64,000 nucleotides of DNA, taken from contig NZ_JAHWGH010000015.1 in NCBI RefSeq assembly GCF_019334305.1, positions 62,001 to 126,000 on the forward strand, written 5' to 3'. Positions 1 to 64,000 of this stretch are shown one piece after another. The translations under genes and the position numbers were made by a program. Numbering within the stretch: position 1 is the first letter of the stretch; each line of letters starts with the position of its first letter. The notes below the pieces were generated by a model. The model ran no database searches. It was not told where the DNA came from and worked only from the letters and a program-made list of their open reading frames with translations. Origin of the DNA: Rossellomorea orangium (GTDB taxonomy: Bacteria > Bacillota > Bacilli > Bacillales > Bacillaceae_B).

Positions 1-1182
1 ATCGACTGCCCCTACTTTGATGACCCCGCCGTTTGGAGCGATATTCCCGAAGAGGACGGATAATCCTCCGACTGGACTGTGGGCATTCTCCCTGCGACGG
101 ATGACATCATCATTTTGAATATGGGCATCCTTCACATTTTCATAAAGGGACTTTCCTGTAACCGTGATGCGATCCTTGTGTACAGCTTCCATTTCACAAA
201 GTTCTTTAATGATGGCGCTGACCCCTCCGGCATTGTGTACATCCTGCATGGAGTAATCGGAGGCCGGGCTTATCTTGGATAGATAGGGTACACGCTCAGC
301 AACTTTATTGATCCGGTTGATGTCGTAATCGATTTCCGCTTCATTGGCAATGGCCAGTGTGTGAAGGACGGTATTGGTCGATCCCCCCATGGCCATGTCC
401 AGTGCAAATGCGTCATCAATCGTATCCTCCGTTATGATATCTCTTGGCTTGATATCTTTTTTCACCATTTCCACCAGGTGTTTTGCTGCATCCTTGATCA
501 ATTTGTGCCGTTCTTCTGAGGTGGCTACGATTGTTCCGTTCCCCGGTGGAGCCATTCCAAGCATCTCCATCAGGGAATTCATGGAGTTCGCTGTGAACAT
601 CCCTGAACAGGATCCGCATGTCGGACATGCATTGGCCTCGATATCAAGAAGCTGTTCTGCCGTCATCCTTCCTGACTGATGGGCACCGACCCCTTCAAAA
701 ACAGATACGAGTGATAATGGCTTTCCTTCACTTGAAACCCCTGCTTCCATAGGGCCTCCTGATACGAAAACGGAAGGGACATTGGTTCTGACTGATGCCA
801 TCAGCATACCCGGTGTGATCTTGTCACAATTCGGAATGTAGAATACTCCATCGAACCAGTGGGCATTGATGACGGTTTCTGCTGAGTCGGCGATCAGTTC
901 ACGACTCGGCAATGAGTACCGCATCCCGATGTGTCCCATGGCGATCCCGTCATCAACACCGATCGTGTTGAATTCGAAGGGGATTCCTCCAGCTTCCCGG
1001 ATCGCTTCTTTCACGACCTGGGCAAATCCGTTTAAATGCATATGACCCGGGATGATATCAATGTAGGAGTTACATACCCCGATAAACGGTTTTTCCAGGT
1101 CTTCAAGCTTTACTCCCGTCGCATAAAGTAAACTGCGGTGAGGAGCTCTGTCGATTCCTTTCTTGATCATGTCACTTCGCAC
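1..1182 (-). CDS. ilvD: Dihydroxy-acid dehydratase, 3'-truncated by window edge
   Basis: Catalyses dehydration of 2,3-dihydroxy-isovalerate and 2,3-dihydroxy-3-methylvalerate in valine/isoleucine synthesis. The visible 394 residues are the N-terminal part of an IlvD/Edd protein (full length about 555). Seen: CNSYID with Cys37, NCDKITPG with Cys119, and CPTCGSC ending at Cys192; these are the probable Fe-S ligands of the family. The start is a GTG at 1182 preceded by GGAGGTGAT at good spacing; the next in-frame ATG would lose the conserved N-terminus. It lies 15 bp behind ilvE and is co-transcribed with it. The reading frame is open at the left edge, so the C-terminal part lies outside the window. 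Confidence 0.96.
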
Positions 1183-1197
1183 GTCATCACCTCCAAC

Positions 1198-2097
1198 TTA
1201 GCCGACTTGAGCATTTTGTTTGTAAACTTTTCTTCCATCCTGCGTGACAGTGTTTCTGAACTCCTGTAATAATTGGTTTGTATACTTTCCAGGCTTCCCT
1301 TCTCCGATCACTCGTCCGTCCACTTTCACAACGGCAATGACCTCGGCTGCGGTTCCTGTCAAGAACACCTCATCTGCTGTGTACACATCATGACGGGTGA
1401 ACACTTCCTCTTTCATCTCGAACCCTAATTTTTCGGCAATTTCGATGATGGCATTGCGGGTGATCCCTTCAAGGGCCCCTACATATCCAGGCGGCGTCAG
1501 GATCTTTCCTTTTTTGACAATGAAGATATTGTCCGCCGATCCCTCGGCTACGTATCCTTGATCGTTCAACATCAGTGCTTCGCTTACACCGGCGAGGTTC
1601 GCTTCGATTTTAACGAGAATGTTATTTAAGTAGTTTAGAGATTTAACCTTCGGAGAAAGAACATCTGCCCGATTCCGGCGGCTCGCTACCGTCACGATAT
1701 CAATGCCCGTTTCATATAAGCTTTTAGGGAATAGAGCCAATTGTTCTGCAATGACGATGATTTGTGGCTTTCTACAAGTAAATGGATCCAATCCCAAGTT
1801 TCCAACACCTCTAGAAATGACCACACGTATGTAGGCATTTTCCAGCTGATTTTTTTTCAATGTATCAACGATGATGTCACTCATTTCTTGTTTGGACATC
1901 TCGATATGCAGCATGATGGATTTTGCTGAGTCATAAAGGCGATCAACATGTTCTTCTAAACGGAATACGTTCCCATCGTACATTCGAATCCCTTCGAACA
2001 CTCCATCTCCATATAGAAAACCATGGTCGTACACAGATACAACTGCGTCTTCCTTTTTTACGTATTGTCCGTCTAAGTAGATCCATTGTTCGTTCAT
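1198..2097 (-). CDS. ilvE: Branched-chain amino acid aminotransferase
   Basis: Class IV PLP aminotransferase of about 299 residues, which interconverts Leu/Ile/Val and their 2-oxo acids. Seen: N-terminal WIYLDGQYV, the YDHGFLYGDGVFEGIR block, the PLP-lysine context SPKVKSLNYLNN, and the C-terminal FLTGTAAEV loop typical of IlvE/D-amino acid transaminases. Two ATGs are possible. The upstream one (2106) abuts the GGAAAGGA ribosome site with no spacer, while the ATG at 2097 is spaced about 9 bases from it, so 2097 is preferred. It is first in the ilvE-ilvD operon. Class IV also holds D-amino acid transaminases, but the operon context supports IlvE. Confidence 0.93.
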   Translation of the reverse strand: MNEQWIYLDGQYVKKEDAVVSVYDHGFLYGDGVFEGIRMYDGNVFRLEEHVDRLYDSAKSIMLHIEMSKQEMSDIIVDTLKKNQLENAYIRVVISRGVGNLGLDPFTCRKPQIIVIAEQLALFPKSLYETGIDIVTVASRRNRADVLSPKVKSLNYLNNILVKIEANLAGVSEALMLNDQGYVAEGSADNIFIVKKGKILTPPGYVGALEGITRNAIIEIAEKLGFEMKEEVFTRHDVYTADEVFLTGTAAEVIAVVKVDGRVIGEGKPGKYTNQLLQEFRNTVTQDGRKVYKQNAQVG

Positions 2098-2131
2098 GTT
2101 AATCATTCCTTTCCGGCTGGTAATTTATTTG

Positions 2132-2146
2132 ATTATTCAGAAATTT
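2132..2146. promoter_or_regulatory. CodY-box-like sequence in the ilvE leader
   Basis: Minus-strand AAATTTCTGAATAAT resembles the CodY consensus AATTTTCWGAAAATT with three mismatches. It lies in the leader about 35 bp before the ilvE start. CodY represses ilv-leu in B. subtilis; the match alone is weak. Confidence 0.35.
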
Positions 2147-2252
2147 ATTTGTGCAACGGTAGTGCGTTGACTAATGGAGCCTGATAGGCGTGCGGCTCGA
2201 TTCGCTTTTCATTGCCGCTTCCCGGTGGCTCAAGATTTTTTTATTGAGGACA

Positions 2253-2281
2253 ATATTACTCCCGTTTTCCGGGTAGGTCAA
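2253..2281 (-). promoter_or_regulatory. SigA-type promoter of ilvE-ilvD
   Basis: On the minus strand, TTGACC (2276-2281), a 17-bp spacer and TAATAT (2253-2258). The start of transcription is expected near 2246, giving a leader of about 150 nt to ilvE. No T-box core sequence is present in that leader. Confidence 0.8.
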
Positions 2282-2327
2282 CAGGCTTTTTGTAAATTAT
2301 TTGACTATTTAGATTAATCTGATTATA

Positions 2328-2342
2328 AGTAAACGCTTACAT
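2328..2342 (-). promoter_or_regulatory. cre site (CcpA binding) upstream of ilvE
   Basis: Minus-strand ATGTAAGCGTTTACT matches the cre consensus WTGNAANCGNWNNCW at every position. Its centre lies about 90 bp upstream of the expected start. In B. subtilis CcpA activates ilv-leu from a cre at a comparable distance, so an activating role is inferred here. Confidence 0.75.
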
Positions 2343-2733
2343 CTTTGTCCTAATGGAGTTTGTTGCATTAAAAATTTTTTTGAGATTTTTTTATTTTCGG
2401 AGGAAAAGGAAGCTCCAGATCAAGCATGGATGCATGACATATATTTTTCGACAAAATCCTGTGGGAATGGTGGTTCGGGGAGTTTAGACACCTGTGTAAA
2501 GGCATGGGTTATTCTCATTGAAAAATCCCAGATGAGAATGCTTTTTTTCAATTCTAGAGAATGTTGTATGATTATTCATTAAAAAAGAATCAATTCCTTC
2601 ACCTACGATATGATAAAAGTTTATACTTCATCCTCCTTTCACCATCTAAATGCAAGTTCTTGATTTGGATAATATTCCGCACAGAAATATATTTCCACAC
2701 TTTAGACATCCTTCCATTTTAAACTCTGTACAA
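2343..2733. other. Non-coding stretch with an orphan plus-strand terminator
   Basis: No credible gene. The one clear structure is a hairpin at 2511-2539 (ATTCTCAT / ATGAGAAT) followed by seven T on the plus strand at 2542-2548. No plus-strand gene precedes it, so it either ends an unrecognised small RNA or is fortuitous. Near 2581 a partial copy of the arm of the hmgA terminator (AAAAAGAATCAAT) occurs. Confidence 0.45.
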
Positions 2734-2773
2734 ATAAAAAAGAATCAATCCAAAATCTTTGGATTGATTCTTT
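2734..2773 (-). terminator. Intrinsic terminator of the hppD/hmgA operon
   Basis: A perfect 16-bp stem (2739-2754 with 2758-2773), a 3-nt loop and a T-run on the minus strand, directly after the hmgA stop codon. Confidence 0.9.
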
Positions 2774-2775
2774 AC

Positions 2776-3921
2776 CTATACCCACGTAAACATATAATTT
2801 GGATCTTCGACATCCTTTGCTTTCTTTACGATCTTCAACGGCTTAAAGGTATCGATCATCACGGCGAGTTCCAAGGTTTCTTTTTTTCCGATGCTCGCTT
2901 CCGTCGTTCCTGGATGAGGACCGTGTGGAATACCGCTCGGATGAAGGGTGATCGATCCTTCCTTGATTCCCTTTCTGCTCATGAAGTTTCCTTCCACATA
3001 GTACAGAAGCTCATCACTGTTCACATTGCTGTGATTATAAGGAGCAGGGATCGATTCCGGATGGTAATCATATAATCTCGGCACGAATGAGCACACAACA
3101 AAGTTATGCCCTTCAAACGTTTGATGAACAGGCGGCGGCTGATGGACACGGCCTGTGATCGGCTCGAAATCTTCAATGTTGAATACCCACGGATACAAAT
3201 ATCCATCCCATCCGACTACGTCCAATGGATGATGATCCAAGACATGGGAATGAAGGGCACCCCTGGATTTAGTGATCACCTCGAATTCTCCCTCTTCATC
3301 CATGGTTGCAAGAGTCTCAGGCCCACGTATATCACGTTCACAAAATGGACTATGCTCCAATAGCTGTCCATACTCATTGCGATAGCGGCGTGGCGTTGTG
3401 ATCTGACTGAAGGACTCGACAATCAGCATCTTCGTTTCTTCTTCGGGAACGACACGATAGATCGTTCCAATCGGAATCACCACGTAATCCCCTTTTCCAT
3501 ACGTGATCGTTCCGAACATGGTTTCCACTTTCCCTTTCCCAAAATGGATATAAAGCATTTCATCCCCATCACCATTCCGGTAAAAGCTTGTCATCTCTTC
3601 CGTGACATAAGCCGTTCCGATCAGCAGATCCGAATTTCCGAGTAAATACTCACGACTCTTCAATGCGCATCCTTTTTTCTCGACTCTGTCTGTAAAGAAA
3701 TGTCGGTGGCGCAAAGCCCCCTCTTCTTCAAACTCCGGCATATAACTCCCTAAATACTCTGTTTTCGCCACTGCCGTCGGCAAATGATGATGATACAAAA
3801 TGGACTGTGTCCCTGAGAACCCTTTCGTTCCCATGACCTGCTCCCTGTAAAGCGTGCCATCATCCTTTTTAAACATGGTGTGACGTTTATGAGGTATGTT
3901 CCCCAGTTGACGATAGTACAT
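2776..3921 (-). CDS. hmgA: Homogentisate 1,2-dioxygenase
   Basis: Opens the aromatic ring of homogentisate to maleylacetoacetate with non-haem iron. The 381-residue protein carries the compact bacillar HmgA layout: N-terminal MYYRQLGNIPHKRH, a central VVGWDGYLYPWVFN block, QPPPVHQTFEG, then the probable metal-binding stretch with His297 and the Asp303-Glu304 pair (NHSNVNSDELLYYVEG) and the PHGPHPG motif near 332-338. Its start overlaps the end of the upstream fumarylacetoacetase by 35 bp, so translation is probably coupled; the N-terminal residues are conserved in the family, supporting this start. Last gene of the tyrosine operon. Confidence 0.93.
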   Translation of the reverse strand: MYYRQLGNIPHKRHTMFKKDDGTLYREQVMGTKGFSGTQSILYHHHLPTAVAKTEYLGSYMPEFEEEGALRHRHFFTDRVEKKGCALKSREYLLGNSDLLIGTAYVTEEMTSFYRNGDGDEMLYIHFGKGKVETMFGTITYGKGDYVVIPIGTIYRVVPEEETKMLIVESFSQITTPRRYRNEYGQLLEHSPFCERDIRGPETLATMDEEGEFEVITKSRGALHSHVLDHHPLDVVGWDGYLYPWVFNIEDFEPITGRVHQPPPVHQTFEGHNFVVCSFVPRLYDYHPESIPAPYNHSNVNSDELLYYVEGNFMSRKGIKEGSITLHPSGIPHGPHPGTTEASIGKKETLELAVMIDTFKPLKIVKKAKDVEDPNYMFTWV

Positions 3922-4852
3922 GCTCTTCCTCCTCTCTTCTCATGGCAATCGTATTCTGCAAAACTCCCAGTCCCGTAATCTCTAATTCCACCACATCCCC
4001 GGGCTTCAACCACGGGTGTGTTTCAGGCCCAAGCTCTAAGATACATCCTGTACCTACAGTACCGGATCCGATGATCTCACCTGGGTACAGGGTGACGTCT
4101 TTGGAGGCACGCTCGATCATGTCCAGAAACGTATAATGAATATCTTGATAATTCCCCTCGGATAGGAGTCTCCCGTTCACCTTCGCCGTCATGGACAGGT
4201 CCAAACGGTCACCGTTGCGATAGACTTCCAGTTCATCCTTTGTCACCAGATACGGGCCGATGGATGTAGCAAAATCCTTTCCTTTCGCTGGACCAAGCCC
4301 GACTTTCATTTCATGCTTCTGAATGTCTCTGGCACTCCAGTCATTCATGACGACATATCCATAAATATGGTCTTCCGCCTTGTCCCTGGAAATGTTCCTG
4401 CCTTTTTTCCCGATGACGCAGGCGATTTCCAGTTCATAATCGAGCCACTCACAGCCTGTAGGAATTTCGATGGAATCGAGAGGACCCTTCACAGCCAAGT
4501 GGTTCGTGAAATAGAAGACGGGGATGTCATACCACTCTGGAACCACATCCAGCCCCCTTCGTTTTCGGGCCGTTTTCACATGCTCTTCAAATGCATAGAA
4601 ATCCCTTATGCTGACAGGTCTTGGAATCGGCGACTTGAGTGCGACTTCACGTAATGAATACACTCCCTCGTTCTCCGCTGAAAATGTGCCAAGCTCCTTC
4701 ATTCGTTTCAGGCCTTCATCTCCAAGATCGATGATGGATAACAAATCTTTAGGAAGACACTTTCCACTTACAACATGGATGTCTACAACCAGTTCACCCT
4801 GGAGGAAGCCTGCCCGTACTTCTCCTTCTTTCTCAAAACTAACCAGTTTCAC
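3887..4852 (-). CDS. Fumarylacetoacetate hydrolase family protein (fumarylacetoacetase)
   Basis: FAH-fold hydrolase, 321 residues. Seen: FEEHV with His91 (catalytic base position), YELEIACVIGKKG with Glu140 and Glu142, and NDWSARDIQ with Asp171, which form the Mg/Ca-dependent active site of the family. Next to hmgA the likely substrate is fumarylacetoacetate (last step of tyrosine catabolism). No maleylacetoacetate isomerase gene is visible, so either it is elsewhere or this enzyme acts on maleylacetoacetate directly. FAH members also act on other acylpyruvates, so substrate assignment rests on context. Confidence 0.9.
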   Translation of the reverse strand: MKLVSFEKEGEVRAGFLQGELVVDIHVVSGKCLPKDLLSIIDLGDEGLKRMKELGTFSAENEGVYSLREVALKSPIPRPVSIRDFYAFEEHVKTARKRRGLDVVPEWYDIPVFYFTNHLAVKGPLDSIEIPTGCEWLDYELEIACVIGKKGRNISRDKAEDHIYGYVVMNDWSARDIQKHEMKVGLGPAKGKDFATSIGPYLVTKDELEVYRNGDRLDLSMTAKVNGRLLSEGNYQDIHYTFLDMIERASKDVTLYPGEIIGSGTVGTGCILELGPETHPWLKPGDVVELEITGLGVLQNTIAMRREEEEHVLSSTGEHTS

Positions 4853-4858
4853 GTGTCA

Positions 4859-5470
4859 TCACCTTTTTCGAATCAATTCAAATGAATCGGATAGTGGCTT
4901 CGTATACATCTGGCCGGCAAGCCTTCCGACCGGTTTGAGTTTCTCTGAATCTATCTTTCCATCGTAATAAAGCTCATCATTGATCCTCACACATTCGACC
5001 TTCCCGATGACAAGGCTCCCTGCACCAGGGTGATCGCCGAAGTGAAGGACCTCATGAAGAACGCATTCCAATTGGACCTTGCTTTCAGAGACTCCCGGAG
5101 GCTGTACCGTAATGGACTCTTTCTTCGTGAGCCCGACCTGTTCGAATTCATCAATGCCTCTATCGAACTCTATGGCACAGTTGTTCATTTCCTCTACAAA
5201 CTCTTCACTGACGATATTGATGACAAACTCCTTCGTGCTTTCGATATTTTCAAGCGTATCCTTTTTGCTGCCATCCTTTCCCCTCCTCATGGGAGAGAAG
5301 CAGACAAGCATAGGATCTGCACAGATAGCAGTGAAGAAGCTGTAAGGTGCAAGATTCGCATTCCCTTCTTTATCAAGGGACGATACAAAAGCGATCGGTC
5401 TTGGCAAAATCGATCCGATCATCAATTTATAGGCTGACTGCCACTCGAGTGTCTCTGGTTTGATATCCAT
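4859..5470 (-). CDS. Flavin reductase family protein (FMN-binding split barrel)
   Basis: Protein of 203 residues with the N-terminal GSILPRPIAFVSSLDKEGNANLAPYSFFTAICADP block of the flavin reductase-like/DIM6-NTAB family, which binds FMN and often reduces flavin for a partner monooxygenase. It is co-directional and packed between the HisC-like aminotransferase (no gap) and the fumarylacetoacetase (6 bp), so it belongs to the aromatic operon. Its partner is not obvious; a role with an unlinked hydroxylase or as an FMN-dependent enzyme of its own is possible. Confidence 0.85.
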   Translation of the reverse strand: MDIKPETLEWQSAYKLMIGSILPRPIAFVSSLDKEGNANLAPYSFFTAICADPMLVCFSPMRRGKDGSKKDTLENIESTKEFVINIVSEEFVEEMNNCAIEFDRGIDEFEQVGLTKKESITVQPPGVSESKVQLECVLHEVLHFGDHPGAGSLVIGKVECVRINDELYYDGKIDSEKLKPVGRLAGQMYTKPLSDSFELIRKR

Positions 5471-6580
5471 TCAGTTCACCCCTTCATTTCGTAAAATGGC
5501 TTCCAGCGCATGGATGAACCGTTTATTATCCTCTTCTGTTCCGATTGTGACCCGAACCGTTGTCGGATACCCGAGAAGCGTTCCGGAACGGACGACGAGT
5601 CCCTTTTTCACCAGCTCATAGGAGACTGTGTCTCCATTCAATCCTGTATCGACCATGATAAAGTTTGATTGGGACGGGAAGTAGGAAATACCCATACGGT
5701 CAAATTCAGATTCCAAATATAGACGTCCCTGTTCATTCTTATGAGTACACTCTCTAATGAACGCTTGATCTTCGAGTGCGATGATCGCAGACTTCTGGGC
5801 TACCGTATTCACATTGAAGACATCCTTCACTTTACGTAGCTGTTCGGCTACTTCTTCATTCATGACACCGAATCCGACCCTTAGTCCTGCAAGGCCATAT
5901 ATTTTTGAAAATGTCCTCAGGACGATCAAATTTTCGAATGAGGCCAGAAGAGGCAAGGTTTCTAGGTAGTCATCAGTTGTGACGTATTCCATATAAGCTT
6001 CATCCACCACCACTAATATATGTGAAGGTACGCTTTCGATAAATTGCAGGAGCTCTTTTTTTCCAACAATCGTGCCAGTCGGGTTATTCGGGTTACACAC
6101 AAAGATCAGCTTCGTATTGGAAGTGATATGGTCATGCATACTCTGTAAATCATGTGTTCCATTCACAAGAGGGACAATGACTGGTGTGCCTCCTTCCAAC
6201 AACACATTGGTCTGATATCTCGGAAACGTAACATCAGCCATAATGGCTTCATCTCCAGGGCTTACATAAGCTCTCGTCAGCAGGCGGATCACTTCGTCAG
6301 ATCCATTTCCAAATACGAGCTGTTCTTTCGGAACCCCTAAAAATGTGGAAACCTTATGACTAAGATCGACAGCTGCTCCGTCCGGATATAAAAATAGGTC
6401 GCTTCCGTTCTCTTTGAACCACTGCTTCACTTTTGGGGAGCAGCCATATATATTTTCATTCTCCGACAGCTTTCTGATCGAGCTTAAGTTATGCTCCTTC
6501 TGTAAATCCCCAAGTGTCTTTCCCAGCACATATGGAGCGATATGCGTGACCGCTTCTCTTGTTTTGAACTTTAACGTCAT
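5471..6580 (-). CDS. hisC: HisC-type aminotransferase, probably aromatic amino acid specific here
   Basis: Class I/II PLP aminotransferase of 369 residues. Seen: NPNNPTGT (163-170), DEAYMEY (193-199) and the PLP lysine Lys226 in TFSKIYGLAGLRVG. By sequence it is a histidinol-phosphate aminotransferase homologue. HisC enzymes of Bacillus also transaminate tyrosine and phenylalanine, and its place between hppD and hmgA argues that it makes 4-hydroxyphenylpyruvate from tyrosine. No other his gene is in the window. It follows hppD after 184 bp containing unusual palindromes and abuts the flavin reductase gene. Confidence 0.88.
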   Translation of the reverse strand: MTLKFKTREAVTHIAPYVLGKTLGDLQKEHNLSSIRKLSENENIYGCSPKVKQWFKENGSDLFLYPDGAAVDLSHKVSTFLGVPKEQLVFGNGSDEVIRLLTRAYVSPGDEAIMADVTFPRYQTNVLLEGGTPVIVPLVNGTHDLQSMHDHITSNTKLIFVCNPNNPTGTIVGKKELLQFIESVPSHILVVVDEAYMEYVTTDDYLETLPLLASFENLIVLRTFSKIYGLAGLRVGFGVMNEEVAEQLRKVKDVFNVNTVAQKSAIIALEDQAFIRECTHKNEQGRLYLESEFDRMGISYFPSQSNFIMVDTGLNGDTVSYELVKKGLVVRSGTLLGYPTTVRVTIGTEEDNKRFIHALEAILRNEGVN

Positions 6581-6607
6581 ACATGGATCCCCGCTTTCCT
6601 CATGGAT

Positions 6608-6711
6608 GAAGGGGGTCGACTCACGTGTTAGCTCATCTTCACGTTTTATGATCGTATATGTAATCTGTACGATCGTAAGCGTAGAAGCGGCTCTCCATGA
6701 GTTAACCCCCT
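6608..6711. promoter_or_regulatory. Structured hppD-hisC spacer with nested inverted repeats
   Basis: Outer arms GGGGTCGACTCA and TGAGTTAACCCC pair with two mismatches over about 100 bp. Inside are the perfect palindrome TACGATCGTA and a related TACGATCATA. It may be an mRNA processing or regulatory structure, or an operator; nothing in it identifies the factor. Confidence 0.4.
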
Positions 6712-6764
6712 GACCGGTCCTTTGACCCCCGTTATCTATTCTCTATCTATCTATTTTTTATTGT

Positions 6765-7880
6765 TTATAGATTTCCTCTGCGTTCCTGCTCGCGCTCGAT
6801 GGATTCGAAAAGTGCTTTGAAGTTTCCTTCCCCGAATCCTCTTGCCCCTTTACGTTGAATCACTTCGATGAATAATGTAGGACGATCCACGATAGGCTTC
6901 GTGAAAATTTGAAGGAGGTATCCTTCGTCATCGCGGTCTACTAAAATATTCAATTCTTTGATTTTCGAAATCTCTTCATCGATTTCCCCGACACGCTCTG
7001 AAAGCATTTCGTAATAGGAATCAGGAGTGTTGAGGAACTCCACGCCATTTTCTTTCAAGATACCGACTGTTTTCACGATATCTTCCGTTAAGATCGCGAT
7101 GTGCTGAACTCCCGGTCCACCGTAGAACTCAAGATATTCCTGAATTTGCGATTTGCGTTTTCCTTCAGCCGGCTCATTGATCGGGAATTTGATGCGGCCG
7201 CCATTATGCATAACCTTGGACATAAGCGCTGAGTATTCGGTTGTAATGTCTTCGTTTGTGAAATGACGCATTTCCTTGAAGCCCATCACTTTCTCGTAAT
7301 ACTCTACCCACTCTTCCATGCTTTCAACGTTTCCAACGACGTGATCGACAGCGATGATACCGGCATCTTCATGTTTAAGAGCTGAATCATATTTTTCAAA
7401 TCCAGGCATGAAGATCCCTTTATAGTCTTTACGTTCCACCAGGGTATGAATCGTATCCCCATATGTACCAATGATGGCTTTTTTCACTTTTCCGTTATCA
7501 TCTTCAAGGGTGGAAGGGGGCATGATTTCAATCGCACCGCGGGATACCGCACCCGTGTAAGCCTTTTCAACATCATCCACTACAAGGGCGATGTCTTTGA
7601 TTCCGTCTCCGTGATGCTTCACGAATTGGGACACTCGGCTTCCTTCGTGCAGGCTGCCTGTAATCACCAAACGGACTTTGTTTTGTTGCAGTACATAGGA
7701 TACTGTGTCACGATTCCCCGTTTCCAGTCCTGAGTAGGCAACCGTCTTAAAGCCGAATGCTGTACAGAAGAAATGAGCGGCCTGTTTCGCATTACCTGTA
7801 TAATACTCTAAATAGTCCACATCTCTTACCGGGAATACATCTTCTACTTTCACCTGTTTTTTTGCTACATTTTCTTGCAT
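6765..7880 (-). CDS. hppD: 4-Hydroxyphenylpyruvate dioxygenase
   Basis: Converts 4-hydroxyphenylpyruvate to homogentisate with a 2-His-1-Glu iron centre. The 371-residue protein has two VOC domains. The iron ligands are visible: His180 in AVDHVVGNV, His260 in VQHIAILTEDI, and Glu339 in LFIEVIQRKG; the C-terminal GFGEGNFKALFESIE is diagnostic. It has its own promoter and starts the hppD-hisC-flavin reductase-fah-hmgA operon, ending at the terminator at 2734. Confidence 0.96.
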   Translation of the reverse strand: MQENVAKKQVKVEDVFPVRDVDYLEYYTGNAKQAAHFFCTAFGFKTVAYSGLETGNRDTVSYVLQQNKVRLVITGSLHEGSRVSQFVKHHGDGIKDIALVVDDVEKAYTGAVSRGAIEIMPPSTLEDDNGKVKKAIIGTYGDTIHTLVERKDYKGIFMPGFEKYDSALKHEDAGIIAVDHVVGNVESMEEWVEYYEKVMGFKEMRHFTNEDITTEYSALMSKVMHNGGRIKFPINEPAEGKRKSQIQEYLEFYGGPGVQHIAILTEDIVKTVGILKENGVEFLNTPDSYYEMLSERVGEIDEEISKIKELNILVDRDDEGYLLQIFTKPIVDRPTLFIEVIQRKGARGFGEGNFKALFESIEREQERRGNL

Positions 7881-7919
7881 CCTAATCCCTCCACTAAACG
7901 TTAGTATATTCTGAATATT

Positions 7920-7948
7920 ATATTAAATAGTTTCACAGAACTTCTCAA
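7920..7948 (-). promoter_or_regulatory. SigA-type promoter of hppD
   Basis: Minus strand TTGAGA (7943-7948), 17-bp spacer, TAATAT (7920-7925), about 40 bp before the hppD start. No intrinsic terminator is seen between the dihydrolipoyl dehydrogenase gene and this promoter. Confidence 0.65.
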
Positions 7949-7999
7949 GAGCGGCTAGTAAAGCTTAAACGCTTCTCTGTGATGAAGTCCGTCCCTCAA

Positions 8000-9427
8000 T
8001 TACCTGGCAAGCTCTTTTTTTCGGGGAGGCATGTGCACGGCATCATCCTTTAACCCCTCGACTGCTTCAAGTAGACTTTCATTCATACTCGGGTGGGGAT
8101 AGAGTGGAAAACGGTAGTCTTCATCCCGCGCTGCCATCTCAAGGCCAAGGACACCGGTAGTGATCAGCTCGACTGCTCCCATTCCCATCATATGAATACC
8201 AAGGACCACATCCGTTTCAATGTCTGACACGACTTTCACGAATCCATCCTTTTCTTCTGTGAGTTGTGCGTACCCATTTCCTCTGACTGGATTTTCACTC
8301 ACGGTGACGGAATAGCCTTCCTTCCGTGCTTCCTCCTCGGTAAGTCCCGCGTACGCAATCGGAGGGCTCATCTGCACCACCGTCGGCACAAACTGCAGAT
8401 CCACTTCCACCTTGAGGCCAGCCATCGCCTCAGCTGCAACCTTCCCCTGCTTGATCGCCTTCACTGCGAGGGACGGACCTTCCGTCGCATCCCCGATCGC
8501 CCAAATATGCGGAATGGAGGTCCGTCCCTCTCGATCTGTCCGGATATACCCCTGCTCTGTTATTTCCAATGGGAGGCGGTCGAGTCCAAGTTCGGATAGG
8601 TTTGGCCTTACTTGGCCGCTCATGACAAAGTGAGAGCCTTCGATTGAAATCGTTTCTCCGATTTCTTTTTCCAGCTCTACCATGAGGTGTCCGTCCCTCT
8701 CAATGACCGCTCGCAGCTGGGAATCCTTGATTACATTGATTTTCTGTTTTTTCAGCTGCCGGGACAGTTCTTTGGTGATGGCGGAGTCAAATGAAAACTC
8801 CCCATCCAATACAAGGGTGACACGGCTTCCCAGTATGGAGAATACAGAAGCAGTTTCCAGTGAAATATAATCGGCCCCATATATGATCAGTTCCTCTGGG
8901 ATGTCCTTCAATTGAAAGATCTCTCTTTCCTTCAGGATCCGGTCAGAATCAAACTTGATTCCTTCTGGATAATAAAAATCACCGCCCGTTGCCACGATCG
9001 CCTCTTTGAAATTGAAGAGGGAAAACTCATGACCGTTTTCAACCCCGATACGGGATTCAGACAGGAAGGAAGCCGACCCTTTGACGACCTCAACCTTATT
9101 CGCTTTGCACAATGATTCCACACCTGTTCGCAGCTGGGATATTTTTTTATTTTTATAGTGTTGAAGGGTAGAGAGATTAGCCTCCATTTCTCCAAACTCC
9201 ATCCCCATTTCCTTCAGGTGCTTCATTTTCTTAAATTCCTGGGCAAAATGCGTGAACACCTTTGACGGAATACACCCTTTATTCAAGCAGGTCCCACCAA
9301 GATCCTCCCGTTCGATCAATGTTACCTGTCTACCGAGGCGAGCTGCCCTGATGGCTGCGTGATAGCCCCCGGGACCTCCTCCGATAACGACAACATCTTT
9401 ATCTTCCGTAATTTCTCCCACTACCAT
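8000..9427 (-). CDS. lpdA: Dihydrolipoyl dehydrogenase (E3) of the 2-oxoacid dehydrogenase complex
   Basis: FAD/NAD disulfide oxidoreductase of 475 residues that reoxidises dihydrolipoamide. Seen: FAD motif GGGPGGYHAAIRAA (16-29), the redox pair Cys47/Cys52 in GGTCLNKGCIPSK, the second FAD motif ending in WAIGDA, and the C-terminal HPSMNESLLEAV with the catalytic His. It follows the E2 gene without a gap and closes the E1alpha-E1beta-E2-E3 operon. Confidence 0.94.
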   Translation of the reverse strand: MVVGEITEDKDVVVIGGGPGGYHAAIRAARLGRQVTLIEREDLGGTCLNKGCIPSKVFTHFAQEFKKMKHLKEMGMEFGEMEANLSTLQHYKNKKISQLRTGVESLCKANKVEVVKGSASFLSESRIGVENGHEFSLFNFKEAIVATGGDFYYPEGIKFDSDRILKEREIFQLKDIPEELIIYGADYISLETASVFSILGSRVTLVLDGEFSFDSAITKELSRQLKKQKINVIKDSQLRAVIERDGHLMVELEKEIGETISIEGSHFVMSGQVRPNLSELGLDRLPLEITEQGYIRTDREGRTSIPHIWAIGDATEGPSLAVKAIKQGKVAAEAMAGLKVEVDLQFVPTVVQMSPPIAYAGLTEEEARKEGYSVTVSENPVRGNGYAQLTEEKDGFVKVVSDIETDVVLGIHMMGMGAVELITTGVLGLEMAARDEDYRFPLYPHPSMNESLLEAVEGLKDDAVHMPPRKKELAR

Positions 9428-10612
9428 TTACATCAACTCCAGAAGCATGGATTGAGGGTGTTCAATCAGATCGCTTAATCGATTTGTAAACTTCACGGCT
9501 GTCCCGCCGTCTACCACTCTATGATCAAAGGACATGGAGACATTCATCATGGATCGGATGACAATTTCATCCTTTTCATTCACCATGGGACGCTTCTTCG
9601 TCTTATGAAACGCAAGCAGGGCAACTTCCGGCTCGTTAATGATCGGAGTCGCTCCTATCGATCCGTTCAACGGGCCTACATTACTCACCGTAAAGGTTCC
9701 GCCTTTGATTTCTTTCATCGTTAACTTGCCATCTTGAGCTTTGGTGGTCAGGTCCTTCATTTCAGCGTGAATGTCCTTCATCGTCTTCCTTTCGACTTGC
9801 TTGATGACAGGAACGATCAATCCCTCTTCTGTGTCGACTGCAATCCCAATATTATGATGCGCTTGAAGCTCGACACACTCTTCCTCTTCATTGAGGCGGG
9901 CATTGAAGATCGGAAACTCTTTTAAACAAACTGAAATGGCTTTGATAAAATATGCTCCCATCGAGATGGACCCTCCACTTGCCTTCATCGTATCTTTCCA
10001 GGCTAGTAGATTCGTAACATCTATTTCTTCAAAATGGGTACAGTGCGGGATCGTTCTGAGCGACTGCGACATTTTGGATGCGATTTGTTTGCGTCTGCCC
10101 CTGAATGGGATGGTATGCCCAGCAGATTCTACTGAAACTGGAGAGGCAGCCGTTTGTCGCTCTTCTGCCTGCCTTGGGGTTGTCGCGCTTTCGCCTTTCA
10201 TATAAAGGAGAACATCCTCATCAACGATTCTTCCCCCGGCTCCTGACCCCTTCACTTCTTCGATGTTGACACCATTTTCCCTCGCTATTTTCCTTGTATA
10301 AGGGGAAGCAAGGATTCTTTTTTTCGTTACGATTTGAGTGGTTTCAGGAACAATCCGCCGGCTGCCAGTCGACACACCTTGTTCTTTCTCCATCCGCAGG
10401 ACCGTCGACCCTACTGGGATCGTCTCCCCTTCATTCACCGTAAATTCCTTGATTACACCTGAAAATGGCGCAGGGATCTCCGCCGTCATTTTATCTGTTT
10501 GAACCTCCACAAGTGGTTGATCCGCTTTCACGATATCCCCCACTTTCACAAGAAAGTGATTGATATTGGCTTCGGTCATTCCTTCCCCAATATCATGAAG
10601 CTTGACTTCCAT
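9428..10612 (-). CDS. bkdB: Dihydrolipoamide acyltransferase (E2) of the 2-oxoacid dehydrogenase complex
   Basis: Lipoyl-dependent acyltransferase of 394 residues. Domains in order: one lipoyl domain with Lys41 in VQTDKMTAE, a peripheral subunit-binding domain about 110-147 (LASPYTRKIARENG ... GRIVDEDV), and the catalytic domain ending with SFDHRVVDGGTA, the acyltransferase His motif. It transfers the acyl group made by E1 to CoA. Sequence places it in the branched-chain-type E2 group. Next to phenylalanine dehydrogenase it could equally make phenylacetyl-CoA from phenylpyruvate; acyl specificity cannot be read from sequence by eye. Confidence 0.92.
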   Translation of the reverse strand: MEVKLHDIGEGMTEANINHFLVKVGDIVKADQPLVEVQTDKMTAEIPAPFSGVIKEFTVNEGETIPVGSTVLRMEKEQGVSTGSRRIVPETTQIVTKKRILASPYTRKIARENGVNIEEVKGSGAGGRIVDEDVLLYMKGESATTPRQAEERQTAASPVSVESAGHTIPFRGRRKQIASKMSQSLRTIPHCTHFEEIDVTNLLAWKDTMKASGGSISMGAYFIKAISVCLKEFPIFNARLNEEEECVELQAHHNIGIAVDTEEGLIVPVIKQVERKTMKDIHAEMKDLTTKAQDGKLTMKEIKGGTFTVSNVGPLNGSIGATPIINEPEVALLAFHKTKKRPMVNEKDEIVIRSMMNVSMSFDHRVVDGGTAVKFTNRLSDLIEHPQSMLLELM

Positions 10613-10627
10613 GGACTCCCTCCTTGT

Positions 10628-11623
10628 CTAATAACGTGCCACTTTTTCCACTGCAGCAAGCACACGTTTACTGTCAGGTAAATAGAAATCTTCAAATCCG
10701 AAATAAGGAACAGGCGTATCGAATCCCGTTACGCGCTCAGTCGGCGCTTTCTGATATAAAAAGGATGTGTCATTGATGATCGCAAGTACATCATTCCCGA
10801 CTCCGCCTGTGGCATGGGCTTCATGGACAACCACTGTTCTTCCCGTCTTCTGGACAGAATTTGAGATGAGGTCCTTATCAAGGGGATAAAGTGTTCTAAG
10901 GTCAAGGACCTCACACGAGACTCCTTTGTCCGCCGCTTCCCTCGCTGCATCCTCCGCTACCTTCACCATTGCACCCCAGGCAATGATCGTGACATCCTCC
11001 CCTTCTTTGACCACCTTGCCCTTCCCGATTTCAACGTTGTACTTCTCTTCCGGCACTTCTTCTTTAGACGACCGGTAGCACCTCATCGGCTCAAGGAAAA
11101 GGACGGGATCGGGATCTTCAATGGCGGCAATCAAGAGTCCCTTAGCGTCGTATGGAGTTGCAGGACAAACCACTTTGATACCCGGCATATGGGTAAACAG
11201 TGCCTCTGTACTATCTGAATGGATTTCAGGTGCCCTTACACCAGCCCCATAGGGAGCCCTGATCACAAGCGGACAGCTAAAATGCCCAAGGGTACGGGCA
11301 CGGATTCTGGAAGCATGAGTCATGATCTGCTCGTAAGCAGGATAAATGAACCCCAGGAACTGGACCTCCGCTACGGGACGAAAACCATTCAACCCCATCC
11401 CGATGGCCGCGCCGATAAACCCTGCTTCACTTAAAGGTGTATCAAGAACACGATCTTCACCGAATTCCTGCTGCAGTCCGTCAGTCGCTCGGAATACTCC
11501 ACCATTCGTCCCAATATCCTCACCCATCAACAGAACATCTTCGTTTTCCTGAAGCATCACTCTCATTGCATCCGTTATGGCCTGGACCATCGTCAATGTC
11601 TTCATTTTCGTTAAGGTGCTCAT
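10628..11623 (-). CDS. bkdAB: 2-Oxoacid dehydrogenase E1 beta subunit
   Basis: Transketolase-like E1 beta chain (331 residues). Seen: MGEDIGTNGGVFRAT, the LSEAGFIGAAIGMGLNG helix, the region IRAPYGAGVRAPEIHS, and the C-terminal LDLRTLYPLDKD and VHEAHATGGVG. The start is taken at the ATG at 11623: the GTG nine bases upstream lies within the ribosome-binding sequence GAGAGGTG. It begins one base after the E1 alpha stop, so the two chains are translationally coupled as expected for an alpha2-beta2 enzyme. Confidence 0.93.
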   Translation of the reverse strand: MSTLTKMKTLTMVQAITDAMRVMLQENEDVLLMGEDIGTNGGVFRATDGLQQEFGEDRVLDTPLSEAGFIGAAIGMGLNGFRPVAEVQFLGFIYPAYEQIMTHASRIRARTLGHFSCPLVIRAPYGAGVRAPEIHSDSTEALFTHMPGIKVVCPATPYDAKGLLIAAIEDPDPVLFLEPMRCYRSSKEEVPEEKYNVEIGKGKVVKEGEDVTIIAWGAMVKVAEDAAREAADKGVSCEVLDLRTLYPLDKDLISNSVQKTGRTVVVHEAHATGGVGNDVLAIINDTSFLYQKAPTERVTGFDTPVPYFGFEDFYLPDSKRVLAAVEKVARY

Positions 11624-11624
11624 T

Positions 11625-12689
11625 CTATTCACCTCTCAATTGCTCAAGGAGCTTTTCTTTTTGTTCCTGAATCGTCCACGTAGGAGTGGCAAACACATAA
11701 TCGAAGATCACACCCGGGTCAGCCGCGGGATAGTCTTCCAACTCCTCAACGGCCAGGTCCACTTCCTTCGCATATTCCCTTTGAACACTATTCATCCATT
11801 CCTCGTCCAACCATCCTCTTTCTTTCATGAAGTGTGTTAAACGGTCAAGGGGATCATTATCCTTGCGACGGCTCTCGCTTTCCTCTTGATCCCGATATTT
11901 CGTCGGATCGTCGGCCGTCGTATGGGCCCCATACCTCCATGTCACAGACTCGATCAAGGTAGGTCCGTCCCCGTTTCTCGCTCTTTCCAACGCTTTCAAT
12001 GTTTCAAAATAAACAGCAAAAACATCATTGCCGTCGATGCGTACACTTGGAATGTCATAGGCTAGTGCTTTCTGGGCAATGGTTTTCGTTTTCATTTGCT
12101 TATGAATGGGAACGGAGATGGCATATTGATTATTTTGATTAAAAAAGACAACGGGAGCCTCCCAAACGCTAGCCAGATTCAATCCTTCATGAAAGTCGCC
12201 TTCCGAAGTGGCGCCGTCACCAAAATACACAATTGCTGCATTTCGGGTACCCTTTCTTTTTTCAGCGTAAGCAGCCCCTACCGCATGGGGTAGCTGGGTG
12301 GCAATCGGGATCCCAGGAGTGAAGATGTTCTTCCCTTCAGGAGGCACGCATCCTTCATTTCGACCTTTCCAGAAAAGAAGAATATGAAGCAGGGAATGAC
12401 CGAACGTCAAAGTGGCCCCGTGATCTCGGTAGGACGGGAACAGCCAGTCTTTCTCTTGAAGGGCTAGTGCACTCCCCACCTGGGATGCCTCCTGTCCTTC
12501 ATAGGGCGCGTACGTCCCGATGCGTCCCTGCCTTTGGAGACTTACCGCTTTGCGATCAAAAATGCGGATCCTGGTGAGATGCCGGTAAAAATTTCTGGCC
12601 AATTCTTCTGAAATGTCTTTTTCATACTCGCTTTGAATGAGTTGTCCTTGTCGATCCATGACCTGGACCAGTTGAAATTCCTGGATCAT
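11625..12689 (-). CDS. bkdAA: 2-Oxoacid dehydrogenase E1 alpha subunit (thiamine diphosphate-dependent)
   Basis: E1 alpha chain, 354 residues, carrying the ThDP motif from GDGATSEGDFHEG (157-169) to NQNNQ (184-188), the SYRDHG loop and the phosphorylation-loop-like YGAHTTADDPTKYR near the C-terminus typical of branched-chain E1. It performs oxidative decarboxylation of a 2-oxo acid. First gene of the four-gene complex operon. Preceded by a 264-bp region with three 21-bp repeats and no terminator after phenylalanine dehydrogenase, so read-through from that gene is possible. Confidence 0.93.
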   Translation of the reverse strand: MIQEFQLVQVMDRQGQLIQSEYEKDISEELARNFYRHLTRIRIFDRKAVSLQRQGRIGTYAPYEGQEASQVGSALALQEKDWLFPSYRDHGATLTFGHSLLHILLFWKGRNEGCVPPEGKNIFTPGIPIATQLPHAVGAAYAEKRKGTRNAAIVYFGDGATSEGDFHEGLNLASVWEAPVVFFNQNNQYAISVPIHKQMKTKTIAQKALAYDIPSVRIDGNDVFAVYFETLKALERARNGDGPTLIESVTWRYGAHTTADDPTKYRDQEESESRRKDNDPLDRLTHFMKERGWLDEEWMNSVQREYAKEVDLAVEELEDYPAADPGVIFDYVFATPTWTIQEQKEKLLEQLRGE

Positions 12690-12864
12690 TTCATCACCTC
12701 TTGTGGTGCTTTATTGGTGGTGCGTGACACTCTTATTGAAAAATAACTGGAATTTAGCTTTTCCTGTGGCAATTTAGACGTAAAGTTGTATAGGTAATGC
12801 CAACAGAGCTCTTTAAGAATGAAAAATGCATTGCATTATTATGAATTGATTATTCCGTGGAGTA

Positions 12865-12921
12865 ACTTGTGCCCCTTTTAGAGTTTGTTGTGCCACTTTA
12901 ACTGTTTGTTGTCCCAAATGG
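12865..12921. repeat. Three 21-bp-spaced direct repeats upstream of bkdAA
   Basis: The word TTGTGCC occurs at 12867 and 12888 and as TTGTCCC at 12909, exactly 21 bp apart, with the wider unit TTTGTTGTGCCACTTTAACTG partly conserved in the last two. Spacing of two helical turns is typical of cooperative activator or repressor sites. They lie 175-230 bp before bkdAA and just behind the phenylalanine dehydrogenase stop codon. Confidence 0.5.
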
Positions 12922-12953
12922 TGAACGTTCCCAGCATGTTAGTTTGCAAATTG

Positions 12954-14123
12954 TTATGTTCTAACCGACCACTTCGGCCGTTTCGCATGAGAGAAGAAGC
13001 TGTTCCTTCGCGTACGCGCGTGGATCCGGTCCTCGCAGAACCGATTGGCGGCTTCCACCGTGGTCATATGCTCATTCTCTGATTGCAGATAAATATTCTG
13101 AAGGCTGTTGTAGATGGCGCTTGTCTTTTGCAGTACACGTTCTTTGTTCGGTTCGTATAATTCATCAGCTACCTGGATCAATCCTCCGGCATTTACAATG
13201 TAATCAGGAGCGTAGAGGATCCCTTTTTCATGAAGCTTCATCCCATGGGAGAGATCCAATAGCTGGTTATTGGCTGATCCCACTACTGCTTTCACTTTCA
13301 GCTGATCTACAGTGTGATCATTGATGATTCCACCGATGGCACAAGGAACGAAGACATCAGCATCGACAGAGTAGATTTCTTCACCTGATACGACCTTGAG
13401 GGCAGCTCCCATGCTCTTCGCTTTCGCAACCAGCTGATCGATGGACCTTTGGCTGATATCCGTTACATAAAGGTCTGCTCCCTCTTCCAAAAGGCGCTCA
13501 GCTACTTTAAAACCTACTTTTCCCAACCCTTGAATGGCGTAGCTTTTCCCATGAAGATCTTTCGAACCCCATACGTTCCGGTTTGTAGCTTGCAAGCCAT
13601 AGATGACTCCCATGGCAGTCGGAATGGATGAATCTCCGCTTCCACCGTACTCTTCATTGACTCCAACGATACAATTTGTTTCCTTCAGGGCGAAAACAAA
13701 ATCTTCAGGGGTGGTCCCCATGTCGGTTCCTGTATAGAAACGTCCGTTAAGGGACTCGACGAATTGACCGAAGGCACGGAACAGCTCCGGATGTCTGTCT
13801 GTTTCCGGATCGCCGATGATGACCGCCTTCCCCCCGCCGAAGTCCACATCTGCTGCAGCACATTTATAGGTCATTCCTTTCGATAAGCGGAGGACATCCT
13901 CAAGAGCTTCATCGACTGATGCATAAGGTCTCATCCGACATCCGCCAAGCGCCGGTCCCAGAGTGGTGTTATGTATGGCAATGATCGCTTTAAGGCCGGT
14001 TTCTTCATCATTACAGAATACGACCTGTTCATGGTTTTGTATCTTTTGGAACATATCCATGTCATTTCCCCCTGTAAACTCTCTCTTTGTAACCGCTTTC
14101 ACTTTTGTCGATACATTTGTCAC
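12954..14123 (-). CDS. pdh: Phenylalanine dehydrogenase
   Basis: NAD-dependent oxidative deaminase converting phenylalanine to phenylpyruvate. Of 389 residues. Seen: [14 protein letters not shown] (57-69), catalytic Lys87 (SKGMTYK) and Lys99 (FGGGKAVI), [21 protein letters not shown], and the dinucleotide motif GLGKVG (199-204). The GDSSIPTA segment and the C-terminal RRNSFF...PKW resemble Bacillus phenylalanine dehydrogenases (such as B. badius, from memory) more than leucine dehydrogenases, which have GNPSPVTA. A GTG start at 14123 follows AAGGAGG with 7-base spacing. It lies 43 bp behind the thioesterase gene, downstream of the shared operator at 14601. Confidence 0.87.
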
Positions 14124-14166
14124 TGATCTTCCTCCTTCTACTGCTTGATTAAAAAGTGGATCAATA

Positions 14167-14562
14167 CTAGTTTTCTTCTATTCTTTCTTTGATTTTCTCT
14201 TTTGGGAGCACCACTTGTTTCACTTCACCTTTTCCAATGATTCTGCCATTCTCTTTATCTATGACAGTCACTTCGGTCAGGATGATATTGCGTTCATATT
14301 TTATGACGTTCGCTTTAATATCAAGAGAGGAACCCAACTTCGCCGGAGCCATATGCTCCACGCTCACCTTTGCCCCCATCCCTTCTTCATGATCTTCCAA
14401 ATAGGGTAGAATAATCTTTCTGGATGCCCATTCCATGTGATATACCATTGAAACCGTTGAATATACAGGGTGTACCACGTTCCCTTCAAACTGGGCATAC
14501 ATGCCGGGGGTTACCTCTGCCGATACAACGGCGGTACGTCCTACTACTAATCCAGACTTCAT
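14167..14562 (-). CDS. Hotdog-fold acyl-CoA thioesterase-like protein (FlK-type)
   Basis: A 131-residue single hotdog domain. It has the features of the fluoroacetyl-CoA thioesterase-like family: N-terminal [17 protein letters not shown], a helix with [14 protein letters not shown] (Glu candidate), and [11 protein letters not shown] with the conserved His. Likely hydrolyses an acyl-CoA, possibly phenylacetyl-CoA or a Paa dead-end intermediate, a role like that of PaaI but in a different subfamily. First gene of the operon with phenylalanine dehydrogenase, under the shared Paa-type operator. Confidence 0.7.
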
Positions 14563-14600
14563 CGCTTTCCCCCTTTAAACCAACGAATCATATATTTTTA

Positions 14601-14619
14601 TATAACGTTAATTCAACGA
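14601..14619. promoter_or_regulatory. Operator site 1 of the putative Paa regulon
   Basis: TATAACGTTAATTCAACGA on the plus strand, an inverted repeat TATAACGTT-N5-AACGATATA. It sits 39-57 bp before the thioesterase start and directly after the probable -10 box, fitting a repressor site. Same sequence family as sites at 17969, 19324, 21990 and 32090. Confidence 0.75.
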
Positions 14620-14620
14620 T

Positions 14621-14650
14621 ATAATAACATTTTGTTTTATAACTAGTCAA
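14621..14650 (-). promoter_or_regulatory. Promoter of the thioesterase-phenylalanine dehydrogenase unit
   Basis: Minus strand TTGACT (14645-14650), 18-bp spacer, TATTAT (14621-14626), immediately followed by operator site 1. Confidence 0.6.
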
Positions 14651-14710
14651 TAAATTGTTATAATATTTAAAATATTATATTAATATAAGTTATGCAGAGG
14701 GACGGACCTA

Positions 14711-14962
14711 TACCTAAAGCGGAGGCGGCTCGTTCAGCCCCGACAAGCATAAGATGAATGAGCCATGAAGGCGCTCTTTGCCTTCGTGGCTCATTTAGCT
14801 TATGACCTCGAGGGGCTAGCCGCCGGAGCTGGATGATACCTAAAGCGGAGGCGGCTCGCCCAGAGGCGACAAGCATAAGGCGAACAGGCCGGAAAGGCGT
14901 TTTTTGCCTTTTTGGACTGTTTGACTTATGACCTCGAGGGGCTAGCCGCCGGAGCTGGACGA
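14711..14962. repeat. Two tandem 126-bp palindromic repeat units
   Basis: Units at 14711-14836 and 14837-14962 share the left end TACCTAAAGCGGAGGCGGCT, GACAAGCATAAG, and the right end CTTATGACCTCGAGG followed by GGCTAGCCGCCGGAGCTGGA. Each folds into a long hairpin (AGGCGGCT with AGCCGCC, CATAAG with CTTATG). A third unit start (TACCTAATGCGGA) follows at 14963 and runs into the word GGTCCGTCCCTC; the mirror word GAGGGACGGACC precedes unit 1. Similar intergenic elements are familiar from Bacillaceae genomes (from memory). Confidence 0.85.
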
Positions 14963-14995
14963 TACCTAATGCGGAGGTCCGTCCCTCCTTTTACG

Positions 14996-15032
14996 CAAAA
15001 AAGCAACGGAACCAAAGTCCCGTTGCTTTTTA
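14996..15032 (-). terminator. Terminator of the ABC importer operon
   Basis: AAAAGCAACGG / CCGTTGCTTTT stem with A and T tracts on both sides, 30 bp after the ATPase stop codon. Confidence 0.85.
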
Positions 15033-15061
15033 CTGAAGGTTGTTTATTCTTTTTACCGATA

Positions 15062-15862
15062 CTATGAAAGAAGCGCGCGGTCACTTGCCAACTTACTGCC
15101 GCGGATCCGCTGGAATTCGTGGAGAAGTCCCTCGACGGTGAGGTGCTTCTTCTCTTCTTCATTCACTTCCAATATGATCTGTCCTTTATCCATCATGATA
15201 AGCCGGTTCCCAAGATCCAGTGCCTGCTGCATATTATGGGTAACCATCAAAGTAGTAAGCTTATATTTCTCGACAATCTCCTTCGTCAGGTTCGTAATCA
15301 GGTCTGCCCTGGCTGGATCCAACGCTGCCGTATGTTCATCCAGAAGTAAGATCGACGGCTCGGTGAAGGTCGCCATCAAAAGGGAGAGGGCCTGCCGCTC
15401 ACCACCTGATAACAAACCCACCTTGGCGTTCAAGCGATTCTCAAGTCCCAGGTGGAGGGATTCAAGTACTTCCTTAAAGAAGAGCTTCCGCTTTTTGGTG
15501 ACCCCCATTTTGAAGGTTCGGGTCCGATTCCGCGAATACGCCATCGCCAGATTTTCTTCGATGGTCATGGAAGGGGCCGTGCCTGCCATGGGATCCTGGA
15601 ATACGCGACCGATCAGCTTAGACCGTTTATACTCAGAAACCTTTGATACATCGTGATCATCAATCAAAACATTCCCGATATCGGGCATCAGGACACCTGA
15701 AACGATATTCATCAGTGTCGATTTCCCCGCACCGTTACTGCCGATGACTGTGACGAAATCCCCTGGCTTCAGAGAGAGCTGGATATCATCGAGGGCGATT
15801 TTTTCATCTGGTGTCCCTTCATTGAATACCTTATGAATTCGATTTAACTGTAACACCGCCAT
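15062..15862 (-). CDS. ABC transporter ATP-binding protein (TrpZ-type)
   Basis: Nucleotide-binding subunit, 266 residues. Walker A GSNGAGKST (42-50 counting from the alternative GTG three bases earlier), signature LLSGGERQALSLL, Walker B ILLLDEHTAALD and H-loop VTHNMQQAL. The DEHTAALDP form is typical of the ATPase of TrpXYZ/YkfD-like systems whose binding protein is of the PF04392 type. The gene overlaps the permease gene by about 30 bp. Third gene of a lipoprotein-permease-ATPase operon whose upstream region holds a Paa-type operator. Confidence 0.9.
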   Translation of the reverse strand: MAVLQLNRIHKVFNEGTPDEKIALDDIQLSLKPGDFVTVIGSNGAGKSTLMNIVSGVLMPDIGNVLIDDHDVSKVSEYKRSKLIGRVFQDPMAGTAPSMTIEENLAMAYSRNRTRTFKMGVTKKRKLFFKEVLESLHLGLENRLNAKVGLLSGGERQALSLLMATFTEPSILLLDEHTAALDPARADLITNLTKEIVEKYKLTTLMVTHNMQQALDLGNRLIMMDKGQIILEVNEEEKKHLTVEGLLHEFQRIRGSKLASDRALLS

Positions 15863-16859
15863 CACCCTTTCTCTCCGATATCGTGGCTTTAGTTACCCGT
15901 TCTGCCATTCGATCCGCCTTTCGTTTCTTATCCTTGTAACGCTCCATCACTTTAGGCATGACAAGGGCAAGGATGACGATGGTCGCCGTGATCAGTTTCA
16001 TATCCCCTGTTTCGAGGAAATCCACCCTGAGCGCCATGGATACGACTAATCGATAGATAATTGCTCCCCCTATGACGGCTAAGGTCGTGCGGGCGATGGA
16101 CTTGGTTCCGAATAACGCCTCACCGATGATGACAGAAGCAAGTCCGATGATGATCATCCCGATCCCCATTCCGACATCTGCAAATCGGCTGTACTGAGCG
16201 ATCAAAGCACCGGATAATGCGACCATCCCATTCGAAATTCCCAATCCAAGAATGATCATCAGATTGGTATTGGCAGAGAAGCTGCGGATCATCCGCTGAT
16301 TATCCCCAGTCGCCCTAAGCGCCAATCCGATTTCCGTTTTCAGGAATGCATCTGTCAAAAACTTGATAACAAGCGTGATGATCGTCATGATGAATAAAAT
16401 ACTCCATGTCCCAGGAACAGGTTCCCCGAGACCCACGGCAACCCATAACTTGTTTAGGGCAGCATCGATTCCAAGAGGGGACCAAAACCCTTCTACTCCT
16501 GTAAACGCAGTGTCCTGACTAAGCAAAGGGACATTCGATCTCCCCATGATCCTGAGATTGATGGAATAGAGGGCAATCATCATTAAAATACCTGATAATA
16601 AGGCATTGATCTTACCAAACGTATGAAGTAATCCTGTTATACACCCTGCTACAAATCCGATCACTATCGCTGTAAGAGTTGCGATAACGGGGTTTACGCC
16701 ACTGACGATCATGGTTGCAGCGACAGCGGCTCCGGTTACGAAGCTGCCGTCGACTGTTAAATCAGGAAAATCCAAGATCCGAAAGGACAGGTAGACTCCG
16801 AGGGCCATAATAGCGTAAATGATTCCAGATTCAAAGGATGCGAATATAGCTGTTGGCAC
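15831..16859 (-). CDS. ABC transporter permease (LivH/TrpY-like)
   Basis: Integral membrane protein of 342 residues with about eight to nine hydrophobic segments (for example ESGIIYAIMALGVYLSFRIL, near the N-terminus, and LMIILGLGISNGMVALSGAL). The motif LDFPDLTVDGSFVTGAAVAA is characteristic of permeases paired with PF04392 binding proteins. The C-terminal 30 residues are charged and cytoplasmic. It sits between the binding protein (16 bp gap) and the ATPase (overlap). Confidence 0.9.
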   Translation of the reverse strand: MPTAIFASFESGIIYAIMALGVYLSFRILDFPDLTVDGSFVTGAAVAATMIVSGVNPVIATLTAIVIGFVAGCITGLLHTFGKINALLSGILMMIALYSINLRIMGRSNVPLLSQDTAFTGVEGFWSPLGIDAALNKLWVAVGLGEPVPGTWSILFIMTIITLVIKFLTDAFLKTEIGLALRATGDNQRMIRSFSANTNLMIILGLGISNGMVALSGALIAQYSRFADVGMGIGMIIIGLASVIIGEALFGTKSIARTTLAVIGGAIIYRLVVSMALRVDFLETGDMKLITATIVILALVMPKVMERYKDKKRKADRMAERVTKATISERKGDGGVTVKSNS

Positions 16860-16875
16860 GAATCATCATCCCTTC

Positions 16876-17883
16876 CTATTGTTCTTCTATAAACTTTCCA
16901 AGATCTGACCAGGCTTCCTGTACTTCCACACCTTGTTCTTCAGCTGCTGCTTTATTGAACATCAGCTCAAAGTTTTCCGGAGCCTGTACAGGGATTTCAG
17001 AAGGTTTTTTCTCACCCTTCAAAATCTTCACTGCCATTAACCCTGTTTGGTAACCAAGATCTTCATAGTTGAATCCACTTGCTGCAATCGCACCTTTTTT
17101 CAATGAATCGAGTTCCCCGACAAAAAGAGGAATATCTTTGTCGTTTGCCACCGTAATGACGGATTCAAGTGCTGAAACGACTGTATTATCTTTAGGGATG
17201 TAAATGGCATCGACTCTTCCAACAAGGGATTCCGTCGCCTGTTTGACATCAGCTGACGTTGAAACCGTAGCCTCTGCCACTTCTACACCTGCTTCTTTAG
17301 CAAGCTTATTCACTTCAGCTACTTGAACAACAGCATTTTGTTCCCCGGAATTATACACAATCCCGATTTTCTTCGCTTTCATTTCATCCGTAATAAAGTG
17401 AAGTGTTTTTGAAATGGCTTCTGGATGAGTATCCGTCGTCCCGGTAATGTTCTCACCTGGTTCATCAAAGGACTTTACCAGTTCAGCCCCAACCGGATCC
17501 GTAACAGACGTGAAAACGATCGGAATATCTTTCGTTGCATTCAGTGCAGTCTGTGCACTTGGGGTTGAGTTTGCAAAGATGAGGTCTACACTGTCCCCGA
17601 CAAAGTTCTTTGCGATACTTTGTGAGTTACTTTGATCCCCTTGAGCGATTTGAACATCGTATTTAACGTTTTCACCTTCTTTGAAACCGTTTTCAGACAA
17701 AGCCTTCTTAAAACCTTCAAACGCAGCATCTAAAGACGGGTGTTCCACGATTTGGGTTACCCCGATCACGTATTGCTTCTCACCATCTCCATCGCCGGAG
17801 CTCTTATCACTACCACATCCTGATAGAATCAGCATTCCAAATAACATAGAGATAACAACAAGTAATAAACTCTTCTTCTTCAC
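16876..17883 (-). CDS. ABC transporter substrate-binding lipoprotein (TrpX/PF04392 type)
   Basis: Secreted lipoprotein of 335 residues: signal peptide with lipobox LILSGC, lipidated Cys23, followed by a GSDKSSGDGDGE linker. The mature part (QYVIGVTQIVEHPSLDAAFEG..., NFVGDSVDLIFANSTPSAQTA, FTSVTDPVGAELVKS, YNSGEQNA) is that of TrpX-like periplasmic-type binding proteins known in streptococci and bacilli, which bind aromatic amino acids. The gene is first in its operon and has operator site 2 upstream, so phenylalanine, tyrosine or a phenylacetate-related solute is the likely ligand. Confidence 0.88.
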   Translation of the reverse strand: MKKKSLLLVVISMLFGMLILSGCGSDKSSGDGDGEKQYVIGVTQIVEHPSLDAAFEGFKKALSENGFKEGENVKYDVQIAQGDQSNSQSIAKNFVGDSVDLIFANSTPSAQTALNATKDIPIVFTSVTDPVGAELVKSFDEPGENITGTTDTHPEAISKTLHFITDEMKAKKIGIVYNSGEQNAVVQVAEVNKLAKEAGVEVAEATVSTSADVKQATESLVGRVDAIYIPKDNTVVSALESVITVANDKDIPLFVGELDSLKKGAIAASGFNYEDLGYQTGLMAVKILKGEKKPSEIPVQAPENFELMFNKAAAEEQGVEVQEAWSDLGKFIEEQ

Positions 17884-18304
17884 AGAAATCCCCCTTTTTC
17901 TCTTCCTGAGATATATGATCAGTAGTCTGCAAGACTAGCAAATCCAGGTATGATAAAAATACCATTCAACGTAAATACAACGTTATAGTATCACTCCTGT
18001 CACAAAATAGTCAATAATATTCGGAAAATTTAAAAATTAATACTAGTATAGACGGTCCGGAGGGGAATATCTAGAGGAAGTTGAGGAAAATTTGGCGTGG
18101 AATGGATGTTGGTGTGGCGTCATAGCTTTTGACTAGCTTTGTCTAATGGTCTTTGAGTCGCAAATTTTATCGTCTTACCTATCACGAAGAGGCCAAAAAT
18201 TTGCGATTCCGACTTATTTAATAGTTTTGTGCTATAGCTTTCTGACATGAACGTAGGATTTGTGAAGAAAATTGTTGAACTTGTGCAGGTTTGTGAACTC
18301 AACC
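17884..18304. other. Intergenic stretch before the ABC importer
   Basis: Besides operator site 2 it contains an inverted repeat TCGCAAATTTT (about 18151) and AAAATTTGCGA (about 18193). A 94-codon minus-strand reading frame crosses this region and the terminator at 18305, but it has no ribosome site and no recognisable protein features, so it is not called. Confidence 0.4.
17969..17987. promoter_or_regulatory. Operator site 2 of the putative Paa regulon
   Basis: ACGTAAATACAACGTTATA, same 19-bp family as the sites before paaK, paaX and the thioesterase; only AACGTTATA and the CG of the other arm are fully kept. It lies 86-104 bp before the binding-protein start. Confidence 0.6.
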
Positions 18305-18340
18305 AAAAAAAGCGCTCTCCCAACAAGGAGCAGCGCTTTG
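18305..18340 (-). terminator. Terminator of the nitronate monooxygenase gene
   Basis: AAAGCGCTGCTCC / GGGAGAGCGCTTT stem with five-base loop and T-run on the minus strand, 15 bp after the stop codon. Confidence 0.88.
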
Positions 18341-18354
18341 GAAACCTCCATCTA

Positions 18355-19311
18355 TTAAAATCGCATAGCATTAGTTGAAAGCTCTCTAAAAATCCCTTTT
18401 GCATCGCTCACCATTCTCTCCAGTAGCTCTGCTACCGTTGGAATATCGGATACAAGTCCCGACACCTGCCCGCCGTTTATAAAGCCCTGATCCAACTTCC
18501 CTTCAAGCGCACCGATACGATGATATTCCTCAGAAGTCATCACACTGAAGTCTTCAAGAGCCACACCCTCCTGCTCTTTTTGAAGCAATCCTGCTGCGTA
18601 TGGCGTCTTCATCACCCGTCTCACCCTGCCGACGGAACGTCCCACGATGACGGTGCTATCGTCCTTTGCATCCACAAGGGTAGATTTATAGTTTTCATGA
18701 AAAGGAGCTTCCTGTGTCGCAATGAAACGTGTCCCCATCTGCACCCCACTGGCACCAAGGGCAAGCATAGAGGCCAGTCCACGGCCATCACCGATCCCCC
18801 CTGCTGCCACTACTGGAATCTTCACCGTATCGACGAGTTGAGGAATGAGCGCCAATGTTGTCGTTTCTAGATTTGAATTAATCCCGGCAGCTTCATATCC
18901 TTCCGCCACAATCACATCTGCTCCCGCATCTTCCGCTTTCTTCCCCTGCTTTTTCGAAGCAACAACGCAAATCACCTTTACGTTGTGTTCCTGGAAATAA
19001 GGAATGAATGGAGCCGGGTTTCCTGCGGATAAGGATACGACCGGTATCCCGTGTTTCACGACGAGCCTGATCATATCCTTCAGGTGAGGAGTGATGGCAA
19101 CAGGTATGTTCAGTGCGAAAGGCCGGCCGGTTCTCTTTTTCGTATCTATAACGATTTCTTCTACTTCTTCCATACTCATCGTTCCAACACCGATTGTACC
19201 CAATGCCCCCGCCTCAGAGATAGCCGCAGTCAACGGAGCATTACTGATATTCCCCATGCCGCCCTGGATGATTGGATATTTTATATGTAGTATGTCCGTT
19301 AAGTTATTCAT
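18355..19311 (-). CDS. Nitronate monooxygenase family flavoprotein
   Basis: FMN-binding TIM-barrel protein of 318 residues. Seen: N-terminal KYPIIQGGMGNISNAPLTAAISEAG, VVAEGYEAAG, and the phosphate-binding IPVVAAGGIGDGRGLASMLALGASGVQMGTRF. The family includes 2-nitropropane dioxygenase-type nitronate monooxygenases and FabK enoyl-ACP reductases; the two are hard to separate by eye. There is no fab gene nearby, and a near-match to the Paa operator overlaps its promoter region, so a catabolic or detoxifying role linked to aromatic degradation is inferred. Confidence 0.82.
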   Translation of the reverse strand: MNNLTDILHIKYPIIQGGMGNISNAPLTAAISEAGALGTIGVGTMSMEEVEEIVIDTKKRTGRPFALNIPVAITPHLKDMIRLVVKHGIPVVSLSAGNPAPFIPYFQEHNVKVICVVASKKQGKKAEDAGADVIVAEGYEAAGINSNLETTTLALIPQLVDTVKIPVVAAGGIGDGRGLASMLALGASGVQMGTRFIATQEAPFHENYKSTLVDAKDDSTVIVGRSVGRVRRVMKTPYAAGLLQKEQEGVALEDFSVMTSEEYHRIGALEGKLDQGFINGGQVSGLVSDIPTVAELLERMVSDAKGIFRELSTNAMRF

Positions 19312-19323
19312 GAAAATCCCCCT

Positions 19324-19342
19324 TCGTTAAATTAATGTTATA
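19324..19342. promoter_or_regulatory. Operator-like site 3 (one mismatch in the core)
   Basis: Plus strand TCGTTAAATTAATGTTATA matches TCGTTGAATTAACGTTATA (site 1, minus strand) with AATG for AACG and one further difference. It lies 13-31 bp before the nitronate monooxygenase start. Confidence 0.5.
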
Positions 19343-19398
19343 CTTTTTGGAATTGTTCGACAAGGTTAAATGTTATTTCCACTATTTTGAATTCACTG

Positions 19399-19427
19399 TT
19401 GACAAATTATCCCTTAACACATATCCT
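19399..19427 (+). promoter_or_regulatory. Promoter of the padR-like operon
   Basis: TTGACA (19399-19404), 17-bp spacer, TATCCT (19422-19427). The -10 is imperfect. Confidence 0.55.
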
Positions 19428-19432
19428 GAAAT

Positions 19433-19459
19433 AAGCTACTTTGTAAAACAAGGTAGCTT
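19433..19459. promoter_or_regulatory. Inverted repeat at the padR start site
   Basis: AAGCTACTTTGT-AAA-ACAAGGTAGCTT, 12-bp arms with one mismatch, located where transcription should begin. A PadR autoregulatory operator is the simplest reading; a leader hairpin is the alternative. Confidence 0.5.
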
Positions 19460-19509
19460 TTCTATCAGTCAGTACCTTGTAATGCAATATACACAAAAAG
19501 GGGATTCAT

Positions 19510-19845
19510 ATGTCAATTCGCAGTCAGCTATTAAAGGGTATATTAGATGGTTGCGTCCTATCTGTAATTGAGAAAGAGCCGGTCTACGGATATGAACTTT
19601 CAAAAAAGCTTCAGACTTCAGGATTACAAGATGTAAGTGAAGGGACAATTTATCCAGTATTATTAAGGCTCCAGAAAAACAATTTGATACGTGGGGAAAT
19701 GCAGCCCTCAGAATCCGGACCCAACAGAAAGTACTATTATTTAACAGAAGAAGGACATACGGCACTTTCTGATATATCAAAGGAATGGGAACAAATCGTA
19801 TTACCGGTCACAGCTTTATTAAAAAGGGGGAACAAGAATGACTGA
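19510..19845 (+). CDS. PadR family transcriptional regulator
   Basis: Winged-helix protein of 111 residues: LLKGILDGCVLSVIEKEPVYGYELSKKLQ, SEGTIYPVLLRLQKNNLIRGE and GPNRKYYYLTEEGH are the standard PadR-N signature. Preceded by AAAAGGGG with 8-base spacing. It overlaps by 8 bp a gene for a membrane protein with an N-terminal PadR-associated-type helix bundle, a common PadR pairing in Firmicutes in which the regulator controls its partner and responds to envelope or phenolic stress. The ligand is unknown. Confidence 0.9.
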   Translation: MSIRSQLLKGILDGCVLSVIEKEPVYGYELSKKLQTSGLQDVSEGTIYPVLLRLQKNNLIRGEMQPSESGPNRKYYYLTEEGHTALSDISKEWEQIVLPVTALLKRGNKND

Positions 19846-20503
19846 AGCAAAGCAATTAATTGAATTAAATAATCAGAAACGAACAGGATTGTCGGAAGAA
19901 AATGAAAAGTATTATTCGGATTTTCTAATATATATGCGTCTTCAACTTACATTATCAGAGCAGCAGACCGAGGAAATATTGATGGAGATCCTGGATCACA
20001 TCATCGATGGACAGCGTGAAGGAAAAACAGCGAGAATGATTTTAGGAGAAGATCCAAAGGCTTACGCAGACGATATTATTGAGCAGCTGCCCTTGGAAAA
20101 GAAGAGGAGTATCGCTACATTCATATCCTCGTTAGCCCTGAATTTATTCGGATACTTCTTGTTGATTCGTGGACTTTTATTATTGATAGGTCCAATGTTT
20201 AAAGAAATAAGCAATGAAGTTTACCCAGTCACGTTCTCCACCCTGGCCTTTGTTATATTCTGCTCAAGTTTAATTGGTGTAAAGATTATTTTTTCTATTA
20301 TTGAGAAGTCTCTGTTCAAGGAGAAGCAAACCCCTATGAAAGACTCCATCAAAGCAGGAACAATGGGCATGATATCAATGGGGGGCATCATTTGCAGTAC
20401 TTACTTCCTGCCTGACATTGGGCCTTCATTCATCTTTCCTTGGTATGCTTCGCTTATTTCAGGAGGATTGCTGGTAGGACTCTCTTATTTTCTAAAGAAA
20501 TAG
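19838..20503 (+). CDS. DUF1129/HAAS-like membrane protein, partner of PadR
   Basis: Protein of 221 residues. The first 100 residues are soluble and helical (YSDFLIYMRLQLTLSEQQTEEILMEIL, then GEDPKAYADDIIEQLP, a pattern shared with the HAAS/DUF1700-type domains that accompany PadR regulators). Four hydrophobic segments follow (about 92-115, 123-150, 172-190, 198-218). Function is unknown. It shares the operon with padR and ends just before the repeat element at 20529. Confidence 0.75.
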   Translation: MTEAKQLIELNNQKRTGLSEENEKYYSDFLIYMRLQLTLSEQQTEEILMEILDHIIDGQREGKTARMILGEDPKAYADDIIEQLPLEKKRSIATFISSLALNLFGYFLLIRGLLLLIGPMFKEISNEVYPVTFSTLAFVIFCSSLIGVKIIFSIIEKSLFKEKQTPMKDSIKAGTMGMISMGGIICSTYFLPDIGPSFIFPWYASLISGGLLVGLSYFLKK

Positions 20504-20528
20504 AGGTCCGTCCCTCAAAAAACCAACT

Positions 20529-20953
20529 GCCGAATGCAACCTAAATCATTTCGTTCTGAGGTGCATTTTTTAAGTAGCATCAATATGGTATATAAAAAAG
20601 GAAAACTCGCCGTAGTAAATTTGGCGAGTTTCTTTAATAGGATTACAAAATCCTTATTTAAATACTTTTGATATGGATCATCGTAGTTTTTTAACTAAGA
20701 TGTCTTAGAACCAGCAAAAGTAAATAAGCGGAGATTTTCCGGTTAAGTCCAGTATTGAACTTGTGTTGGGGATAAATAGGCGGAGGTTTTCCGCTTATGC
20801 ACAGAAAAATCACCCATTTTTGTATTTTACGGGTCAATAGGCGGAATCTTTCCGGCTATTTCATCCTTTTTTAATCATCATGATGAATTAAGCGGAATTC
20901 TTCCGGCTATTTATCAGCTCTGGTACTTAACCTGATCTCCCAACTGATAAGTG
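20529..20953 (+). repeat. Dispersed repeat, copy A, with four short palindromes
   Basis: About 425 bp, homologous along its length to the reverse complement of 36393-36781. Features in order: GCCGAAT end, GAGGTGC, a terminator-like hairpin ACTCGCC / GGCGAGT (about 20606-20632), then four imperfect palindromes of the type AATAAGCGGAGATTTTCCGGTTA at 20723, 20774, 20835 and 20886, and the end CCTGATCTCC. Copies share ACAGAAAAATCACCCAT between palindromes two and three. It lies between convergent genes and has no coding capacity. Confidence 0.85.
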
Positions 20954-21079
20954 CGCCCTCTCTTGAACCTGGATACTCTAATTGACCAGCTTATATCAAC
21001 CTATAAAATCAAAACGGGATTGCAAATGCCAGTAGTTTTGCCACTCTTTTTAATACTGTGTCTAAAAATGCAACTGAAT

Positions 21080-21955
21080 TCAATCCAGCAATAACGGATG
21101 AGTCATCACATTATAGCTCCGGTCTTTGTTTTTCAGTTCGTTGCCGTCTTCGAATACACTTTCGAAGAATCGGGATGCCGGTTCTGCAAGTTCTTTGTAA
21201 TAATCAGCGAATAGATTGGCTGCGTGGGCTCCCATCCATTTTTCGGGAAGAAGCTCTTCCGGCAGACCCGGATCGACGAAGAGGAATTTCCGGTATTCGT
21301 GGACGAGCTTCGTTCTTTCCACGAAGCACTCGGCATCGCTCATTTGCCCTTTTCCGATTTTACTCTTATCAATCATATATTGTTGACTGTAGTGTGAGAT
21401 GAATTCCTGATAGCGGTCATTGATCTCGTTCAGATCCCAGCTCTTTTCAATCAACCGCTGATTTTCATTGGGACCTTCATACTCTGCTATGAAGAAATCG
21501 ACGTATTCTTTAATATCATATTTGCCGATCAGGGACTGCACCTGCTTCTCCAGGTTGTTAGGTGAAATCCATGTACTCGTCGACAGGGTTCCGAAACCGC
21601 TCCATACGAGTTCCTTTCTCAGCTCATCCCGTATGCTCCTGATTTCTTCGGGAATCGAATACATCAGAATCCTCCATTTACCGTCCCATTGCTCGGGCTT
21701 CAGCTTGAAAATCCTGTTTGCCGCTTCTTCCATTCGGATCTCACCACGTTCAGTCAGGGAGTAATAGCTTTTGTTTCCCTGTTTCTCCGCCTGGACCCAT
21801 CCCTGCTTATTCATCCGTGAAATCGCGGCTCGGACTGCCTGGTCATTATGACCAAATTCATTCAGCAGGCGAATCAAACTGCCTATCCAGATTTTATTTC
21901 CGTAATGCCGAATATAGTCCCCATATAGTGTAAAGATCATTGATCTTGTATTCAT
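21080..21955 (-). CDS. paaX: Phenylacetic acid degradation repressor PaaX
   Basis: Regulator of 291 residues with the PaaX layout: N-terminal winged helix (MIFTLYGDYIRHYGNKIWIGSLI, HNDQAVRAAISRMNKQGWV, KSYYSLTERG), a central PaaX domain (WDGKWRILMYSIPEEIRSIRDELRKEL...WSGFGTLSTSTWISP) and a C-terminal domain with FLFVDPGLPEELLP. In Gram-negative bacteria PaaX represses paa genes and is released by phenylacetyl-CoA. Its own upstream region has operator site 4. It lies between two paa-related blocks, so it is the leading candidate for the shared operator, though TetR-type PaaR regulators do this job in some bacteria. Confidence 0.93.
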   Translation of the reverse strand: MNTRSMIFTLYGDYIRHYGNKIWIGSLIRLLNEFGHNDQAVRAAISRMNKQGWVQAEKQGNKSYYSLTERGEIRMEEAANRIFKLKPEQWDGKWRILMYSIPEEIRSIRDELRKELVWSGFGTLSTSTWISPNNLEKQVQSLIGKYDIKEYVDFFIAEYEGPNENQRLIEKSWDLNEINDRYQEFISHYSQQYMIDKSKIGKGQMSDAECFVERTKLVHEYRKFLFVDPGLPEELLPEKWMGAHAANLFADYYKELAEPASRFFESVFEDGNELKNKDRSYNVMTHPLLLD

Positions 21956-21989
21956 GGCTGCCTCTCCTTTTGTTCTATCACGTTCTTTT

Positions 21990-22008
21990 TATAACGTTAA
22001 TTTTACGA
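21990..22008. promoter_or_regulatory. Operator site 4 of the putative Paa regulon (paaX promoter)
   Basis: Plus strand TATAACGTTAATTTTACGA, 35-53 bp before the paaX start; identical to site 1 at 16 of 19 positions. Suggests paaX is autoregulated or controlled with the regulon. Confidence 0.75.
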
Positions 22009-22075
22009 TTAGTTAATATAATATCATAAATATTCAAGGGGAATAAATGAATATTCTTGAATTTGAGTAGTTAAA

Positions 22076-22107
22076 TAAAAAACCAGGCTCTTCCCATAGA
22101 GCCTGAT
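22076..22107 (-). terminator. Terminator behind the small gene at 22110
   Basis: ATCAGGCTC / GAGCCTGGT stem followed by T6 on the minus strand. Confidence 0.8.
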
Positions 22108-22109
22108 CC

Positions 22110-22331
22110 TCAATGATACACCCTCAACATCTCCAGCATTTTCACAAAATCATATGTGTTCACAACCTTCTCCTTGGACCAGTTCGCCTCGATCCAATTC
22201 ACAAGCTCCTCCTGGCTATTGAACACTTCCCCGCTTGTATCGGCTTTCCTGATCATAAATCGGCCGTTATCCTCATCTGCGACGACAAGGCAAGGGATCT
22301 CACTTTCGACTGTCATGATTTCAAATTCCAT
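22110..22331 (-). CDS. Small acidic protein of unknown function
   Basis: A 73-residue protein that I do not recognise (MEFEIMTVESEIPCLVVADE...). It has no membrane segment or signal, is acidic, and looks like a small alpha/beta domain. The ATG at 22331 is preferred because the upstream GTG is inside the ribosome site GAGGTGAT. It is the last gene after paaJ (74-bp gap) and before a terminator, so it may be co-transcribed with the paa operon; no functional link is otherwise visible. Confidence 0.65.
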   Translation of the reverse strand: MEFEIMTVESEIPCLVVADEDNGRFMIRKADTSGEVFNSQEELVNWIEANWSKEKVVNTYDFVKMLEMLRVYH

Positions 22332-22405
22332 CTCTATCACCTCACGTCTATCCTTTCTAAAAAAGAATCGTCTTAATCACAAAAAGCCCTGCAATGACAG
22401 GGCAA

Positions 22406-23611
22406 TTACGAATCTATGTTTTCCACCAGGGTAGCGATTCCCTGGCCGACACCTATACACATGGTGGACAGACCGTAGCGAACCTTCCTCTTCTTCATTT
22501 CATACAGGAGGGTGGTGAGGATACGGGCTCCACTGGCTCCGAGTGGATGACCGAATGCGATGGCACCGCCATTGACGTTGACGATTTCTTCACTCAGTCC
22601 AAGTTCACGGATGCAGGCAATGGACTGGGCAGCGAAGGCTTCGTTCAGCTCGACTAAGCCAATTTGATCAAGGGCGAGGCCTGAACGCTTCAGGACCTTC
22701 TGTGTGGCATAAATCGGACCCAGTCCCATGACAGAAGGTTCAAGGCCCGCAGTGGCAGACGTCACATAGCGGGCAAGGGGGGTGACGCCTAATTCTTCGG
22801 CCTTCTCCCTGCTCATAAGTAAAAGGGCAGATGCCCCGTCATTGACTCCGGAAGCATTCCCCGCCGTCACGGTCCCCCCTTGGAACAGAGGCTTTAGTTT
22901 TTGCAGCTTTTCACTGTTGGTTTCCGGTCTTGGGTGTTCATCCATCATAAAGGTAGAGACATTGCCTCTCTTATCCTTTAACTCTACCGGTACAATCTCT
23001 TCTTTGAAACGTTCTTCATCCATGGCACGTTTCGCCTTCATTTGGCTCCAATAAGAAAAGTGATCCTGCTCTTCACGTGAAATGCCGAACTGCTTCGCCA
23101 CGTTTTCAGCCGTTTCCGGCATGGAATCGGTCCCGTATTTATCCTTCAGACGGGAATTGACGAAGCGCCAGCCGATCGTCGTATCGAACATTTCCATATT
23201 TCCTCTTGGAAAATCCTTTGAAGGTTTTGCCATGACGTACGGGGCACGGGTCATGCTCTCGGTACCGCCGGCAATAAAGACCTCCCCTTCTCCTGCTAAA
23301 ATGGCCCTTGCTGCATAGTTCACAGCGTCCAGTCCAGAACCGCATAGACGGTTGATGGTGGTTGCTCCGACTTCAACAGGAAGTCCTGCCAGAAGAGTCG
23401 ACATCCGGGCGACATTCCGATTGTCCTCCCCGGCACCGTTTGCGTTTCCAAGTACCACTTCTTCAATGGTATCTACATGAACGAGAGGGTTCCGTTCCAC
23501 CAGGGCTTTTATGACATGAGCTCCCAAATCATCAGGGCGGACCTCTTTCAACGCACCTTTATATCTTCCGATCGGAGTACGGACAGCATCGACAATGACC
23601 ACTTCTCTCAT
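22406..23611 (-). CDS. paaJ: 3-Oxoadipyl-CoA/3-oxo-5,6-dehydrosuberyl-CoA thiolase
   Basis: Thiolase of 401 residues; cleaves the last beta-keto intermediates of the Paa pathway to acetyl-CoA and succinyl-CoA. Catalytic residues are seen: Cys90 (NRLCGSG), His355 ([10 protein letters not shown]) and Cys385 ([10 protein letters not shown]). The N-terminal [18 protein letters not shown] and the [10 protein letters not shown] segment fit the PaaJ/PcaF subgroup. The 3' end of paaH overlaps its start by 4 bp. A general acetyl-CoA acyltransferase is the alternative. Confidence 0.88.
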
Positions 23612-24483
23612 GACTGATGCTCCTTTTCCTTCGCTTCTGAATAATCATAGACCCCTTTGCCTGATTTTCTCCCCAGGCGTCCGGCCTTTACGTATTTCTC
23701 TAATAATGGAGCAGGACGATACTTCTCCCCGAGCTTTTCGTGAAGGTACTTGAGATTGTTCAAGCGTGTGTCCAATCCGACTAAATCACCCAATTCAAAG
23801 GGTCCCATCGGATAATTCAGGCCGAGCTTGATCGCTTTATCAATTTCCTCAGGAGAGCCAAGACCTTCCTGAAGCATATAAAAAGCTTCATTCCCGACAA
23901 GTGCAGAAATTCTGCTTGTGACAAAACCAGGGAACTCATTGATGACCACCGTTTCTTTCCCCATCATGCGGGCTACCTGACTGATGACCTCCGCCGTTTC
24001 ATCGCTTGTTTCCAATCCCTTCACGATTTCAACGAGGGGCATCTTATGTACAGGATTGAAAAAGTGCATCGCAATCACTTTGTCGGGTCGCTTCGTAAAG
24101 GAGCCGATCTCAGTCGGACTCATGGTAGAGGTATTGGTCGCCAAATAACAATATTCAGGGGCATGGGCATCGAGCACTTCGAATACGCCACGCTTGATGT
24201 CTGTTTTTTCCGGAACGGCTTCGATGACCACATCGGCATCCCTCACGGCAATGGACAGATTCGTTGAATAACTCATACGCTCTTTTGCTTCTACATACTC
24301 CTGCTGAGTGAGCTTGTTTCGCTCGATTCCCTTTTGGAAAATGAGCCCGATTTCATTTCTGGCATGCTCCAACTGTTCTTGATTAATATCAACCAGTGTG
24401 GTGCGGAAGCCTCCTGTGGCACTTACATAAGCAATCCCTCTTCCCATCACACCGGAGCCTACGACGACGATATGCTGTGTCAT
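23608..24483 (-). CDS. paaH: 3-Hydroxyacyl-CoA dehydrogenase (3-hydroxyadipyl-CoA)
   Basis: NAD-dependent dehydrogenase of 291 residues, shorter than E. coli PaaH (about 475) because it lacks the duplicated C-terminal domain; it has the FadB2/PaaH single-unit layout. Seen: GSGVMGRGIAYV (9-20), NTSTMSPTEI, HFFNPVHKMPLVEI, and the C-terminal NYPMGPFELGDLVGLD and GRKSGKGVYDY. The ATG at 24483 follows AAAGGGG with 9-base spacing; the longer frame to 24531 lacks a ribosome site. It oxidises 3-hydroxyadipyl-CoA before thiolysis by PaaJ. Confidence 0.88.
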   Translation of the reverse strand: MTQHIVVVGSGVMGRGIAYVSATGGFRTTLVDINQEQLEHARNEIGLIFQKGIERNKLTQQEYVEAKERMSYSTNLSIAVRDADVVIEAVPEKTDIKRGVFEVLDAHAPEYCYLATNTSTMSPTEIGSFTKRPDKVIAMHFFNPVHKMPLVEIVKGLETSDETAEVISQVARMMGKETVVINEFPGFVTSRISALVGNEAFYMLQEGLGSPEEIDKAIKLGLNYPMGPFELGDLVGLDTRLNNLKYLHEKLGEKYRPAPLLEKYVKAGRLGRKSGKGVYDYSEAKEKEHQS

Positions 24484-24553
24484 GTCTGGTTTCCCCTTTC
24501 TCGCAATAAGGGGTTGACCCTGATTGGGCAACCCCTTGCTTGATTATGTCTTC

Positions 24554-26071
24554 TTATACACCAAACGGATTTAACGGGCGGTTACCGAAGTAAGAAATGA
24601 TACTCTTTGTTTCTGTATACAGGTCCAGCGTCTCCACGCAAAGCTCACGGCCGAATCCGGATTGCTTGTAACCACCGAATGGAGTACCAGGGAACGCAGA
24701 GAACGGACAGTTCACCATGACGATTCCTGCCTGGATCGCTTTCGATACTCTTGTGGCACGACCATGGTTTTGAGTCCATACGGCAGAACCTAATCCATAT
24801 TCGCTGTCGTTTGCCAGTTTGATCGCTTCTTTTTCATCCTTGAACTTCATCACGACCACGACCGGTCCGAAGATCTCTTCTTTCACAACCTTCATATCAT
24901 GATTCACACCTGTGATGATGGTTGGCTCATACCAGTAGCCATTTTCGAACCCTTCCACTTTGGTAGGACTTCCTCCAGCTAAGATTGTCGCTCCTTCTTC
25001 TTTGGCAGACTGAACATATCCATCGATCGTATCTAGCTGATCCTGGTTGATGATGGCCCCGATGTGAGTGCCTTTGTCATGGGGATCGGCCAGCTTCAGC
25101 TTCTTCGTCTTTTCAACGAATTTTTCCATGAACTCATCGTAAATATCTTCGTGCACATATAATCTGGAACGGGCTTCACAGGATTGACCTGTATTATAGA
25201 AGATTCCGAACAGGGAACCGTCGACGGCTGCATCCACATCGGCGTCTTCAAAGACGATATTAGGAGATTTCCCTCCTAATTCAAGCGTGACTCTCTTTAA
25301 TGTTTGAGACGCTTTTTCCATAATGTTTTTACCGATCGGAGTGGAACCAGTGAAGGCCACTTTATCCACCTTTTCATGCTCCACTAAGTAATTACCTACT
25401 GAAGAACCAGCACCCGGGATGATGTTGACAATCCCTTCAGGCACTCCCGCTTCAATGCAGATTTCCCCAAGTACGATGGCTGTCAGAGGTGTAAGCGTCG
25501 CTGGTTTCACGACAACCGAACAGCCCGCTGCAATTGCAGGTGCAATCTTCCACGCCGCCATCATCAACGGATAATTCCAAGGGATGATCTGGGCACAAAC
25601 TCCGACGGGTTCTTTCTCTGCAACGTTCGTAAATTGACCCGGTACGTTATTGACGGTCCCACGGTGACCCACGATCGCTCCTGCATAAAATTCGAAGTCT
25701 TCGATTGCCTGCATCACTTGGCCTTGTGCCGCGGATAGCGATTTCCCACTGTCCATGATTTCAAGGGAAACAAGCTCATTGAAACGGGATCTCATAATGC
25801 CTGCAATTTTGTTAAGCACACGTGAACGTTTATTGATCGGGAACTTCTTCCATTTACCGTAATCAAATGCGTTTCTGGCTGCTTCAACCGCTTTTTCAGC
25901 ATCTTCAACTGATGCAAGTGAAACGGTGGCGATGGCTTCACCTGTTGCCGGGTTGTACGTCGTGAACGTTTCTCCCGTCGTACTTTCCATACGTTGACCG
26001 TTGATCACCAATGAATAATGCTCTCTTTTCATTTCAAGGACTTCAAAGCTTTGCTCTTTTACTGTAGACAT
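24554..26071 (-). CDS. Aldehyde dehydrogenase within the paa operon
   Basis: NAD(P)-dependent ALDH of 505 residues. Seen: PWNYP with Asn167, KPATLTPL with Lys189, FTGSTPIGK, Glu264 (LELGGK) and nucleophile Cys298 (NTGQSCEARSR). It is a single ALDH domain without the MaoC-like hydratase half of PaaZ. In this operon it may oxidise the Paa ring-cleavage semialdehyde (a PacL-like role) or phenylacetaldehyde to phenylacetate. Betaine-aldehyde dehydrogenase-like enzymes share this sequence type, so the substrate is inferred from context only. Confidence 0.85.
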   Translation of the reverse strand: MSTVKEQSFEVLEMKREHYSLVINGQRMESTTGETFTTYNPATGEAIATVSLASVEDAEKAVEAARNAFDYGKWKKFPINKRSRVLNKIAGIMRSRFNELVSLEIMDSGKSLSAAQGQVMQAIEDFEFYAGAIVGHRGTVNNVPGQFTNVAEKEPVGVCAQIIPWNYPLMMAAWKIAPAIAAGCSVVVKPATLTPLTAIVLGEICIEAGVPEGIVNIIPGAGSSVGNYLVEHEKVDKVAFTGSTPIGKNIMEKASQTLKRVTLELGGKSPNIVFEDADVDAAVDGSLFGIFYNTGQSCEARSRLYVHEDIYDEFMEKFVEKTKKLKLADPHDKGTHIGAIINQDQLDTIDGYVQSAKEEGATILAGGSPTKVEGFENGYWYEPTIITGVNHDMKVVKEEIFGPVVVVMKFKDEKEAIKLANDSEYGLGSAVWTQNHGRATRVSKAIQAGIVMVNCPFSAFPGTPFGGYKQSGFGRELCVETLDLYTETKSIISYFGNRPLNPFGV

Positions 26072-26095
26072 AACTCCATCTCCTTTTTGATTGAA

Positions 26096-26869
26096 TTATT
26101 TTCCGTGAAAGGCTGGCTTTCTTTTTTCCAAAAAGGCTGTCACACCTTCGAGATGATCCTGTGTCTTGCCAGCGATCCGCTGGGCACAGGCTTCTTTTTC
26201 TAAGTATTCGTTGAAGGATAGATCTCCACTGCCCTTCAATAACCGCTTCATCAAACCGATTGCCTTCGTTGGCATGGAGGCGATCCTTTCGGCAAAGGCA
26301 GCTGTCTCTTCCTGCCATTCATCAACTGTGATGATTTTCGTGACAAGGCCCAGCCTTTCTGCCTCATCCGCTTTGATTTTCTCTCCAAATACGGCCAACT
26401 CCAATGCCTTCGCGTATCCAACAATTTGAGATAAGTAATACAGATTCCCTGAATCAGGGACTAATCCGACATGTACAAATGCCTGCACAAAACTTGCTTT
26501 CTCTGACACGAGCCTGAAATCACAAGCCAGTGCCAGGCTGAATCCAGCTCCTGCCGCCACACCATTGACCGCGGCAATCACCGGCTTCTCGCATTGCTCA
26601 ATTTCCTTCACCATCGGTCCGTAGTTATTCCGGAGTACTTCACCGTGATCCATACTTTCATCCACTTCACTCAGATCCTGCCCCGAACAAAAGGCCCTGC
26701 CTTCCCCTGTGATGACGATCGCCCTCACTTCTTCATTTCGCGAAGACTCTTTGACCGCCTTTTGAATTTCCAGATTCAGTTGACGGATAAATGCGTTCAA
26801 CTTATCCGGTCGGTTCAAGGTGATCCAGGCTACGTTATTTTCCACTTCATACTTAATCGTTTCGAACAT
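26096..26869 (-). CDS. paaG: 1,2-Epoxyphenylacetyl-CoA isomerase
   Basis: Crotonase-fold protein of 257 residues. The motif GLVPDSG with Asp139 is the PaaG signature and replaces the second glutamate of hydratases; CSGQDL forms part of the oxyanion region and GVAAGAGFSLALACDF the CoA loop. It converts ring-epoxidised phenylacetyl-CoA to oxepin-CoA. Where E. coli PaaG has Gly-Gly after the Asp-Ser, this one has DSGNLYYL. It lies 24 bp before the aldehyde dehydrogenase gene and 12 bp after paaF. Confidence 0.88.
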   Translation of the reverse strand: MFETIKYEVENNVAWITLNRPDKLNAFIRQLNLEIQKAVKESSRNEEVRAIVITGEGRAFCSGQDLSEVDESMDHGEVLRNNYGPMVKEIEQCEKPVIAAVNGVAAGAGFSLALACDFRLVSEKASFVQAFVHVGLVPDSGNLYYLSQIVGYAKALELAVFGEKIKADEAERLGLVTKIITVDEWQEETAAFAERIASMPTKAIGLMKRLLKGSGDLSFNEYLEKEACAQRIAGKTQDHLEGVTAFLEKRKPAFHGK

Positions 26870-26881
26870 GCTGCAGCCTCC

Positions 26882-27661
26882 TTATTTTCCTTTGAAATCA
26901 GGTTTGCGTTTTTCCACGAAAGCCTTCATGCCTTCTTTCTGATCTTCAGAGGCAAAAAGAAGATAAAAATTCTTACGCTCATACTGCATTCCTTCATAGA
27001 TTGAGGAATCAACGGCTTTATGAACGGACTCCTTGATCAGGCGAAGGGAAAGCGGTGGCTTTGCAGCTAATTTCCTCGCAAATTTCTCGGTTTCTTCCAT
27101 TAATAATTCTTTCGGGATCGTTCTGTTGATGACTCCCCACTGGAGTGCTTGAGTCGCTGTGAACATGTCTCCTGACAACAGCCATTCCATGGCACGGGAC
27201 TTTCCAATCAGCTTCGTCAGTCTCTGGGTTCCACCTGCGCCCGGCATGACGCCGAGATTCACTTCAGGAAACCCGAAACCCGCATCCTCAGCGGCAAAGA
27301 GAAGATCGCAGCAAAGGGCAAGCTCGAATCCTCCGCCCAAGGCAAATCCTTGAACCGCTCCGATGATCGGTTTCTTGATCCAGGCAAGGCGGTCCCATTC
27401 GGTGAATTGATTCAGTAGCTCCAGATCGATTGCGCCGTCCTCTGCCATTTCATCAATATCTGCCCCTGCAGCAAACGCTCTTCCTTTACCCGATAACACC
27501 ATCACTTTTACACGTTCGTTCCGGTCAAATGCCTCGAAAGCATGGACGATCTCAGATACCATGGGACGATTGATGGCGTTCAGGACTTTCGGTCTGTTCA
27601 ATTCAATGAAGCCAAGTCCGTCCCTCTCGCTCACCACGATATATTCATACTCTTTACTCAT
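26882..27661 (-). CDS. paaF: 2,3-Dehydroadipyl-CoA hydratase (enoyl-CoA hydratase)
   Basis: Crotonase of 259 residues with both hydratase glutamates: Glu113 in GGGFELALCCD and Glu133 in FPEVNLGVMPGAGGTQRL. AAGADIDEMAE gives the oxyanion loop. In the Paa pathway it hydrates 2,3-dehydroadipyl-CoA. It overlaps the EthD-like gene by 8 bp. Confidence 0.88.
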   Translation of the reverse strand: MSKEYEYIVVSERDGLGFIELNRPKVLNAINRPMVSEIVHAFEAFDRNERVKVMVLSGKGRAFAAGADIDEMAEDGAIDLELLNQFTEWDRLAWIKKPIIGAVQGFALGGGFELALCCDLLFAAEDAGFGFPEVNLGVMPGAGGTQRLTKLIGKSRAMEWLLSGDMFTATQALQWGVINRTIPKELLMEETEKFARKLAAKPPLSLRLIKESVHKAVDSSIYEGMQYERKNFYLLFASEDQKEGMKAFVEKRKPDFKGK

Positions 27662-27962
27662 TCACTTCTTCGCCGATCATTAGGGTGACGAGATCTGCGG
27701 CGAAGCCCATAAGGTCCTTCCCGGAAGCTTTTCCTTCATCGGATTTCATGGCTGCCTTCAGTGCTTCATGGCTTTCGTAGTACATTTCACACATTAAGTA
27801 ATATTTGCCCTCCCCGCCCATAGGTGAACCGACGATGCGAGTAACATCCATCTTTTTAAGTCCAGGGATCTTCGCCGTGATTGGACCGTGGGTGTTAAAG
27901 TAGTGCTCATCGAATTTTTCTTTGTTTTCAGGGTGCTTGTATAATGCAATCAGTTTTACCAT
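27654..27962 (-). CDS. EthD family protein
   Basis: A 102-residue dimeric ferredoxin-like alpha/beta-barrel (EthD) protein: VKLIALYKHPENKEKFDEHYFNTHGPI is the family N-terminus with the conserved His-Gly-Pro. EthD-type genes are often found in Gram-positive paa operons next to paaF; their role is not established, with roles in degradation of, or protection from, reactive intermediates proposed. It lies 40 bp after paaD and overlaps paaF. Confidence 0.82.
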   Translation of the reverse strand: MVKLIALYKHPENKEKFDEHYFNTHGPITAKIPGLKKMDVTRIVGSPMGGEGKYYLMCEMYYESHEALKAAMKSDEGKASGKDLMGFAADLVTLMIGEEVNE

Positions 27963-28002
27963 AATGGAATCTCTCCTTTAATTTTCAATAGTTTAATAGG
28001 TT

Positions 28003-28482
28003 TTACATCATCGTGGATATTGGTTTCATGGCTTCGAATGGGTTCCGACACTCTTTGCAGTAGAGGATGCTTCTGCAGGCGGTCGGTCCGAACAGGTTCT
28101 CCATGGAGGTATAAGGGGAGTCACAGTACGGGCAGTGAATCTGCCAATCTTCTTCCCCTGTGAAATGTTCAGGAGGAGGCGCGATGCCAAATTCCTTCAG
28201 CCGCTCCCGTCCATTCACGGTCAGACGATCCGATGTCCATGGCGGAGAATAGACGAACTCCACCTGTACGGATTGAATGTCCAGTTCCTCCCTGCATGCC
28301 TTCACCACATTCCCTTTGATGATGTCCAGTGCAGGACACCCTACAAATGTGGGAAGCAGTTCGATGACAAGGGTATCGTCCTCAAGATGAATCCGATTGA
28401 CCATACCAAGGTCCACAATGCTGATGGAATCAATTTCAGGATCTTTCACTGTTTGAAGAACATCTAATACGGTTGCCGTCAT
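28003..28482 (-). CDS. paaD: Phenylacetyl-CoA epoxidase subunit PaaD (MIP18/DUF59 family)
   Basis: A 159-residue protein with an N-terminal DUF59/MIP18 domain (VKDPEIDSISIVDLGMV, PTFVGCPALDIIKGNV) and a C-terminal zinc-ribbon: Cys117, Cys120, Cys142, Cys145 (HCPYC ... YCKECRNPF). PaaD helps mature the epoxidase metal centre. It follows paaC by 13 bp. Confidence 0.92.
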   Translation of the reverse strand: MTATVLDVLQTVKDPEIDSISIVDLGMVNRIHLEDDTLVIELLPTFVGCPALDIIKGNVVKACREELDIQSVQVEFVYSPPWTSDRLTVNGRERLKEFGIAPPPEHFTGEEDWQIHCPYCDSPYTSMENLFGPTACRSILYCKECRNPFEAMKPISTMM

Positions 28483-28495
28483 TTCTCCTCATCCT

Positions 28496-29314
28496 TTACC
28501 AGATTGCTGCGGGATTGGTTTGATAGACTTCGCTTAATGTCGATAACGCTGCATCTAATTCAGGAGTATGCTCACCTAAACGTCCATTTCCCTTTTTCAT
28601 GCTTATGTTCGGGGGAAAGGATAGTTGAGTGGATCTAAAGACCGGCTCGAGGGCCAGTTCCCACCGTTTCGTCAAGATTTCTTCTCCTTCGATCAGAGCC
28701 ATAAGGGACATTTCTTTCCCCTCCGGACCTAAAGTGAGCACTCCTTGGAATTCATCCAGCACGCGTTCAATCGCCTTATTCATCCGCTCTCTTGCTTCTC
28801 CGCCTGAATTCAATAATTGGATGAACCAGGTTTTCCAGTGGATGAGGTGATAATATAATTCCGTGTTGATCTTGATGGCCATTTCGGCAAGTGGTTCATA
28901 GGAGGAATTCTTTAATGCGTCAATCCTCACCTTTTTCGCCACGCTGTAGAAATAATGTCTAACAACGGCGAAAGCCCAATCGTAACGGGGTTCCTCCATA
29001 TAGTTTCCTGGTCCGTTCACTTCTTCTAGCAGGATCGCATTTCTTCTTTCACCTGCTTTACGGCCATGTGCGAGATGGTCTTGATCTCCTTCTCCCAACT
29101 CTTCAAGGAGCTGATAAAACATCGTCGCATGGCCCATCGTGTCTTGGTTGATAGACGAAAACGCAACATCCTCCTCGATATGGGGAGCGAGGCCCAGCCA
29201 TTCAGAACCTCGGTAAGCGAGGATGAAATCGTCATCCGCCAGTTGATATAGGAGGCTCAAAAGGGCTTCCTTATAATCTGCATTCGGGATGTCATTCGGA
29301 CTCTTCACATTCAT
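28496..29314 (-). CDS. paaC: Phenylacetyl-CoA epoxidase structural subunit PaaC
   Basis: About 272 residues, ferritin-like helical subunit that pairs with PaaA. Seen: LLYQLADDDFILAYRGSEWLGLAPHIEEDVAFSSI and NQDTMGHA, typical of PaaC, with remnants of the diiron site. The ATG at 29314 overlaps the paaB stop as ATGA; the frame extends further upstream (to 29338) but inside paaB. Together PaaABC form the oxygenase that epoxidises phenylacetyl-CoA. Confidence 0.93.
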   Translation of the reverse strand: MNVKSPNDIPNADYKEALLSLLYQLADDDFILAYRGSEWLGLAPHIEEDVAFSSINQDTMGHATMFYQLLEELGEGDQDHLAHGRKAGERRNAILLEEVNGPGNYMEEPRYDWAFAVVRHYFYSVAKKVRIDALKNSSYEPLAEMAIKINTELYYHLIHWKTWFIQLLNSGGEARERMNKAIERVLDEFQGVLTLGPEGKEMSLMALIEGEEILTKRWELALEPVFRSTQLSFPPNISMKKGNGRLGEHTPELDAALSTLSEVYQTNPAAIW

Positions 29315-29667
29315 TTCTTCTTCACCAACTCTCCCCATGACATGATTTCCTTCTCATCAAGCATTTCCTGTTCGTACTGTCTCCACTTCTTTTTCAAATA
29401 ACCGTAGCCCTTGGCGTTCCGGTAGTCTTTATTATCAAGTCGCGAGACACTCTCTCTTTCTCCGGGTGTCATCATCCGCACATCCGACCTCTTCACGACC
29501 CATATATCCGAAACAGGCTCCCTTCTCATGAAATTCTCCTGGGCCATGACCATGGCAAGTTCATGATTGGGCGCAAGCAGACTGAATTGATGCTGCATCT
29601 GTGCCCCGTCCGTCCTTTTACTAAACACTTCAAACTCCTGATAAAAATTCTGCCCCTTATCTGACAT
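29311..29667 (-). CDS. paaB: Phenylacetyl-CoA epoxidase subunit PaaB
   Basis: Small 118-residue subunit that bridges PaaAC dimers. Seen: YQEFEVFSKRTDGAQMQHQFSLLAPNHELAMVMAQENFMRRE and DIWVVKRSDV, conserved in PaaB. It lies 16 bp after paaA and overlaps paaC by 4 bp. Confidence 0.94.
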   Translation of the reverse strand: MSDKGQNFYQEFEVFSKRTDGAQMQHQFSLLAPNHELAMVMAQENFMRREPVSDIWVVKRSDVRMMTPGERESVSRLDNKDYRNAKGYGYLKKKWRQYEQEMLDEKEIMSWGELVKKK

Positions 29668-29683
29668 CCTGTCTCATTCCCTT

Positions 29684-30652
29684 CTAACTTACTTGGTCAC
29701 CAGGGCTTAATGCTTCCCGCACCCATGCATTGTTGTCGTAGGATAACTCCCTCAAACGAAGGCGTTCCTTCGATTTCGGTCCATTATTTCGGATGATTTC
29801 CTTAAAGCGGCTCCAGTCGGGCTGCTTATAGATCCATAAGTCTTTTTCTTCATCGAAGTACATCGTTTCATCCGGAAGGGTCAGCCCAAGCGACAGGATC
29901 CTCGGTACATATTTCGTGAAAAAGTCCTGACGCAGCTGTTCATTCGTTTTCGTCCGGATGTTGTACTTAATCGTGATGTCCTGTTTGGAAGATCCGGTTG
30001 TCTTCGCATCTCCCGGTCCAAAGAACATAAGAAGCGATTCCCACCAGCGGTCCACCGCATCCTGGACCAGCGCCTTCTGTTCAGGAGTACCTTCTGCGAG
30101 GGCCATGATGATCGCCTCACCGTGCTGGGCGTGGAACACTTCCTCCGCGCAGATCCGCTTTAGCGCACGGGCATACGGACCATAGGATGCATGGAGCATA
30201 TTCGTTTGGGTGATGATTGCTGCCCCGTCCACAAGCCAGCCGATTAATCCAGCGTCTCCCCAGGTAGGTGCTTCCATATGAAACACGTTATGAAACTTTA
30301 AATCTCCCGAAAACAAATCTCTCATGATATGCTCTCTTGTTTTCCCATAAGGCTTCATCAGATCTTCCGCCACTCGAAGCAGAAGCTGCCCGTGACCCAT
30401 CTCGTCCTGAACCTTGGCCATGATCCCAAGCTTTCGTCTGAGGGTCGGCGCTTTCGGGACCCATTCCTTCTCGGGCAGTGCCCCCATGATTTCACTGATT
30501 CCGTGCATGGAAATCAATTTGATCAGTGCATTCCGGTATTCATCCGGCATCCAGTCATCAGCTTCGATCTTTTCGTTGTTTTCGATTTTTTTCATAAAAT
30601 GAGCCATACGTTCTTCTTCCGTCAAAGGTTGATTTGATAGTACGTCACTCAT
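29684..30652 (-). CDS. paaA: Phenylacetyl-CoA epoxidase catalytic subunit PaaA
   Basis: Diiron oxygenase subunit, 322 residues. The two ExxH pairs are visible: Glu84/His87 (VQDEMGHGQ) and Glu171/His174 (AEEVFHAQHGE). Adds one oxygen atom to the ring of phenylacetyl-CoA, giving the 1,2-epoxide. First of paaABCD. The 73-bp gap to paaK carries a separate inverted repeat. No PaaE reductase gene follows PaaD, unlike in E. coli. Confidence 0.95.
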   Translation of the reverse strand: MSDVLSNQPLTEEERMAHFMKKIENNEKIEADDWMPDEYRNALIKLISMHGISEIMGALPEKEWVPKAPTLRRKLGIMAKVQDEMGHGQLLLRVAEDLMKPYGKTREHIMRDLFSGDLKFHNVFHMEAPTWGDAGLIGWLVDGAAIITQTNMLHASYGPYARALKRICAEEVFHAQHGEAIIMALAEGTPEQKALVQDAVDRWWESLLMFFGPGDAKTTGSSKQDITIKYNIRTKTNEQLRQDFFTKYVPRILSLGLTLPDETMYFDEEKDLWIYKQPDWSRFKEIIRNNGPKSKERLRLRELSYDNNAWVREALSPGDQVS

Positions 30653-30665
30653 CGTAGCCCTCCTT

Positions 30666-30707
30666 TTATCACACGGTTATCACGATGCTCGTGAATTTTG
30701 TGATAAC
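30666..30707. promoter_or_regulatory. Inverted repeat GTTATCAC-N16-GTGATAAC before paaA
   Basis: Arms at 30676-30683 and 30700-30707 are perfect; a third half-site TTATCAC lies at 30666-30672. The sequence is unlike the TATAACGTT operator, so a second regulator may act between paaK and paaA; an mRNA hairpin that sets the paaK:paaA ratio is the other option. Confidence 0.5.
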
Positions 30708-30725
30708 TATTTTTCTCAAAAAAAA

Positions 30726-32051
30726 TTATTGAAGCATGGCTTCTCCTCTAAGATCTACAATCCGGATGGCCTTTCCTTCCGATCGCGGAATTTCTCTCGG
30801 ACCCCGGATCTTCACATCCATGGAAACGTAGCAGCGATCTTTCATCAGGCTCTTCACCCTGGATTCCAACTCCTTGATTCCTTCATGCATTAAATCTTGA
30901 GACACCCCTTTGAAGCATTCATCCGTGACCTCCACCTGAAGTTCAACTGTATCAAGAGCCCCTTTTTTCTTTAGATGAACCTGATAATGCGGCGCCAACT
31001 CATGTACTTGAAGCAGAAAGTGCTCCATTTCAGATGGAAACACGTTCACACCCCTGATGATGAGCATGTCATCGACTCTTCCTTTCACCCGGGACATCTT
31101 CACGGTTGTCCGTCCACAAGAACAGGTTCCATGCTGGATCGACGCAATATCCCCGGTTCTGTAGCGGATGATCGGGAAGGCTTCCTTCGTTAAGCTCGTA
31201 AACACAAGCTCACCGACCTCCCCTTCCGGCAGAGGCTCAAGCGTATCTGGATTTATGACTTCGACAAGAAAATGGTCCTCTGCAATATGAAGGCCGTTCC
31301 TTGCCTCATGACATTCCATGGCAACACCGGGTCCGATGACCTCACTTAAGCCGTAGATGTCGCATGCTTTAATACCCATCTTCTTCTCAAGGGTCTTCCT
31401 CATTGCATCCGACCATGGCTCGGCGCCGAATATTCCATAATGAATGGACAGGGAAGCGGGATCCTTTCCTTGTGCCTCCATGGATTCGGCTAAATTCAGA
31501 ACGTAAGACGGTGTCCCGCATATGACTGTCGGTTGAAAATCTTCCAACAATGTAATCTGTCTTGACATATTCCCCCCTGACACCGGTACCGTGATCATCC
31601 CGAGCTTCTCACTTCCATAATGCAGGCCCAGTCCACCGGTAAAAAGTCCATATCCATATGCATTATGCAGAACATCCCCCGGTTTACCGCCAGCCATTGC
31701 GATGGCGCGGGCGACGATTCCGCCCCACATATCAATATCATTCTGGGTATAGCCTACGACTGTAGGCTTTCCGCTCGTACCGCTAGAAGCATGTACCCTT
31801 ACCATTTCCTCACGCTTTACCGCAAACAGTCCGAACGGATAATGATCACGAAGGTCTTTCTTTATTGTAAGCGGTAACATTTTTAAGTCTGACAAAGACT
31901 TTATATCCTCGGGCTTGATACCCCTTCTCTCAAATTGCTCCCGGTAAAAAGGAACCCGTTCATACACGACTGAAGCAACTTGTTGAAGTCTCTCTAGTTG
32001 AAGGCGTTCCATTTGCGATCGACTTGCCGTTTCTATCTCATGCAAAATCAA
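30726..32051 (-). CDS. paaK: Phenylacetate-CoA ligase
   Basis: Adenylate-forming ligase of 441 residues that activates phenylacetate to phenylacetyl-CoA. Seen: phosphate loop SSGTSGKP (89-96), GAEPWSDAMR, DIYGLSEVIGPG, and RTGDIASI, followed by the small C-terminal domain with RGVNVFPSEMEHFLL. The start at 32051 lies 39-57 bp downstream of operator site 5. First gene of the paaK-paaABCD-paaFG-paaHJ block; no terminator is seen within the block. Confidence 0.95.
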   Translation of the reverse strand: MILHEIETASRSQMERLQLERLQQVASVVYERVPFYREQFERRGIKPEDIKSLSDLKMLPLTIKKDLRDHYPFGLFAVKREEMVRVHASSGTSGKPTVVGYTQNDIDMWGGIVARAIAMAGGKPGDVLHNAYGYGLFTGGLGLHYGSEKLGMITVPVSGGNMSRQITLLEDFQPTVICGTPSYVLNLAESMEAQGKDPASLSIHYGIFGAEPWSDAMRKTLEKKMGIKACDIYGLSEVIGPGVAMECHEARNGLHIAEDHFLVEVINPDTLEPLPEGEVGELVFTSLTKEAFPIIRYRTGDIASIQHGTCSCGRTTVKMSRVKGRVDDMLIIRGVNVFPSEMEHFLLQVHELAPHYQVHLKKKGALDTVELQVEVTDECFKGVSQDLMHEGIKELESRVKSLMKDRCYVSMDVKIRGPREIPRSEGKAIRIVDLRGEAMLQ

Positions 32052-32089
32052 TGTATTTGCCTCCCTGTCATGATATAAAAATATATTTA

Positions 32090-32108
32090 TATAACGTTAT
32101 TTATTCGT
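32090..32108. promoter_or_regulatory. Operator site 5 of the putative Paa regulon (paaK promoter)
   Basis: Plus strand TATAACGTTATTTATTCGT, 39-57 bp before the paaK start, the same distance as site 1 from the thioesterase start. The AACGTTATA core (minus strand) is kept in full. Confidence 0.75.
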
Positions 32109-32322
32109 TTATAAAAATATGTGTTATATTTAACTACTCAAAAGATAACGTGAATGCTGAAAATTGTCAATATATTTTCAGAAAATTTAATAATTGAAGA
32201 AGAGGGAGATTGGCTTGGGTATTTATTTGGGGGAACTGCTGATATCGAGAATTCGCTGATATATTTTAATTTTCGATGATAAAATTGAAATCCACCCCAA
32301 TCGAAACCCATGAGGCAATAAC

Positions 32323-32360
32323 AAAAAGCCTGCTTCGAAATCATCCAAAGCAGGCTTTTT
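32323..32360 (-). terminator. Terminator of the marR-efflux operon
   Basis: AAAAAGCCTGCTT / AAGCAGGCTTTTT, 13-bp perfect stem, 12-nt loop, functional on the minus strand and probably on both. Confidence 0.9.
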
Positions 32361-32364
32361 CATA

Positions 32365-33963
32365 TTATTCAGTAGCTGGTTTAAGGACCGTTTCTTCCCT
32401 TTCCGCTTCTTCCTGTAACTCTTTATCACGCTTAATTTTTCCATTTCCAACCGACAATGCCACTCCAACACCGATGGCAATGAAGATCAATCCGGTCAGG
32501 AAGACGGTTGTGAACGCATCGGACCATGCCATTTCAATCGAAGAAATAACAATGCTTCCGATTTCTTTCGGCACTTCCAACAAGCCTGGTGTCACGAGCA
32601 GTCCGAACAAGGCGTCCGTTTTTTCGCTTAGTCCGCTCAGAATTTGACCTGCAGCAGGATTTTTCGCCTGTTCTGCCACATCCTTCATATTTTCCTGAAG
32701 AGATTGATTCATGACAGCATTCAGAACGGTGATCCCGATCGTTCCCCCGATGGAACGGAAGAAGGTTGCAGATGAAGTGACCGCCCCGAGTCGGGATTTA
32801 GGGAACTCGTTCTGAACCGCGATCATAAGTGTCGGCATGACAAGACCCATTCCGAATCCCATGACAATCATATACATATACGCCGTATATTCTTTGGAAG
32901 CAGGACCCATCGTACTCATTAAGAAGAATCCGACTACTGTGATCAGCATACCGGCCGTCAGCACGGTACGGTATTTTAGCCTTAATAATAATCTACCTCC
33001 GATGATACTGGCCACAATTAGTGAGATCATCATTGGCGTCATGGTAGACCCCGCTTGAGTCGGTGTCACACCGAGAATACCCTGCATGAACATCGGCACG
33101 AACATGATCGCTCCGAACATTCCTAACCCGAGAAGGAAACCTAAGGCATTCGTTGTGGCAAATACCCGATTTTTAAACAGGCTTAAATCAAGGATCGGTT
33201 CTTTCGCTTTCTTTTCAATGAAACCAAAGACTAAAAGTAATACGATGGATCCTCCGAATAGCAGGAAGCTCGTTCCTGAAACCCACTCAAATTTATCCCC
33301 GCCGAAGTTCAGTCCAATCAATAAGAGGACAAGTGCAGGAATCAAGGTAATAATTCCGAGGTAGTCAATGCTTACCTTATCCGTCGGGCGACCGACATTC
33401 TCATATTTCAGGCCGACGAATAATAGTAGGGCTGATAATAAGCCAAATGGTACGTTAATCAAGAAAATCCAGTGCCAGCTGATCGTATCGACGATGAAGC
33501 CTCCGATGAATGGACCGATGACAGAGCTCAGTCCGAATAGAGCCCCGAATACTCCCTGCCATTTCGCACGTTGTTCAGCCGTGAAGATATCTCCGATGAT
33601 CGTCTGGGATAATGGCATGATCATCCCTCCACCAATTCCTTGAAGACCACGGTATAACACAAGTTGCTCCATGGAAGTGGCCGTGGCGCATAAGCCTGAC
33701 CCGATGATAAAGATGATGACCCCGATTAAATATAATAATCTTCGTCCGTATAAATCCGATAATTTTCCAACGATCGGTGTGACTGTAGTGGATGTGATTA
33801 AGTAAGCCGTGGTTACCCACGCAAAGATGGAAAAGCCGTTCAGTTCGGCGATGATCGTCGGCATCGCCGTCCCGACTACCGTTTGTTCAAGGGCACTGAA
33901 GAACATTCCGATGATCAAACCGGTCAGGACTAAACGCCTGTTGATTCCTGGTTGTACTGACAT
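32365..33963 (-). CDS. DHA2 family (14-TM) MFS drug efflux transporter
   Basis: A 532-residue membrane protein with about 14 hydrophobic segments. Seen: motif C-like MFFSALEQTVVGTAMPTIIAEL in TM1, motif A GKLSDLYGRRLLYL, and RGLQGIGGGMIMPLSQTIIGDIF, all typical of the EmrB/QacA (DHA2) group, which exports drugs or organic compounds by proton antiport. It is directly downstream (13 bp) of a MarR gene with a strong operator, so it is probably induced by its substrate. Being next to paaK it could export aromatic acids, but this is only proximity. Confidence 0.9.
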   Translation of the reverse strand: MSVQPGINRRLVLTGLIIGMFFSALEQTVVGTAMPTIIAELNGFSIFAWVTTAYLITSTTVTPIVGKLSDLYGRRLLYLIGVIIFIIGSGLCATATSMEQLVLYRGLQGIGGGMIMPLSQTIIGDIFTAEQRAKWQGVFGALFGLSSVIGPFIGGFIVDTISWHWIFLINVPFGLLSALLLFVGLKYENVGRPTDKVSIDYLGIITLIPALVLLLIGLNFGGDKFEWVSGTSFLLFGGSIVLLLVFGFIEKKAKEPILDLSLFKNRVFATTNALGFLLGLGMFGAIMFVPMFMQGILGVTPTQAGSTMTPMMISLIVASIIGGRLLLRLKYRTVLTAGMLITVVGFFLMSTMGPASKEYTAYMYMIVMGFGMGLVMPTLMIAVQNEFPKSRLGAVTSSATFFRSIGGTIGITVLNAVMNQSLQENMKDVAEQAKNPAAGQILSGLSEKTDALFGLLVTPGLLEVPKEIGSIVISSIEMAWSDAFTTVFLTGLIFIAIGVGVALSVGNGKIKRDKELQEEAEREETVLKPATE

Positions 33964-33976
33964 ATGTGTTCTCTCC

Positions 33977-34459
33977 TTATTCTTCTGTATTGTTCTCGAT
34001 TACTGTGGCCAGCTTTTCGTAAATCGTGACAAGCTGATCGATATCCTCTTCATCGAGATAAGCAAGGTAACGGGAGAATATCTCTCTTCTCTTCCTTTTC
34101 GCTTTCTCGAAAATCTCTCGACCGAGTGAAGTGAGCTGCAGCTTTACAATCCTGCGGTCCCTTTCATCCCTTTGTCTCAGGACCAAATCATTCTTCAGCA
34201 GTCGATCGATCATGACGGTGATTGCACTTGGCTTTACATCTAACTTCTCAGCCAGTTCCGTCGATTTCATATCTTCTGAAGTCGACAAGAGATAAAGGAT
34301 GAAAAACTGAGGACCTGTTAATTTCATATCTTTCAATGCAAGTGACATTTCCTGCTGAATATGACGATTCGCTAAGTGAAATGCTGTAAACAAACGATCT
34401 ATATAAGATTGCTGGATTTGTTCCGGGTCCAAGTTCACCCTCCATTTCTGTTCATTCAT
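33977..34459 (-). CDS. MarR family transcriptional regulator
   Basis: Winged-helix regulator of 160 residues: FFILYLLSTSEDMKSTELAEKLDVKPSAITVMIDRLLKNDLVLRQRDERDRRIVKLQLTSLG contains the recognition helix and the DxRxxxxxLT wing of MarR. The start at 34459 overlaps the edge of a perfect palindrome. It probably represses itself and the downstream efflux pump until a phenolic or drug ligand binds. Confidence 0.9.
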   Translation of the reverse strand: MNEQKWRVNLDPEQIQQSYIDRLFTAFHLANRHIQQEMSLALKDMKLTGPQFFILYLLSTSEDMKSTELAEKLDVKPSAITVMIDRLLKNDLVLRQRDERDRRIVKLQLTSLGREIFEKAKRKRREIFSRYLAYLDEEDIDQLVTIYEKLATVIENNTEE

Positions 34460-34486
34460 TTAATATTTAACCTGTTTAAATATTAA
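34460..34486. promoter_or_regulatory. MarR operator, perfect palindrome
   Basis: TTAATATTTAA-CCTGT-TTAAATATTAA: 11-bp perfect arms around a 5-bp centre. The right arm contains the -10 box (TAATAT at 34480-34485, minus strand), and the left arm touches the marR start codon. Confidence 0.8.
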
Positions 34487-34508
34487 TCACCTTAGGTAAA
34501 AAAGTCAA
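34480..34508 (-). promoter_or_regulatory. SigA-type promoter of marR-efflux operon
   Basis: Minus strand TTGACT (34503-34508), 17-bp spacer, TAATAT (34480-34485). The transcript would be nearly leaderless. Confidence 0.75.
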
Positions 34509-34601
34509 CCAATTTTTCTCCCCTATTTTCGGCAGCGAAAATGTCAGAAAACATGCATTATAAAAACTTTTATACGTAAATGCTTTCATAAGAATTTATC
34601 A

Positions 34602-34630
34602 TTTACAGGGGGTTATACACTCTTTATAAT
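34602..34630 (+). promoter_or_regulatory. SigA-type promoter of the yitT-like gene
   Basis: TTTACA (34602-34607), 17-bp spacer, TATAAT (34625-34630), 52 bp before the start codon. Confidence 0.7.
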
Positions 34631-34681
34631 CGGGTTGATTGTTTTTCAAACTACCGTTACTCAAAAGGAGCGTGCTCCATA

Positions 34682-35524
34682 ATGAAACAAGTTCACTCTT
34701 TATTAAACATAGTGCTTGGTGCGTTTTTAATCGCATTGAATATACATTTTTTCCTTTCACCCAATAAAGTAGGCACAGGCGGGACGAGCGGAGCAGGCAT
34801 CGTGCTTGCTCAATTTATGGACCTGCCTGTCGGCGTCATCATGTTTACACTGGATATGTTGTTATTCATTCTTGGGCTGATATTGATTGGTCCAAGTTTC
34901 GGCCTGAAATCTGTTTTCGCGAGTCTTTCCCTCAGCGGGATGGTGTGGGGATTAGAGGTGTTCCATCCTCTTCAGAATCCAATCGGACATGATGTCCTGA
35001 TTCAAATTGTCATCGGGACGCTGATTGGGGCTATCGGAGTCGCCATGATATTTAATCAGGGTGCTTCCGCCGGAGGTACAGGGGTCCTGGCGAAAATCAT
35101 CCACAAATTTACCGGACTTGAACTGGGACGTGCCGTTCTTGCTTCAGATGTTCTCATTGTTGTTGCATCTGCGTGGTTCTTTGGCCTTCAGGTCGGATTA
35201 TATGCATTCTTCGGCTTGCTGTTGAAAGGGATGATGATTGACCGCACCCTTCAATTCTTCAACGAAAACAAAGAAGTAGTCATCATCAGCGAATACAGCG
35301 AAGAAATCAAAGAATATATTGTTGGAGACCTTGAAAGAGGAGCTACGGTGCATTCAGCCAAAGGCGCCTTTTCCGATGACCGGAAAGAAGTCATCACGAC
35401 CATTGTCGGCCGCAAGGACTTCTCCAAGTTAAAATCATATATTCAATGTACTGATGAGAAAGCATTCATTACGGTACACAGCATGAACGAAATCTGGGGC
35501 AATAATTTTAAATCATTCGCTTAA
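34682..35524 (+). CDS. YitT family membrane protein
   Basis: A 280-residue protein with five to six N-terminal hydrophobic segments and a soluble C-terminal DUF2179 domain (VVIISEYSEEIKEYIVGDLERGATVHSAKGAF, KEVITTIVGRKDFSKLKSYI). The repeated motif GGTSGAGIVLAQ and GGTGVLAKIIH is diagnostic for the YitT/DUF161 family, widespread and of uncertain transport function in Bacillus. Single-gene unit between its own promoter and a terminator at 35541. Confidence 0.9.
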   Translation: MKQVHSLLNIVLGAFLIALNIHFFLSPNKVGTGGTSGAGIVLAQFMDLPVGVIMFTLDMLLFILGLILIGPSFGLKSVFASLSLSGMVWGLEVFHPLQNPIGHDVLIQIVIGTLIGAIGVAMIFNQGASAGGTGVLAKIIHKFTGLELGRAVLASDVLIVVASAWFFGLQVGLYAFFGLLLKGMMIDRTLQFFNENKEVVIISEYSEEIKEYIVGDLERGATVHSAKGAFSDDRKEVITTIVGRKDFSKLKSYIQCTDEKAFITVHSMNEIWGNNFKSFA

Positions 35525-35540
35525 AAGGCTGGTTCGTAAG

Positions 35541-35574
35541 TCAGGTGTCTTCTGTATAGAAGGCACCTGATTTT
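35541..35574 (+). terminator. Terminator behind the yitT-like gene
   Basis: TCAGGTGTCTTCT / AGAAGGCACCTGA stem with one mismatch, GTAT loop, TTTT tail. Confidence 0.82.
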
Positions 35575-35626
35575 GGATTGGCCTCTTTTTCATATATGAT
35601 AGAAAAGGAAATATTCGATTGAATGG

Positions 35627-36319
35627 ATGATGACCGTGAAGAAAAGACAGACCACAGAACGAAAAGTATATAGCCATCTAAAGGACGCCTTATTGGCGAG
35701 GAAAATCGCACCCGGTACTCAGCTGGTCGAGCAAATCATCTCTCAGAAGATGGCTGTAAGCAGGACCCCTATCCGACATGCATTGAAACGGCTGGAAGCA
35801 GAAGGACTGGTTCAGATCATTCCGAACCGTGGCGCATTCGTCGTCCATCCTACCAGGGAAGAAATCATTTCTTTTTTTGAATTAAGGAAAGAAATCGAAT
35901 TTCTAACCGTAAAGTACGGCCTGCCTAAAGTTAGAAAATCAGATATATCTAAGCTTTATATGTTTCTTGAAGAAGAACAGGAAACGTATAGACAAAAGGA
36001 TCTGTTGAAATATGTCGAGCTTAATAAGCAATTTCATTTGTTCCTTGCAGAAATAAGCGGGAATAAATTCCTGATTCGCTACATGGATGAAATGCTTACC
36101 CAATCCAATGTGTATTTGTTTTTATTTGATGTTTTCTATCATGTAGAGCCAGGGGAAAATGTCCGATTCCGTGAACATGAGGAAATGGTGAAGGCCATTG
36201 AAAACAAGGATCAGCAGACACTCTTGGAACTGATCGACCTACATATGAAGCATAGCTTCGATGATCTCCGATTAGAAGAAAATGGGTATTCTTCTTTGGA
36301 ATCCGTATTGGAAGAATAG
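35627..36319 (+). CDS. GntR family regulator, FCD (FadR) subfamily
   Basis: A 230-residue regulator with an N-terminal winged helix (YSHLKDALLARKIAPGTQLVEQIISQKMAVSRTPIRHALKRLEAEGLVQIIPNRGAFVV) and an all-helical FCD ligand domain holding the usual metal-site residues around ELNKQFHLFLAEISGN and HEEMVKAIENKDQQTLLELIDLHMKH. FCD regulators usually sense organic acids. No obvious target flanks it (YitT upstream, repeat B downstream). The exact start is uncertain: two adjacent ATGs and a weak ribosome site. Confidence 0.88.
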   Translation: MMTVKKRQTTERKVYSHLKDALLARKIAPGTQLVEQIISQKMAVSRTPIRHALKRLEAEGLVQIIPNRGAFVVHPTREEIISFFELRKEIEFLTVKYGLPKVRKSDISKLYMFLEEEQETYRQKDLLKYVELNKQFHLFLAEISGNKFLIRYMDEMLTQSNVYLFLFDVFYHVEPGENVRFREHEEMVKAIENKDQQTLLELIDLHMKHSFDDLRLEENGYSSLESVLEE

Positions 36320-36392
36320 CTGTAATGTAAATAATCCGAATCCAGTCAGGTGTATTTTTATTAATAGACACATGACTAGGTGGGCAAAACTT

Positions 36393-36781
36393 CACTTATC
36401 GGTTAGGAGATCAGGTTAAGCTCCAGGGCTGGTAAATAGACGGAAAGATTCCGCTTAAGTAGTTATGAATCTATATAAAAGCTGAAATAGACGGAAAGAT
36501 TCCGTCTATTTGCTCAAAACATACAAATATGGGTGATTTTTCTGTTCATAAGCGGAAAATCTCCGCTTATTCACCCCCAAAACAAGTTCCATTCTGAACG
36601 TAGCCGGAAAATCTCCGCTTATTTTACTCTCGCTGGTAGGGCAAGAGATCTTAATGAACAGTTTTTTGTATTCCTAACAAAGAAACTCGCCAAAATTCAC
36701 TTCGGCGAGTTCTACTTTTTTATATACCAATTATGAAAAGCACCTCAAAATGGAACGGTTTAGTTATTTGAGGGATTCGGC
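36393..36781 (-). repeat. Dispersed repeat, copy B, with four short palindromes
   Basis: About 389 bp, matching copy A (20529-20953) in reverse orientation, end to end: CCTGATCTCC end, four palindromes at about 36434, 36485, 36547 and 36601 (for example ATAAGCGGAAAATCTCCGCTTAT), the hairpin ACTCGCC / GGCGAGT at 36687-36712, GCACCTCA and GCCGAAT end. Like copy A it lies between convergent genes. The palindromes vary in sequence but keep pairing, which implies selection on structure. Confidence 0.85.
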
Positions 36782-36788
36782 TTTTTCA

Positions 36789-38345
36789 TTAAAACAATTT
36801 CGTTGTCCAATCTTCACAGTTCCATACTTCTGTCGCTACGTCCTGATAGAATTCAGGTTCATGGCTGATTAAGAGCACCGTACCTTTGTATTCTTTCAAG
36901 GCACGCTTCAACTCTTCTTTGGCCTCGACATCCAAGTGGTTTGTCGGTTCATCAAATACAAGTACATTCGATTCTTTGTTCATAAGCTTGCATAGGCGTA
37001 CCTTCGCTTTTTCCCCACCGCTCAGCACTTCCACCTTACTTTCGATATGCTTTGTCGTCAGACCGCATTTGGCAAGGGCTGCACGCACTTCTGCCTGATT
37101 CATGGAAGGAAATTCATTCCACACCTCTTCGATGCACGTGTTATTGTTCTTTGATTTGATTTCCTGTTCGAAATATCCGATATGAAGATAATCCCCAAGC
37201 TCCACTGAACCGGAGATCGGCTTGATTTCGCCAAGGATACTTCTCAGTAATGTCGTCTTCCCGATTCCATTGGCTCCTGATAGAGCAATCTTCTGACCAC
37301 GTTCCATCTTGAGGTTGAGTGGCTTTGATAACGGCTCATCATACCCGATCACAAGATCCTTCGTCTCAAAGATGACCCGGCCGGCGGTTCTTGCTTGTTT
37401 AAAGTTGAATTCCGGTTTCGGCTTCTCTGCAGCAAGCTCGATCATATCCATCTTATCGAGCTTCTTCTGACGTGACATGGCCATGTTCCGGGTGGATACC
37501 CGTGCTTTATTGCGGGCCACGAAGTCCTTCAGCTCTGATATTTCCTGCTGTTGCCTCTTGAATGCAGACTCCAGCTGCTGTTTCTTCATTTCATGGACCC
37601 GCTTGAACTCATGGTAATCCCCGGCATAGCGATTCAGCTCTTGGTTTTCCATATGATAGATCAGGTTGATGACACTATTTAAGAACGGGATATCATGAGA
37701 GATCAGGATAAATGCATTTTCATATTCCTGCAGATAGCGTCTCAACCAATTGATATGCTGCTCATCGAGATAGTTGGTAGGCTCATCGAGTAACAGGATG
37801 TCCGGCTTTTCGAGTAATAGCTTGGCCAGCAATACTTTCGTCCGCTGCCCCCCGCTTAAATCGTGGACATCTTTATCCAATCCGATATCATCCAACCCAA
37901 GGCCACGGCCGATTTCTTCCACCTTGGCATCAATGATATAGAAATCATTATTCGTCAACGCATCCTGAAGGGTACCGGTTTCCTCCAGCAATTCTTCCAG
38001 TTCTTCCGGAGAGGCTTCCCCCATCTTGGCAAAGAGCTCGTTCATTTCAGTTTCCATATCAAACAGGTATTGGAAGGCCGTTTTCAATACGTCCCGGATC
38101 GTCATCCCCTGCTTCAACTGAGCATGCTGGTCCAGGTAGCCGATACGGATCCTTTTCGCCCATTCCACTTTCCCTTCATCAGGTTCAAGCTTCCCTGTAA
38201 TGATATTCATAAATGTAGACTTTCCTTCTCCGTTGGCACCGATCAAGCCGATATGTTCACCCTTCAACAATCGGAAAGATACATCGTTAAAAATCGCACG
38301 GTCACCGAAACCGTGTGTTAAGTTTTTGACTGTCAATAAACTCAT
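36789..38345 (-). CDS. ABC-F family ATPase (YkpA-like)
   Basis: Soluble protein of 518 residues with two ABC domains and no membrane segments. Walker A motifs GANGEGKST and GANGIGKTT, signatures LSGGQRTKVLLAK and LSGGEKAKVRLCK, Walker B LLLDEPTNYLD and LVFDEPTNHLD, joined by a charged helical linker (QQQEISELKDFVARNKAR). ABC-F proteins act on the ribosome (translation factor or antibiotic protection). The start at 38345 follows AAGGTG at 9 bases; the frame to 38402 lacks a site. Similar to B. subtilis YkpA rather than to Vga/Lsa resistance types, as far as can be judged by eye. Confidence 0.9.
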   Translation of the reverse strand: MSLLTVKNLTHGFGDRAIFNDVSFRLLKGEHIGLIGANGEGKSTFMNIITGKLEPDEGKVEWAKRIRIGYLDQHAQLKQGMTIRDVLKTAFQYLFDMETEMNELFAKMGEASPEELEELLEETGTLQDALTNNDFYIIDAKVEEIGRGLGLDDIGLDKDVHDLSGGQRTKVLLAKLLLEKPDILLLDEPTNYLDEQHINWLRRYLQEYENAFILISHDIPFLNSVINLIYHMENQELNRYAGDYHEFKRVHEMKKQQLESAFKRQQQEISELKDFVARNKARVSTRNMAMSRQKKLDKMDMIELAAEKPKPEFNFKQARTAGRVIFETKDLVIGYDEPLSKPLNLKMERGQKIALSGANGIGKTTLLRSILGEIKPISGSVELGDYLHIGYFEQEIKSKNNNTCIEEVWNEFPSMNQAEVRAALAKCGLTTKHIESKVEVLSGGEKAKVRLCKLMNKESNVLVFDEPTNHLDVEAKEELKRALKEYKGTVLLISHEPEFYQDVATEVWNCEDWTTKLF

Positions 38346-38439
38346 ATCGTAAACACCTTTTCTTCCTAAACTAAATTTCGCTCCCTCTATTATAAGGGTC
38401 ATTCCCTATAGAAGATAGGGGGAGTGGTTTTTTCTTCTT

Positions 38440-39555
38440 TTACTCTACGGCCCCTGCTACATCATAATCAGCTGGATCAAGTTCTGTAGGTTCACCGAGA
38501 ACCAGTTTCGCAAGCTCCGAACCAAGATATGGACCCACCGTTAAGCCCGATGCGCCAAGTCCATTGGCCACCCAGACATCATTCAATCCCGGCATGACAC
38601 CAAAAACGGGAAGGAAACCAGGTGTGAACGGACGAAATCCCACTCTCATTTCAAGGACTGCACTGTCACCAATTCCCGGTGCAACGTCCATTGCTTTGTG
38701 AAGAATTTCGTGCAATCCCCCAGCTGTTACCCGCTGATCAAAACCGACATCATTTTCGTGAGTGGCCCCGGCCACGACTCTTCCTTCAGGAAAGGCAAGG
38801 AGGTATTGATCATTGGGTGGCATGACGACCGGCCATCCATCGGTCTCCTGCCCCCCTGCTTGCAGATGGAGAATCTGCGCTTTTTGGGAGGATACGAGAA
38901 AGTTGATTCCAAGGGGTAGAAAGAGTTCCTTCGCCCAGGCCCCGGCCGTCACGATGACTCCGTCCGCCCGAAGTACTTCGTCTCCTATTTTGACACCAAT
39001 GTTCCGATTGTCTTCGTTTAACAACGTGGCCTCTCCTTGTCGCAGTGTTGCCCCGTGCTTTTCAGCCCCATTTAAAAGGGCATTCCTCATCGCTCTACCA
39101 TCCACCCTGGCTGCCCCGCTGACATGAACAGACTGATACTCCTCAGAAAGCAGTGGAAAACGCTGCCTTGTTTCTTCTGCGGTCAGAAGGTTAAGCTCAC
39201 CGATTTCCGGCGCGTCCTCCCTTCGCTTCTCCGCTCTTTCCACCATCTTATGCAATTTCTGTTCATCGGTATGTAGACTGATGGCTCCTACGCGTTTATA
39301 GCCTGTGTCTGTTTCTCCATCAGCTTCCAGCTGTTCTATGATGCTCGGATAATATTTGGCTCCGCCTTTGGCAAGACGATACCACACTTTATTCCTCCGC
39401 TGTGACAGCCACGGACAGACGATCCCTGCTGCCGCATCGGTTGCCTGTCCGGGATCCCTGCCGTCTACAACGATGACATCCGCTCCTGCCTTCGCAAGAT
39501 GATACGCAGTTGAAGCTCCCAGAATGCCGGCACCAACGATAATATATGATTTCAT
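38440..39555 (-). CDS. FAD-dependent oxidoreductase (DAO/DadA-like)
   Basis: A 371-residue flavoprotein of the D-amino acid oxidase fold: dinucleotide motif VGAGILGASTAYHLAKAGADVIVVDG at the N-terminus, ATDAAAGIVCPWLS, DGVIVTAGAWA and C-terminal RPFTPGFLPVFG and VANGLGASGLTVGPYLGSELA. Candidates are D-amino acid dehydrogenase, glycine oxidase or a sarcosine oxidase-like activity; the substrate cannot be told from sequence. The ATG at 39555 is 6-7 bases after AAGGTG; the GTG upstream is inside that site. It stands alone between ABC-F and a repeat region. Confidence 0.85.
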   Translation of the reverse strand: MKSYIIVGAGILGASTAYHLAKAGADVIVVDGRDPGQATDAAAGIVCPWLSQRRNKVWYRLAKGGAKYYPSIIEQLEADGETDTGYKRVGAISLHTDEQKLHKMVERAEKRREDAPEIGELNLLTAEETRQRFPLLSEEYQSVHVSGAARVDGRAMRNALLNGAEKHGATLRQGEATLLNEDNRNIGVKIGDEVLRADGVIVTAGAWAKELFLPLGINFLVSSQKAQILHLQAGGQETDGWPVVMPPNDQYLLAFPEGRVVAGATHENDVGFDQRVTAGGLHEILHKAMDVAPGIGDSAVLEMRVGFRPFTPGFLPVFGVMPGLNDVWVANGLGASGLTVGPYLGSELAKLVLGEPTELDPADYDVAGAVE

Positions 39556-39638
39556 GCAAAACACCTTTTCACCTATTTTTCTTTCATTTTACTTCAGTGG
39601 AAAGATGAACTCAATGGATGGACGCTTGCCAAGGGCAT

Positions 39639-39727
39639 GTGTACCAGGTACAAATTGTACATTTGATGCCTGGTACGCTTCCGGTGTTTGGTGCCAGGTA
39701 CCAATTCACCATTCGGTGCCTGGCAGC
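39639..39727. repeat. Two tandem diverged hairpin units of 36 bp
   Basis: Unit 1 at about 39641-39676 (GTACCAGG ... CCTGGTAC) and unit 2 at about 39691-39726 (GTGCCAGG ... CCTGGCAG) align over most of their length (CCAGGTAC, AATT, CAT, TGCCTGG), each forming its own hairpin. They precede the T-box promoter and have no coding role. Confidence 0.65.
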
Positions 39728-39803
39728 CACCTCCCACCCATTCGTACCAAACCAAAAACCACCATCAATTCCAGACAATTCTCACACCTTTTCCCGAAAT
39801 AGA

Positions 39804-39831
39804 TTGACAAGTCGTTTTGATTCATGATAAA
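39804..39831 (+). promoter_or_regulatory. Promoter of the T-box/symporter unit
   Basis: TTGACA (39804-39809), 16-bp spacer, GATAAA (39826-39831). Confidence 0.6.
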
Positions 39832-39845
39832 AATTGTATAACCTA

Positions 39846-40083
39846 ATATTGAAAAGCTTTGAAGGAAACAAGTAGCAGACATTTCCCTGTTAAAGAGAGC
39901 CGGTGGTTGGTGTGAACCGGTACAAAGATTAAGCGAATTTCGATTCCGGAGCTTCTTTTGACGAGATCAAAAGACGGTCAAGGCCGTTATGTGTGAAGAG
40001 TGATGAGAAGATACTTCTCATAACTAGGGTGGTACCGCGATATCCAAATCGTCCCTACGATACGTAGGGGCGATTTTTTTATT
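39846..40083 (+). ncRNA. T-box leader, predicted tRNA-Phe responsive
   Basis: Stem I with AAGTAG (S-turn type) and the GGTGG...GGTGTGAACC distal loop, specifier region CGAAT-TTC-G with TTC at 39939-39941, the invariant AGGGTGGTACCGCG at 40026-40039, and a terminator hairpin AATCGTCCCTAC / GTAGGGGCGATT with T7 ending at 40080. The codon was assigned by aligning the flanking CGAAN-codon-purine with the B. subtilis glyQS leader. UGGU in the T-box fits discriminator A of tRNA-Phe. Uncharged tRNA-Phe should induce the symporter downstream. Confidence 0.92.
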
Positions 40084-40129
40084 TGGTCAAAAATCCCCTC
40101 CCACACAAAAAACAGAAAGGAGAATGAGA

Positions 40130-41473
40130 ATGAGTCAGCGTGAACAATGGTCATCGAAAATCGGCTTTATCTTAGCGGCAGCCGGGTCTGCCATCGGATT
40201 GGGGGCCATATGGAAATTCCCTTATATCGCCGGTGAAAATGGAGGCGGAGCATTCTTCCTGATCTTTATTCTATTTACTTTACTACTCGGTCTTCCATTA
40301 CTATTGGCAGAATTCTCAATCGGACGAACATCCGGGAGCAATGCCGTGGATTCGTATCGTAAGATCGCTCCCGGGACTAAATGGCACTGGGTAGGGATTC
40401 TTGGGATGATCACCTCCTTCATCCTGCTTTCGTTCTACAGTGTGATCGGTGGTTGGATCGTCGTTTATTTATTCAAAGCTGTCACTGGACAATTAAACGG
40501 ACTTACTTCAGATCAGTATGCCCAAGTATTCGGGACGACGATTTCAAATCCATTAACCAGTGTATTTGTCCAATTTCTTTTCATCTTGATGACCATCATT
40601 GTCGTGGCCAAAGGGATTGAAAAAGGGATTGAGCTGGCAAGTAAAATCATGATGCCGGCGTTATTCATCCTATTCATTCTGCTTGTGATCCGCGCGGTAA
40701 CACTGGAAGGGGCAGGTGAAGGAATCACATTCCTGCTTCAGCCGGATTTTTCTAAAGTGACGTCTCAGACGATCTTGGAAGCAATGGGACAATCGTTCTT
40801 CACATTAAGTGTCGGGGTATCGGTCATGGTGACGTACAGTTCCTACCTCCCGAAAACGCAGAGTCTGCCCCGTTCGGCCATTTCAATTGTTGCGATGAAT
40901 ATCTTCATCGTGTTGTTAGCCGGTCTTGCAATTTTCCCTGCAGTCTTTGCCTTTGATTTAGAACCGGGTGCCGGTCCTGTATTGCTGTTCAATGTGCTGC
41001 CTACTGTGTTCAGTCAGCTACCTTTCGGGATGCTCTTCTTCATCGCATTCCTGGTACTGTTCTTATTCGCAGCATTGACCTCTGCCTTTTCGATGCTTGA
41101 AATCATCGTTTCCGTCATTTCGAAGGGAGACCCTGTAAAGCGGAGAAAGTGGTCGTGGATCATCGGCCTTGCCATTTTCGTTTGCGGGATCCCATCGGCA
41201 TTATCTTTCGGAATCATGGGGGACATCACGCTCTTTAACAAAACCATTTTCGACCTGGCCGACTTTGCCGTCAGTAATGTATTGCTTCCAATCGGGTCAT
41301 TGCTCATCGCAATCTTCGTCCCTATGAAAATGAAGAAAACGGCACTCTATGAAGAATTAAAGCAAGGTAGCGGGTTGAAGCGCGGATTGTTCGAAACGTG
41401 GTTCTTCTTGATCCGTTTTGTGGCACCTGTGTTGATCCTGTTTGTCATGCTTGATGTCTTGGGGGTATTTTAA
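40130..41473 (+). CDS. Neurotransmitter:sodium symporter (NSS) family, predicted phenylalanine importer
   Basis: A 447-residue LeuT-fold sodium symporter with about 11 hydrophobic segments. TM1 has the NSS signature [32 protein letters not shown]6 region contains [19 protein letters not shown]. The ATG at 40130 is 7 bases after AAAGGAG; the ATG at 40124 is too close. The substrate is inferred to be phenylalanine because the leader is a Phe-type T-box. Followed by a strong terminator shared with the SOD gene. Confidence 0.92.
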
Positions 41474-41486
41474 TACCTCTTCCCAT

Positions 41487-41522
41487 AAAAGGGTTGACCC
41501 GATTCAAGGGTCAACCCTTTTT
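41487..41522. terminator. Bidirectional terminator between symporter and SOD genes
   Basis: AAAAGGGTTGACCC / GGGTCAACCCTTTT, 14-bp perfect stem, 7-nt loop, A and T tracts on both sides. Confidence 0.9.
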
Positions 41523-41526
41523 CTTG

Positions 41527-42045
41527 TTAAGTTCCATATCCCATGATCACTCCGCACGCAAGCCTCTTTCCTGCATCCCCTGAAGGCTGTGATCTGAAGT
41601 CATCCGGGTTTTGATGGATGATGACTCCTTTACCGATCACGTCACCCACTTTGAATTTATTCGTAAAGAAGGACATTTTGGCATAGCCATCGTTCGAAAA
41701 CAAAACAGGAAAATCCCCTGCATGATTGCCATGTGGCTGATTGGTCGGATTCCAATGCCCTCCTGCAGAAGTGAAAGGTTCTTTCGGATCCCCTATTTCA
41801 CAGACTCCCTTCTCATGGAGGTGAAAACCGTGGGGGCCAATCGGTTTTTGATCCCCTTTTCCTTCTTTATAAGACGGTAGACCTGTCACCTCGGCAAATA
41901 CTTCCACTCCATTTTGAACTTCCCGAAAAAAAACATACCCTTGCAGCCCAGGAGCGAGTGGTCCTCCCTGGATTTGAGCATACGCCATATTGGGAGTATT
42001 TCGATAATAGGAATAAGCCGGATAGCCGTATTGATAATAATTCAT
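41527..42045 (-). CDS. Cu/Zn superoxide dismutase family protein
   Basis: A 172-residue SodC-fold protein. Metal ligands are complete: GFHLHEKG (two His), GGHWNP, PHGNHAGD (two His and the Asp), and VIIHQNPDD; the disulfide cysteines are in GVCEIG and LACGVI. B. subtilis YojM lacks two copper ligands, so this homologue appears to be a fuller SOD. The N-terminus is Tyr-rich (YYQYGYPAYSYYRN) with no signal peptide or lipobox seen, unusual for a family mostly exported; a spore-coat location is a possibility only. Confidence 0.88.
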   Translation of the reverse strand: MNYYQYGYPAYSYYRNTPNMAYAQIQGGPLAPGLQGYVFFREVQNGVEVFAEVTGLPSYKEGKGDQKPIGPHGFHLHEKGVCEIGDPKEPFTSAGGHWNPTNQPHGNHAGDFPVLFSNDGYAKMSFFTNKFKVGDVIGKGVIIHQNPDDFRSQPSGDAGKRLACGVIMGYGT

Positions 42046-42414
42046 CCCGTAATCCCCCTTCCTTCATTCTATTTTATGAAGGAACCGGGGATACATGATG
42101 AAAAAAACCGTAGTGTCCTTTTTAATCAAACGTTTGTTTAACTTCAAAAAACCTTCCTTCATCAAGGGTTCGAGGCACTAATCAAACGTTTGTTTAAATT
42201 TCCAGCCTTTACTTTGAAACCGTTTGACATCTTTCCGTGGACTATCTCTTTTGTTGGTTATTCCCAAATCCCTATATGCTCTGAAGTGCGAAATTACGAT
42301 TGGTTTTATTTTCCTATTACTATTATCCCTTTTCATTTTGTCCCAGAAATGTTATATTTTCAGAAACTTCTGATTTCTATTCTGCAATGCAACACTATTT
42401 TAGGAGGGATTGAT
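42046..42414. other. Intergenic stretch with paired palindromes before ispA
   Basis: Apart from the two copies of TAATCAAACGTTTGTTTAA (listed separately), I see no gene. The open frame that runs through it into ispA from 42190 lacks a ribosome site, and ispA has a much better start at 42415. Confidence 0.5.
42123..42197. promoter_or_regulatory. Twin operator-like palindromes TAATCAAACGTTTGTTTAA
   Basis: Identical 19-bp copies at 42123-42141 and 42179-42197, 56 bp apart. Each has the 10-bp palindrome CAAACGTTTG. The form AAACAAACGTTTG is typical of TetR-family operators. No tetR gene is adjacent. Confidence 0.6.
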
Positions 42415-43377
42415 ATGCAAGGTGAAATTAGGTTAATTCCATATTTCATGGACGAAATGATTGTTGATGCAAATGAAATTCCTAAAGGCGTTGATTTAAT
42501 CCAAGCTCCTAGCATGTGGAAGAATGGGTATAAAGGAAAAGGTGTGACCATTGCAATCCTCGATACAGGATGTGATATGAACCATCCGGATCTTGCGGGG
42601 AAGGTCAAGAGCTTCCGGAATTTCACCGATGATGATGACGGCGCGGAAGATAACGTGACTGATTACAGTGGACACGGTACTCATGTGGCGGGAACGATTG
42701 CCGCAAGTGAAAATGGCGATGGTGTCATCGGAGTGGCCCCACAGGCTGATCTGATGGTCATTAAAGTTCTTGCCGGCAGCCGTGGAAGTGGAAAGTATGA
42801 ATGGATCGTAAATGGTATTTTGTATGCGATTGAACAAAAGGTCGACATCATTTCCATGTCCCTGGGAGGCCCTACAGACTATGAGCCGCTTCATGAAGCG
42901 ATTCAAAAAGCGGTGGATTCCAACATCCTGGTGGTCTGCGCTGCCGGTAACGAGGGTGACTCAAATAGCAGTACGGATGAATTCTCCTACCCTGCCTGCT
43001 ACAATGAAGTCATTTCGGTCGGAGCCATTGACCTCCAGAGAAAGTCTTCCTACTTCACCAATTCCAACAATGAGGTTGACTTAGTGGCACCCGGTGAACA
43101 AATCTTATCGACCATCCCTGGTGAGAAATACGCTAAGCTCAGCGGCACCTCCATGTCTGCTCCCCACGTCTCCGGAGCCCTGGCCCTGATCAAAGAGTTC
43201 GAACAGGTCTCCTTTGACCGCAAGCTATCTGAATGTGAAGTATATGCTCAACTCATTAAACGCACGGTCCCACTCGGTTTCCCGAAAACACTGGAAGGAA
43301 ATGGACTCGTCTTTTTAACTGCTCCTGACCTTCTGCGGGAGCACCTAAGAAATCAGCCACTTGCACAGATTGGGTGA
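42415..43377 (+). CDS. ispA: Intracellular serine protease (subtilisin family)
   Basis: A 320-residue S8 protease without signal peptide, the size of B. subtilis IspA. Catalytic triad Asp50 (AILDTGCD), His87 (GHGTHVAGT) and Ser246 (GTSMSAPHVSG); oxyanion Asn179 (AAGNEG). The N-terminal pro-extension carries the LIPY motif (7-10) that blocks the active site in ISP zymogens. The ATG at 42415 follows AGGAGGG with 6-base spacing. It degrades cytoplasmic proteins during stationary phase and sporulation. Confidence 0.95.
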   Translation: MQGEIRLIPYFMDEMIVDANEIPKGVDLIQAPSMWKNGYKGKGVTIAILDTGCDMNHPDLAGKVKSFRNFTDDDDGAEDNVTDYSGHGTHVAGTIAASENGDGVIGVAPQADLMVIKVLAGSRGSGKYEWIVNGILYAIEQKVDIISMSLGGPTDYEPLHEAIQKAVDSNILVVCAAGNEGDSNSSTDEFSYPACYNEVISVGAIDLQRKSSYFTNSNNEVDLVAPGEQILSTIPGEKYAKLSGTSMSAPHVSGALALIKEFEQVSFDRKLSECEVYAQLIKRTVPLGFPKTLEGNGLVFLTAPDLLREHLRNQPLAQIG

Positions 43378-43402
43378 TCGTGTTTCGAATCCTTATCTAG
43401 TT

Positions 43403-43543
43403 GATTTTTGGCTCATTTCCGTCTAAATGAAAAGAATCCCCGGACTAATGCATTAGGTCCGGGGATTCTTTTCATTTAGACGACCTTTCAGCTTTGCTGA
43501 AAGGCGGTTGAAACGTACGTTTCAACCGAATGAGCCAAAAATC
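43403..43543. repeat. Cloverleaf-like nested palindromic element
   Basis: An outer 15-bp perfect stem (GATTTTTGGCTCATT, 43403-43417, with 43529-43543) encloses three hairpins: a 25-bp perfect stem (43421-43445 with 43457-43481), a 9-bp stem with TTT loop (43484-43492 with 43496-43504) and a 24-bp perfect palindrome CGGTTGAAACGTACGTTTCAACCG (43505-43528). It lies between convergent ispA and ykuS and may serve as a terminator, but it is far larger than needed; a MITE-like element is possible. Confidence 0.85.
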
Positions 43544-43572
43544 GTGCACGATCCACTTCTTTTAATATGCAA

Positions 43573-43602
43573 CAAAAAAACAGCCATCCCTGACTGTTTT
43601 TT
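43573..43602 (-). terminator. Terminator behind ykuS
   Basis: AAAACAG / CTGTTTT short stem extended by weak pairs, followed by T-rich sequence on the minus strand. Confidence 0.7.
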
Positions 43603-43612
43603 GTGCTGTAAA

Positions 43613-43852
43613 CTATTGCAGTCTGCTTTGTACTTCCTGACAGATTTGATCTGCACTCAGTCCGCTTGCTTCGATGACCGGGCCTTGAGTCGCTACATTC
43701 TGAATACCCATTACATCTGTATCCATTCCTGTTACGACACAGCAGTCACATCCGTTTGCATCTGACTCCTGCTTCAGCTCCACTACTTCATGCCCCTGAG
43801 CACGTAAGGCTTCTACAACGTTTGTTAAGGATTGTTCAACACCAATTCTCAT
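43613..43852 (-). CDS. ykuS: UPF0180 family protein
   Basis: A 79-residue protein matching the YkuS/UPF0180 family: [26 protein letters not shown], a [15 protein letters not shown] core with an unusual CDCC cluster, and [21 protein letters not shown]. Function is unknown; conserved in Bacillaceae. Monocistronic. Confidence 0.87.
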
Positions 43853-43913
43853 GCCTTTACACCTCCTGTTTCTACATATAGGATTTTCTATCGATGAAAA
43901 AGATATTCGTCAT

Positions 43914-44069
43914 TTATTTTTTATTTACTTGTGTGCCGCTTTTTTTCTGGCTTTGACCTTTAGCATTTCCTGTCTGGGTATCAGATGCAAACTCCACATC
44001 ATTTTTCGCTTTTTGTTTCGCCAATTGTTCCGATGTTTGGTCCATACTTTTCTTTCCCTGTTTAGACAT
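43914..44069 (-). CDS. Small gamma-type SASP-like protein
   Basis: A 51-residue, Lys/Gln/Asn-rich, cysteine-free protein (MSKQGKKSMDQTSEQLAKQK...). The segment NDVEFASDTQTGN resembles the EFASET repeat of gamma-type small acid-soluble spore proteins (SspE), present once here. The ATG at 44069 is spaced 6-8 bases from GGAGGG; the ATG two codons upstream is too close. Short gamma-SASP-like genes are common in Bacillaceae, but the match is limited to one motif. Confidence 0.55.
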   Translation of the reverse strand: MSKQGKKSMDQTSEQLAKQKAKNDVEFASDTQTGNAKGQSQKKSGTQVNKK

Positions 44070-44217
44070 TTTCATCCCTCCTCTGACTTTTATAGAATTA
44101 GAATCCCCATTTCAAGACAAAATATTTGAAGGGCATTCAAATCCGACGGGTATGTTTATTTTTCAAGAACCCGGGTAAATGGTTTATATAACAACAAATA
44201 AAAAGGGTGGTATTCAC

Positions 44218-44655
44218 ATGGATGAAGCAAAATTAAACGAGTTAATTGATGGATTAAATGAAGACTTGGCAAATGAATATGCCGCAGTCATTCTTTACAC
44301 AAACTACGCTGCTGTAGTGAGCGGCTTATATCGTCAAATATTAAAGCCTTTCTTCGAAGAGGAAATTCCAGACGAGCAGGGCCACGCTTTATATCTGGCT
44401 GAAAAGATTAAAACATTGGGTGGAGATCCGACAACGACGCCTGCAGCCGTGAAGCAAACGGATAATGTGAAGGAAATGCTTGAAGAAGGACGAAAAGCCG
44501 AAGCAGATACAATTGAACGCTACAAGAAACGTAAAGAACAGGCTGACGAATTAGGTCTTGTCGAGCTTAGCATCAAGCTCGATGATATGATCGCTGATGA
44601 AACCCATCACCTTGAAGAGTTCGATCGCCTGTTAAAGGACCCTTCTTTCAATTAA
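44218..44655 (+). CDS. Ferritin-like (bacterioferritin-type) protein
   Basis: A 145-residue four-helix protein. Helix motifs NEDLANEYAAVILYTNYA, FFEEEIPDEQGHALYLAEKI (ExxH-type) and ADETHHLEEFDRLL provide Glu/His ligands as in ferritin-like diiron proteins. Candidates are iron storage or DNA protection, or a stress-induced ferritin-like protein. The ATG at 44218 follows AAAGGGTGG. Ends at a terminator at 44661. Confidence 0.82.
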   Translation: MDEAKLNELIDGLNEDLANEYAAVILYTNYAAVVSGLYRQILKPFFEEEIPDEQGHALYLAEKIKTLGGDPTTTPAAVKQTDNVKEMLEEGRKAEADTIERYKKRKEQADELGLVELSIKLDDMIADETHHLEEFDRLLKDPSFN

Positions 44656-44660
44656 TACAC

Positions 44661-44687
44661 AAAAGACCGCTATTCAGCGGTCTTTTC
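44661..44687 (+). terminator. Terminator between ferritin-like and helicase genes
   Basis: AAAAGACCGCT / AGCGGTCTTTT with ATTC loop; works in both directions for the convergent pair. Confidence 0.85.
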
Positions 44688-46961
44688 TTACGTTATGACC
44701 CGGTAATTACTCCATTCATCAAGTAATAAGGATCGGTACTTAGGAGTCAAGTAGCGGTCATCGATCAGTTTCAGGACACCAATGTCCTCTTCCGAACGAA
44801 TGAGTCTTCCCCCTGCTTGAAACACTTTGTTCAGTCCTGGGTATACATAGGCATAATCGTACCCGTTCATTCCCAAGGTATTGAAATGGTCTTTGATGAT
44901 TTCCTGCTCCTCTGACGGCTGTGGAAGGCCGACACCGACCACGATCACTCCTTTTAACCGGTCTCCTTTCAGGTCGATCCCTTCTGAGAATATTCCTCCA
45001 AGGACGGCAAAACCGATAACAGGCTGCTCTCTTTCACTTTGAAACTGCTGGAGAAACGCTTCTCTTTCACCCTCATTCATATTTGGTTCCTGAATGATGG
45101 TATCCGCCTTCAACATTGATTCCTTGTTCAACCTTTCATACGCTTCTTCCATATACGCATAGGACGAAAAGAAGATCAGATAATTTCCTGTATACTGATT
45201 GAACGTCTCTGCAATTGAATGCGTAATGGACGGAAGGGTTCGTTCCCTGTCACTGAACCTGGTCGAAATCGGATGAATTCCAACTTGCCATTGCTCATGT
45301 TGAAATGGGGAAGGCATCAAGAAACGATAATCCTCTTCCCCTCCACCCAATTGTTGAAAATAATAAGAAAACGGGTGAAGTGTTGCAGAGAAAAAGATGG
45401 AAGAATGATAAGGCTTTGCAACCTGCTTGATGAGTTTAGATGGATCGATGCAATAGAGCTTCACCTCTAAGTCATTCGAGCTCCGACCAATCACAAAACG
45501 ATGCTCCTTCGAGAAAAGGTTGGAAATTCGAACAAAACTTAACGAATCAAAGTACAATTGCATGAAATCTTCTGACCACTCTTTGCCTGCTTCCCCCAGG
45601 CTCTTTTCAGCTATCTCAATGAACCCCATAACGGACTCTATAAATTCAGCATCCAATTCAGATCGAATATCAGATCCGTCTTCTTTTTTAATCCGGAGGA
45701 ATTGCTTATTTACAGCCGTTAAACTTCGCCTCAACGCTTCGTGTGCGGAATACAGCTTTTTGATCTGTGAAAAATCCGATTTTTTCAGTGAGGCTGTATA
45801 CATTTCCCTTCCCCTGCCGACAAGATTATGAGCTTCATCTACTAACAGAGTCGTCTTTTTCTTGCCTTCATCGCTCATTCTTTTAAAGGATACCTTCGGA
45901 TCGAAGATGTAGTTATAGTCGCATATGACTCCGTCCACCAAATAGGAAAGATCGATTGAGAACTCAAAGGGACAGACTTTATGATCTCTTGCGTATGTTT
46001 CAATGATAGGACGGGTAAGGATGGTTTCGTTTGTCAAGATATCGATCAGAGCCCCGTTTATGCGGTCATAATACCCATTGGCGAACTCACAATACTCTTT
46101 TTGACATATGGTTTCTTCCTTAAAGCAGATTTTATCCCTCGCCGTAATCGTAACAGTCCTATGGGACAACCCCTCTCCTTCAAGGAGATGCAATGCCTCT
46201 TCCGCCACAGTCCGGGTGATGGTTTTAGCCGTTACATAAATCCATTTGGAATTTTCTTTCCCCATCGCTTTTATAGTGGGAAATAAAGTGGAAATGGTTT
46301 TACCCGTTCCTGTCGGTGCATTCGCATACAATGATTTTGATTCGGAAACGGTTTTGTATACGGCACCCGCTAGTTTCTTTTGCCCTTTCCTGTACGTTGG
46401 AAAAGGGAATGTAAGATCTTCAATACTTTCCATTTTATTTACTTCATTGTTCAATAACAAAATGGCAAATGGGGTATAGGCCACCAGGATAGCGGTTACG
46501 ATCTGTTCAAGCTCTTCGAAGGAATAGGTCTGATGGAAGGACTTCGTTTGTTCTGATTCGACTTCGATGTAAGTTAGTTGAACATCGATTTGGGAAAGCT
46601 GTTTCTCCTTTGCCAATAAGTAGGCATAACATTCTCCCTGAGCCCAGTGGACTCGGGATCCCTCTTCAATCAAATCCAACCGTTTCGCAGTTGACTTGAT
46701 TTCTTCAATGATGACTTTTCCTTCTTCATAGTGAATTCCATCACAGCGGCCCTCCAATTGGTAAAGTATATCCTCATATGTTAGTTCTCCCTTCAGGAAG
46801 ACTTCCTTCTCATCACCTTCTTTATATTCTTTCTGCAGCTTTTGATGAAGCCTTGTACCGGTCGTCATGGAGGAGCGTGCCTGGAACCTGAGATCGATGC
46901 TACCTTCTTTATAGACAAACTCCACCAATTCCCTGATGGATATCTTAATCGTTTTCTTCAC
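44688..46961 (-). CDS. PD-(D/E)XK nuclease fused to XPD/DinG-type helicase
   Basis: A 757-residue protein. Residues 1-170 are a RecB/Cas4-like nuclease: His39, Asp74 (GRCDGI), Glu87-x-Lys89 (EEIKST) and the QxxxY helix (Gln108, Tyr112). Residues 180-757 are an SF2 Rad3-like helicase: Walker A NAPTGTGKT (214-222), four Fe-S cysteines Cys279, 286, 291, 330, DEAH box (375-378) and the C-terminal AGGRLIRSEEDIGVL motif VI. It should unwind DNA 5' to 3' in repair. No partner gene is adjacent. The fusion has relatives in Firmicutes but is distinct from DinG, whose N-terminal domain is an exonuclease of the DnaQ type. Confidence 0.88.
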   Translation of the reverse strand: MKKTIKISIRELVEFVYKEGSIDLRFQARSSMTTGTRLHQKLQKEYKEGDEKEVFLKGELTYEDILYQLEGRCDGIHYEEGKVIIEEIKSTAKRLDLIEEGSRVHWAQGECYAYLLAKEKQLSQIDVQLTYIEVESEQTKSFHQTYSFEELEQIVTAILVAYTPFAILLLNNEVNKMESIEDLTFPFPTYRKGQKKLAGAVYKTVSESKSLYANAPTGTGKTISTLFPTIKAMGKENSKWIYVTAKTITRTVAEEALHLLEGEGLSHRTVTITARDKICFKEETICQKEYCEFANGYYDRINGALIDILTNETILTRPIIETYARDHKVCPFEFSIDLSYLVDGVICDYNYIFDPKVSFKRMSDEGKKKTTLLVDEAHNLVGRGREMYTASLKKSDFSQIKKLYSAHEALRRSLTAVNKQFLRIKKEDGSDIRSELDAEFIESVMGFIEIAEKSLGEAGKEWSEDFMQLYFDSLSFVRISNLFSKEHRFVIGRSSNDLEVKLYCIDPSKLIKQVAKPYHSSIFFSATLHPFSYYFQQLGGGEEDYRFLMPSPFQHEQWQVGIHPISTRFSDRERTLPSITHSIAETFNQYTGNYLIFFSSYAYMEEAYERLNKESMLKADTIIQEPNMNEGEREAFLQQFQSEREQPVIGFAVLGGIFSEGIDLKGDRLKGVIVVGVGLPQPSEEQEIIKDHFNTLGMNGYDYAYVYPGLNKVFQAGGRLIRSEEDIGVLKLIDDRYLTPKYRSLLLDEWSNYRVIT

Positions 46962-47061
46962 AGACGTTTCACCTCAAGCTTTCAGTCGAAAATGTTGATT
47001 CTAACCGTTTCTCAATGAACATATATATTAGACAAGCATTTTGGAACGGAGGATTCGGGGA

Positions 47062-47661
47062 ATGAAGGCAAGATTCGGCTTTTACTGTATTGGTTTACTC
47101 GCTCTTTCATTAGGTGTTTCTCTCATTATCAAAGGGGAACTTGGTGCGGCTCCCTGGGATGCGCTGGCCGTGGGGGAATCCAACCTCTTTCATCTCTCAA
47201 TCGGGACATGCATCTTCATGAATGGATGCATCCTCATTTGTATAAATGCCCTATTACTGAAAGAAAGCATACAATGGTTGGCTGCCTTTTCGATATTCAT
47301 CATCGGGATGATGGTTGATTACTGGATTTCAATGGGCCTTACCTTCCTGGAACCTGCGGGATTTCCTCAGCAGTTGATCCTGGTCATTACAGGCATCCTG
47401 CTCCTCGGGATTGGCATTTCGATATACCTTCAAGCCAAACTCCCTTCAAGTCCGATGGATACGTTCATGGTGGCCATTCACAGGCGTTTCGGATTGAACT
47501 TACGCAATTCACGTTTATTAAATGAAGCCATTGCCATTACGCTTGCCATGATGTTTCATGGGGCAGTGGGGATCGGAACCGTCATAGTTGCCTGCACATT
47601 AGGCTTCATCATTCATATCTTCTATCCTATCATGGAACGTATGTACGGGAAATGGAGTTAA
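47062..47661 (+). CDS. YczE/YitT-like membrane protein
   Basis: A 199-residue protein with five hydrophobic segments. The segments FYCIGLLALSLGVSLIIKGELGAAPWDALAVG and ISIYLQAKLPSSPMDTFMVAIHRRFGLN are the internal duplication typical of the YczE family. Function unknown. The ATG at 47062 is spaced 8-9 bases from GGAGG; the TTG at 47041 lies upstream of that site and is not preferred. Confidence 0.85.
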   Translation: MKARFGFYCIGLLALSLGVSLIIKGELGAAPWDALAVGESNLFHLSIGTCIFMNGCILICINALLLKESIQWLAAFSIFIIGMMVDYWISMGLTFLEPAGFPQQLILVITGILLLGIGISIYLQAKLPSSPMDTFMVAIHRRFGLNLRNSRLLNEAIAITLAMMFHGAVGIGTVIVACTLGFIIHIFYPIMERMYGKWS

Positions 47662-47674
47662 AGAATTTATCAGA

Positions 47675-47708
47675 ATAAAAAAACACTTAGTCCATGTCCT
47701 AAGCGTTT
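47675..47708 (-). terminator. Terminator of the histidine kinase gene
   Basis: AAACGCTTAG / CTAAGTGTTT stem followed by T7 on the minus strand; it overlaps the last codons of the kinase gene. Confidence 0.78.
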
Positions 47709-49009
47709 AAATTGTTACTATATGTATTGGATGGTTTTGATTCGTATTTCCCTTGCCTTTCACTGTCCAACGGAAGGCTTATCGTGGCGACTGTCCCCTT
47801 ATTCACTATGCTCGTATAATGGACATGCCCTCCCATGGCCCCAATGATGCGCATGGAAACCGATGTCCCCAGGCCCGTCCCACGGTCTTTGGTAGTGAAG
47901 AATAACGTCCCTATTCTTGAAACCTGTTCTTTCGTCATACCCTTACCTGTATCGGCGACCGTAATGACCGCCTGAGTATGGGTGACCTCAAGATTCACGG
48001 TGACGTTGCCTTGGGGAGGAGTCGCTTCTATGGCATTTTTTATGATATTCACGAAGGCTTGCTTCAATTTATTCCGGTCCGTTAATAGATGGGCATCTTC
48101 ATGTAAATGAGCTTCAAGGTAAACCCCTTCTTTCAGAGCATAGGCGTTGAGGAGTACAGTGACATCAGAGAGAACCTCCCTGAGGTTGATCTTCTCGACC
48201 TTTTCAAATTCAGGCTTGGCAAAATTAAGATAATCATTGATGATGTCCTCCGCCCTTCCCAATTCACTCAACACAATCTTCAAGTATTCATCGTGATCAC
48301 CGGTCACCTGCTTCTTCATCAACTGAAGGAATCCTTTCACAACAGTGAGGGGATTTCGTACCTCATGAGCGATAGAAGCTGCCAATTCACCAAGTGTATT
48401 CAGCTTCTCCGATTTCATGATTTCTTCACGCAGTAACTTCTTTTCGATCATCCATTCATTTAGTTGAGCTGCCAATCCCACCCCCAGCACTTGGATACCA
48501 CCGAATATAAGAACATAGAGCCCCATTTCCCGGTTGCCAGATACGGGGACACCCGTTATGAAGGCAAAGGCAAGAAGGATACCGAGCATCACCAATGCCG
48601 GCCAAAAGCCCAGAAGCACAGCAAACGTCACCCGCTTCTTGGGAGAAAAAGACCAGAAACGATTGGAAATCAAGAAGGGCAGCAACCCTGCTAACAAGGC
48701 ACTAACGAATCCGAAGACAATTGCATCACCTCCATTGATGATACGTGCTGATATTATGAATACGAAGACGATGACCCCTGCCTTCCTCCCACCATATAAC
48801 ATGGAAAGAACCAACGGAATATACCTGAAATCCCAGTACAACCCAAAGCTCTCATAAGCAAAAATCAAACACATAAACGCTGCAATCCCATGTAAAACCC
48901 CTATGAAAACAGGCGATTTTCCCAGCCTGTGGTTTTCAAGAAGCGAGGTTTGAATGAGAACAGGAGCCAAAATAATCAGTACATGTAATAATAATTTCTC
49001 GATCAGCAT
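47699..49009 (-). CDS. KinB-like sensor histidine kinase (orphan)
   Basis: A 436-residue kinase with five to six N-terminal membrane segments (5TMR-LYT-like, about residues 1-182), the HisKA box ELAASIAHEVRNPLTVVKGF with phospho-His215, N box NIIKNAIEATPP and G boxes VADTGKGM and DRGTGLGTSVS. The soluble part is close to B. subtilis KinB, which feeds the Spo0 phosphorelay. No response regulator gene is adjacent, as expected for phosphorelay kinases. It has no upstream kbaA-like gene. Confidence 0.88.
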   Translation of the reverse strand: MLIEKLLLHVLIILAPVLIQTSLLENHRLGKSPVFIGVLHGIAAFMCLIFAYESFGLYWDFRYIPLVLSMLYGGRKAGVIVFVFIISARIINGGDAIVFGFVSALLAGLLPFLISNRFWSFSPKKRVTFAVLLGFWPALVMLGILLAFAFITGVPVSGNREMGLYVLIFGGIQVLGVGLAAQLNEWMIEKKLLREEIMKSEKLNTLGELAASIAHEVRNPLTVVKGFLQLMKKQVTGDHDEYLKIVLSELGRAEDIINDYLNFAKPEFEKVEKINLREVLSDVTVLLNAYALKEGVYLEAHLHEDAHLLTDRNKLKQAFVNIIKNAIEATPPQGNVTVNLEVTHTQAVITVADTGKGMTKEQVSRIGTLFFTTKDRGTGLGTSVSMRIIGAMGGHVHYTSIVNKGTVATISLPLDSERQGKYESKPSNTYSNNLNA

Positions 49010-49110
49010 CGAAATGTCTCCCAGTTTAAAAATGTAATACTTTACACATACGACAAAATTCTGATAATTCCTCTTTCATCAGTCATAAAATCACGAAAAA
49101 AGTCATAGAA

Positions 49111-49152
49111 GAGGGACGGACCTCAGCATTTCTGCCGAGGTCCGTCCCTCAA
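49111..49152 (-). terminator. Long hairpin GAGGGACGGACCTC behind the HTH-F1beta gene
   Basis: GAGGGACGGACCTC-GGCAGAAATGCT-GAGGTCCGTCCCTC, a 14-bp perfect stem extended by GC pairs. On the minus strand it follows the stop codon by 1-2 bases and is followed by a moderately T-rich tract, so termination strength is uncertain. The arm is the same word found repeatedly elsewhere in the window. Confidence 0.65.
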
Positions 49153-49153
49153 A

Positions 49154-50203
49154 TCAGTTCAGTTGCCCTTTATAGGTAAGGTCTTTCGGGTCGAGGTGGT
49201 TGAAGTCGCCTTGAAGTATTTTTTGGATATCTGTGATGGTTTGCTGAACCTGTACGCTTTGGCCTTTGACCTTGGTGAATTCTTCTGCAACGAAGAAGGG
49301 CTGGCTCAAGTAAGCTTCTAGTCTCTCTCCAATTTGAAAAATTTCAAGATCTGCTTCAGGGATTTTCTCCTTCCCGATCGTGTTCATGAGAACGCGGATT
49401 TCTTTATACCGTCTTAATAATTTTTTTGCCTTCTTGTGTGTCGACGAGTGGCTGGAATCGACCGTTTCGTCTTCTAAGAGAACAGACGTGGACTGGACCG
49501 GATGAATTGCCGGATACATCCCACGGGTTGCCAAATCAATATCGAAATAACAGAGGCTATCAAGCGGACCGAACGGATCATCTTCGTCGACTGCTTCCCC
49601 ACTCGGATCAAACAATAGTGTCGTGAGCTCAGTATAATCTTCCGCTTCAAAACGCTCCCTTAATTCATACAATTCTCCCGATACGATATACGAACGGTCC
49701 ACATACAGAAGAATACTTTCTTTGTCTTCAACCATGGAAACTTCTGCAAAGGCATCCTCTATACTATGGCATTTAGCATGTACAAATCCTTCTAGATCAC
49801 TTAATCCCGGGTATGGTTTATCCGGTGTCAATAATATGGCGTGGTACCCTTTCTTCTTCAATGCTTGCGTCAATTCAGCCAGTACGACAAATTGGCCGAC
49901 CTGAGCTCTTGCGACGAATCCGTTGGTACCTCCCTGAACAACTGGTGCAAATACATCAAGTGGTTTGATTCCCGTTTCAATCATCCTTCGTTTCCCTCCC
50001 TGAATAATCAGTTCATCCAACGTGCAATTAGCCAGATTTGCAAGCGTGACGATTGTTTTGACTTCTGCACGACCGACCGCTATCTTTCCTGTACATAAAT
50101 TTGAAACCGTGGCCGGCCTCAATCCCACCGATTTAGCAGCCGTTGTCAGATTCGGCACACGCTTACGCAATAATGAAACATTCAGCTTTAAATGGTCTTT
50201 CAT
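49154..50203 (-). CDS. HTH domain fused to a degenerate F1-ATPase beta-subunit-like domain
   Basis: A 349-residue protein. Residues 1-70 are a helix-turn-helix of the XRE type (LTTAAKSVGLRPATVSNLCTG, 19-39). Residues 75-349 follow the F1 beta subunit from its nucleotide domain to its C-terminal helices: IETGIKPLDVFAPVVQGG, VDRSYIVSGELYELR in place of the Walker B region, ATRGMYPAIHPVQSTS, RRYKEIRVLMNTIGK, RLEAYLSQPFFVAEEFTK and ILQGDFNHL. The P-loop has decayed (VARAQVGQF at 97-105 in place of GGAGVGKT), so ATP hydrolysis is not expected. A DNA-binding regulator with a scaffold or sensor made from a beta subunit is inferred. It has no ATP synthase neighbours. Confidence 0.8.
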   Translation of the reverse strand: MKDHLKLNVSLLRKRVPNLTTAAKSVGLRPATVSNLCTGKIAVGRAEVKTIVTLANLANCTLDELIIQGGKRRMIETGIKPLDVFAPVVQGGTNGFVARAQVGQFVVLAELTQALKKKGYHAILLTPDKPYPGLSDLEGFVHAKCHSIEDAFAEVSMVEDKESILLYVDRSYIVSGELYELRERFEAEDYTELTTLLFDPSGEAVDEDDPFGPLDSLCYFDIDLATRGMYPAIHPVQSTSVLLEDETVDSSHSSTHKKAKKLLRRYKEIRVLMNTIGKEKIPEADLEIFQIGERLEAYLSQPFFVAEEFTKVKGQSVQVQQTITDIQKILQGDFNHLDPKDLTYKGQLN

Positions 50204-50240
50204 GGAAAATATCCCCTCCTTACTTTATAAGGTAATCTAT

Positions 50241-50280
50241 ATTACGTTAAAAAGCAATAGTTTTTATTTTAAAACGTAAT
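50241..50280. promoter_or_regulatory. Inverted repeat ATTACGTT-N24-AACGTAAT upstream of the HTH-F1beta gene
   Basis: Perfect 8-bp arms at 50241-50248 and 50273-50280, 38-77 bp before the start codon. Probably an autoregulatory site for the HTH domain; it differs from the Paa-type operator. Confidence 0.5.
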
Positions 50281-50428
50281 TTTTTTACTTCTAATAGTAA
50301 ATAAGACGAATATCTTCACCTCTCCTCTTCTTAGACACATCTAAAATCACCCTATTTTATTGTCCTAAATTCAAAAGGTCGTACCTATAATAAAAGATAA
50401 GAATCTTTTATTAAAAGGATGAAAGTGG

Positions 50429-51376
50429 ATGAAAAATACGAATCTCAAAATACCTGAAACTTCTAAAAAGCAGCGTCTAATCGTCTCGGCAGCGATGATC
50501 GTTTTCTTTGTCTCGATTTCCATCATCGTCTACTGGATGCCTGTAAAAACAGCCACCCCACCCCCATTTTTACAAAAAGAAAATGAGCGCCCTCTCGTCA
50601 TCGCTCATCAGGGAGGGAAGCAACTTGCGCCTGGAAACACCATTGAAGCTTTCCAACATGCCGCCAATTTGGGAGCCGATGTAATTGAAACGGATATACA
50701 TATCACCAAAGACGGTCATTTGGTCACCATTCATGATCCTACAGTTGATGCGACAACAAATGGGCACGGATTTGTAAAGGACTTCACATTAAAAGAGCTC
50801 CAACGACTTGATGCAGCCTATTATTTTCAAGACCTAAATGGAGACTACTCCTTTCGCGGAAAACATGTATATATCCCCACCCTCGAGGAAATGTTTCAGC
50901 GGTTTCCAGACATGAGGATCAACATTGAAGTAAAAGACGATAATCCTGAAGAACGGACACAGGAAATCGCGCAGAAATTAATGGAACTCATCGAAGAATA
51001 CGATATGGAAAATAAAGTCCTTATCGCTTCATTCGATCAGCATATTATCGATTTATTTGAATCTTACTCAAACGGGCGGGTCGCCACCCAAGGAGGGAAG
51101 CAGGAAGCAAAGAAATTCGTCATCCTTCACAAATTATTCCTAAGAAACCTTTATAAAACAAATGTCGACGCCTTTCAGCTTCCAATCCGGGAAGGTAAGC
51201 TCGATCTGACACAACCGATGTTGATTTCCGGAGCACATCGCATTGGTCTGCATGTTCACTATTGGACCGTCAATGATCCTGCAACGATGGAAAGACTCAT
51301 AAACCTGGGTGCAGACGGAATCATCACAGACAGACCCGATTTATTATTGGATTTACTAAGGAAAAAAGAAGATTGA
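50429..51376 (+). CDS. Membrane-anchored glycerophosphodiester phosphodiesterase
   Basis: A 315-residue GDPD with one N-terminal membrane anchor (about 17-37) and an extracellular TIM-barrel domain. Catalytic and metal residues are visible: His60 (VIAHQGG), Glu87 and Asp89 (VIETDIH), His102 (TIHDPTVDATTNG), and WTVNDPATMERLINLGADGIITDRP at the end. It hydrolyses glycerophosphodiesters from lipids or teichoic acid outside the membrane. No glp transporter is nearby. Confidence 0.92.
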   Translation: MKNTNLKIPETSKKQRLIVSAAMIVFFVSISIIVYWMPVKTATPPPFLQKENERPLVIAHQGGKQLAPGNTIEAFQHAANLGADVIETDIHITKDGHLVTIHDPTVDATTNGHGFVKDFTLKELQRLDAAYYFQDLNGDYSFRGKHVYIPTLEEMFQRFPDMRINIEVKDDNPEERTQEIAQKLMELIEEYDMENKVLIASFDQHIIDLFESYSNGRVATQGGKQEAKKFVILHKLFLRNLYKTNVDAFQLPIREGKLDLTQPMLISGAHRIGLHVHYWTVNDPATMERLINLGADGIITDRPDLLLDLLRKKED

Positions 51377-51541
51377 ATCAAGCATTACTTTTTTACCAAG
51401 TGACATTTCATAAAGATTCCTCACCAAAAACCTACAAAAAAATTACAAATATATTTGTATTAATCATACTATTTACCTATATAACTATTTGTCAATGTCT
51501 GTTAGGCTTAAATTAAGTCAAATGACGAAAGAAGAATAAAT

Positions 51542-51868
51542 ATGACAGTAAATGTGTTTTTAGACGATTATCGACACTGTCCTCAAGGGTACATTCTCGC
51601 GAAAGATATCGATGAATGTATTGACCTGCTTCTTAATTTTTCTATCGCTCATCTTTCACTGGATCACGACTTAGAGAGTAAGACTCGTAATGGCTTAATG
51701 CTCGTCCACTACATGGTGGAAAAACAGTTATTTGCAGAGAGAATCACGATTCACTCCGCAAACTCTGTAGCCGGAAAGAGAATGTACAAGTATTTAAAAG
51801 CAGCTCAGGATGATCAAAAGATGCCTCGGTCCATTCAAATTCTTTTGCGGCCCTTACCTCTAAGATGA
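51542..51868 (+). CDS. Cyclic-phosphate processing receiver-like (cPRR) domain protein
   Basis: A 108-residue stand-alone receiver-fold protein: VNVFLDDYRHCPQGYILAKDIDEC with the acidic pair, LSLDHDLESKTRNGLMLVHYMVEK and ITIHSANSVAGKRMYKYL. The His-rich, DHD and HSAN motifs mark the cPRR family, which was predicted by comparative genomics to act on cyclic phosphates or RNA ends. No kinase or nuclease partner is adjacent. Family recognition is from memory of these motifs. Confidence 0.7.
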   Translation: MTVNVFLDDYRHCPQGYILAKDIDECIDLLLNFSIAHLSLDHDLESKTRNGLMLVHYMVEKQLFAERITIHSANSVAGKRMYKYLKAAQDDQKMPRSIQILLRPLPLR

Positions 51869-51882
51869 GTTATCATATATAT

Positions 51883-51914
51883 AAAGAACTGTTCCCTGAA
51901 CAGTTCTTTTTTTG
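51883..51914 (+). terminator. Terminator behind the cPRR gene
   Basis: AAAGAACTGTTC / GAACAGTTCTTT, 12-bp perfect stem, CCT loop, T7 tail. Confidence 0.92.
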
Positions 51915-51987
51915 TCAATTTATTTAATTTGGTTTTTTCTTACTTTATAATGGAGAATAGAGAATTTGATTAAAGAGGGTTTAAACT

Positions 51988-53061
51988 ATGGACTTTTTGA
52001 AGAAATTCCAATTTGTCGGCGGAAGGATTGCGAAAACGGGAATTGCCGTTTTTCTTACTGCTCTTGTATGTGAATTGATGGACTGGCCGGCGACCTTTGC
52101 TGTCATTACAGCCATCGTCACGATTGAACCGACTGCTGCAAATTCAATCAAGAAAGCATTCATCCGTTTCCCAGCTTCTGCTATAGGAGCTTTATTTGCC
52201 GTGATCATCACCCATACACTAGGAGATCACGCCATTACGTATGCACTGGTCGCACTTCTGACGATCATCACATGCCATAAACTTCATCTTGGAGCAGGGA
52301 TCTTGGTTGCAACATTGACCGGAATCGCCATGATTCCAACCATACACGATCATTATGTAGCGACATTCTTCATCCGACTTGGTACGACTACTATCGGCTT
52401 GATTGTATCGACATTGGTGAATCTATGGATTCTTCCACCTAAATATGCCAACACGATTTCAACCAATATCCATAATCTCTATTTCAAAACGGGGAACCTA
52501 TTGGAGAAACGCGGATCTGAAGTCCTTCAGAATCACTCACTCCACAGGGAGACAAAATTGATATTCAACGATATTTTAAGAGAAATCGAAACAACGGATA
52601 CCCTTTGTGAGTATCAAAAAGAAGAATGGAAGCTTCATCGCTCCAACCGTCAGGAATTGCGTTGTTTTAATTATGAATACAAAAAGCTGAACCTATTGAG
52701 GCAGATCCTTTTCCATATTGGAAATCTAATCTACTTACCGGTTCAATCTGCATTCAGTGAAGATGAAAAGGAACGGATCATGGATGCCACCCTGAGCTTA
52801 AAAGGAATCATGCATCATCCTTCATTTGAAATTCCTGAACATCATTTCACACTGATGAAGAACCTGCTTGAAGAGTTCTGGGAAGATCACGAGGGACTTC
52901 ATATGAAGCCTTTTCAATCCATGAAGCATCACTTTTCTTGTGAAACCGTCATGCTTTATGAATTGTTATCCATCCATGATCTTATAGAAGAATTGAATGA
53001 AATTCACATACTGGAAACGCAACACCAAAAAGTATTAGAAAAGACATTACATTCACAATGA
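51988..53061 (+). CDS. Aromatic acid exporter family protein (UPF0421/YgaE-like)
   Basis: A 357-residue protein: about six hydrophobic segments in the first 150 residues (GGRIAKTGIAVFLTALVCELMDWPATFAVITAIVTIEPT, TLTGIAMIP) followed by a 200-residue cytoplasmic helical domain, the ArAE_1/UPF0421 arrangement of B. subtilis YgaE. Related to FUSC/AaeB exporters of aromatic carboxylic acids. Its presence in the same window as the phenylacetate genes is suggestive, but it is 20 kb away with no shared operator. Confidence 0.82.
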   Translation: MDFLKKFQFVGGRIAKTGIAVFLTALVCELMDWPATFAVITAIVTIEPTAANSIKKAFIRFPASAIGALFAVIITHTLGDHAITYALVALLTIITCHKLHLGAGILVATLTGIAMIPTIHDHYVATFFIRLGTTTIGLIVSTLVNLWILPPKYANTISTNIHNLYFKTGNLLEKRGSEVLQNHSLHRETKLIFNDILREIETTDTLCEYQKEEWKLHRSNRQELRCFNYEYKKLNLLRQILFHIGNLIYLPVQSAFSEDEKERIMDATLSLKGIMHHPSFEIPEHHFTLMKNLLEEFWEDHEGLHMKPFQSMKHHFSCETVMLYELLSIHDLIEELNEIHILETQHQKVLEKTLHSQ

Positions 53062-53163
53062 AGATACCAAAAACAACGAGAAGGGGTTGGTATATAACGA
53101 AATAAAATCAACCTAAAGACGAAACATCTGTACTTTTGACTTTTTAGGATCGCTTGTTACACC

Positions 53164-53295
53164 GCTGTTGATTTCCGTGCAAGACTCCGCTTTCCTCGGG
53201 CGGAAGGCGAGCCTCCTCGTCGCTGTCGCTCCTGCGGGGTCTCACCTATTCCGCTTTTCCCGCAGGAGTCTCCGCCTTGCACTCCAATCAACAGC
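53164..53295. repeat. Large palindromic intergenic element (GCTGTTGATT ends)
   Basis: Ends GCTGTTGATT and AATCAACAGC are perfect inverted repeats; inside, GTGCAAGACTCCGC faces TCTCCGCCTTGCAC, and CGCTCCTGCGGGGTC faces CCCGCAGGAG. This GC-rich 132-bp unit stands out from AT-rich surroundings. I know similar sequences from many Bacillaceae genomes (from memory). It has no gene. Confidence 0.82.
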
Positions 53296-53337
53296 TAGAA
53301 TCTGCTAAATACACTAGGTATTCTTTAGCCATAACAA

Positions 53338-53390
53338 TAAAAAATCCGAACATTTAGAATTCCCCAAAAGAATTTAAAATGTTCGGATTT
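53338..53390 (-). terminator. Terminator of the acyl-CoA dehydrogenase-like gene
   Basis: AAATCCGAACATTT / AAATGTTCGGATTT, 14-bp perfect arms with further pairing (AATTC/GAATT) inside, followed by T6 on the minus strand. Confidence 0.85.
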
Positions 53391-53439
53391 CACTTTACTA
53401 AAACATGTTTGTACCAGCCTGTTCCCATTCTTTTCGCGA

Positions 53440-54600
53440 TCATTCCAATGCGTTTTTCGCTAACATCCCGATGACCATATCATCCATTGGTGGATTATGA
53501 AGCCCCGCTCGCACATCACGATAATATCTCTGCATGGGATTATCCCGGAAAAGTCCTCTGGCACCCACAATCCTCATGGCGGTATCGACAATTTGAAAGG
53601 CGCTGTTCGTCACCACATGCTTGACAGAAGCAAGTTCTGAAGCCATGTCTCTCCTTTTGGATGGTTCCCTCACCCACTTATCCGCCACTGAATATAATAT
53701 CTGTCTGGCTTTAAACAGCTCTAATTCCATTTCACCGATTTTCCGTTGAACTTCTGGAACATCCTTGATCGGTCCAGGCAGACTGTTTGGGGAGTAGTCC
53801 TTCGCAAACTGGATGGCATAATTGCGTGCTGCAATTGCCACTCCGATATAGCAGGCAGGAATATGAAGCAGCCACGCTTTAGGAATGTCTTTCCCCACGG
53901 CAGAGCTGTCTCTTTCAACAAGTGAAGACGCAGGTAAATGGACATCCGTCAGGACGAGATCGTCGCTTCCAGTCCCCTTCATTGAAATCGTATCCCACGT
54001 CTCCTCGATGCTTACTCCCTTAAGGTTATGATCCACAAGAAAGAAACCTTTCTCGTCTGTATCATCGATCGTGGCCGATATTAAGGAATAGTCGAGCACT
54101 CTGGCCATGGACGTAAAGGATTTCCTGCCCGTTAAGGTCCAGCCCCCATCTGTCTTGACGGCCTTGGTCTGAGGCAGCCCTCCACGCGTCGGACTCCCGG
54201 TGGCGGGCTCTGTTGCTGCACGATTTATAAGGGCTTTATTATCCACGATTTTCCTGCAAAGATCTTTGAAGATGTGTTCATCCCACGCTCTCGTCTCCGT
54301 GATCTCCATTAAGCCCCCCAGATGCCAGCCGATGGATAAAGCCGTTGCCGCATCACCGGTTGCAAGCCTCTCCTGAATCATCACCAGTTCATACAGGTTT
54401 ATCTCTTCTCCCCCATACTCTTTCGGAAGAGAAAGATTCCCATATCCACTTTGTTTAAGATCGTCGAAATTCTGATACGGGAATTGATCTTCCCTGTCAT
54501 ACTTCTCCCCCCGCTCAGAAAACATATCAGCGAGTTCTCCGGCAGCATCGACCAATTTCTTTTGCCGATCATTCTGAACATATGGTTTATATAAATCCAC
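53440..54600 (-). CDS. Acyl-CoA dehydrogenase family flavoprotein (YdbM-like)
   Basis: A 386-residue protein of the acyl-CoA dehydrogenase fold: N-terminal helical domain, GNLSLPKEYGGEEINLYELVMIQERLATGDAATALSIGWH, the central RAATEPATGSPTRGG, GWTLTGRKSFTSMA, and C-terminal GARGLFRDNPMQRYYRDVRAGLHNPPMDDM. The last stretch (YYRDVRAGLHNPP) resembles DszC/SfnC-type flavin monooxygenases and YdbM as much as true dehydrogenases. The GTG start at 54600 lies 10 bases after GGGAGG. Acts on an unknown acyl-CoA or thio compound. Confidence 0.82.
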   Translation of the reverse strand: MDLYKPYVQNDRQKKLVDAAGELADMFSERGEKYDREDQFPYQNFDDLKQSGYGNLSLPKEYGGEEINLYELVMIQERLATGDAATALSIGWHLGGLMEITETRAWDEHIFKDLCRKIVDNKALINRAATEPATGSPTRGGLPQTKAVKTDGGWTLTGRKSFTSMARVLDYSLISATIDDTDEKGFFLVDHNLKGVSIEETWDTISMKGTGSDDLVLTDVHLPASSLVERDSSAVGKDIPKAWLLHIPACYIGVAIAARNYAIQFAKDYSPNSLPGPIKDVPEVQRKIGEMELELFKARQILYSVADKWVREPSKRRDMASELASVKHVVTNSAFQIVDTAMRIVGARGLFRDNPMQRYYRDVRAGLHNPPMDDMVIGMLAKNALE

Positions 54601-54781
54601 TAAAAGAGCACCTCCCGTGATTGAATGACAGTCTTCTCCGTTTATCATAATCAATTCTGTGTTCCAACTCAAAGATATTGTTTACTATTCTGATCGGATT
54701 ACAAGATTACCTTTACCTGCATAATTATTTTCTCCTTGAACCATCCTATAAATAAGATCATCCATTAAGGGGGAAGTCAGC

Positions 54782-55258
54782 TTGAGCAAAAAAAGAAGTA
54801 AGTGGATCATTTTTACATTGATGCTCGTTTCCTGGGTATTTCTCTTATTGGCAGGAAAAGAGACGTTAAAAAAATATCTACCAGCTGCCATGTTCATGTC
54901 CTTCCTTGTTTATTGTGAGAATGTGCTGGCAGAAAGGATCAAATGGTGGACTATATCGACAAAGATCTTCCCTAATGTAAATGGCATCATGCCCTTTGTC
55001 CTCGGAGTTTTTCTGACAGGTTCAGTATGGATCCTTAAATTCACATATAAAAATATATTCCTTTATATATTCGTCAATCTTCTCGTTGATACATTCTTTA
55101 CATACCCCTTTTATTCATTGTTCAAAAAGTTCGGTGTGTGGAGACTGATTCATTTAAAGCAATACCAGTTATCGGCTATGTTTTTCGTTAAATCTTTGCT
55201 TATGTATGCTTTTCAGAAATATATTGGAGACCGGATCTACTCCAGGATGTTTTCGTAA
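54782..55258 (+). CDS. CBO0543-like integral membrane protein of unknown function
   Basis: A 158-residue membrane protein with four to five hydrophobic segments (WIIFTLMLVSWVFLLLAG, MPFVLGVFLTGSVWIL, NIFLYIFVNLLVDTFFTYPFYSLF). The overall layout matches small membrane proteins annotated as CBO0543 family in bacilli; I cannot add function. It starts with TTG preceded by GGGGGAAG and ends before a terminator. Confidence 0.7.
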   Translation: MSKKRSKWIIFTLMLVSWVFLLLAGKETLKKYLPAAMFMSFLVYCENVLAERIKWWTISTKIFPNVNGIMPFVLGVFLTGSVWILKFTYKNIFLYIFVNLLVDTFFTYPFYSLFKKFGVWRLIHLKQYQLSAMFFVKSLLMYAFQKYIGDRIYSRMFS

Positions 55259-55304
55259 ACACGATTGCTACGTAAACAGCAATTCACTTCTCCATAGACA
55301 ATAA

Positions 55305-55335
55305 GAAACCTGCTGCCTCTCTGGCAGCAGGTTTC
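55305..55335. terminator. Bidirectional terminator between convergent genes
   Basis: GAAACCTGCTGCC / GGCAGCAGGTTTC, 13-bp perfect stem, TCTCT loop. Confidence 0.85.
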
Positions 55336-55346
55336 TTCGTTATAGA

Positions 55347-56804
55347 TTATGATGCATTTTCTTTATCTTCCACTTTGTATTCCTGCTCCCAGAACTCTGC
55401 ATTTTTGATGCCGAGCTTTTTGGAGTTAAAGACTGGATCCAGCCCCTGCTTCTTCTGTTCCTCATAGTCCTTCAATGCTTTAAGGGCAGGCTTAGCGAGG
55501 ATCAGGATCGCAATCAGGTTCAGCCAAACCATCAGCCCAAGACCGATATCACCAAGAGCCCAGGCAAGTGCCGCTTCTCTCACTGCACCGTAGAATGTGG
55601 CACCAAGAAGGACCACCTTCAGGACCACCATGGCTGCCTTTGTGTTCTTCCCTCTCAATAAATAAGCTACATTCGTTTCTGCCATATAATAGTAAGCCAT
55701 AATGGTTGTAAAGGCAAAGAAGAATAAGGCAATCGCAACGAATGACGCTCCGAACCCAGGTATGACAGACTCAATGGCCGCCTGCGTATAACCAGGTCCC
55801 GCCTCGATCCCATCTAAATTGTTCGCAAGCATCGTCCCATCTGGAGCTTCCGTATTGAAAGATCCCGTAAATAAGATCATGAATGCCGTTGCCGTACAAA
55901 CAAGAAGGGTATCAATATAAACCGAGAATGCCTGTACCAGTCCTTGCTTTGCAGGATGAGAAACTTCAGCCGCTGCCGCTGCATGGGGTCCAGTCCCTTG
56001 ACCGGCTTCGTTGGAATAGATCCCGCGTTTCACTCCCCATGAAACAGCCATACCGATGATTCCACCGAAAATGGAATCGGCACCGAATGCACTTTTAAAA
56101 ATAAGGGCAAAAACAGCCGGGATTTCGGCGATATTCATTCCGACAATGATCAGGGAAAGAAGAATGTACGCCACAGCCATGAAAGGTACTACGTACGAAG
56201 CCACTCCGGCAATACGTTTAACCCCGCCAAAGATGATGACCCCGATTAACACGACAAGCCCGATACCCGTAACGGTCGTGCTGAGCCCGAATGCATTTTC
56301 AAGTCCCAGTGCAATGGAGTTCGACTGAATCCCCGGCATTAAGATACTCATCGCCAACAATGTCGCGAATGAGAATAATACCGCATACCATTTCCAGCCG
56401 ATCCCTTTTTCAATATAATACGCAGGACCTCCACGGTATTCCCCGTCCTGCTTCACTTTATAAATCTGGGCAAGCGTCGATTCAATAAAGGCACTGCTCG
56501 CACCGATGAAGGCAATCGTCCACATCCAGAAAACGGCTCCCGGACCACCGAAGGCAATCGCCGTCGCCGTACCGGCGATATTACCTGTTCCGACACGTCC
56601 CGATAATGAAAGAGCCAAAGCCTGGAATGAAGATACCCCCGCACTGGAGCTTCCACCTTTGAACATTTGAACCACCATATCTTTAATCAACCGTACCTGT
56701 AAAAACTTCGTTAAAATAGAAAATAGTAAGCCTACGCCTAAACAAAAGTAAATCATGACAGGAGACCAAAGGATCCCCACCAACTTGCCAACGAATTCTT
56801 CCAC
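55347..56804 (-). CDS. Alanine/glycine:cation symporter (AGCS family)
   Basis: A 485-residue sodium or proton symporter with about ten membrane segments. Signatures: SGRVGTGNIAGTATAIAFGGPGAVFWMW, IYSNEAGQGTGPHAAAAAEVSHPAKQGLVQ and FFAFTTIMAYYYMAETNVAYL. The GTG start at 56804 follows AAAGGGGG at 7 bases. Imports alanine and/or glycine. Resembles AlsT and YrbD of B. subtilis; glutamine uptake has been reported for AlsT. Confidence 0.92.
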   Translation of the reverse strand: MEEFVGKLVGILWSPVMIYFCLGVGLLFSILTKFLQVRLIKDMVVQMFKGGSSSAGVSSFQALALSLSGRVGTGNIAGTATAIAFGGPGAVFWMWTIAFIGASSAFIESTLAQIYKVKQDGEYRGGPAYYIEKGIGWKWYAVLFSFATLLAMSILMPGIQSNSIALGLENAFGLSTTVTGIGLVVLIGVIIFGGVKRIAGVASYVVPFMAVAYILLSLIIVGMNIAEIPAVFALIFKSAFGADSIFGGIIGMAVSWGVKRGIYSNEAGQGTGPHAAAAAEVSHPAKQGLVQAFSVYIDTLLVCTATAFMILFTGSFNTEAPDGTMLANNLDGIEAGPGYTQAAIESVIPGFGASFVAIALFFFAFTTIMAYYYMAETNVAYLLRGKNTKAAMVVLKVVLLGATFYGAVREAALAWALGDIGLGLMVWLNLIAILILAKPALKALKDYEEQKKQGLDPVFNSKKLGIKNAEFWEQEYKVEDKENAS

Positions 56805-56849
56805 GGCATTTCCCCCTTTTTCTGCATAAAAATTTTCTAACTATTAAGA

Positions 56850-56879
56850 ATTATATTTTATTTGACACAATATAGACAA
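56850..56879 (-). promoter_or_regulatory. SigA-type promoter of the AGCS symporter gene
   Basis: Minus strand TTGTCT (56874-56879), 18-bp spacer, TATAAT (56850-56855). Confidence 0.65.
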
Positions 56880-56983
56880 TCTTTTTTTGTGACGAATTTT
56901 CTCCAAACGTTTAAAAAGCCTTATATGACAAGTCTTCATACTTACAAAAAAATTTTTGGGAAAGCTAGTAAAGGGGTGAAAAT

Positions 56984-57232
56984 ATGTCGAAAAGGAAACT
57001 TCTTGTCCCAGAATCAAGAGCTGCGATGGATATGCTGAAAGCGAAAGTATCAGGTACAAATGATCCAAAGGAAGCCAAGTATGAGATGGCAAAGGAACAA
57101 GGTATCCCTTTGCAAAGGGGATATAACGGAAAATTGACGTCTGAACAGGCAGGCAAAGTAGGAGGAGCGATCGGCGGGAATATGGTGAAGGAGCTTGTGA
57201 AGATGGCCCGGGAAAATATGCCTAAGAAATAG
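56984..57232 (+). CDS. Alpha/beta-type small acid-soluble spore protein
   Basis: An 82-residue DNA-binding spore protein: KYEMAKEQGIPL is the helix with the GPR protease cleavage context and TSEQAGKVGGAIGGNMVKELVKMA is the second DNA-binding helix. It saturates DNA in the spore core. Slightly longer than the SspA/SspB proteins at the N-terminus (RKLLVPESRAAMDMLK). A CATACTT hexamer at 56937 might be part of a forespore SigG promoter, but no good -35 is present. Confidence 0.92.
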   Translation: MSKRKLLVPESRAAMDMLKAKVSGTNDPKEAKYEMAKEQGIPLQRGYNGKLTSEQAGKVGGAIGGNMVKELVKMARENMPKK

Positions 57233-57233
57233 T

Positions 57234-57271
57234 AAAAAAGCTGACACCTGCATGTAGTGTCAGCTCTTTTT
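57234..57271. terminator. Bidirectional terminator between SASP and UDG genes
   Basis: AGCTGACAC / GTGTCAGCT with A5 and T5 tracts on either side; overlaps the last codons of the UDG gene. Confidence 0.85.
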
Positions 57272-57916
57272 CATTGGTTCAAGGAGATTTTTTAATTTAT
57301 CCAGATCCTTATAGATCTCTTTTTCCAGAGAACGGTTATAAAAAATCGATGCCGGGTGAAAGGTTGGAAAGATTGAATACGTTTCATCACTCACTATCCA
57401 TTCAGTCGAATCCATATCCTTCAACTTCCTGACCTTTGAGTGAATTACCTTCCCATGTACATCGGAAATGGAATAATCCTTCCCCACCAATCTTTGCAAT
57501 CCTATATTCCCTAGTGTGACAAGCTGTTTCGGTTTAATATGCTGTAATTCATAATCGAGAATCGGAGCATGGGCCAGCTGCTCTTTCATAGTCGGAGCCC
57601 TGTTGTATTTTTTTATGATGGTATCATTATTATTGGATTTCTTGTGTACGATTTTGTAAGGTCTGCTTCTTACGGTAGAAGTGAAATAAATTTCTTCCCG
57701 GGAGACACCTATATAATTTAAGAACTCATCCAGCACTTTTCCCGCTCTTCCACTAAAAGGCATTCCATTATGAATTTCCGTTTCACCCGGAGCTTCCCCC
57801 ACGATCATGATTTCAGGAGTAGACGGTCCCTTTCCATAAACGAATCCTTCACAATTATAGGGTTCCATCCTCTTTTTGCAAAGATCGACCAGTGTTTCCG
57901 GAATCACATACATCAC
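57260..57916 (-). CDS. Uracil-DNA glycosylase superfamily protein
   Basis: A 218-residue member of the UDG superfamily: GEAPGETE (40-47), MPFSGRAGKVLDEFL and the C-terminal TFHPASIF. These motifs fit the family 4/5-like group. The Fe-S cysteines of family 4 are incomplete: Cys13 and Cys22 remain near the N-terminus, but the position of the third (usually near KCRP) is Ser (VRSRPY). So the cluster may be absent. It excises uracil from DNA or has a related base-repair role. Confidence 0.82.
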   Translation of the reverse strand: MMYVIPETLVDLCKKRMEPYNCEGFVYGKGPSTPEIMIVGEAPGETEIHNGMPFSGRAGKVLDEFLNYIGVSREEIYFTSTVRSRPYKIVHKKSNNNDTIIKKYNRAPTMKEQLAHAPILDYELQHIKPKQLVTLGNIGLQRLVGKDYSISDVHGKVIHSKVRKLKDMDSTEWIVSDETYSIFPTFHPASIFYNRSLEKEIYKDLDKLKNLLEPMKKS

Positions 57917-58037
57917 CCTTCATCAGTTCATTCTTTCGTTATTCCCCCTAATCAACCGCTCTACACATTCCCATGTTTATTTCGTCATTAGAAAAGGAAT
58001 AGTATGGTTAAAAGATTTAATAAAGGAGATGGATTTC

Positions 58038-58460
58038 TTGTCACAAGCTGAACTAAAACAACAAATTTTAAAGGTTCTTGATGAGAGTAAGGTGGGGACA
58101 CTGGCCACCGTGAAAAATAACAAGCCCCATTCCCGCTATATGACGTTCTCCCATGATGACCTGACTTTATACACACCAACAAGCAGTGAAACGCATAAAA
58201 CCGATGAGATCGAAAACAATCCAAATGTCCACATTCTTCTCGGTTACGAAGGTGAAGGATACGGTGATACCTTCGTCGAAATTGAAGGGCGCGCTTCCAT
58301 CGAGGACTCTGCCCACTATAAAGAAAAATTTTGGAACGATCATATGAAGAGATGGTTTGAAGGTCCTGACGACCCCGACTATATCGTCCTGAAGGTCCAG
58401 CCAACATCCATCCGCCTTATGAATGATGAAGAAGATTCGCCGCAGTCGCTTGAATTATAA
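58038..58460 (+). CDS. Pyridoxamine 5'-phosphate oxidase-like general stress protein
   Basis: About 140 residues of the FMN-binding split-barrel fold: VGTLATVKNNKPHSRYMTFSHDDLTLYTPTSSETHKTDEIENNPNVHILLGYEGEGYGDTFVEIEGRASIED is the standard signature of YdaG/GSP26-type stress proteins. The TTG at 58038 is 9 bases after AAAGGAG; the ATG at 58029 is directly against that site. It is a single gene followed by a new promoter. Confidence 0.85.
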   Translation: MSQAELKQQILKVLDESKVGTLATVKNNKPHSRYMTFSHDDLTLYTPTSSETHKTDEIENNPNVHILLGYEGEGYGDTFVEIEGRASIEDSAHYKEKFWNDHMKRWFEGPDDPDYIVLKVQPTSIRLMNDEEDSPQSLEL

Positions 58461-58472
58461 TTAAATGTTTCC

Positions 58473-58501
58473 TTGACATGATACAAGGTTAGTGTTATGA
58501 T
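58473..58501 (+). promoter_or_regulatory. Strong SigA-type promoter of the ncRNA candidate
   Basis: TTGACA (58473-58478), 17-bp spacer, TATGAT (58496-58501). It lies 12 bp after the stress-protein stop codon and no protein gene follows. Confidence 0.8.
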
Positions 58502-58507
58502 TATTTA

Positions 58508-58852
58508 TTGTAATCTTGTAACATACATTGAAACGATAGAGAAGATAATTCGTAATTCTATTCCGTTTTGATTTAACAACTTATTCACACTGGATCGGCT
58601 TCGGAGCCGTTAGGATGTAAGAGAGGTAGGGCTTACGTCGTTTAGGTATATCAAACGACACAAAGGAATTGCCCGCGGCTGTTTATTATCTGCAAACAAC
58701 GTTCAAGATATAAATATATTACTTGTGATGTTGCAAGTTACAGAGTTGCCTTTATCCGATTAAGGCAACATCCAAGGGATCGCTAACGGGATGATTAGCC
58801 CCTTTTAATAGGAAAAACACCTCAAAAGGAATGACTTTTGAGGTGTTTTTTT
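58508..58852 (+). ncRNA. Unassigned structured ncRNA candidate, about 345 nt
   Basis: Between the promoter at 58473 and the terminator at 58813 there is no ORF with a ribosome site. Hairpins seen: CGGCTTCGGAGCCG (UUCG tetraloop), GTAAG...CTTAC, GTCGTTT...AAACGAC, GTTGCCTTTA-TCCGAT-TAAGGCAAC and AAGGG...GCTAA-loop-TTAGCCCCTT. I compared by eye with tmRNA, RNase P, 6S, SRP RNA and common riboswitches and found no match. No gene follows in the same direction, so it is unlikely to be a cis-leader unless the downstream gene was lost. Confidence 0.65.
58813..58852 (+). terminator. Terminator of the ncRNA candidate (also serves the ABC exporters)
   Basis: AAAAACACCTCAAAAG / CTTTTGAGGTGTTTTT, 16-bp perfect stem, 6-nt loop and T7. 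Confidence 0.92.
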
Positions 58853-58909
58853 ATGTTCTGGATGATTAACTACTCCGGGCAGGTTCATTTTGATCAACAA
58901 TCGCTTACA

Positions 58910-60691
58910 TCAAATACTCTCCCTCAACTGACTATGATACAACCCATGATAAAACCCTTTTTCTTTAAGAAGTTCATCGTGAGAGCCACGTTCAATGATC
59001 CTGCCCTGATCAAGGACCAGGATCTGATTCGCCTGTCGGATGGTGTTAAGGCGGTGAGCCACCACTACGCTCGTCCTCCCCTCCATCAACCGTTTGAGGG
59101 CTTCTTGAATCCTCAGCTCCGTAATCGTATCGATGCTACTCGTCGCTTCATCAAGTATCAGGATCGAAGGGTTGGAAAGGATTGCCCTTGCAATGGATAA
59201 TAACTGCTTCTGCCCCTGGCTGATCCCGCTTCCATCAGCTCTTAGCATGGTATCATAGCCCCCAGGCATCTTTTCGATGAAAGTATGGGCATTCGCAAGT
59301 TTGGCTGCTTCCTTTACCTCTTCATCCCCAGCATCGAGCCTTCCGTAGCGGATGTTATCTGCAATCGTTCCCTGGAACAAAAAGCTATCCTGCAGGACAA
59401 AGCCCATTTGCTGCCGTAAACTCTGCCGCTTAATGGTGCGGATATCCCGGCCATCGATCTCAATACTGCCTTCGTTCAGCTCATAAAAACGGGATAGGAG
59501 GTTGGTGATTGTCGTTTTCCCCGCTCCAGTTGGTCCAACCAGAGCAACTGTCTCACCCGGCTGGATGGAGAAGGATACATTTTCAAGCGTCCGCTCTCCT
59601 TTTTCATATGAAAACGAAACCTGCTGAAACTCGACCTTCCCCTCTACCGAATCGATCTCCACAGCATCTCCCTCGTCCTTCTCTTCTTTCTCTTCATCCA
59701 GGATTTGAAATACACGCTCGGCACCCGCAATCGCTGACAGAAGCGTATTATACTGATTGGCAAGTTCATTCAACGGTCGTGTAAACTGCCTTGCATACTC
59801 AGCGAAAATGACGATGACACCGATCGTAATCATTCCATTGAGGGCAAATATCCCTCCGACTCCGGCAATGACGGCAAAGCTAAGATTATTTAATACATTC
59901 ATCAGCTTCGGGATGAATCCCGAGTAAGTATCCGCCCAATACGCAGACGTTCTCAGCCTTTGATTTTTTTCACCGAAATCATTGATGGCCGTTTCTTCAC
60001 GGGAGAAGGTCTTAATGATGCTGTGGCCAGAGATCGTCTCCTCTATATATCCGTTTAACTCACCGATATTCTGCTGATATTCTTTAAACAATCGACCTGT
60101 CCGTTTGGTGATCCACTTCATGCCGAAGACCATGAGGGGAACAATGATCAGGGTGATGAGAGTAAGGAGCGGGCTCAGCCAAAGCATGATCGAGACAGTC
60201 CCCACCAGGGTAAGGACACTTGAGATGATTTGAATGAATGAACTATTTAGCGTTGAACTCACATTATCAATATCATTGGTCACCCTGCTCATCAGCTCCC
60301 CGTGCTTCCGTTTGTCAAAGAAAGGGATGGAGAGCTGGTGCAATTGATGGAAGAGGTCTTTCCGCAGCCGATAGACGGTATCCTGGGCAACGCCGATCAT
60401 CCAATAATTCTGGAACCATACGGACATAGAATGCAGGATATAGATCCCAATCAGGACCATGACCAAGACACCCAATCCTGACGCTTCCTTCGTGACGATA
60501 TACTCATCGATCGCCTTGCCGACAAGGAACGGTCCAAGAAGGGCTGCCGCGGAACTGATGAATACCATTAAAATGACAAGGTACAATATCACCTTCATTT
60601 CAGAAAGATAGCTCCAGAGTCGGCTCAACGTTCCTTTTGCATCTTTCGCCTTATCGCTCTTCCCCAATTTCTTTCGTACATGCCTAGACAT
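58910..60691 (-). CDS. ABC exporter, fused permease-ATPase, second half of heterodimer (YfiC-like)
   Basis: A 593-residue half-transporter with six N-terminal membrane helices (about 30-320) and a C-terminal ATPase: Walker A GPTGAGKTT, signature GISQGQKQLLSIAR (SQGQ variant), Walker B ILILDEATSSID and H-loop VAHRL. DEATSSID retains the catalytic Glu. The preceding gene overlaps it by 8 bp; together they form a heterodimeric multidrug exporter like YfiB/YfiC of B. subtilis. Confidence 0.9.
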   Translation of the reverse strand: MSRHVRKKLGKSDKAKDAKGTLSRLWSYLSEMKVILYLVILMVFISSAAALLGPFLVGKAIDEYIVTKEASGLGVLVMVLIGIYILHSMSVWFQNYWMIGVAQDTVYRLRKDLFHQLHQLSIPFFDKRKHGELMSRVTNDIDNVSSTLNSSFIQIISSVLTLVGTVSIMLWLSPLLTLITLIIVPLMVFGMKWITKRTGRLFKEYQQNIGELNGYIEETISGHSIIKTFSREETAINDFGEKNQRLRTSAYWADTYSGFIPKLMNVLNNLSFAVIAGVGGIFALNGMITIGVIVIFAEYARQFTRPLNELANQYNTLLSAIAGAERVFQILDEEKEEKDEGDAVEIDSVEGKVEFQQVSFSYEKGERTLENVSFSIQPGETVALVGPTGAGKTTITNLLSRFYELNEGSIEIDGRDIRTIKRQSLRQQMGFVLQDSFLFQGTIADNIRYGRLDAGDEEVKEAAKLANAHTFIEKMPGGYDTMLRADGSGISQGQKQLLSIARAILSNPSILILDEATSSIDTITELRIQEALKRLMEGRTSVVVAHRLNTIRQANQILVLDQGRIIERGSHDELLKEKGFYHGLYHSQLRESI

Positions 60692-62441
60692 GGTGGATTT
60701 CCCCCTCTCCGAATTGAGAATGGTAGATGTGTTGATAAAGGCTGGAATCTTCTAATAAGGATTGATGGGTGCCCTCGCCGATCAGCTCCCCATCTTCTAA
60801 TAGCAAGATACGATCGGATTCCATCGCCGTACTGACTTTTTGAGTGATGATCATGGTAGTGCACTCATATCGCTTCAAGGCTTGAAGCAGTCTTGATTCT
60901 GTTTTCAAATCGAGGGCGCTTGTACTGTCATCAAGAAGCAGGATCTTCGGTTTTCGAATAAGTGCCCTGGCAATGGAAAGGCGTTGCTTCTGGCCACCTG
61001 AAAGGTTGACCCCTTTTTGACCAAGGACCGTATCATATCCATTTGAAAGCTTCAGGATGGTCTCATGGATTTGGGCATCTTTGGCCGCCTGGATCATCTC
61101 TTCCCTCGTGGCATCTTCTTTCCCCCAGAGGAGATTTTCAGCAACCGACCCGGAAAACAGAATGACCTCCTGAGGCACGTATCCGATATTTTGTCTGATT
61201 TCATCGAGAGGAATCAACCTGATAGGGTGTCCGTCCAGTTCCACTGTCCCTTCCGTTGCATCGTAAAGACGGGGGATTAGCTGAAACAGAGAGGTTTTAC
61301 CCGATCCAGTAGCTCCCAGTAAGGAAACGGTTTGACCCGTCCCCACATGAAAGGATAGATGTCGGAGCACCTTTTCACGAGTGGATGGATATTGGAATGA
61401 TACATCTTTAAACGTGATCTCTCCACCGGTCACTTTGTTATTCTGATCTACTTCCGCTCCATCCTTCAAATCGATTTCCGTTTCAAGCACCTCCTCTACC
61501 CGCTCAGCCGAAGCCCTCGCTCTTGAAAAACTGGTGATGATGAATGAGAAAATAGAAAAAACAGAAGAGATTCTTGTTACATACGTTACGATTGCCACGA
61601 CTTCCCCGACCTTCGTTCCCCCTGAGGCAACATCAATGCTTCCAAACCATAGAACGGAGAGAAGGGCAAGGTTCATCACAAGCATCAAGAGAGGCATGAT
61701 GATTTCCATGAAACGAAGGGCAGCGGCCGTTCGATCCTTCAAATCTTCATTCGCATCATGAAAACGGCTTTCTTCATATTTACTTCTCGTATACGCTTTA
61801 ATCAATCTCATTCCCGAAAGGTTTTCCTTCATGACCTCATTCACTTTATCGAGTCTTGACTGAACTCGTTCAAACAGGTTCCATCCCCGTTTCAGAACCC
61901 ATAACAGAAATAGCCACAACACTGGAATGACGATGACTAATACAAGAGCAAGCCGGACATCGACGATCAGTGCCATGATGGTTGATCCCACTACAAGCAG
62001 CGGAGCCCTGAGCATAATCCGGAGACTCATGAAAATCGTGTTTTGCAGCTGCCTTACATCATTCGTCATCCTCGTGATGAGAGAAGAGGCTGGAAGCTTA
62101 CTAAAACTTGCAAATGAAAACGACTGAACCTTCTTATACAAGCTTTCACGTACGTCAAAGCCGAACCCCTGACTCGTATATGCAGCAAAAAAGGAATTCG
62201 TCACTCCTGAAATAAAGGCAATGAGGGACATGCCTACCATAATGAAGCCCCATTTCAACACGACGTCCAAATCTTTATTCAGTATCCCTTCATCAATAAT
62301 CCGTGCCATAAACAACGGATTCAATAATTCTACGGCAAGCTCTACCAGCATTAAACTCCAGGCAACGGCCATGGCAGCCCGGTAAGGCTTTAAGAAACGT
62401 ATGACCTTCAAACGAACACCCCTCTTAACTTTATCTGCCAT
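60684..62441 (-). CDS. ABC exporter, fused permease-ATPase, first half of heterodimer (YfiB-like)
   Basis: A 585-residue half-transporter: six membrane helices, Walker A GATGSGKTS, signature NLSGGQKQRLSIAR, Walker B ILLLDDSTSALD. The Asp in place of the catalytic Glu (DDST) marks a degenerate site, normal for one partner of a heterodimer such as BmrC/BmrD or YfiB/YfiC; the other half has the intact Glu. The H-loop is ITQKVS, with Gln in place of His, in keeping with a degenerate site. Confidence 0.9.
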   Translation of the reverse strand: MADKVKRGVRLKVIRFLKPYRAAMAVAWSLMLVELAVELLNPLFMARIIDEGILNKDLDVVLKWGFIMVGMSLIAFISGVTNSFFAAYTSQGFGFDVRESLYKKVQSFSFASFSKLPASSLITRMTNDVRQLQNTIFMSLRIMLRAPLLVVGSTIMALIVDVRLALVLVIVIPVLWLFLLWVLKRGWNLFERVQSRLDKVNEVMKENLSGMRLIKAYTRSKYEESRFHDANEDLKDRTAAALRFMEIIMPLLMLVMNLALLSVLWFGSIDVASGGTKVGEVVAIVTYVTRISSVFSIFSFIITSFSRARASAERVEEVLETEIDLKDGAEVDQNNKVTGGEITFKDVSFQYPSTREKVLRHLSFHVGTGQTVSLLGATGSGKTSLFQLIPRLYDATEGTVELDGHPIRLIPLDEIRQNIGYVPQEVILFSGSVAENLLWGKEDATREEMIQAAKDAQIHETILKLSNGYDTVLGQKGVNLSGGQKQRLSIARALIRKPKILLLDDSTSALDLKTESRLLQALKRYECTTMIITQKVSTAMESDRILLLEDGELIGEGTHQSLLEDSSLYQHIYHSQFGEGEIHHV

Positions 62442-62522
62442 TATTTATATGTATCATCATATCGTTTTTTTATTCTGGGTGGTAGTTGGAAGTGCCGTCC
62501 GTGCCTTACGGAAACCATGGAT

Positions 62523-62556
62523 CAAAAAAAGAGACCACGATATTCTGCGGCCTCTT
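62523..62556 (-). terminator. Terminator of the beta-propeller gene
   Basis: AGAGGCC / GGTCTCT stem with a 12-nt loop followed by T7 on the minus strand. Confidence 0.75.
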
Positions 62557-62567
62557 CTGTCAATGTT

Positions 62568-64000
62568 TTAGTTAAGATCTACTGTGTCGATATTATTGAA
62601 ACCGTCCATAGAGTAAGAAGTAATAGAGCGATTCGAAACAGTATAGAGCAGATCATCAATATAGATCAGTCTTTGAATCTGGTCTTCCCACTGTTCATAG
62701 TACTCTTTGTCTCTGTTTCCTTCTTCTGCGAGTTTCGATTTCAACACAATCCCTTTTTCAGGAGTGATTTCATAAAGAAGGGCACCTTGATAGTCGAAGT
62801 CCAGTTCATGCTGGCTTCCCTCCTTTTCATTGTAAACAGAGATTGGAAAACCGTATAGATTTCTTGATGGCTCATGAAGCAAGGCTTTGTGGTCCTCCAG
62901 TAAGGTAGAATGGGTCCCGGCCCCTCCGATGATTTCGGTGTCCGTTTCTTTCGGATGATGAAAATCAGTAATATCAAATAACGATATCTTCATCCCCTTC
63001 CTTGTGATCCTCGGTTCGATATTTGCTTCCTTACCATCGTTAACCACTTTCGTATCATACCCGAATCCGATCAGGTGCCGATCGTCAATCGGATGAAGGT
63101 ACGTACTGAAACCCGGGATCTTCAATTCCCCCAACACCTTTGGATCGGTTGGATCTTCCGTATCGATGACGAATAATGGGTCGACTTGCTTAAAGGTCAC
63201 TATATACGCTTTGTCTCCCATGAACCTGACAGAATAGATTTTCTCCCCACGGGCTAAATCCGTTACTTCTCCTACGTTTTTCATGTTTTCATCCAGTATA
63301 TATAGTGCATTGGAAGAAGGTGAGTCATTGTTCCAAGCCTCTCCATCGGTCGTGGCAATCCGAAAATACCCTCTGTGCTCATCCATGGAAAATTGGTTCA
63401 ATACTCTTCCTTCTACTCTTCCTGATGAGGTGAATGTGATCTCCCCATCCTCTACTCTAAATTTATAAATATCTGTATCAGGAGAAGCCCATCCGTCCTC
63501 CTCGTATTGTTCTGCAGCGATATACAAGTTCTCTTTTGTCATATAAACTGCATCTCCTCCACCAAGATAGGAATCGACGGTAAGGGGCGCTTTCGGATTT
63601 TCCATATCCAAAGCCGTCATTAAGGTATAGTTGGGAGAAGTGGATTTTGGGAAGTATCGGATGTTCTCATATGGAATCGGCTCTGACTCACCGTCCTTCA
63701 AACTATCCCTCACCCTTGGTCTTACATCAAGCTCATCATCCTGTTCAAGCATCCAGTAGTTTGGATACATACTGGAAATCAAGTAGACAGTAGAATCCAT
63801 TTTCCTGGACGAATGATACTGTCCTTCAAGCTCCACCTTTCTTTGCAAGGACGGCTTATCTTTGTTCGAAACATCATACAAGAACGCCACCGTCATGCCC
63901 TCAACCGGCATAATCTTAGATCGTGTTCCTTGATCACCTTCTTTAAAAGGCGGTGACCAGTTGTTTCCAATGACAAGCACTTTGTCTCCGTTCAAAAAAA
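62568..64000 (-). CDS. Secreted-type beta-propeller protein, N-terminus beyond window
   Basis: The visible 477 codons form the C-terminal bulk of a beta-propeller domain protein (PF09826-like), with repeated blades such as VEGMTVAFLYDVSNKDKPSLQRKVELEGQYHSSR, FVIDTEDPTDPKVLGELKIPGFSTYLHPI and GMKISLFDITDFHHPKETDTEII. These proteins are usually exported, with a signal peptide and a copper-amine-oxidase-like N-terminal domain, which would lie outside. The frame is open at the right edge. Function unknown; calcium- or copper-related roles are not shown by sequence. Confidence 0.82.
   Translation of the reverse strand, partial: FLNGDKVLVIGNNWSPPFKEGDQGTRSKIMPVEGMTVAFLYDVSNKDKPSLQRKVELEGQYHSSRKMDSTVYLISSMYPNYWMLEQDDELDVRPRVRDSLKDGESEPIPYENIRYFPKSTSPNYTLMTALDMENPKAPLTVDSYLGGGDAVYMTKENLYIAAEQYEEDGWASPDTDIYKFRVEDGEITFTSSGRVEGRVLNQFSMDEHRGYFRIATTDGEAWNNDSPSSNALYILDENMKNVGEVTDLARGEKIYSVRFMGDKAYIVTFKQVDPLFVIDTEDPTDPKVLGELKIPGFSTYLHPIDDRHLIGFGYDTKVVNDGKEANIEPRITRKGMKISLFDITDFHHPKETDTEIIGGAGTHSTLLEDHKALLHEPSRNLYGFPISVYNEKEGSQHELDFDYQGALLYEITPEKGIVLKSKLAEEGNRDKEYYEQWEDQIQRLIYIDDLLYTVSNRSITSYSMDGFNNIDTVDLN

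Follow-up and report, generated by a model that had tools for sequence, protein, structure and literature searches.

The β subunit of the F1-ATPase is among the most conserved catalytic proteins. In the window analyzed here, a stretch of 64,000 nucleotides of the Rossellomorea orangium genome, a gene at positions 49154 to 50203 encodes a 349-aa product in which a helix-turn-helix (HTH) domain precedes a region resembling that subunit; the gene was delineated as an open reading frame and through its homologs in genomes of the same order. It lies on the minus strand, as do all features of the gene and its upstream region given below. A product of this kind raises the question of what function remains for an ATPase subunit once it is joined to a DNA-binding domain. 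A sequence-only reading of the window had proposed a regulator built on a β-subunit scaffold that might sense nucleotides, bind α subunits, or tie the energy state to transcription.

Domain architecture of the regulator family

The N-terminal residues 1 to 67 (50003 to 50203) constitute a Cro/C1-type HTH domain with the near-invariant GLRPATVSNLCTGK. In the window protein the match of residues 8 to 67 to the HTH_26 model is weak (E = 0.0086, below Pfam's cut-off); across the family the model was recovered at E ≤ 0.01 in 39 of the 55 members scanned, with a best value of 3.9e-6. The remainder, residues 73 to 348 (49160 to 49987), is by profiles and alignment an F1-ATPase β-derived domain that lacks the N-terminal barrel region and has a shortened core. 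All 55 members scanned matched ATP-synt_ab and 53 matched ATP-synt_VA_C. The TIGR01039 (atpD) model retrieved the window protein with 119 bits (E = 2.2e-34), a match to the ATP synthase β subunit that is far above chance and is not a product of low-complexity sequence. Since the equivalog cut-off of this model is 463 bits, the window protein is a homolog of AtpD but not an AtpD. The next-best models are those of Mycoplasma-type and alternate F1 β subunits (116.7, 107.8, and 107 bits); FliI and V/A-type models score at most 35 bits. A phmmer search of the PDB with the window protein gave 1.9e-28, and the family profile matched F1 β sequences in the PDB in two stretches, with a best E value of 5.6e-47.

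Beyond residue 73 the window protein aligns with the AtpD of its own genome, from ETGIK to VGPI, with 27.3% identity over 278 aligned positions and about 65 AtpD residues left without a partner, which upholds the earlier observation that the F1 β sequence is followed from ETGIK onward. Sixteen family members align with the same AtpD at 24.5 to 28.8% identity, and in them the HTH stands where the N-terminal barrel would be. The fusion of an HTH to an F1 β-like part is thus borne out by the HTH_26 matches and the atpD score. Judged from these profiles and alignments, the C-terminal part of the family is derived from the F1-ATPase β subunit. As had also been stated, no ATP synthase gene is nearby; the atpD gene of this genome lies on another contig.

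A rebuilt Walker A end and a largely retained base end

Residues were counted in 80 distinct homologs, and motifs were compared after 16 members had been aligned with the AtpD of the window's genome. The remodeled P-loop, FVARAQVGQF in the window protein (residues 96 to 105; 49889 to 49918), corresponds to VARxxMGQL in the 16 aligned members at the place of GGAGVGKT in AtpD, so that the GxxxxGKT signature of AtpD is missing. The Walker A lysine is replaced by glutamine (Gln104) in 80/80 homologs, Gly103 is likewise present in all 80, and Arg99 is present in 79. The Walker A threonine has given way to leucine or phenylalanine in 78/80 and is retained in one. The loss of the Walker A motif that had been read from ARAQVGQF in a single protein is consequently a feature of the family.

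The GERTREGND motif of AtpD is also absent: the window protein offers no counterpart to six residues in and after it, with the alignment of this loop uncertain. Under the same uncertainty, the column of the catalytic glutamate is occupied by E in 30 of the 80 homologs, by D in 26, and by other residues in 24 (acidic in 56/80), and arginine is not among the six commonest residues in the column of the catalytic arginine. At the Walker B position (residues 164 to 170; 49694 to 49714), Asp169 is kept in 78/80 and Arg170 in 79/80. The 24 AtpD residues that follow Walker B are unpartnered in the alignment of the 16 members, in agreement with the shortened middle of the β subunit noticed earlier. Two segments of the adenine pocket are recognizable. 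The first, Tyr230-Pro231 (49511 to 49516), which we take to be Y345-P346 of the adenine pocket of bovine β, has Y or F at residue 230 and proline at residue 231 in all 80 homologs. The second, QPFFVAEEF (residues 301 to 309; 49277 to 49303), has F303 in 77/80, A306 in 80/80, and F or Y at residue 309 in 75/80, positions that presumably are F418, A421, and F424 of the bovine adenine pocket.

This conservation pattern indicates that the Walker A end of the site has been rebuilt in a fixed new way, with the base end largely kept. From these replacements we infer that ATPase activity has been lost in the family; the fold and the pocket of the β domain, as described here, are read from the alignment. 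One explanation that this pattern invites is that the β domain acts as a nucleotide sensor, binding ATP, ADP, or a relative without hydrolysis, with the bound state setting repression. The largely retained adenine-pocket positions would fit such a sensor, as would the Walker B aspartate in 78/80 homologs and the acidic residues at the catalytic-glutamate column in 56/80. Replacement of both the lysine and the threonine of Walker A should, however, weaken phosphate binding; the retained residues may reflect only the structural core, and the hydrolase-type targets described below do not suggest energy control. We consider a nucleotide sensor possible, if rather doubtful.

Phyletic distribution, selection, and genomic setting

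With a threshold of E ≤ 1e-30 for homologs in the genome surveys, the family is present in 36 of 61 relatives (the window's genome included) and, across the order, in 88 of 397 genomes. Two of the latter (G276 and G261) hold only fragments, which leaves 86 genomes with a full copy. Among 398 genomes of the phylum it was found in three, namely, that of the window, another of the same order, and one of a different class. The regulator found outside the class of the window's genome (L109/L069; G573:C111:16377-17435) has its own operator pair, which was a member of the training set of the R1 profile described below, and its placement suggests horizontal transfer or wide loss. Damaged or truncated copies occur at G068:C5:138334-139224, G276:C11:51232-51609, and G261:C43:76206-76646 and are signs of loss; the broken copy in G068 is the second one of that genome, and its start is overlapped by an operator-like match. 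The 18 loci that could be named comprise 11 from Rossellomorea/Bacillus and 7 from Paenibacillus.

Whole-gene dN/dS ratios of 0.040 to 0.057, with lower values in the HTH, were obtained from the five of six relatives that gave finite values (the sixth was saturated). The gene is under purifying selection, and these low ratios rule out its being a pseudogene.

No neighboring gene family is fixed in position across genera in 59 loci. Generic neighbor families do recur, as in the case of a histidine-kinase-like cluster found in 20 of the 59 loci and at the next position in ten of them. A gene for a small stand-alone cyclic-phosphate processing receiver (cREC; PF20274) lies at 51542 to 51868 of the window; genes of this cluster (C5) are no more than three genes away from the regulator both in the window and in the 11 named loci of its genus. 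A search for RNA families between positions 44000 and 56000 of the window returned none. Phage records yielded 19 matches to the regulator, with none covering 80% of the protein; these appear to be ordinary atpD because in the four that are annotated at the matched position the product is given as ATP synthase β. Several entries filed as phage, such as OR846788, MG065691, and CAKLQH020000035, contain atpD-like sequence that is probably bacterial or host DNA. Among plasmid records, a single one carries the regulator, an 897-kb Paenibacillus plasmid (L265; NZ_CP045296.1:534575-547618), on which the gene sits behind a cluster for an ABC transporter, an FAD-binding protein, and a ferredoxin. In the single annotated record consulted, the product is called "hypothetical."

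Candidate tandem operators over the presumed regulator promoter

Upstream of the start codon, or at the operon head, we identified a candidate operator, a 16-bp palindrome of the form TTAC-N8-GTAA that is repeated in tandem. In the window there are four such sites. O1 (TTACCTTATAAAGTAA; 50220 to 50235) adjoins the ribosome-binding site and covers the presumed −10 element, and O2 (TTGCTTTTTAACGTAA; 50242 to 50257) covers the presumed −35 element; both are supported by the pattern and by R1. O3 (TTACGTTTTAAAATAA; 50264 to 50279), which has one mismatch, and O4 (TTACTATTAGAAGTAA; 50285 to 50300) were recognized by the pattern. The presumed promoter (50229 to 50257), which consists of TTGCTT, a 17-nt spacer, and TACCTT, was derived by comparison across the family; each element agrees with the consensus at three of six positions, and a consensus promoter scan of the window did not list it. 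The ribosome-binding site AAGGAGGGG (50213 to 50221) is evident in the sequence. Directly 3′ of the stop codon, a hairpin seen by eye (49112 to 49149), which is absent from a computed scan, is a possible terminator. The sequence-only reading had placed a perfect inverted repeat in the promoter; a repeat is present there, but its 13-nt arms (50241 to 50253 and 50268 to 50280) are 85% complementary and by our own reading are perfect only in the outer 8 nt. It is made up of the facing half-sites of O2 and O3 and is not the operator itself.

When up to two mismatches are permitted, 37 of the 80 upstream regions have four sites, 25 have three, one has five, and 17 have two or fewer. Of 173 intervals between sites, 31 measure 21 bp, 89 measure 22 bp, and 27 measure 23 bp (147/173 together), or about two helical turns. 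A pair 20 to 25 bp apart with at most one mismatch per site occurs in 57/80 upstream regions; 200 resampled sets contained 0.06 such regions on average and never more than 1. Where a pair is correctly placed (56 upstream regions), the gene-proximal site invariably has A at position 3 together with TACNNT (56/56), and the second site upstream starts with TTG in 54 of the 56. The palindrome is therefore broken precisely where a −35 element requires TTG, with a 17-nt spacer to the −10 element. Given that the sites overlie the presumed −35 and −10 elements and deviate from the palindrome at the TTG, autorepression is the likely outcome. Palindromic sites at the own promoter or operon head are likewise a feature of XRE regulators.

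The arrangement bears on a second explanation, according to which the β domain is purely an oligomerization scaffold that clamps several HTH dimers on the tandem sites and has no sensing role. The presence of two to four sites spaced by two turns suggests cooperative assembly, and F1 β is a member of a ring-forming family. The family has nonetheless lost the N-terminal barrel, by which the F1 crown is held together, and a clamp has no obvious need for an invariant remodeled P-loop (Gly103 and Gln104 in 80/80 homologs and Arg99 in 79/80). A scaffold that senses nothing thus seems to us unlikely.

Recurrence of the operator array across the family

For genome searches, we built a sequence-only profile, R1, from 34 hand-picked pairs among 64 distinct paired windows; near-duplicates from the window's genus and irregular pairs were dropped from the training. 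R1 matches 68 of 69 regulator loci and 11 of 11 further ones. The sole locus missed in the main search (L093) gave a weak match of 14.1 bits in a smaller search. Arrays thus precede the gene or its operon head in 80/80 distinct members; a match is built in for the 34 that trained R1. In the main searches R1 also matched 45 of the 46 nontraining loci, many of them closely related to the window or to trained loci.

The most independent test loci are seven from Paenibacillus and L082, L090, and L108. In the seven Paenibacillus loci, the array is positioned 1.1 to 2.3 kb ahead of the regulator and directly before an acetamidase/formamidase gene; the next gene is that of an α/β hydrolase in five loci and the regulator itself in the other two (L045 and L046). 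L108 has the order array, amidase, and regulator; in L082 and L090 the array is about 350 bp upstream of the regulator. The Paenibacillus plasmid locus, which is outside the 80, scores 32 bits with R1. The array therefore accompanies the regulator across genera although no neighbor family keeps a fixed place.

Stricter and looser searches define the background. A strict pattern matches 40 of 397 genomes, in 29 of them at the regulator (hand count). It also matches at four other places in carriers (G208, G222, G259, and G321), the one in G222 being before an M3 peptidase gene, and in nine genomes without the regulator, where the matches are by eye unlike the family consensus. A reversed-pattern control matches about 28 of the 397 genomes (hand count), which implies that most strict matches elsewhere than at the regulator belong to the background and count only when backed by the profile or by recurrence. 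Single relaxed sites in the window's genome number 30, against 26 for the reversed-pattern control; because such sites are at background, we used only arrays.

Genes behind operator arrays in other genomes

R1 was searched against 60 carriers, and 20 off-site matches were examined among the matches listed. Eleven of these 20 are located just before the start codon of recurrent kinds of genes. Among the matches listed, arrays precede M3 oligoendopeptidase genes in G038, G031, G111, and G197 and a fragment in G388, acetamidase/formamidase genes in G234 and G197, and a gene for a TPR and α/β-hydrolase-like protein in G008 and G031; in G224 they precede an α/β hydrolase gene and an ABC exporter pair. 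The exporter pair was seen under an array once (G224, three sites). The product families are TIGR02289, PF03069, PF22316, and PF00561, and the HExxH motif is intact in all five TIGR02289 sequences read. The other nine off-site matches (L192 to L194, L197, L198, and L201 to L204) were set aside as lying inside genes, weak, or unclear.

Some individual loci deserve description. A response-regulator-like gene begins 48 bp downstream of L194. At L199 (G388:C12, about 174024), the array is beside an apparent 111-aa remnant of an M3 peptidase gene. At L190 (G224:C4, about 368642), where there are three operator-like sites, the ABC exporter pair follows a gene for an AraC-type regulator.

The association was followed through each target family. 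Among 30 M3 loci (24 in carriers and 6 not), an array is present in all four with at least 55% identity to the query and in none of the other 26. This array-bearing clade occurs in 4 of the 397 genomes, all of them carriers of the regulator, with a probability by chance of about 0.002; the M3 peptidase behind the array in G222 belongs to a different clade. For the amidase, 30 loci were compared, 20 of them in carriers and 10 not; four have an array, all in carriers, and close amidases without an array are found both in a carrier (G222) and in noncarriers. Of 13 TPR-hydrolase loci, all six close ones (at least 66% identity, query included) have an array and none of the seven distant ones does; the tie to carriage of the regulator alone is not significant (P of about 0.11). 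The nearest relative of the window's genome, G006, has a TPR-hydrolase gene with an array. A search of the window's genome at E ≤ 1e-20 recovered no TPR-hydrolase homolog, and no convincing off-site array was found in that genome, where R1 matches beyond the regulator's own reach at most 14.5 bits. The regulator may accordingly control only itself in this organism.

Taken together, the peptidase, the amidase, the hydrolases, and the one exporter are more in keeping with the removal or utilization of small molecules than with energy control. This composition bears on the proposal that energy state is tied to the ATP synthase genes, and more generally on the idea that the protein controls the atp genes or caps the ATP synthase by binding AtpA. 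The homology to AtpD, with a possible α-binding surface, might point in that direction. However, a search of the 18 kb that surround this genome's atp operon recovered no operator array, the off-site arrays are at hydrolase, peptidase, amidase, and exporter genes, and 309 of the 397 genomes in the order, whose possession of an ATP synthase can be presumed, lack the family at E ≤ 1e-30. The proposed tie finds no support in these data, and we regard control of ATP synthase in either form as highly improbable.

The same targets could be read in yet another way. Efrapeptin, tentoxin, and aurovertin bind F1 at α/β interfaces, and F1Fo inhibitors are made by bacteria and fungi against competitors, according to the portions of PMC9615146 consulted. 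The copied β domain might then be a decoy target that recognizes natural products poisoning the F1-ATPase and releases hydrolases and exporters against them, and a peptidase, an amidase, α/β hydrolases, and once an ABC exporter pair would be suitable genes for this purpose. The inhibitor pockets, however, involve the α subunit, which is absent here, and the targets vary by genus, with none found in the window's genome, so that we give this decoy little credence. Equally speculative is its generalization to a new class of transcription factors, in which a decoy of the F1 motor senses molecules aimed at ATP synthase, or shaped like its ligands, and derepresses genes for their clearance.

A proposed mode of action

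The domain makeup, the loss of the Walker A lysine, the operator arrays, and the genes behind them are direct observations; DNA binding, repression, dimerization, and a ligand we infer from them. The HTH, the β scaffold, the lost Walker A motif, and the conserved cis sites favor the original suggestion of a regulator on a β-subunit scaffold. In our assessment, the protein is probably a one-component repressor that regulates its own gene and, in some species, hydrolase-type genes, with the former F1 β subunit as its effector or oligomerization module. The Cro/C1-type HTH, presumably as a dimer, would bind the TTAC-N8-GTAA palindromes in tandem, two helical turns apart. As two of the sites cover the presumed −35 and −10 elements of its own promoter, the regulator would shut itself off. 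The same arrays would put the TPR/α/β hydrolase, the M3 oligoendopeptidase, the acetamidase/formamidase (often then followed by an α/β hydrolase), and the ABC exporter pair under common control. The β domain, which has lost the barrel, parts of the catalytic core, and the lysine of Walker A, would set DNA binding as an effector, an oligomerization module, or both, most likely through a small ligand in the kept base pocket. Occupation of the former nucleotide site by that ligand would release the repressor dimers from the tandem sites. Candidates for the ligand are a nucleotide, in view of the kept base pocket, a compound on which the hydrolases act, or an F1 inhibitor recognized by a decoy of its target.

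A widespread and selected family with an apparent loss of catalysis would present a rotary-motor subunit turning into a sensor or gene switch. Because its operator is clear, the family can be put to the test immediately: a single promoter fragment would serve to screen for binding, regulon, and ligand.

Relationship to known systems

Searches of the open-access full-text literature, with subscription papers and preprints outside their scope, recovered no description of an HTH fused to F1 β and nothing on the target set. As far as these searches show, the effector domain of the family looks undescribed. The closest relative by homology is AtpD itself (TIGR01039), with which the family can be aligned from the ETGIK segment before the P-loop through the C-terminal domain, that is, over the nucleotide-binding and C-terminal domains. 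In contrast to AtpD, it is devoid of the N-terminal barrel region, the Walker A lysine and threonine, and GERTREGND, has an added HTH, is encoded outside the atp operon, and scores below the equivalog cut-off; for these reasons we do not file it as AtpD.

In terms of regulation, the nearest counterparts are the XRE autorepressors. Passages of PMC12565409 describe XRE regulators as often autoregulatory and as binding palindromes as dimers. The family shares with those described there an N-terminal HTH, of the Cro/C1 type in 39/55 members and below Pfam's cut-off in the window member, and palindromic sites at its own promoter. It differs from them, as far as these passages go, in that its effector is a former rotary-ATPase subunit and that it has several tandem sites at two-turn spacing.

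The third comparison is with the Mycoplasma F1-like β proteins, NF045934 (MSC_0618) and NF045858 (MMOB1670), which, like the family, are divergent F1 β paralogs outside the atp operon. The parts of PMC3369863 that we drew on, in which MMOB1670 is not named, describe Mycoplasma α- and β-like proteins that carry Walker A and B motifs and cluster together in an operon-like manner. Unlike the regulator, those proteins keep their Walker motifs, and the term HTH is absent from the main text of that paper. The Mycoplasma F1-like proteins are therefore a different kind from the regulator family.
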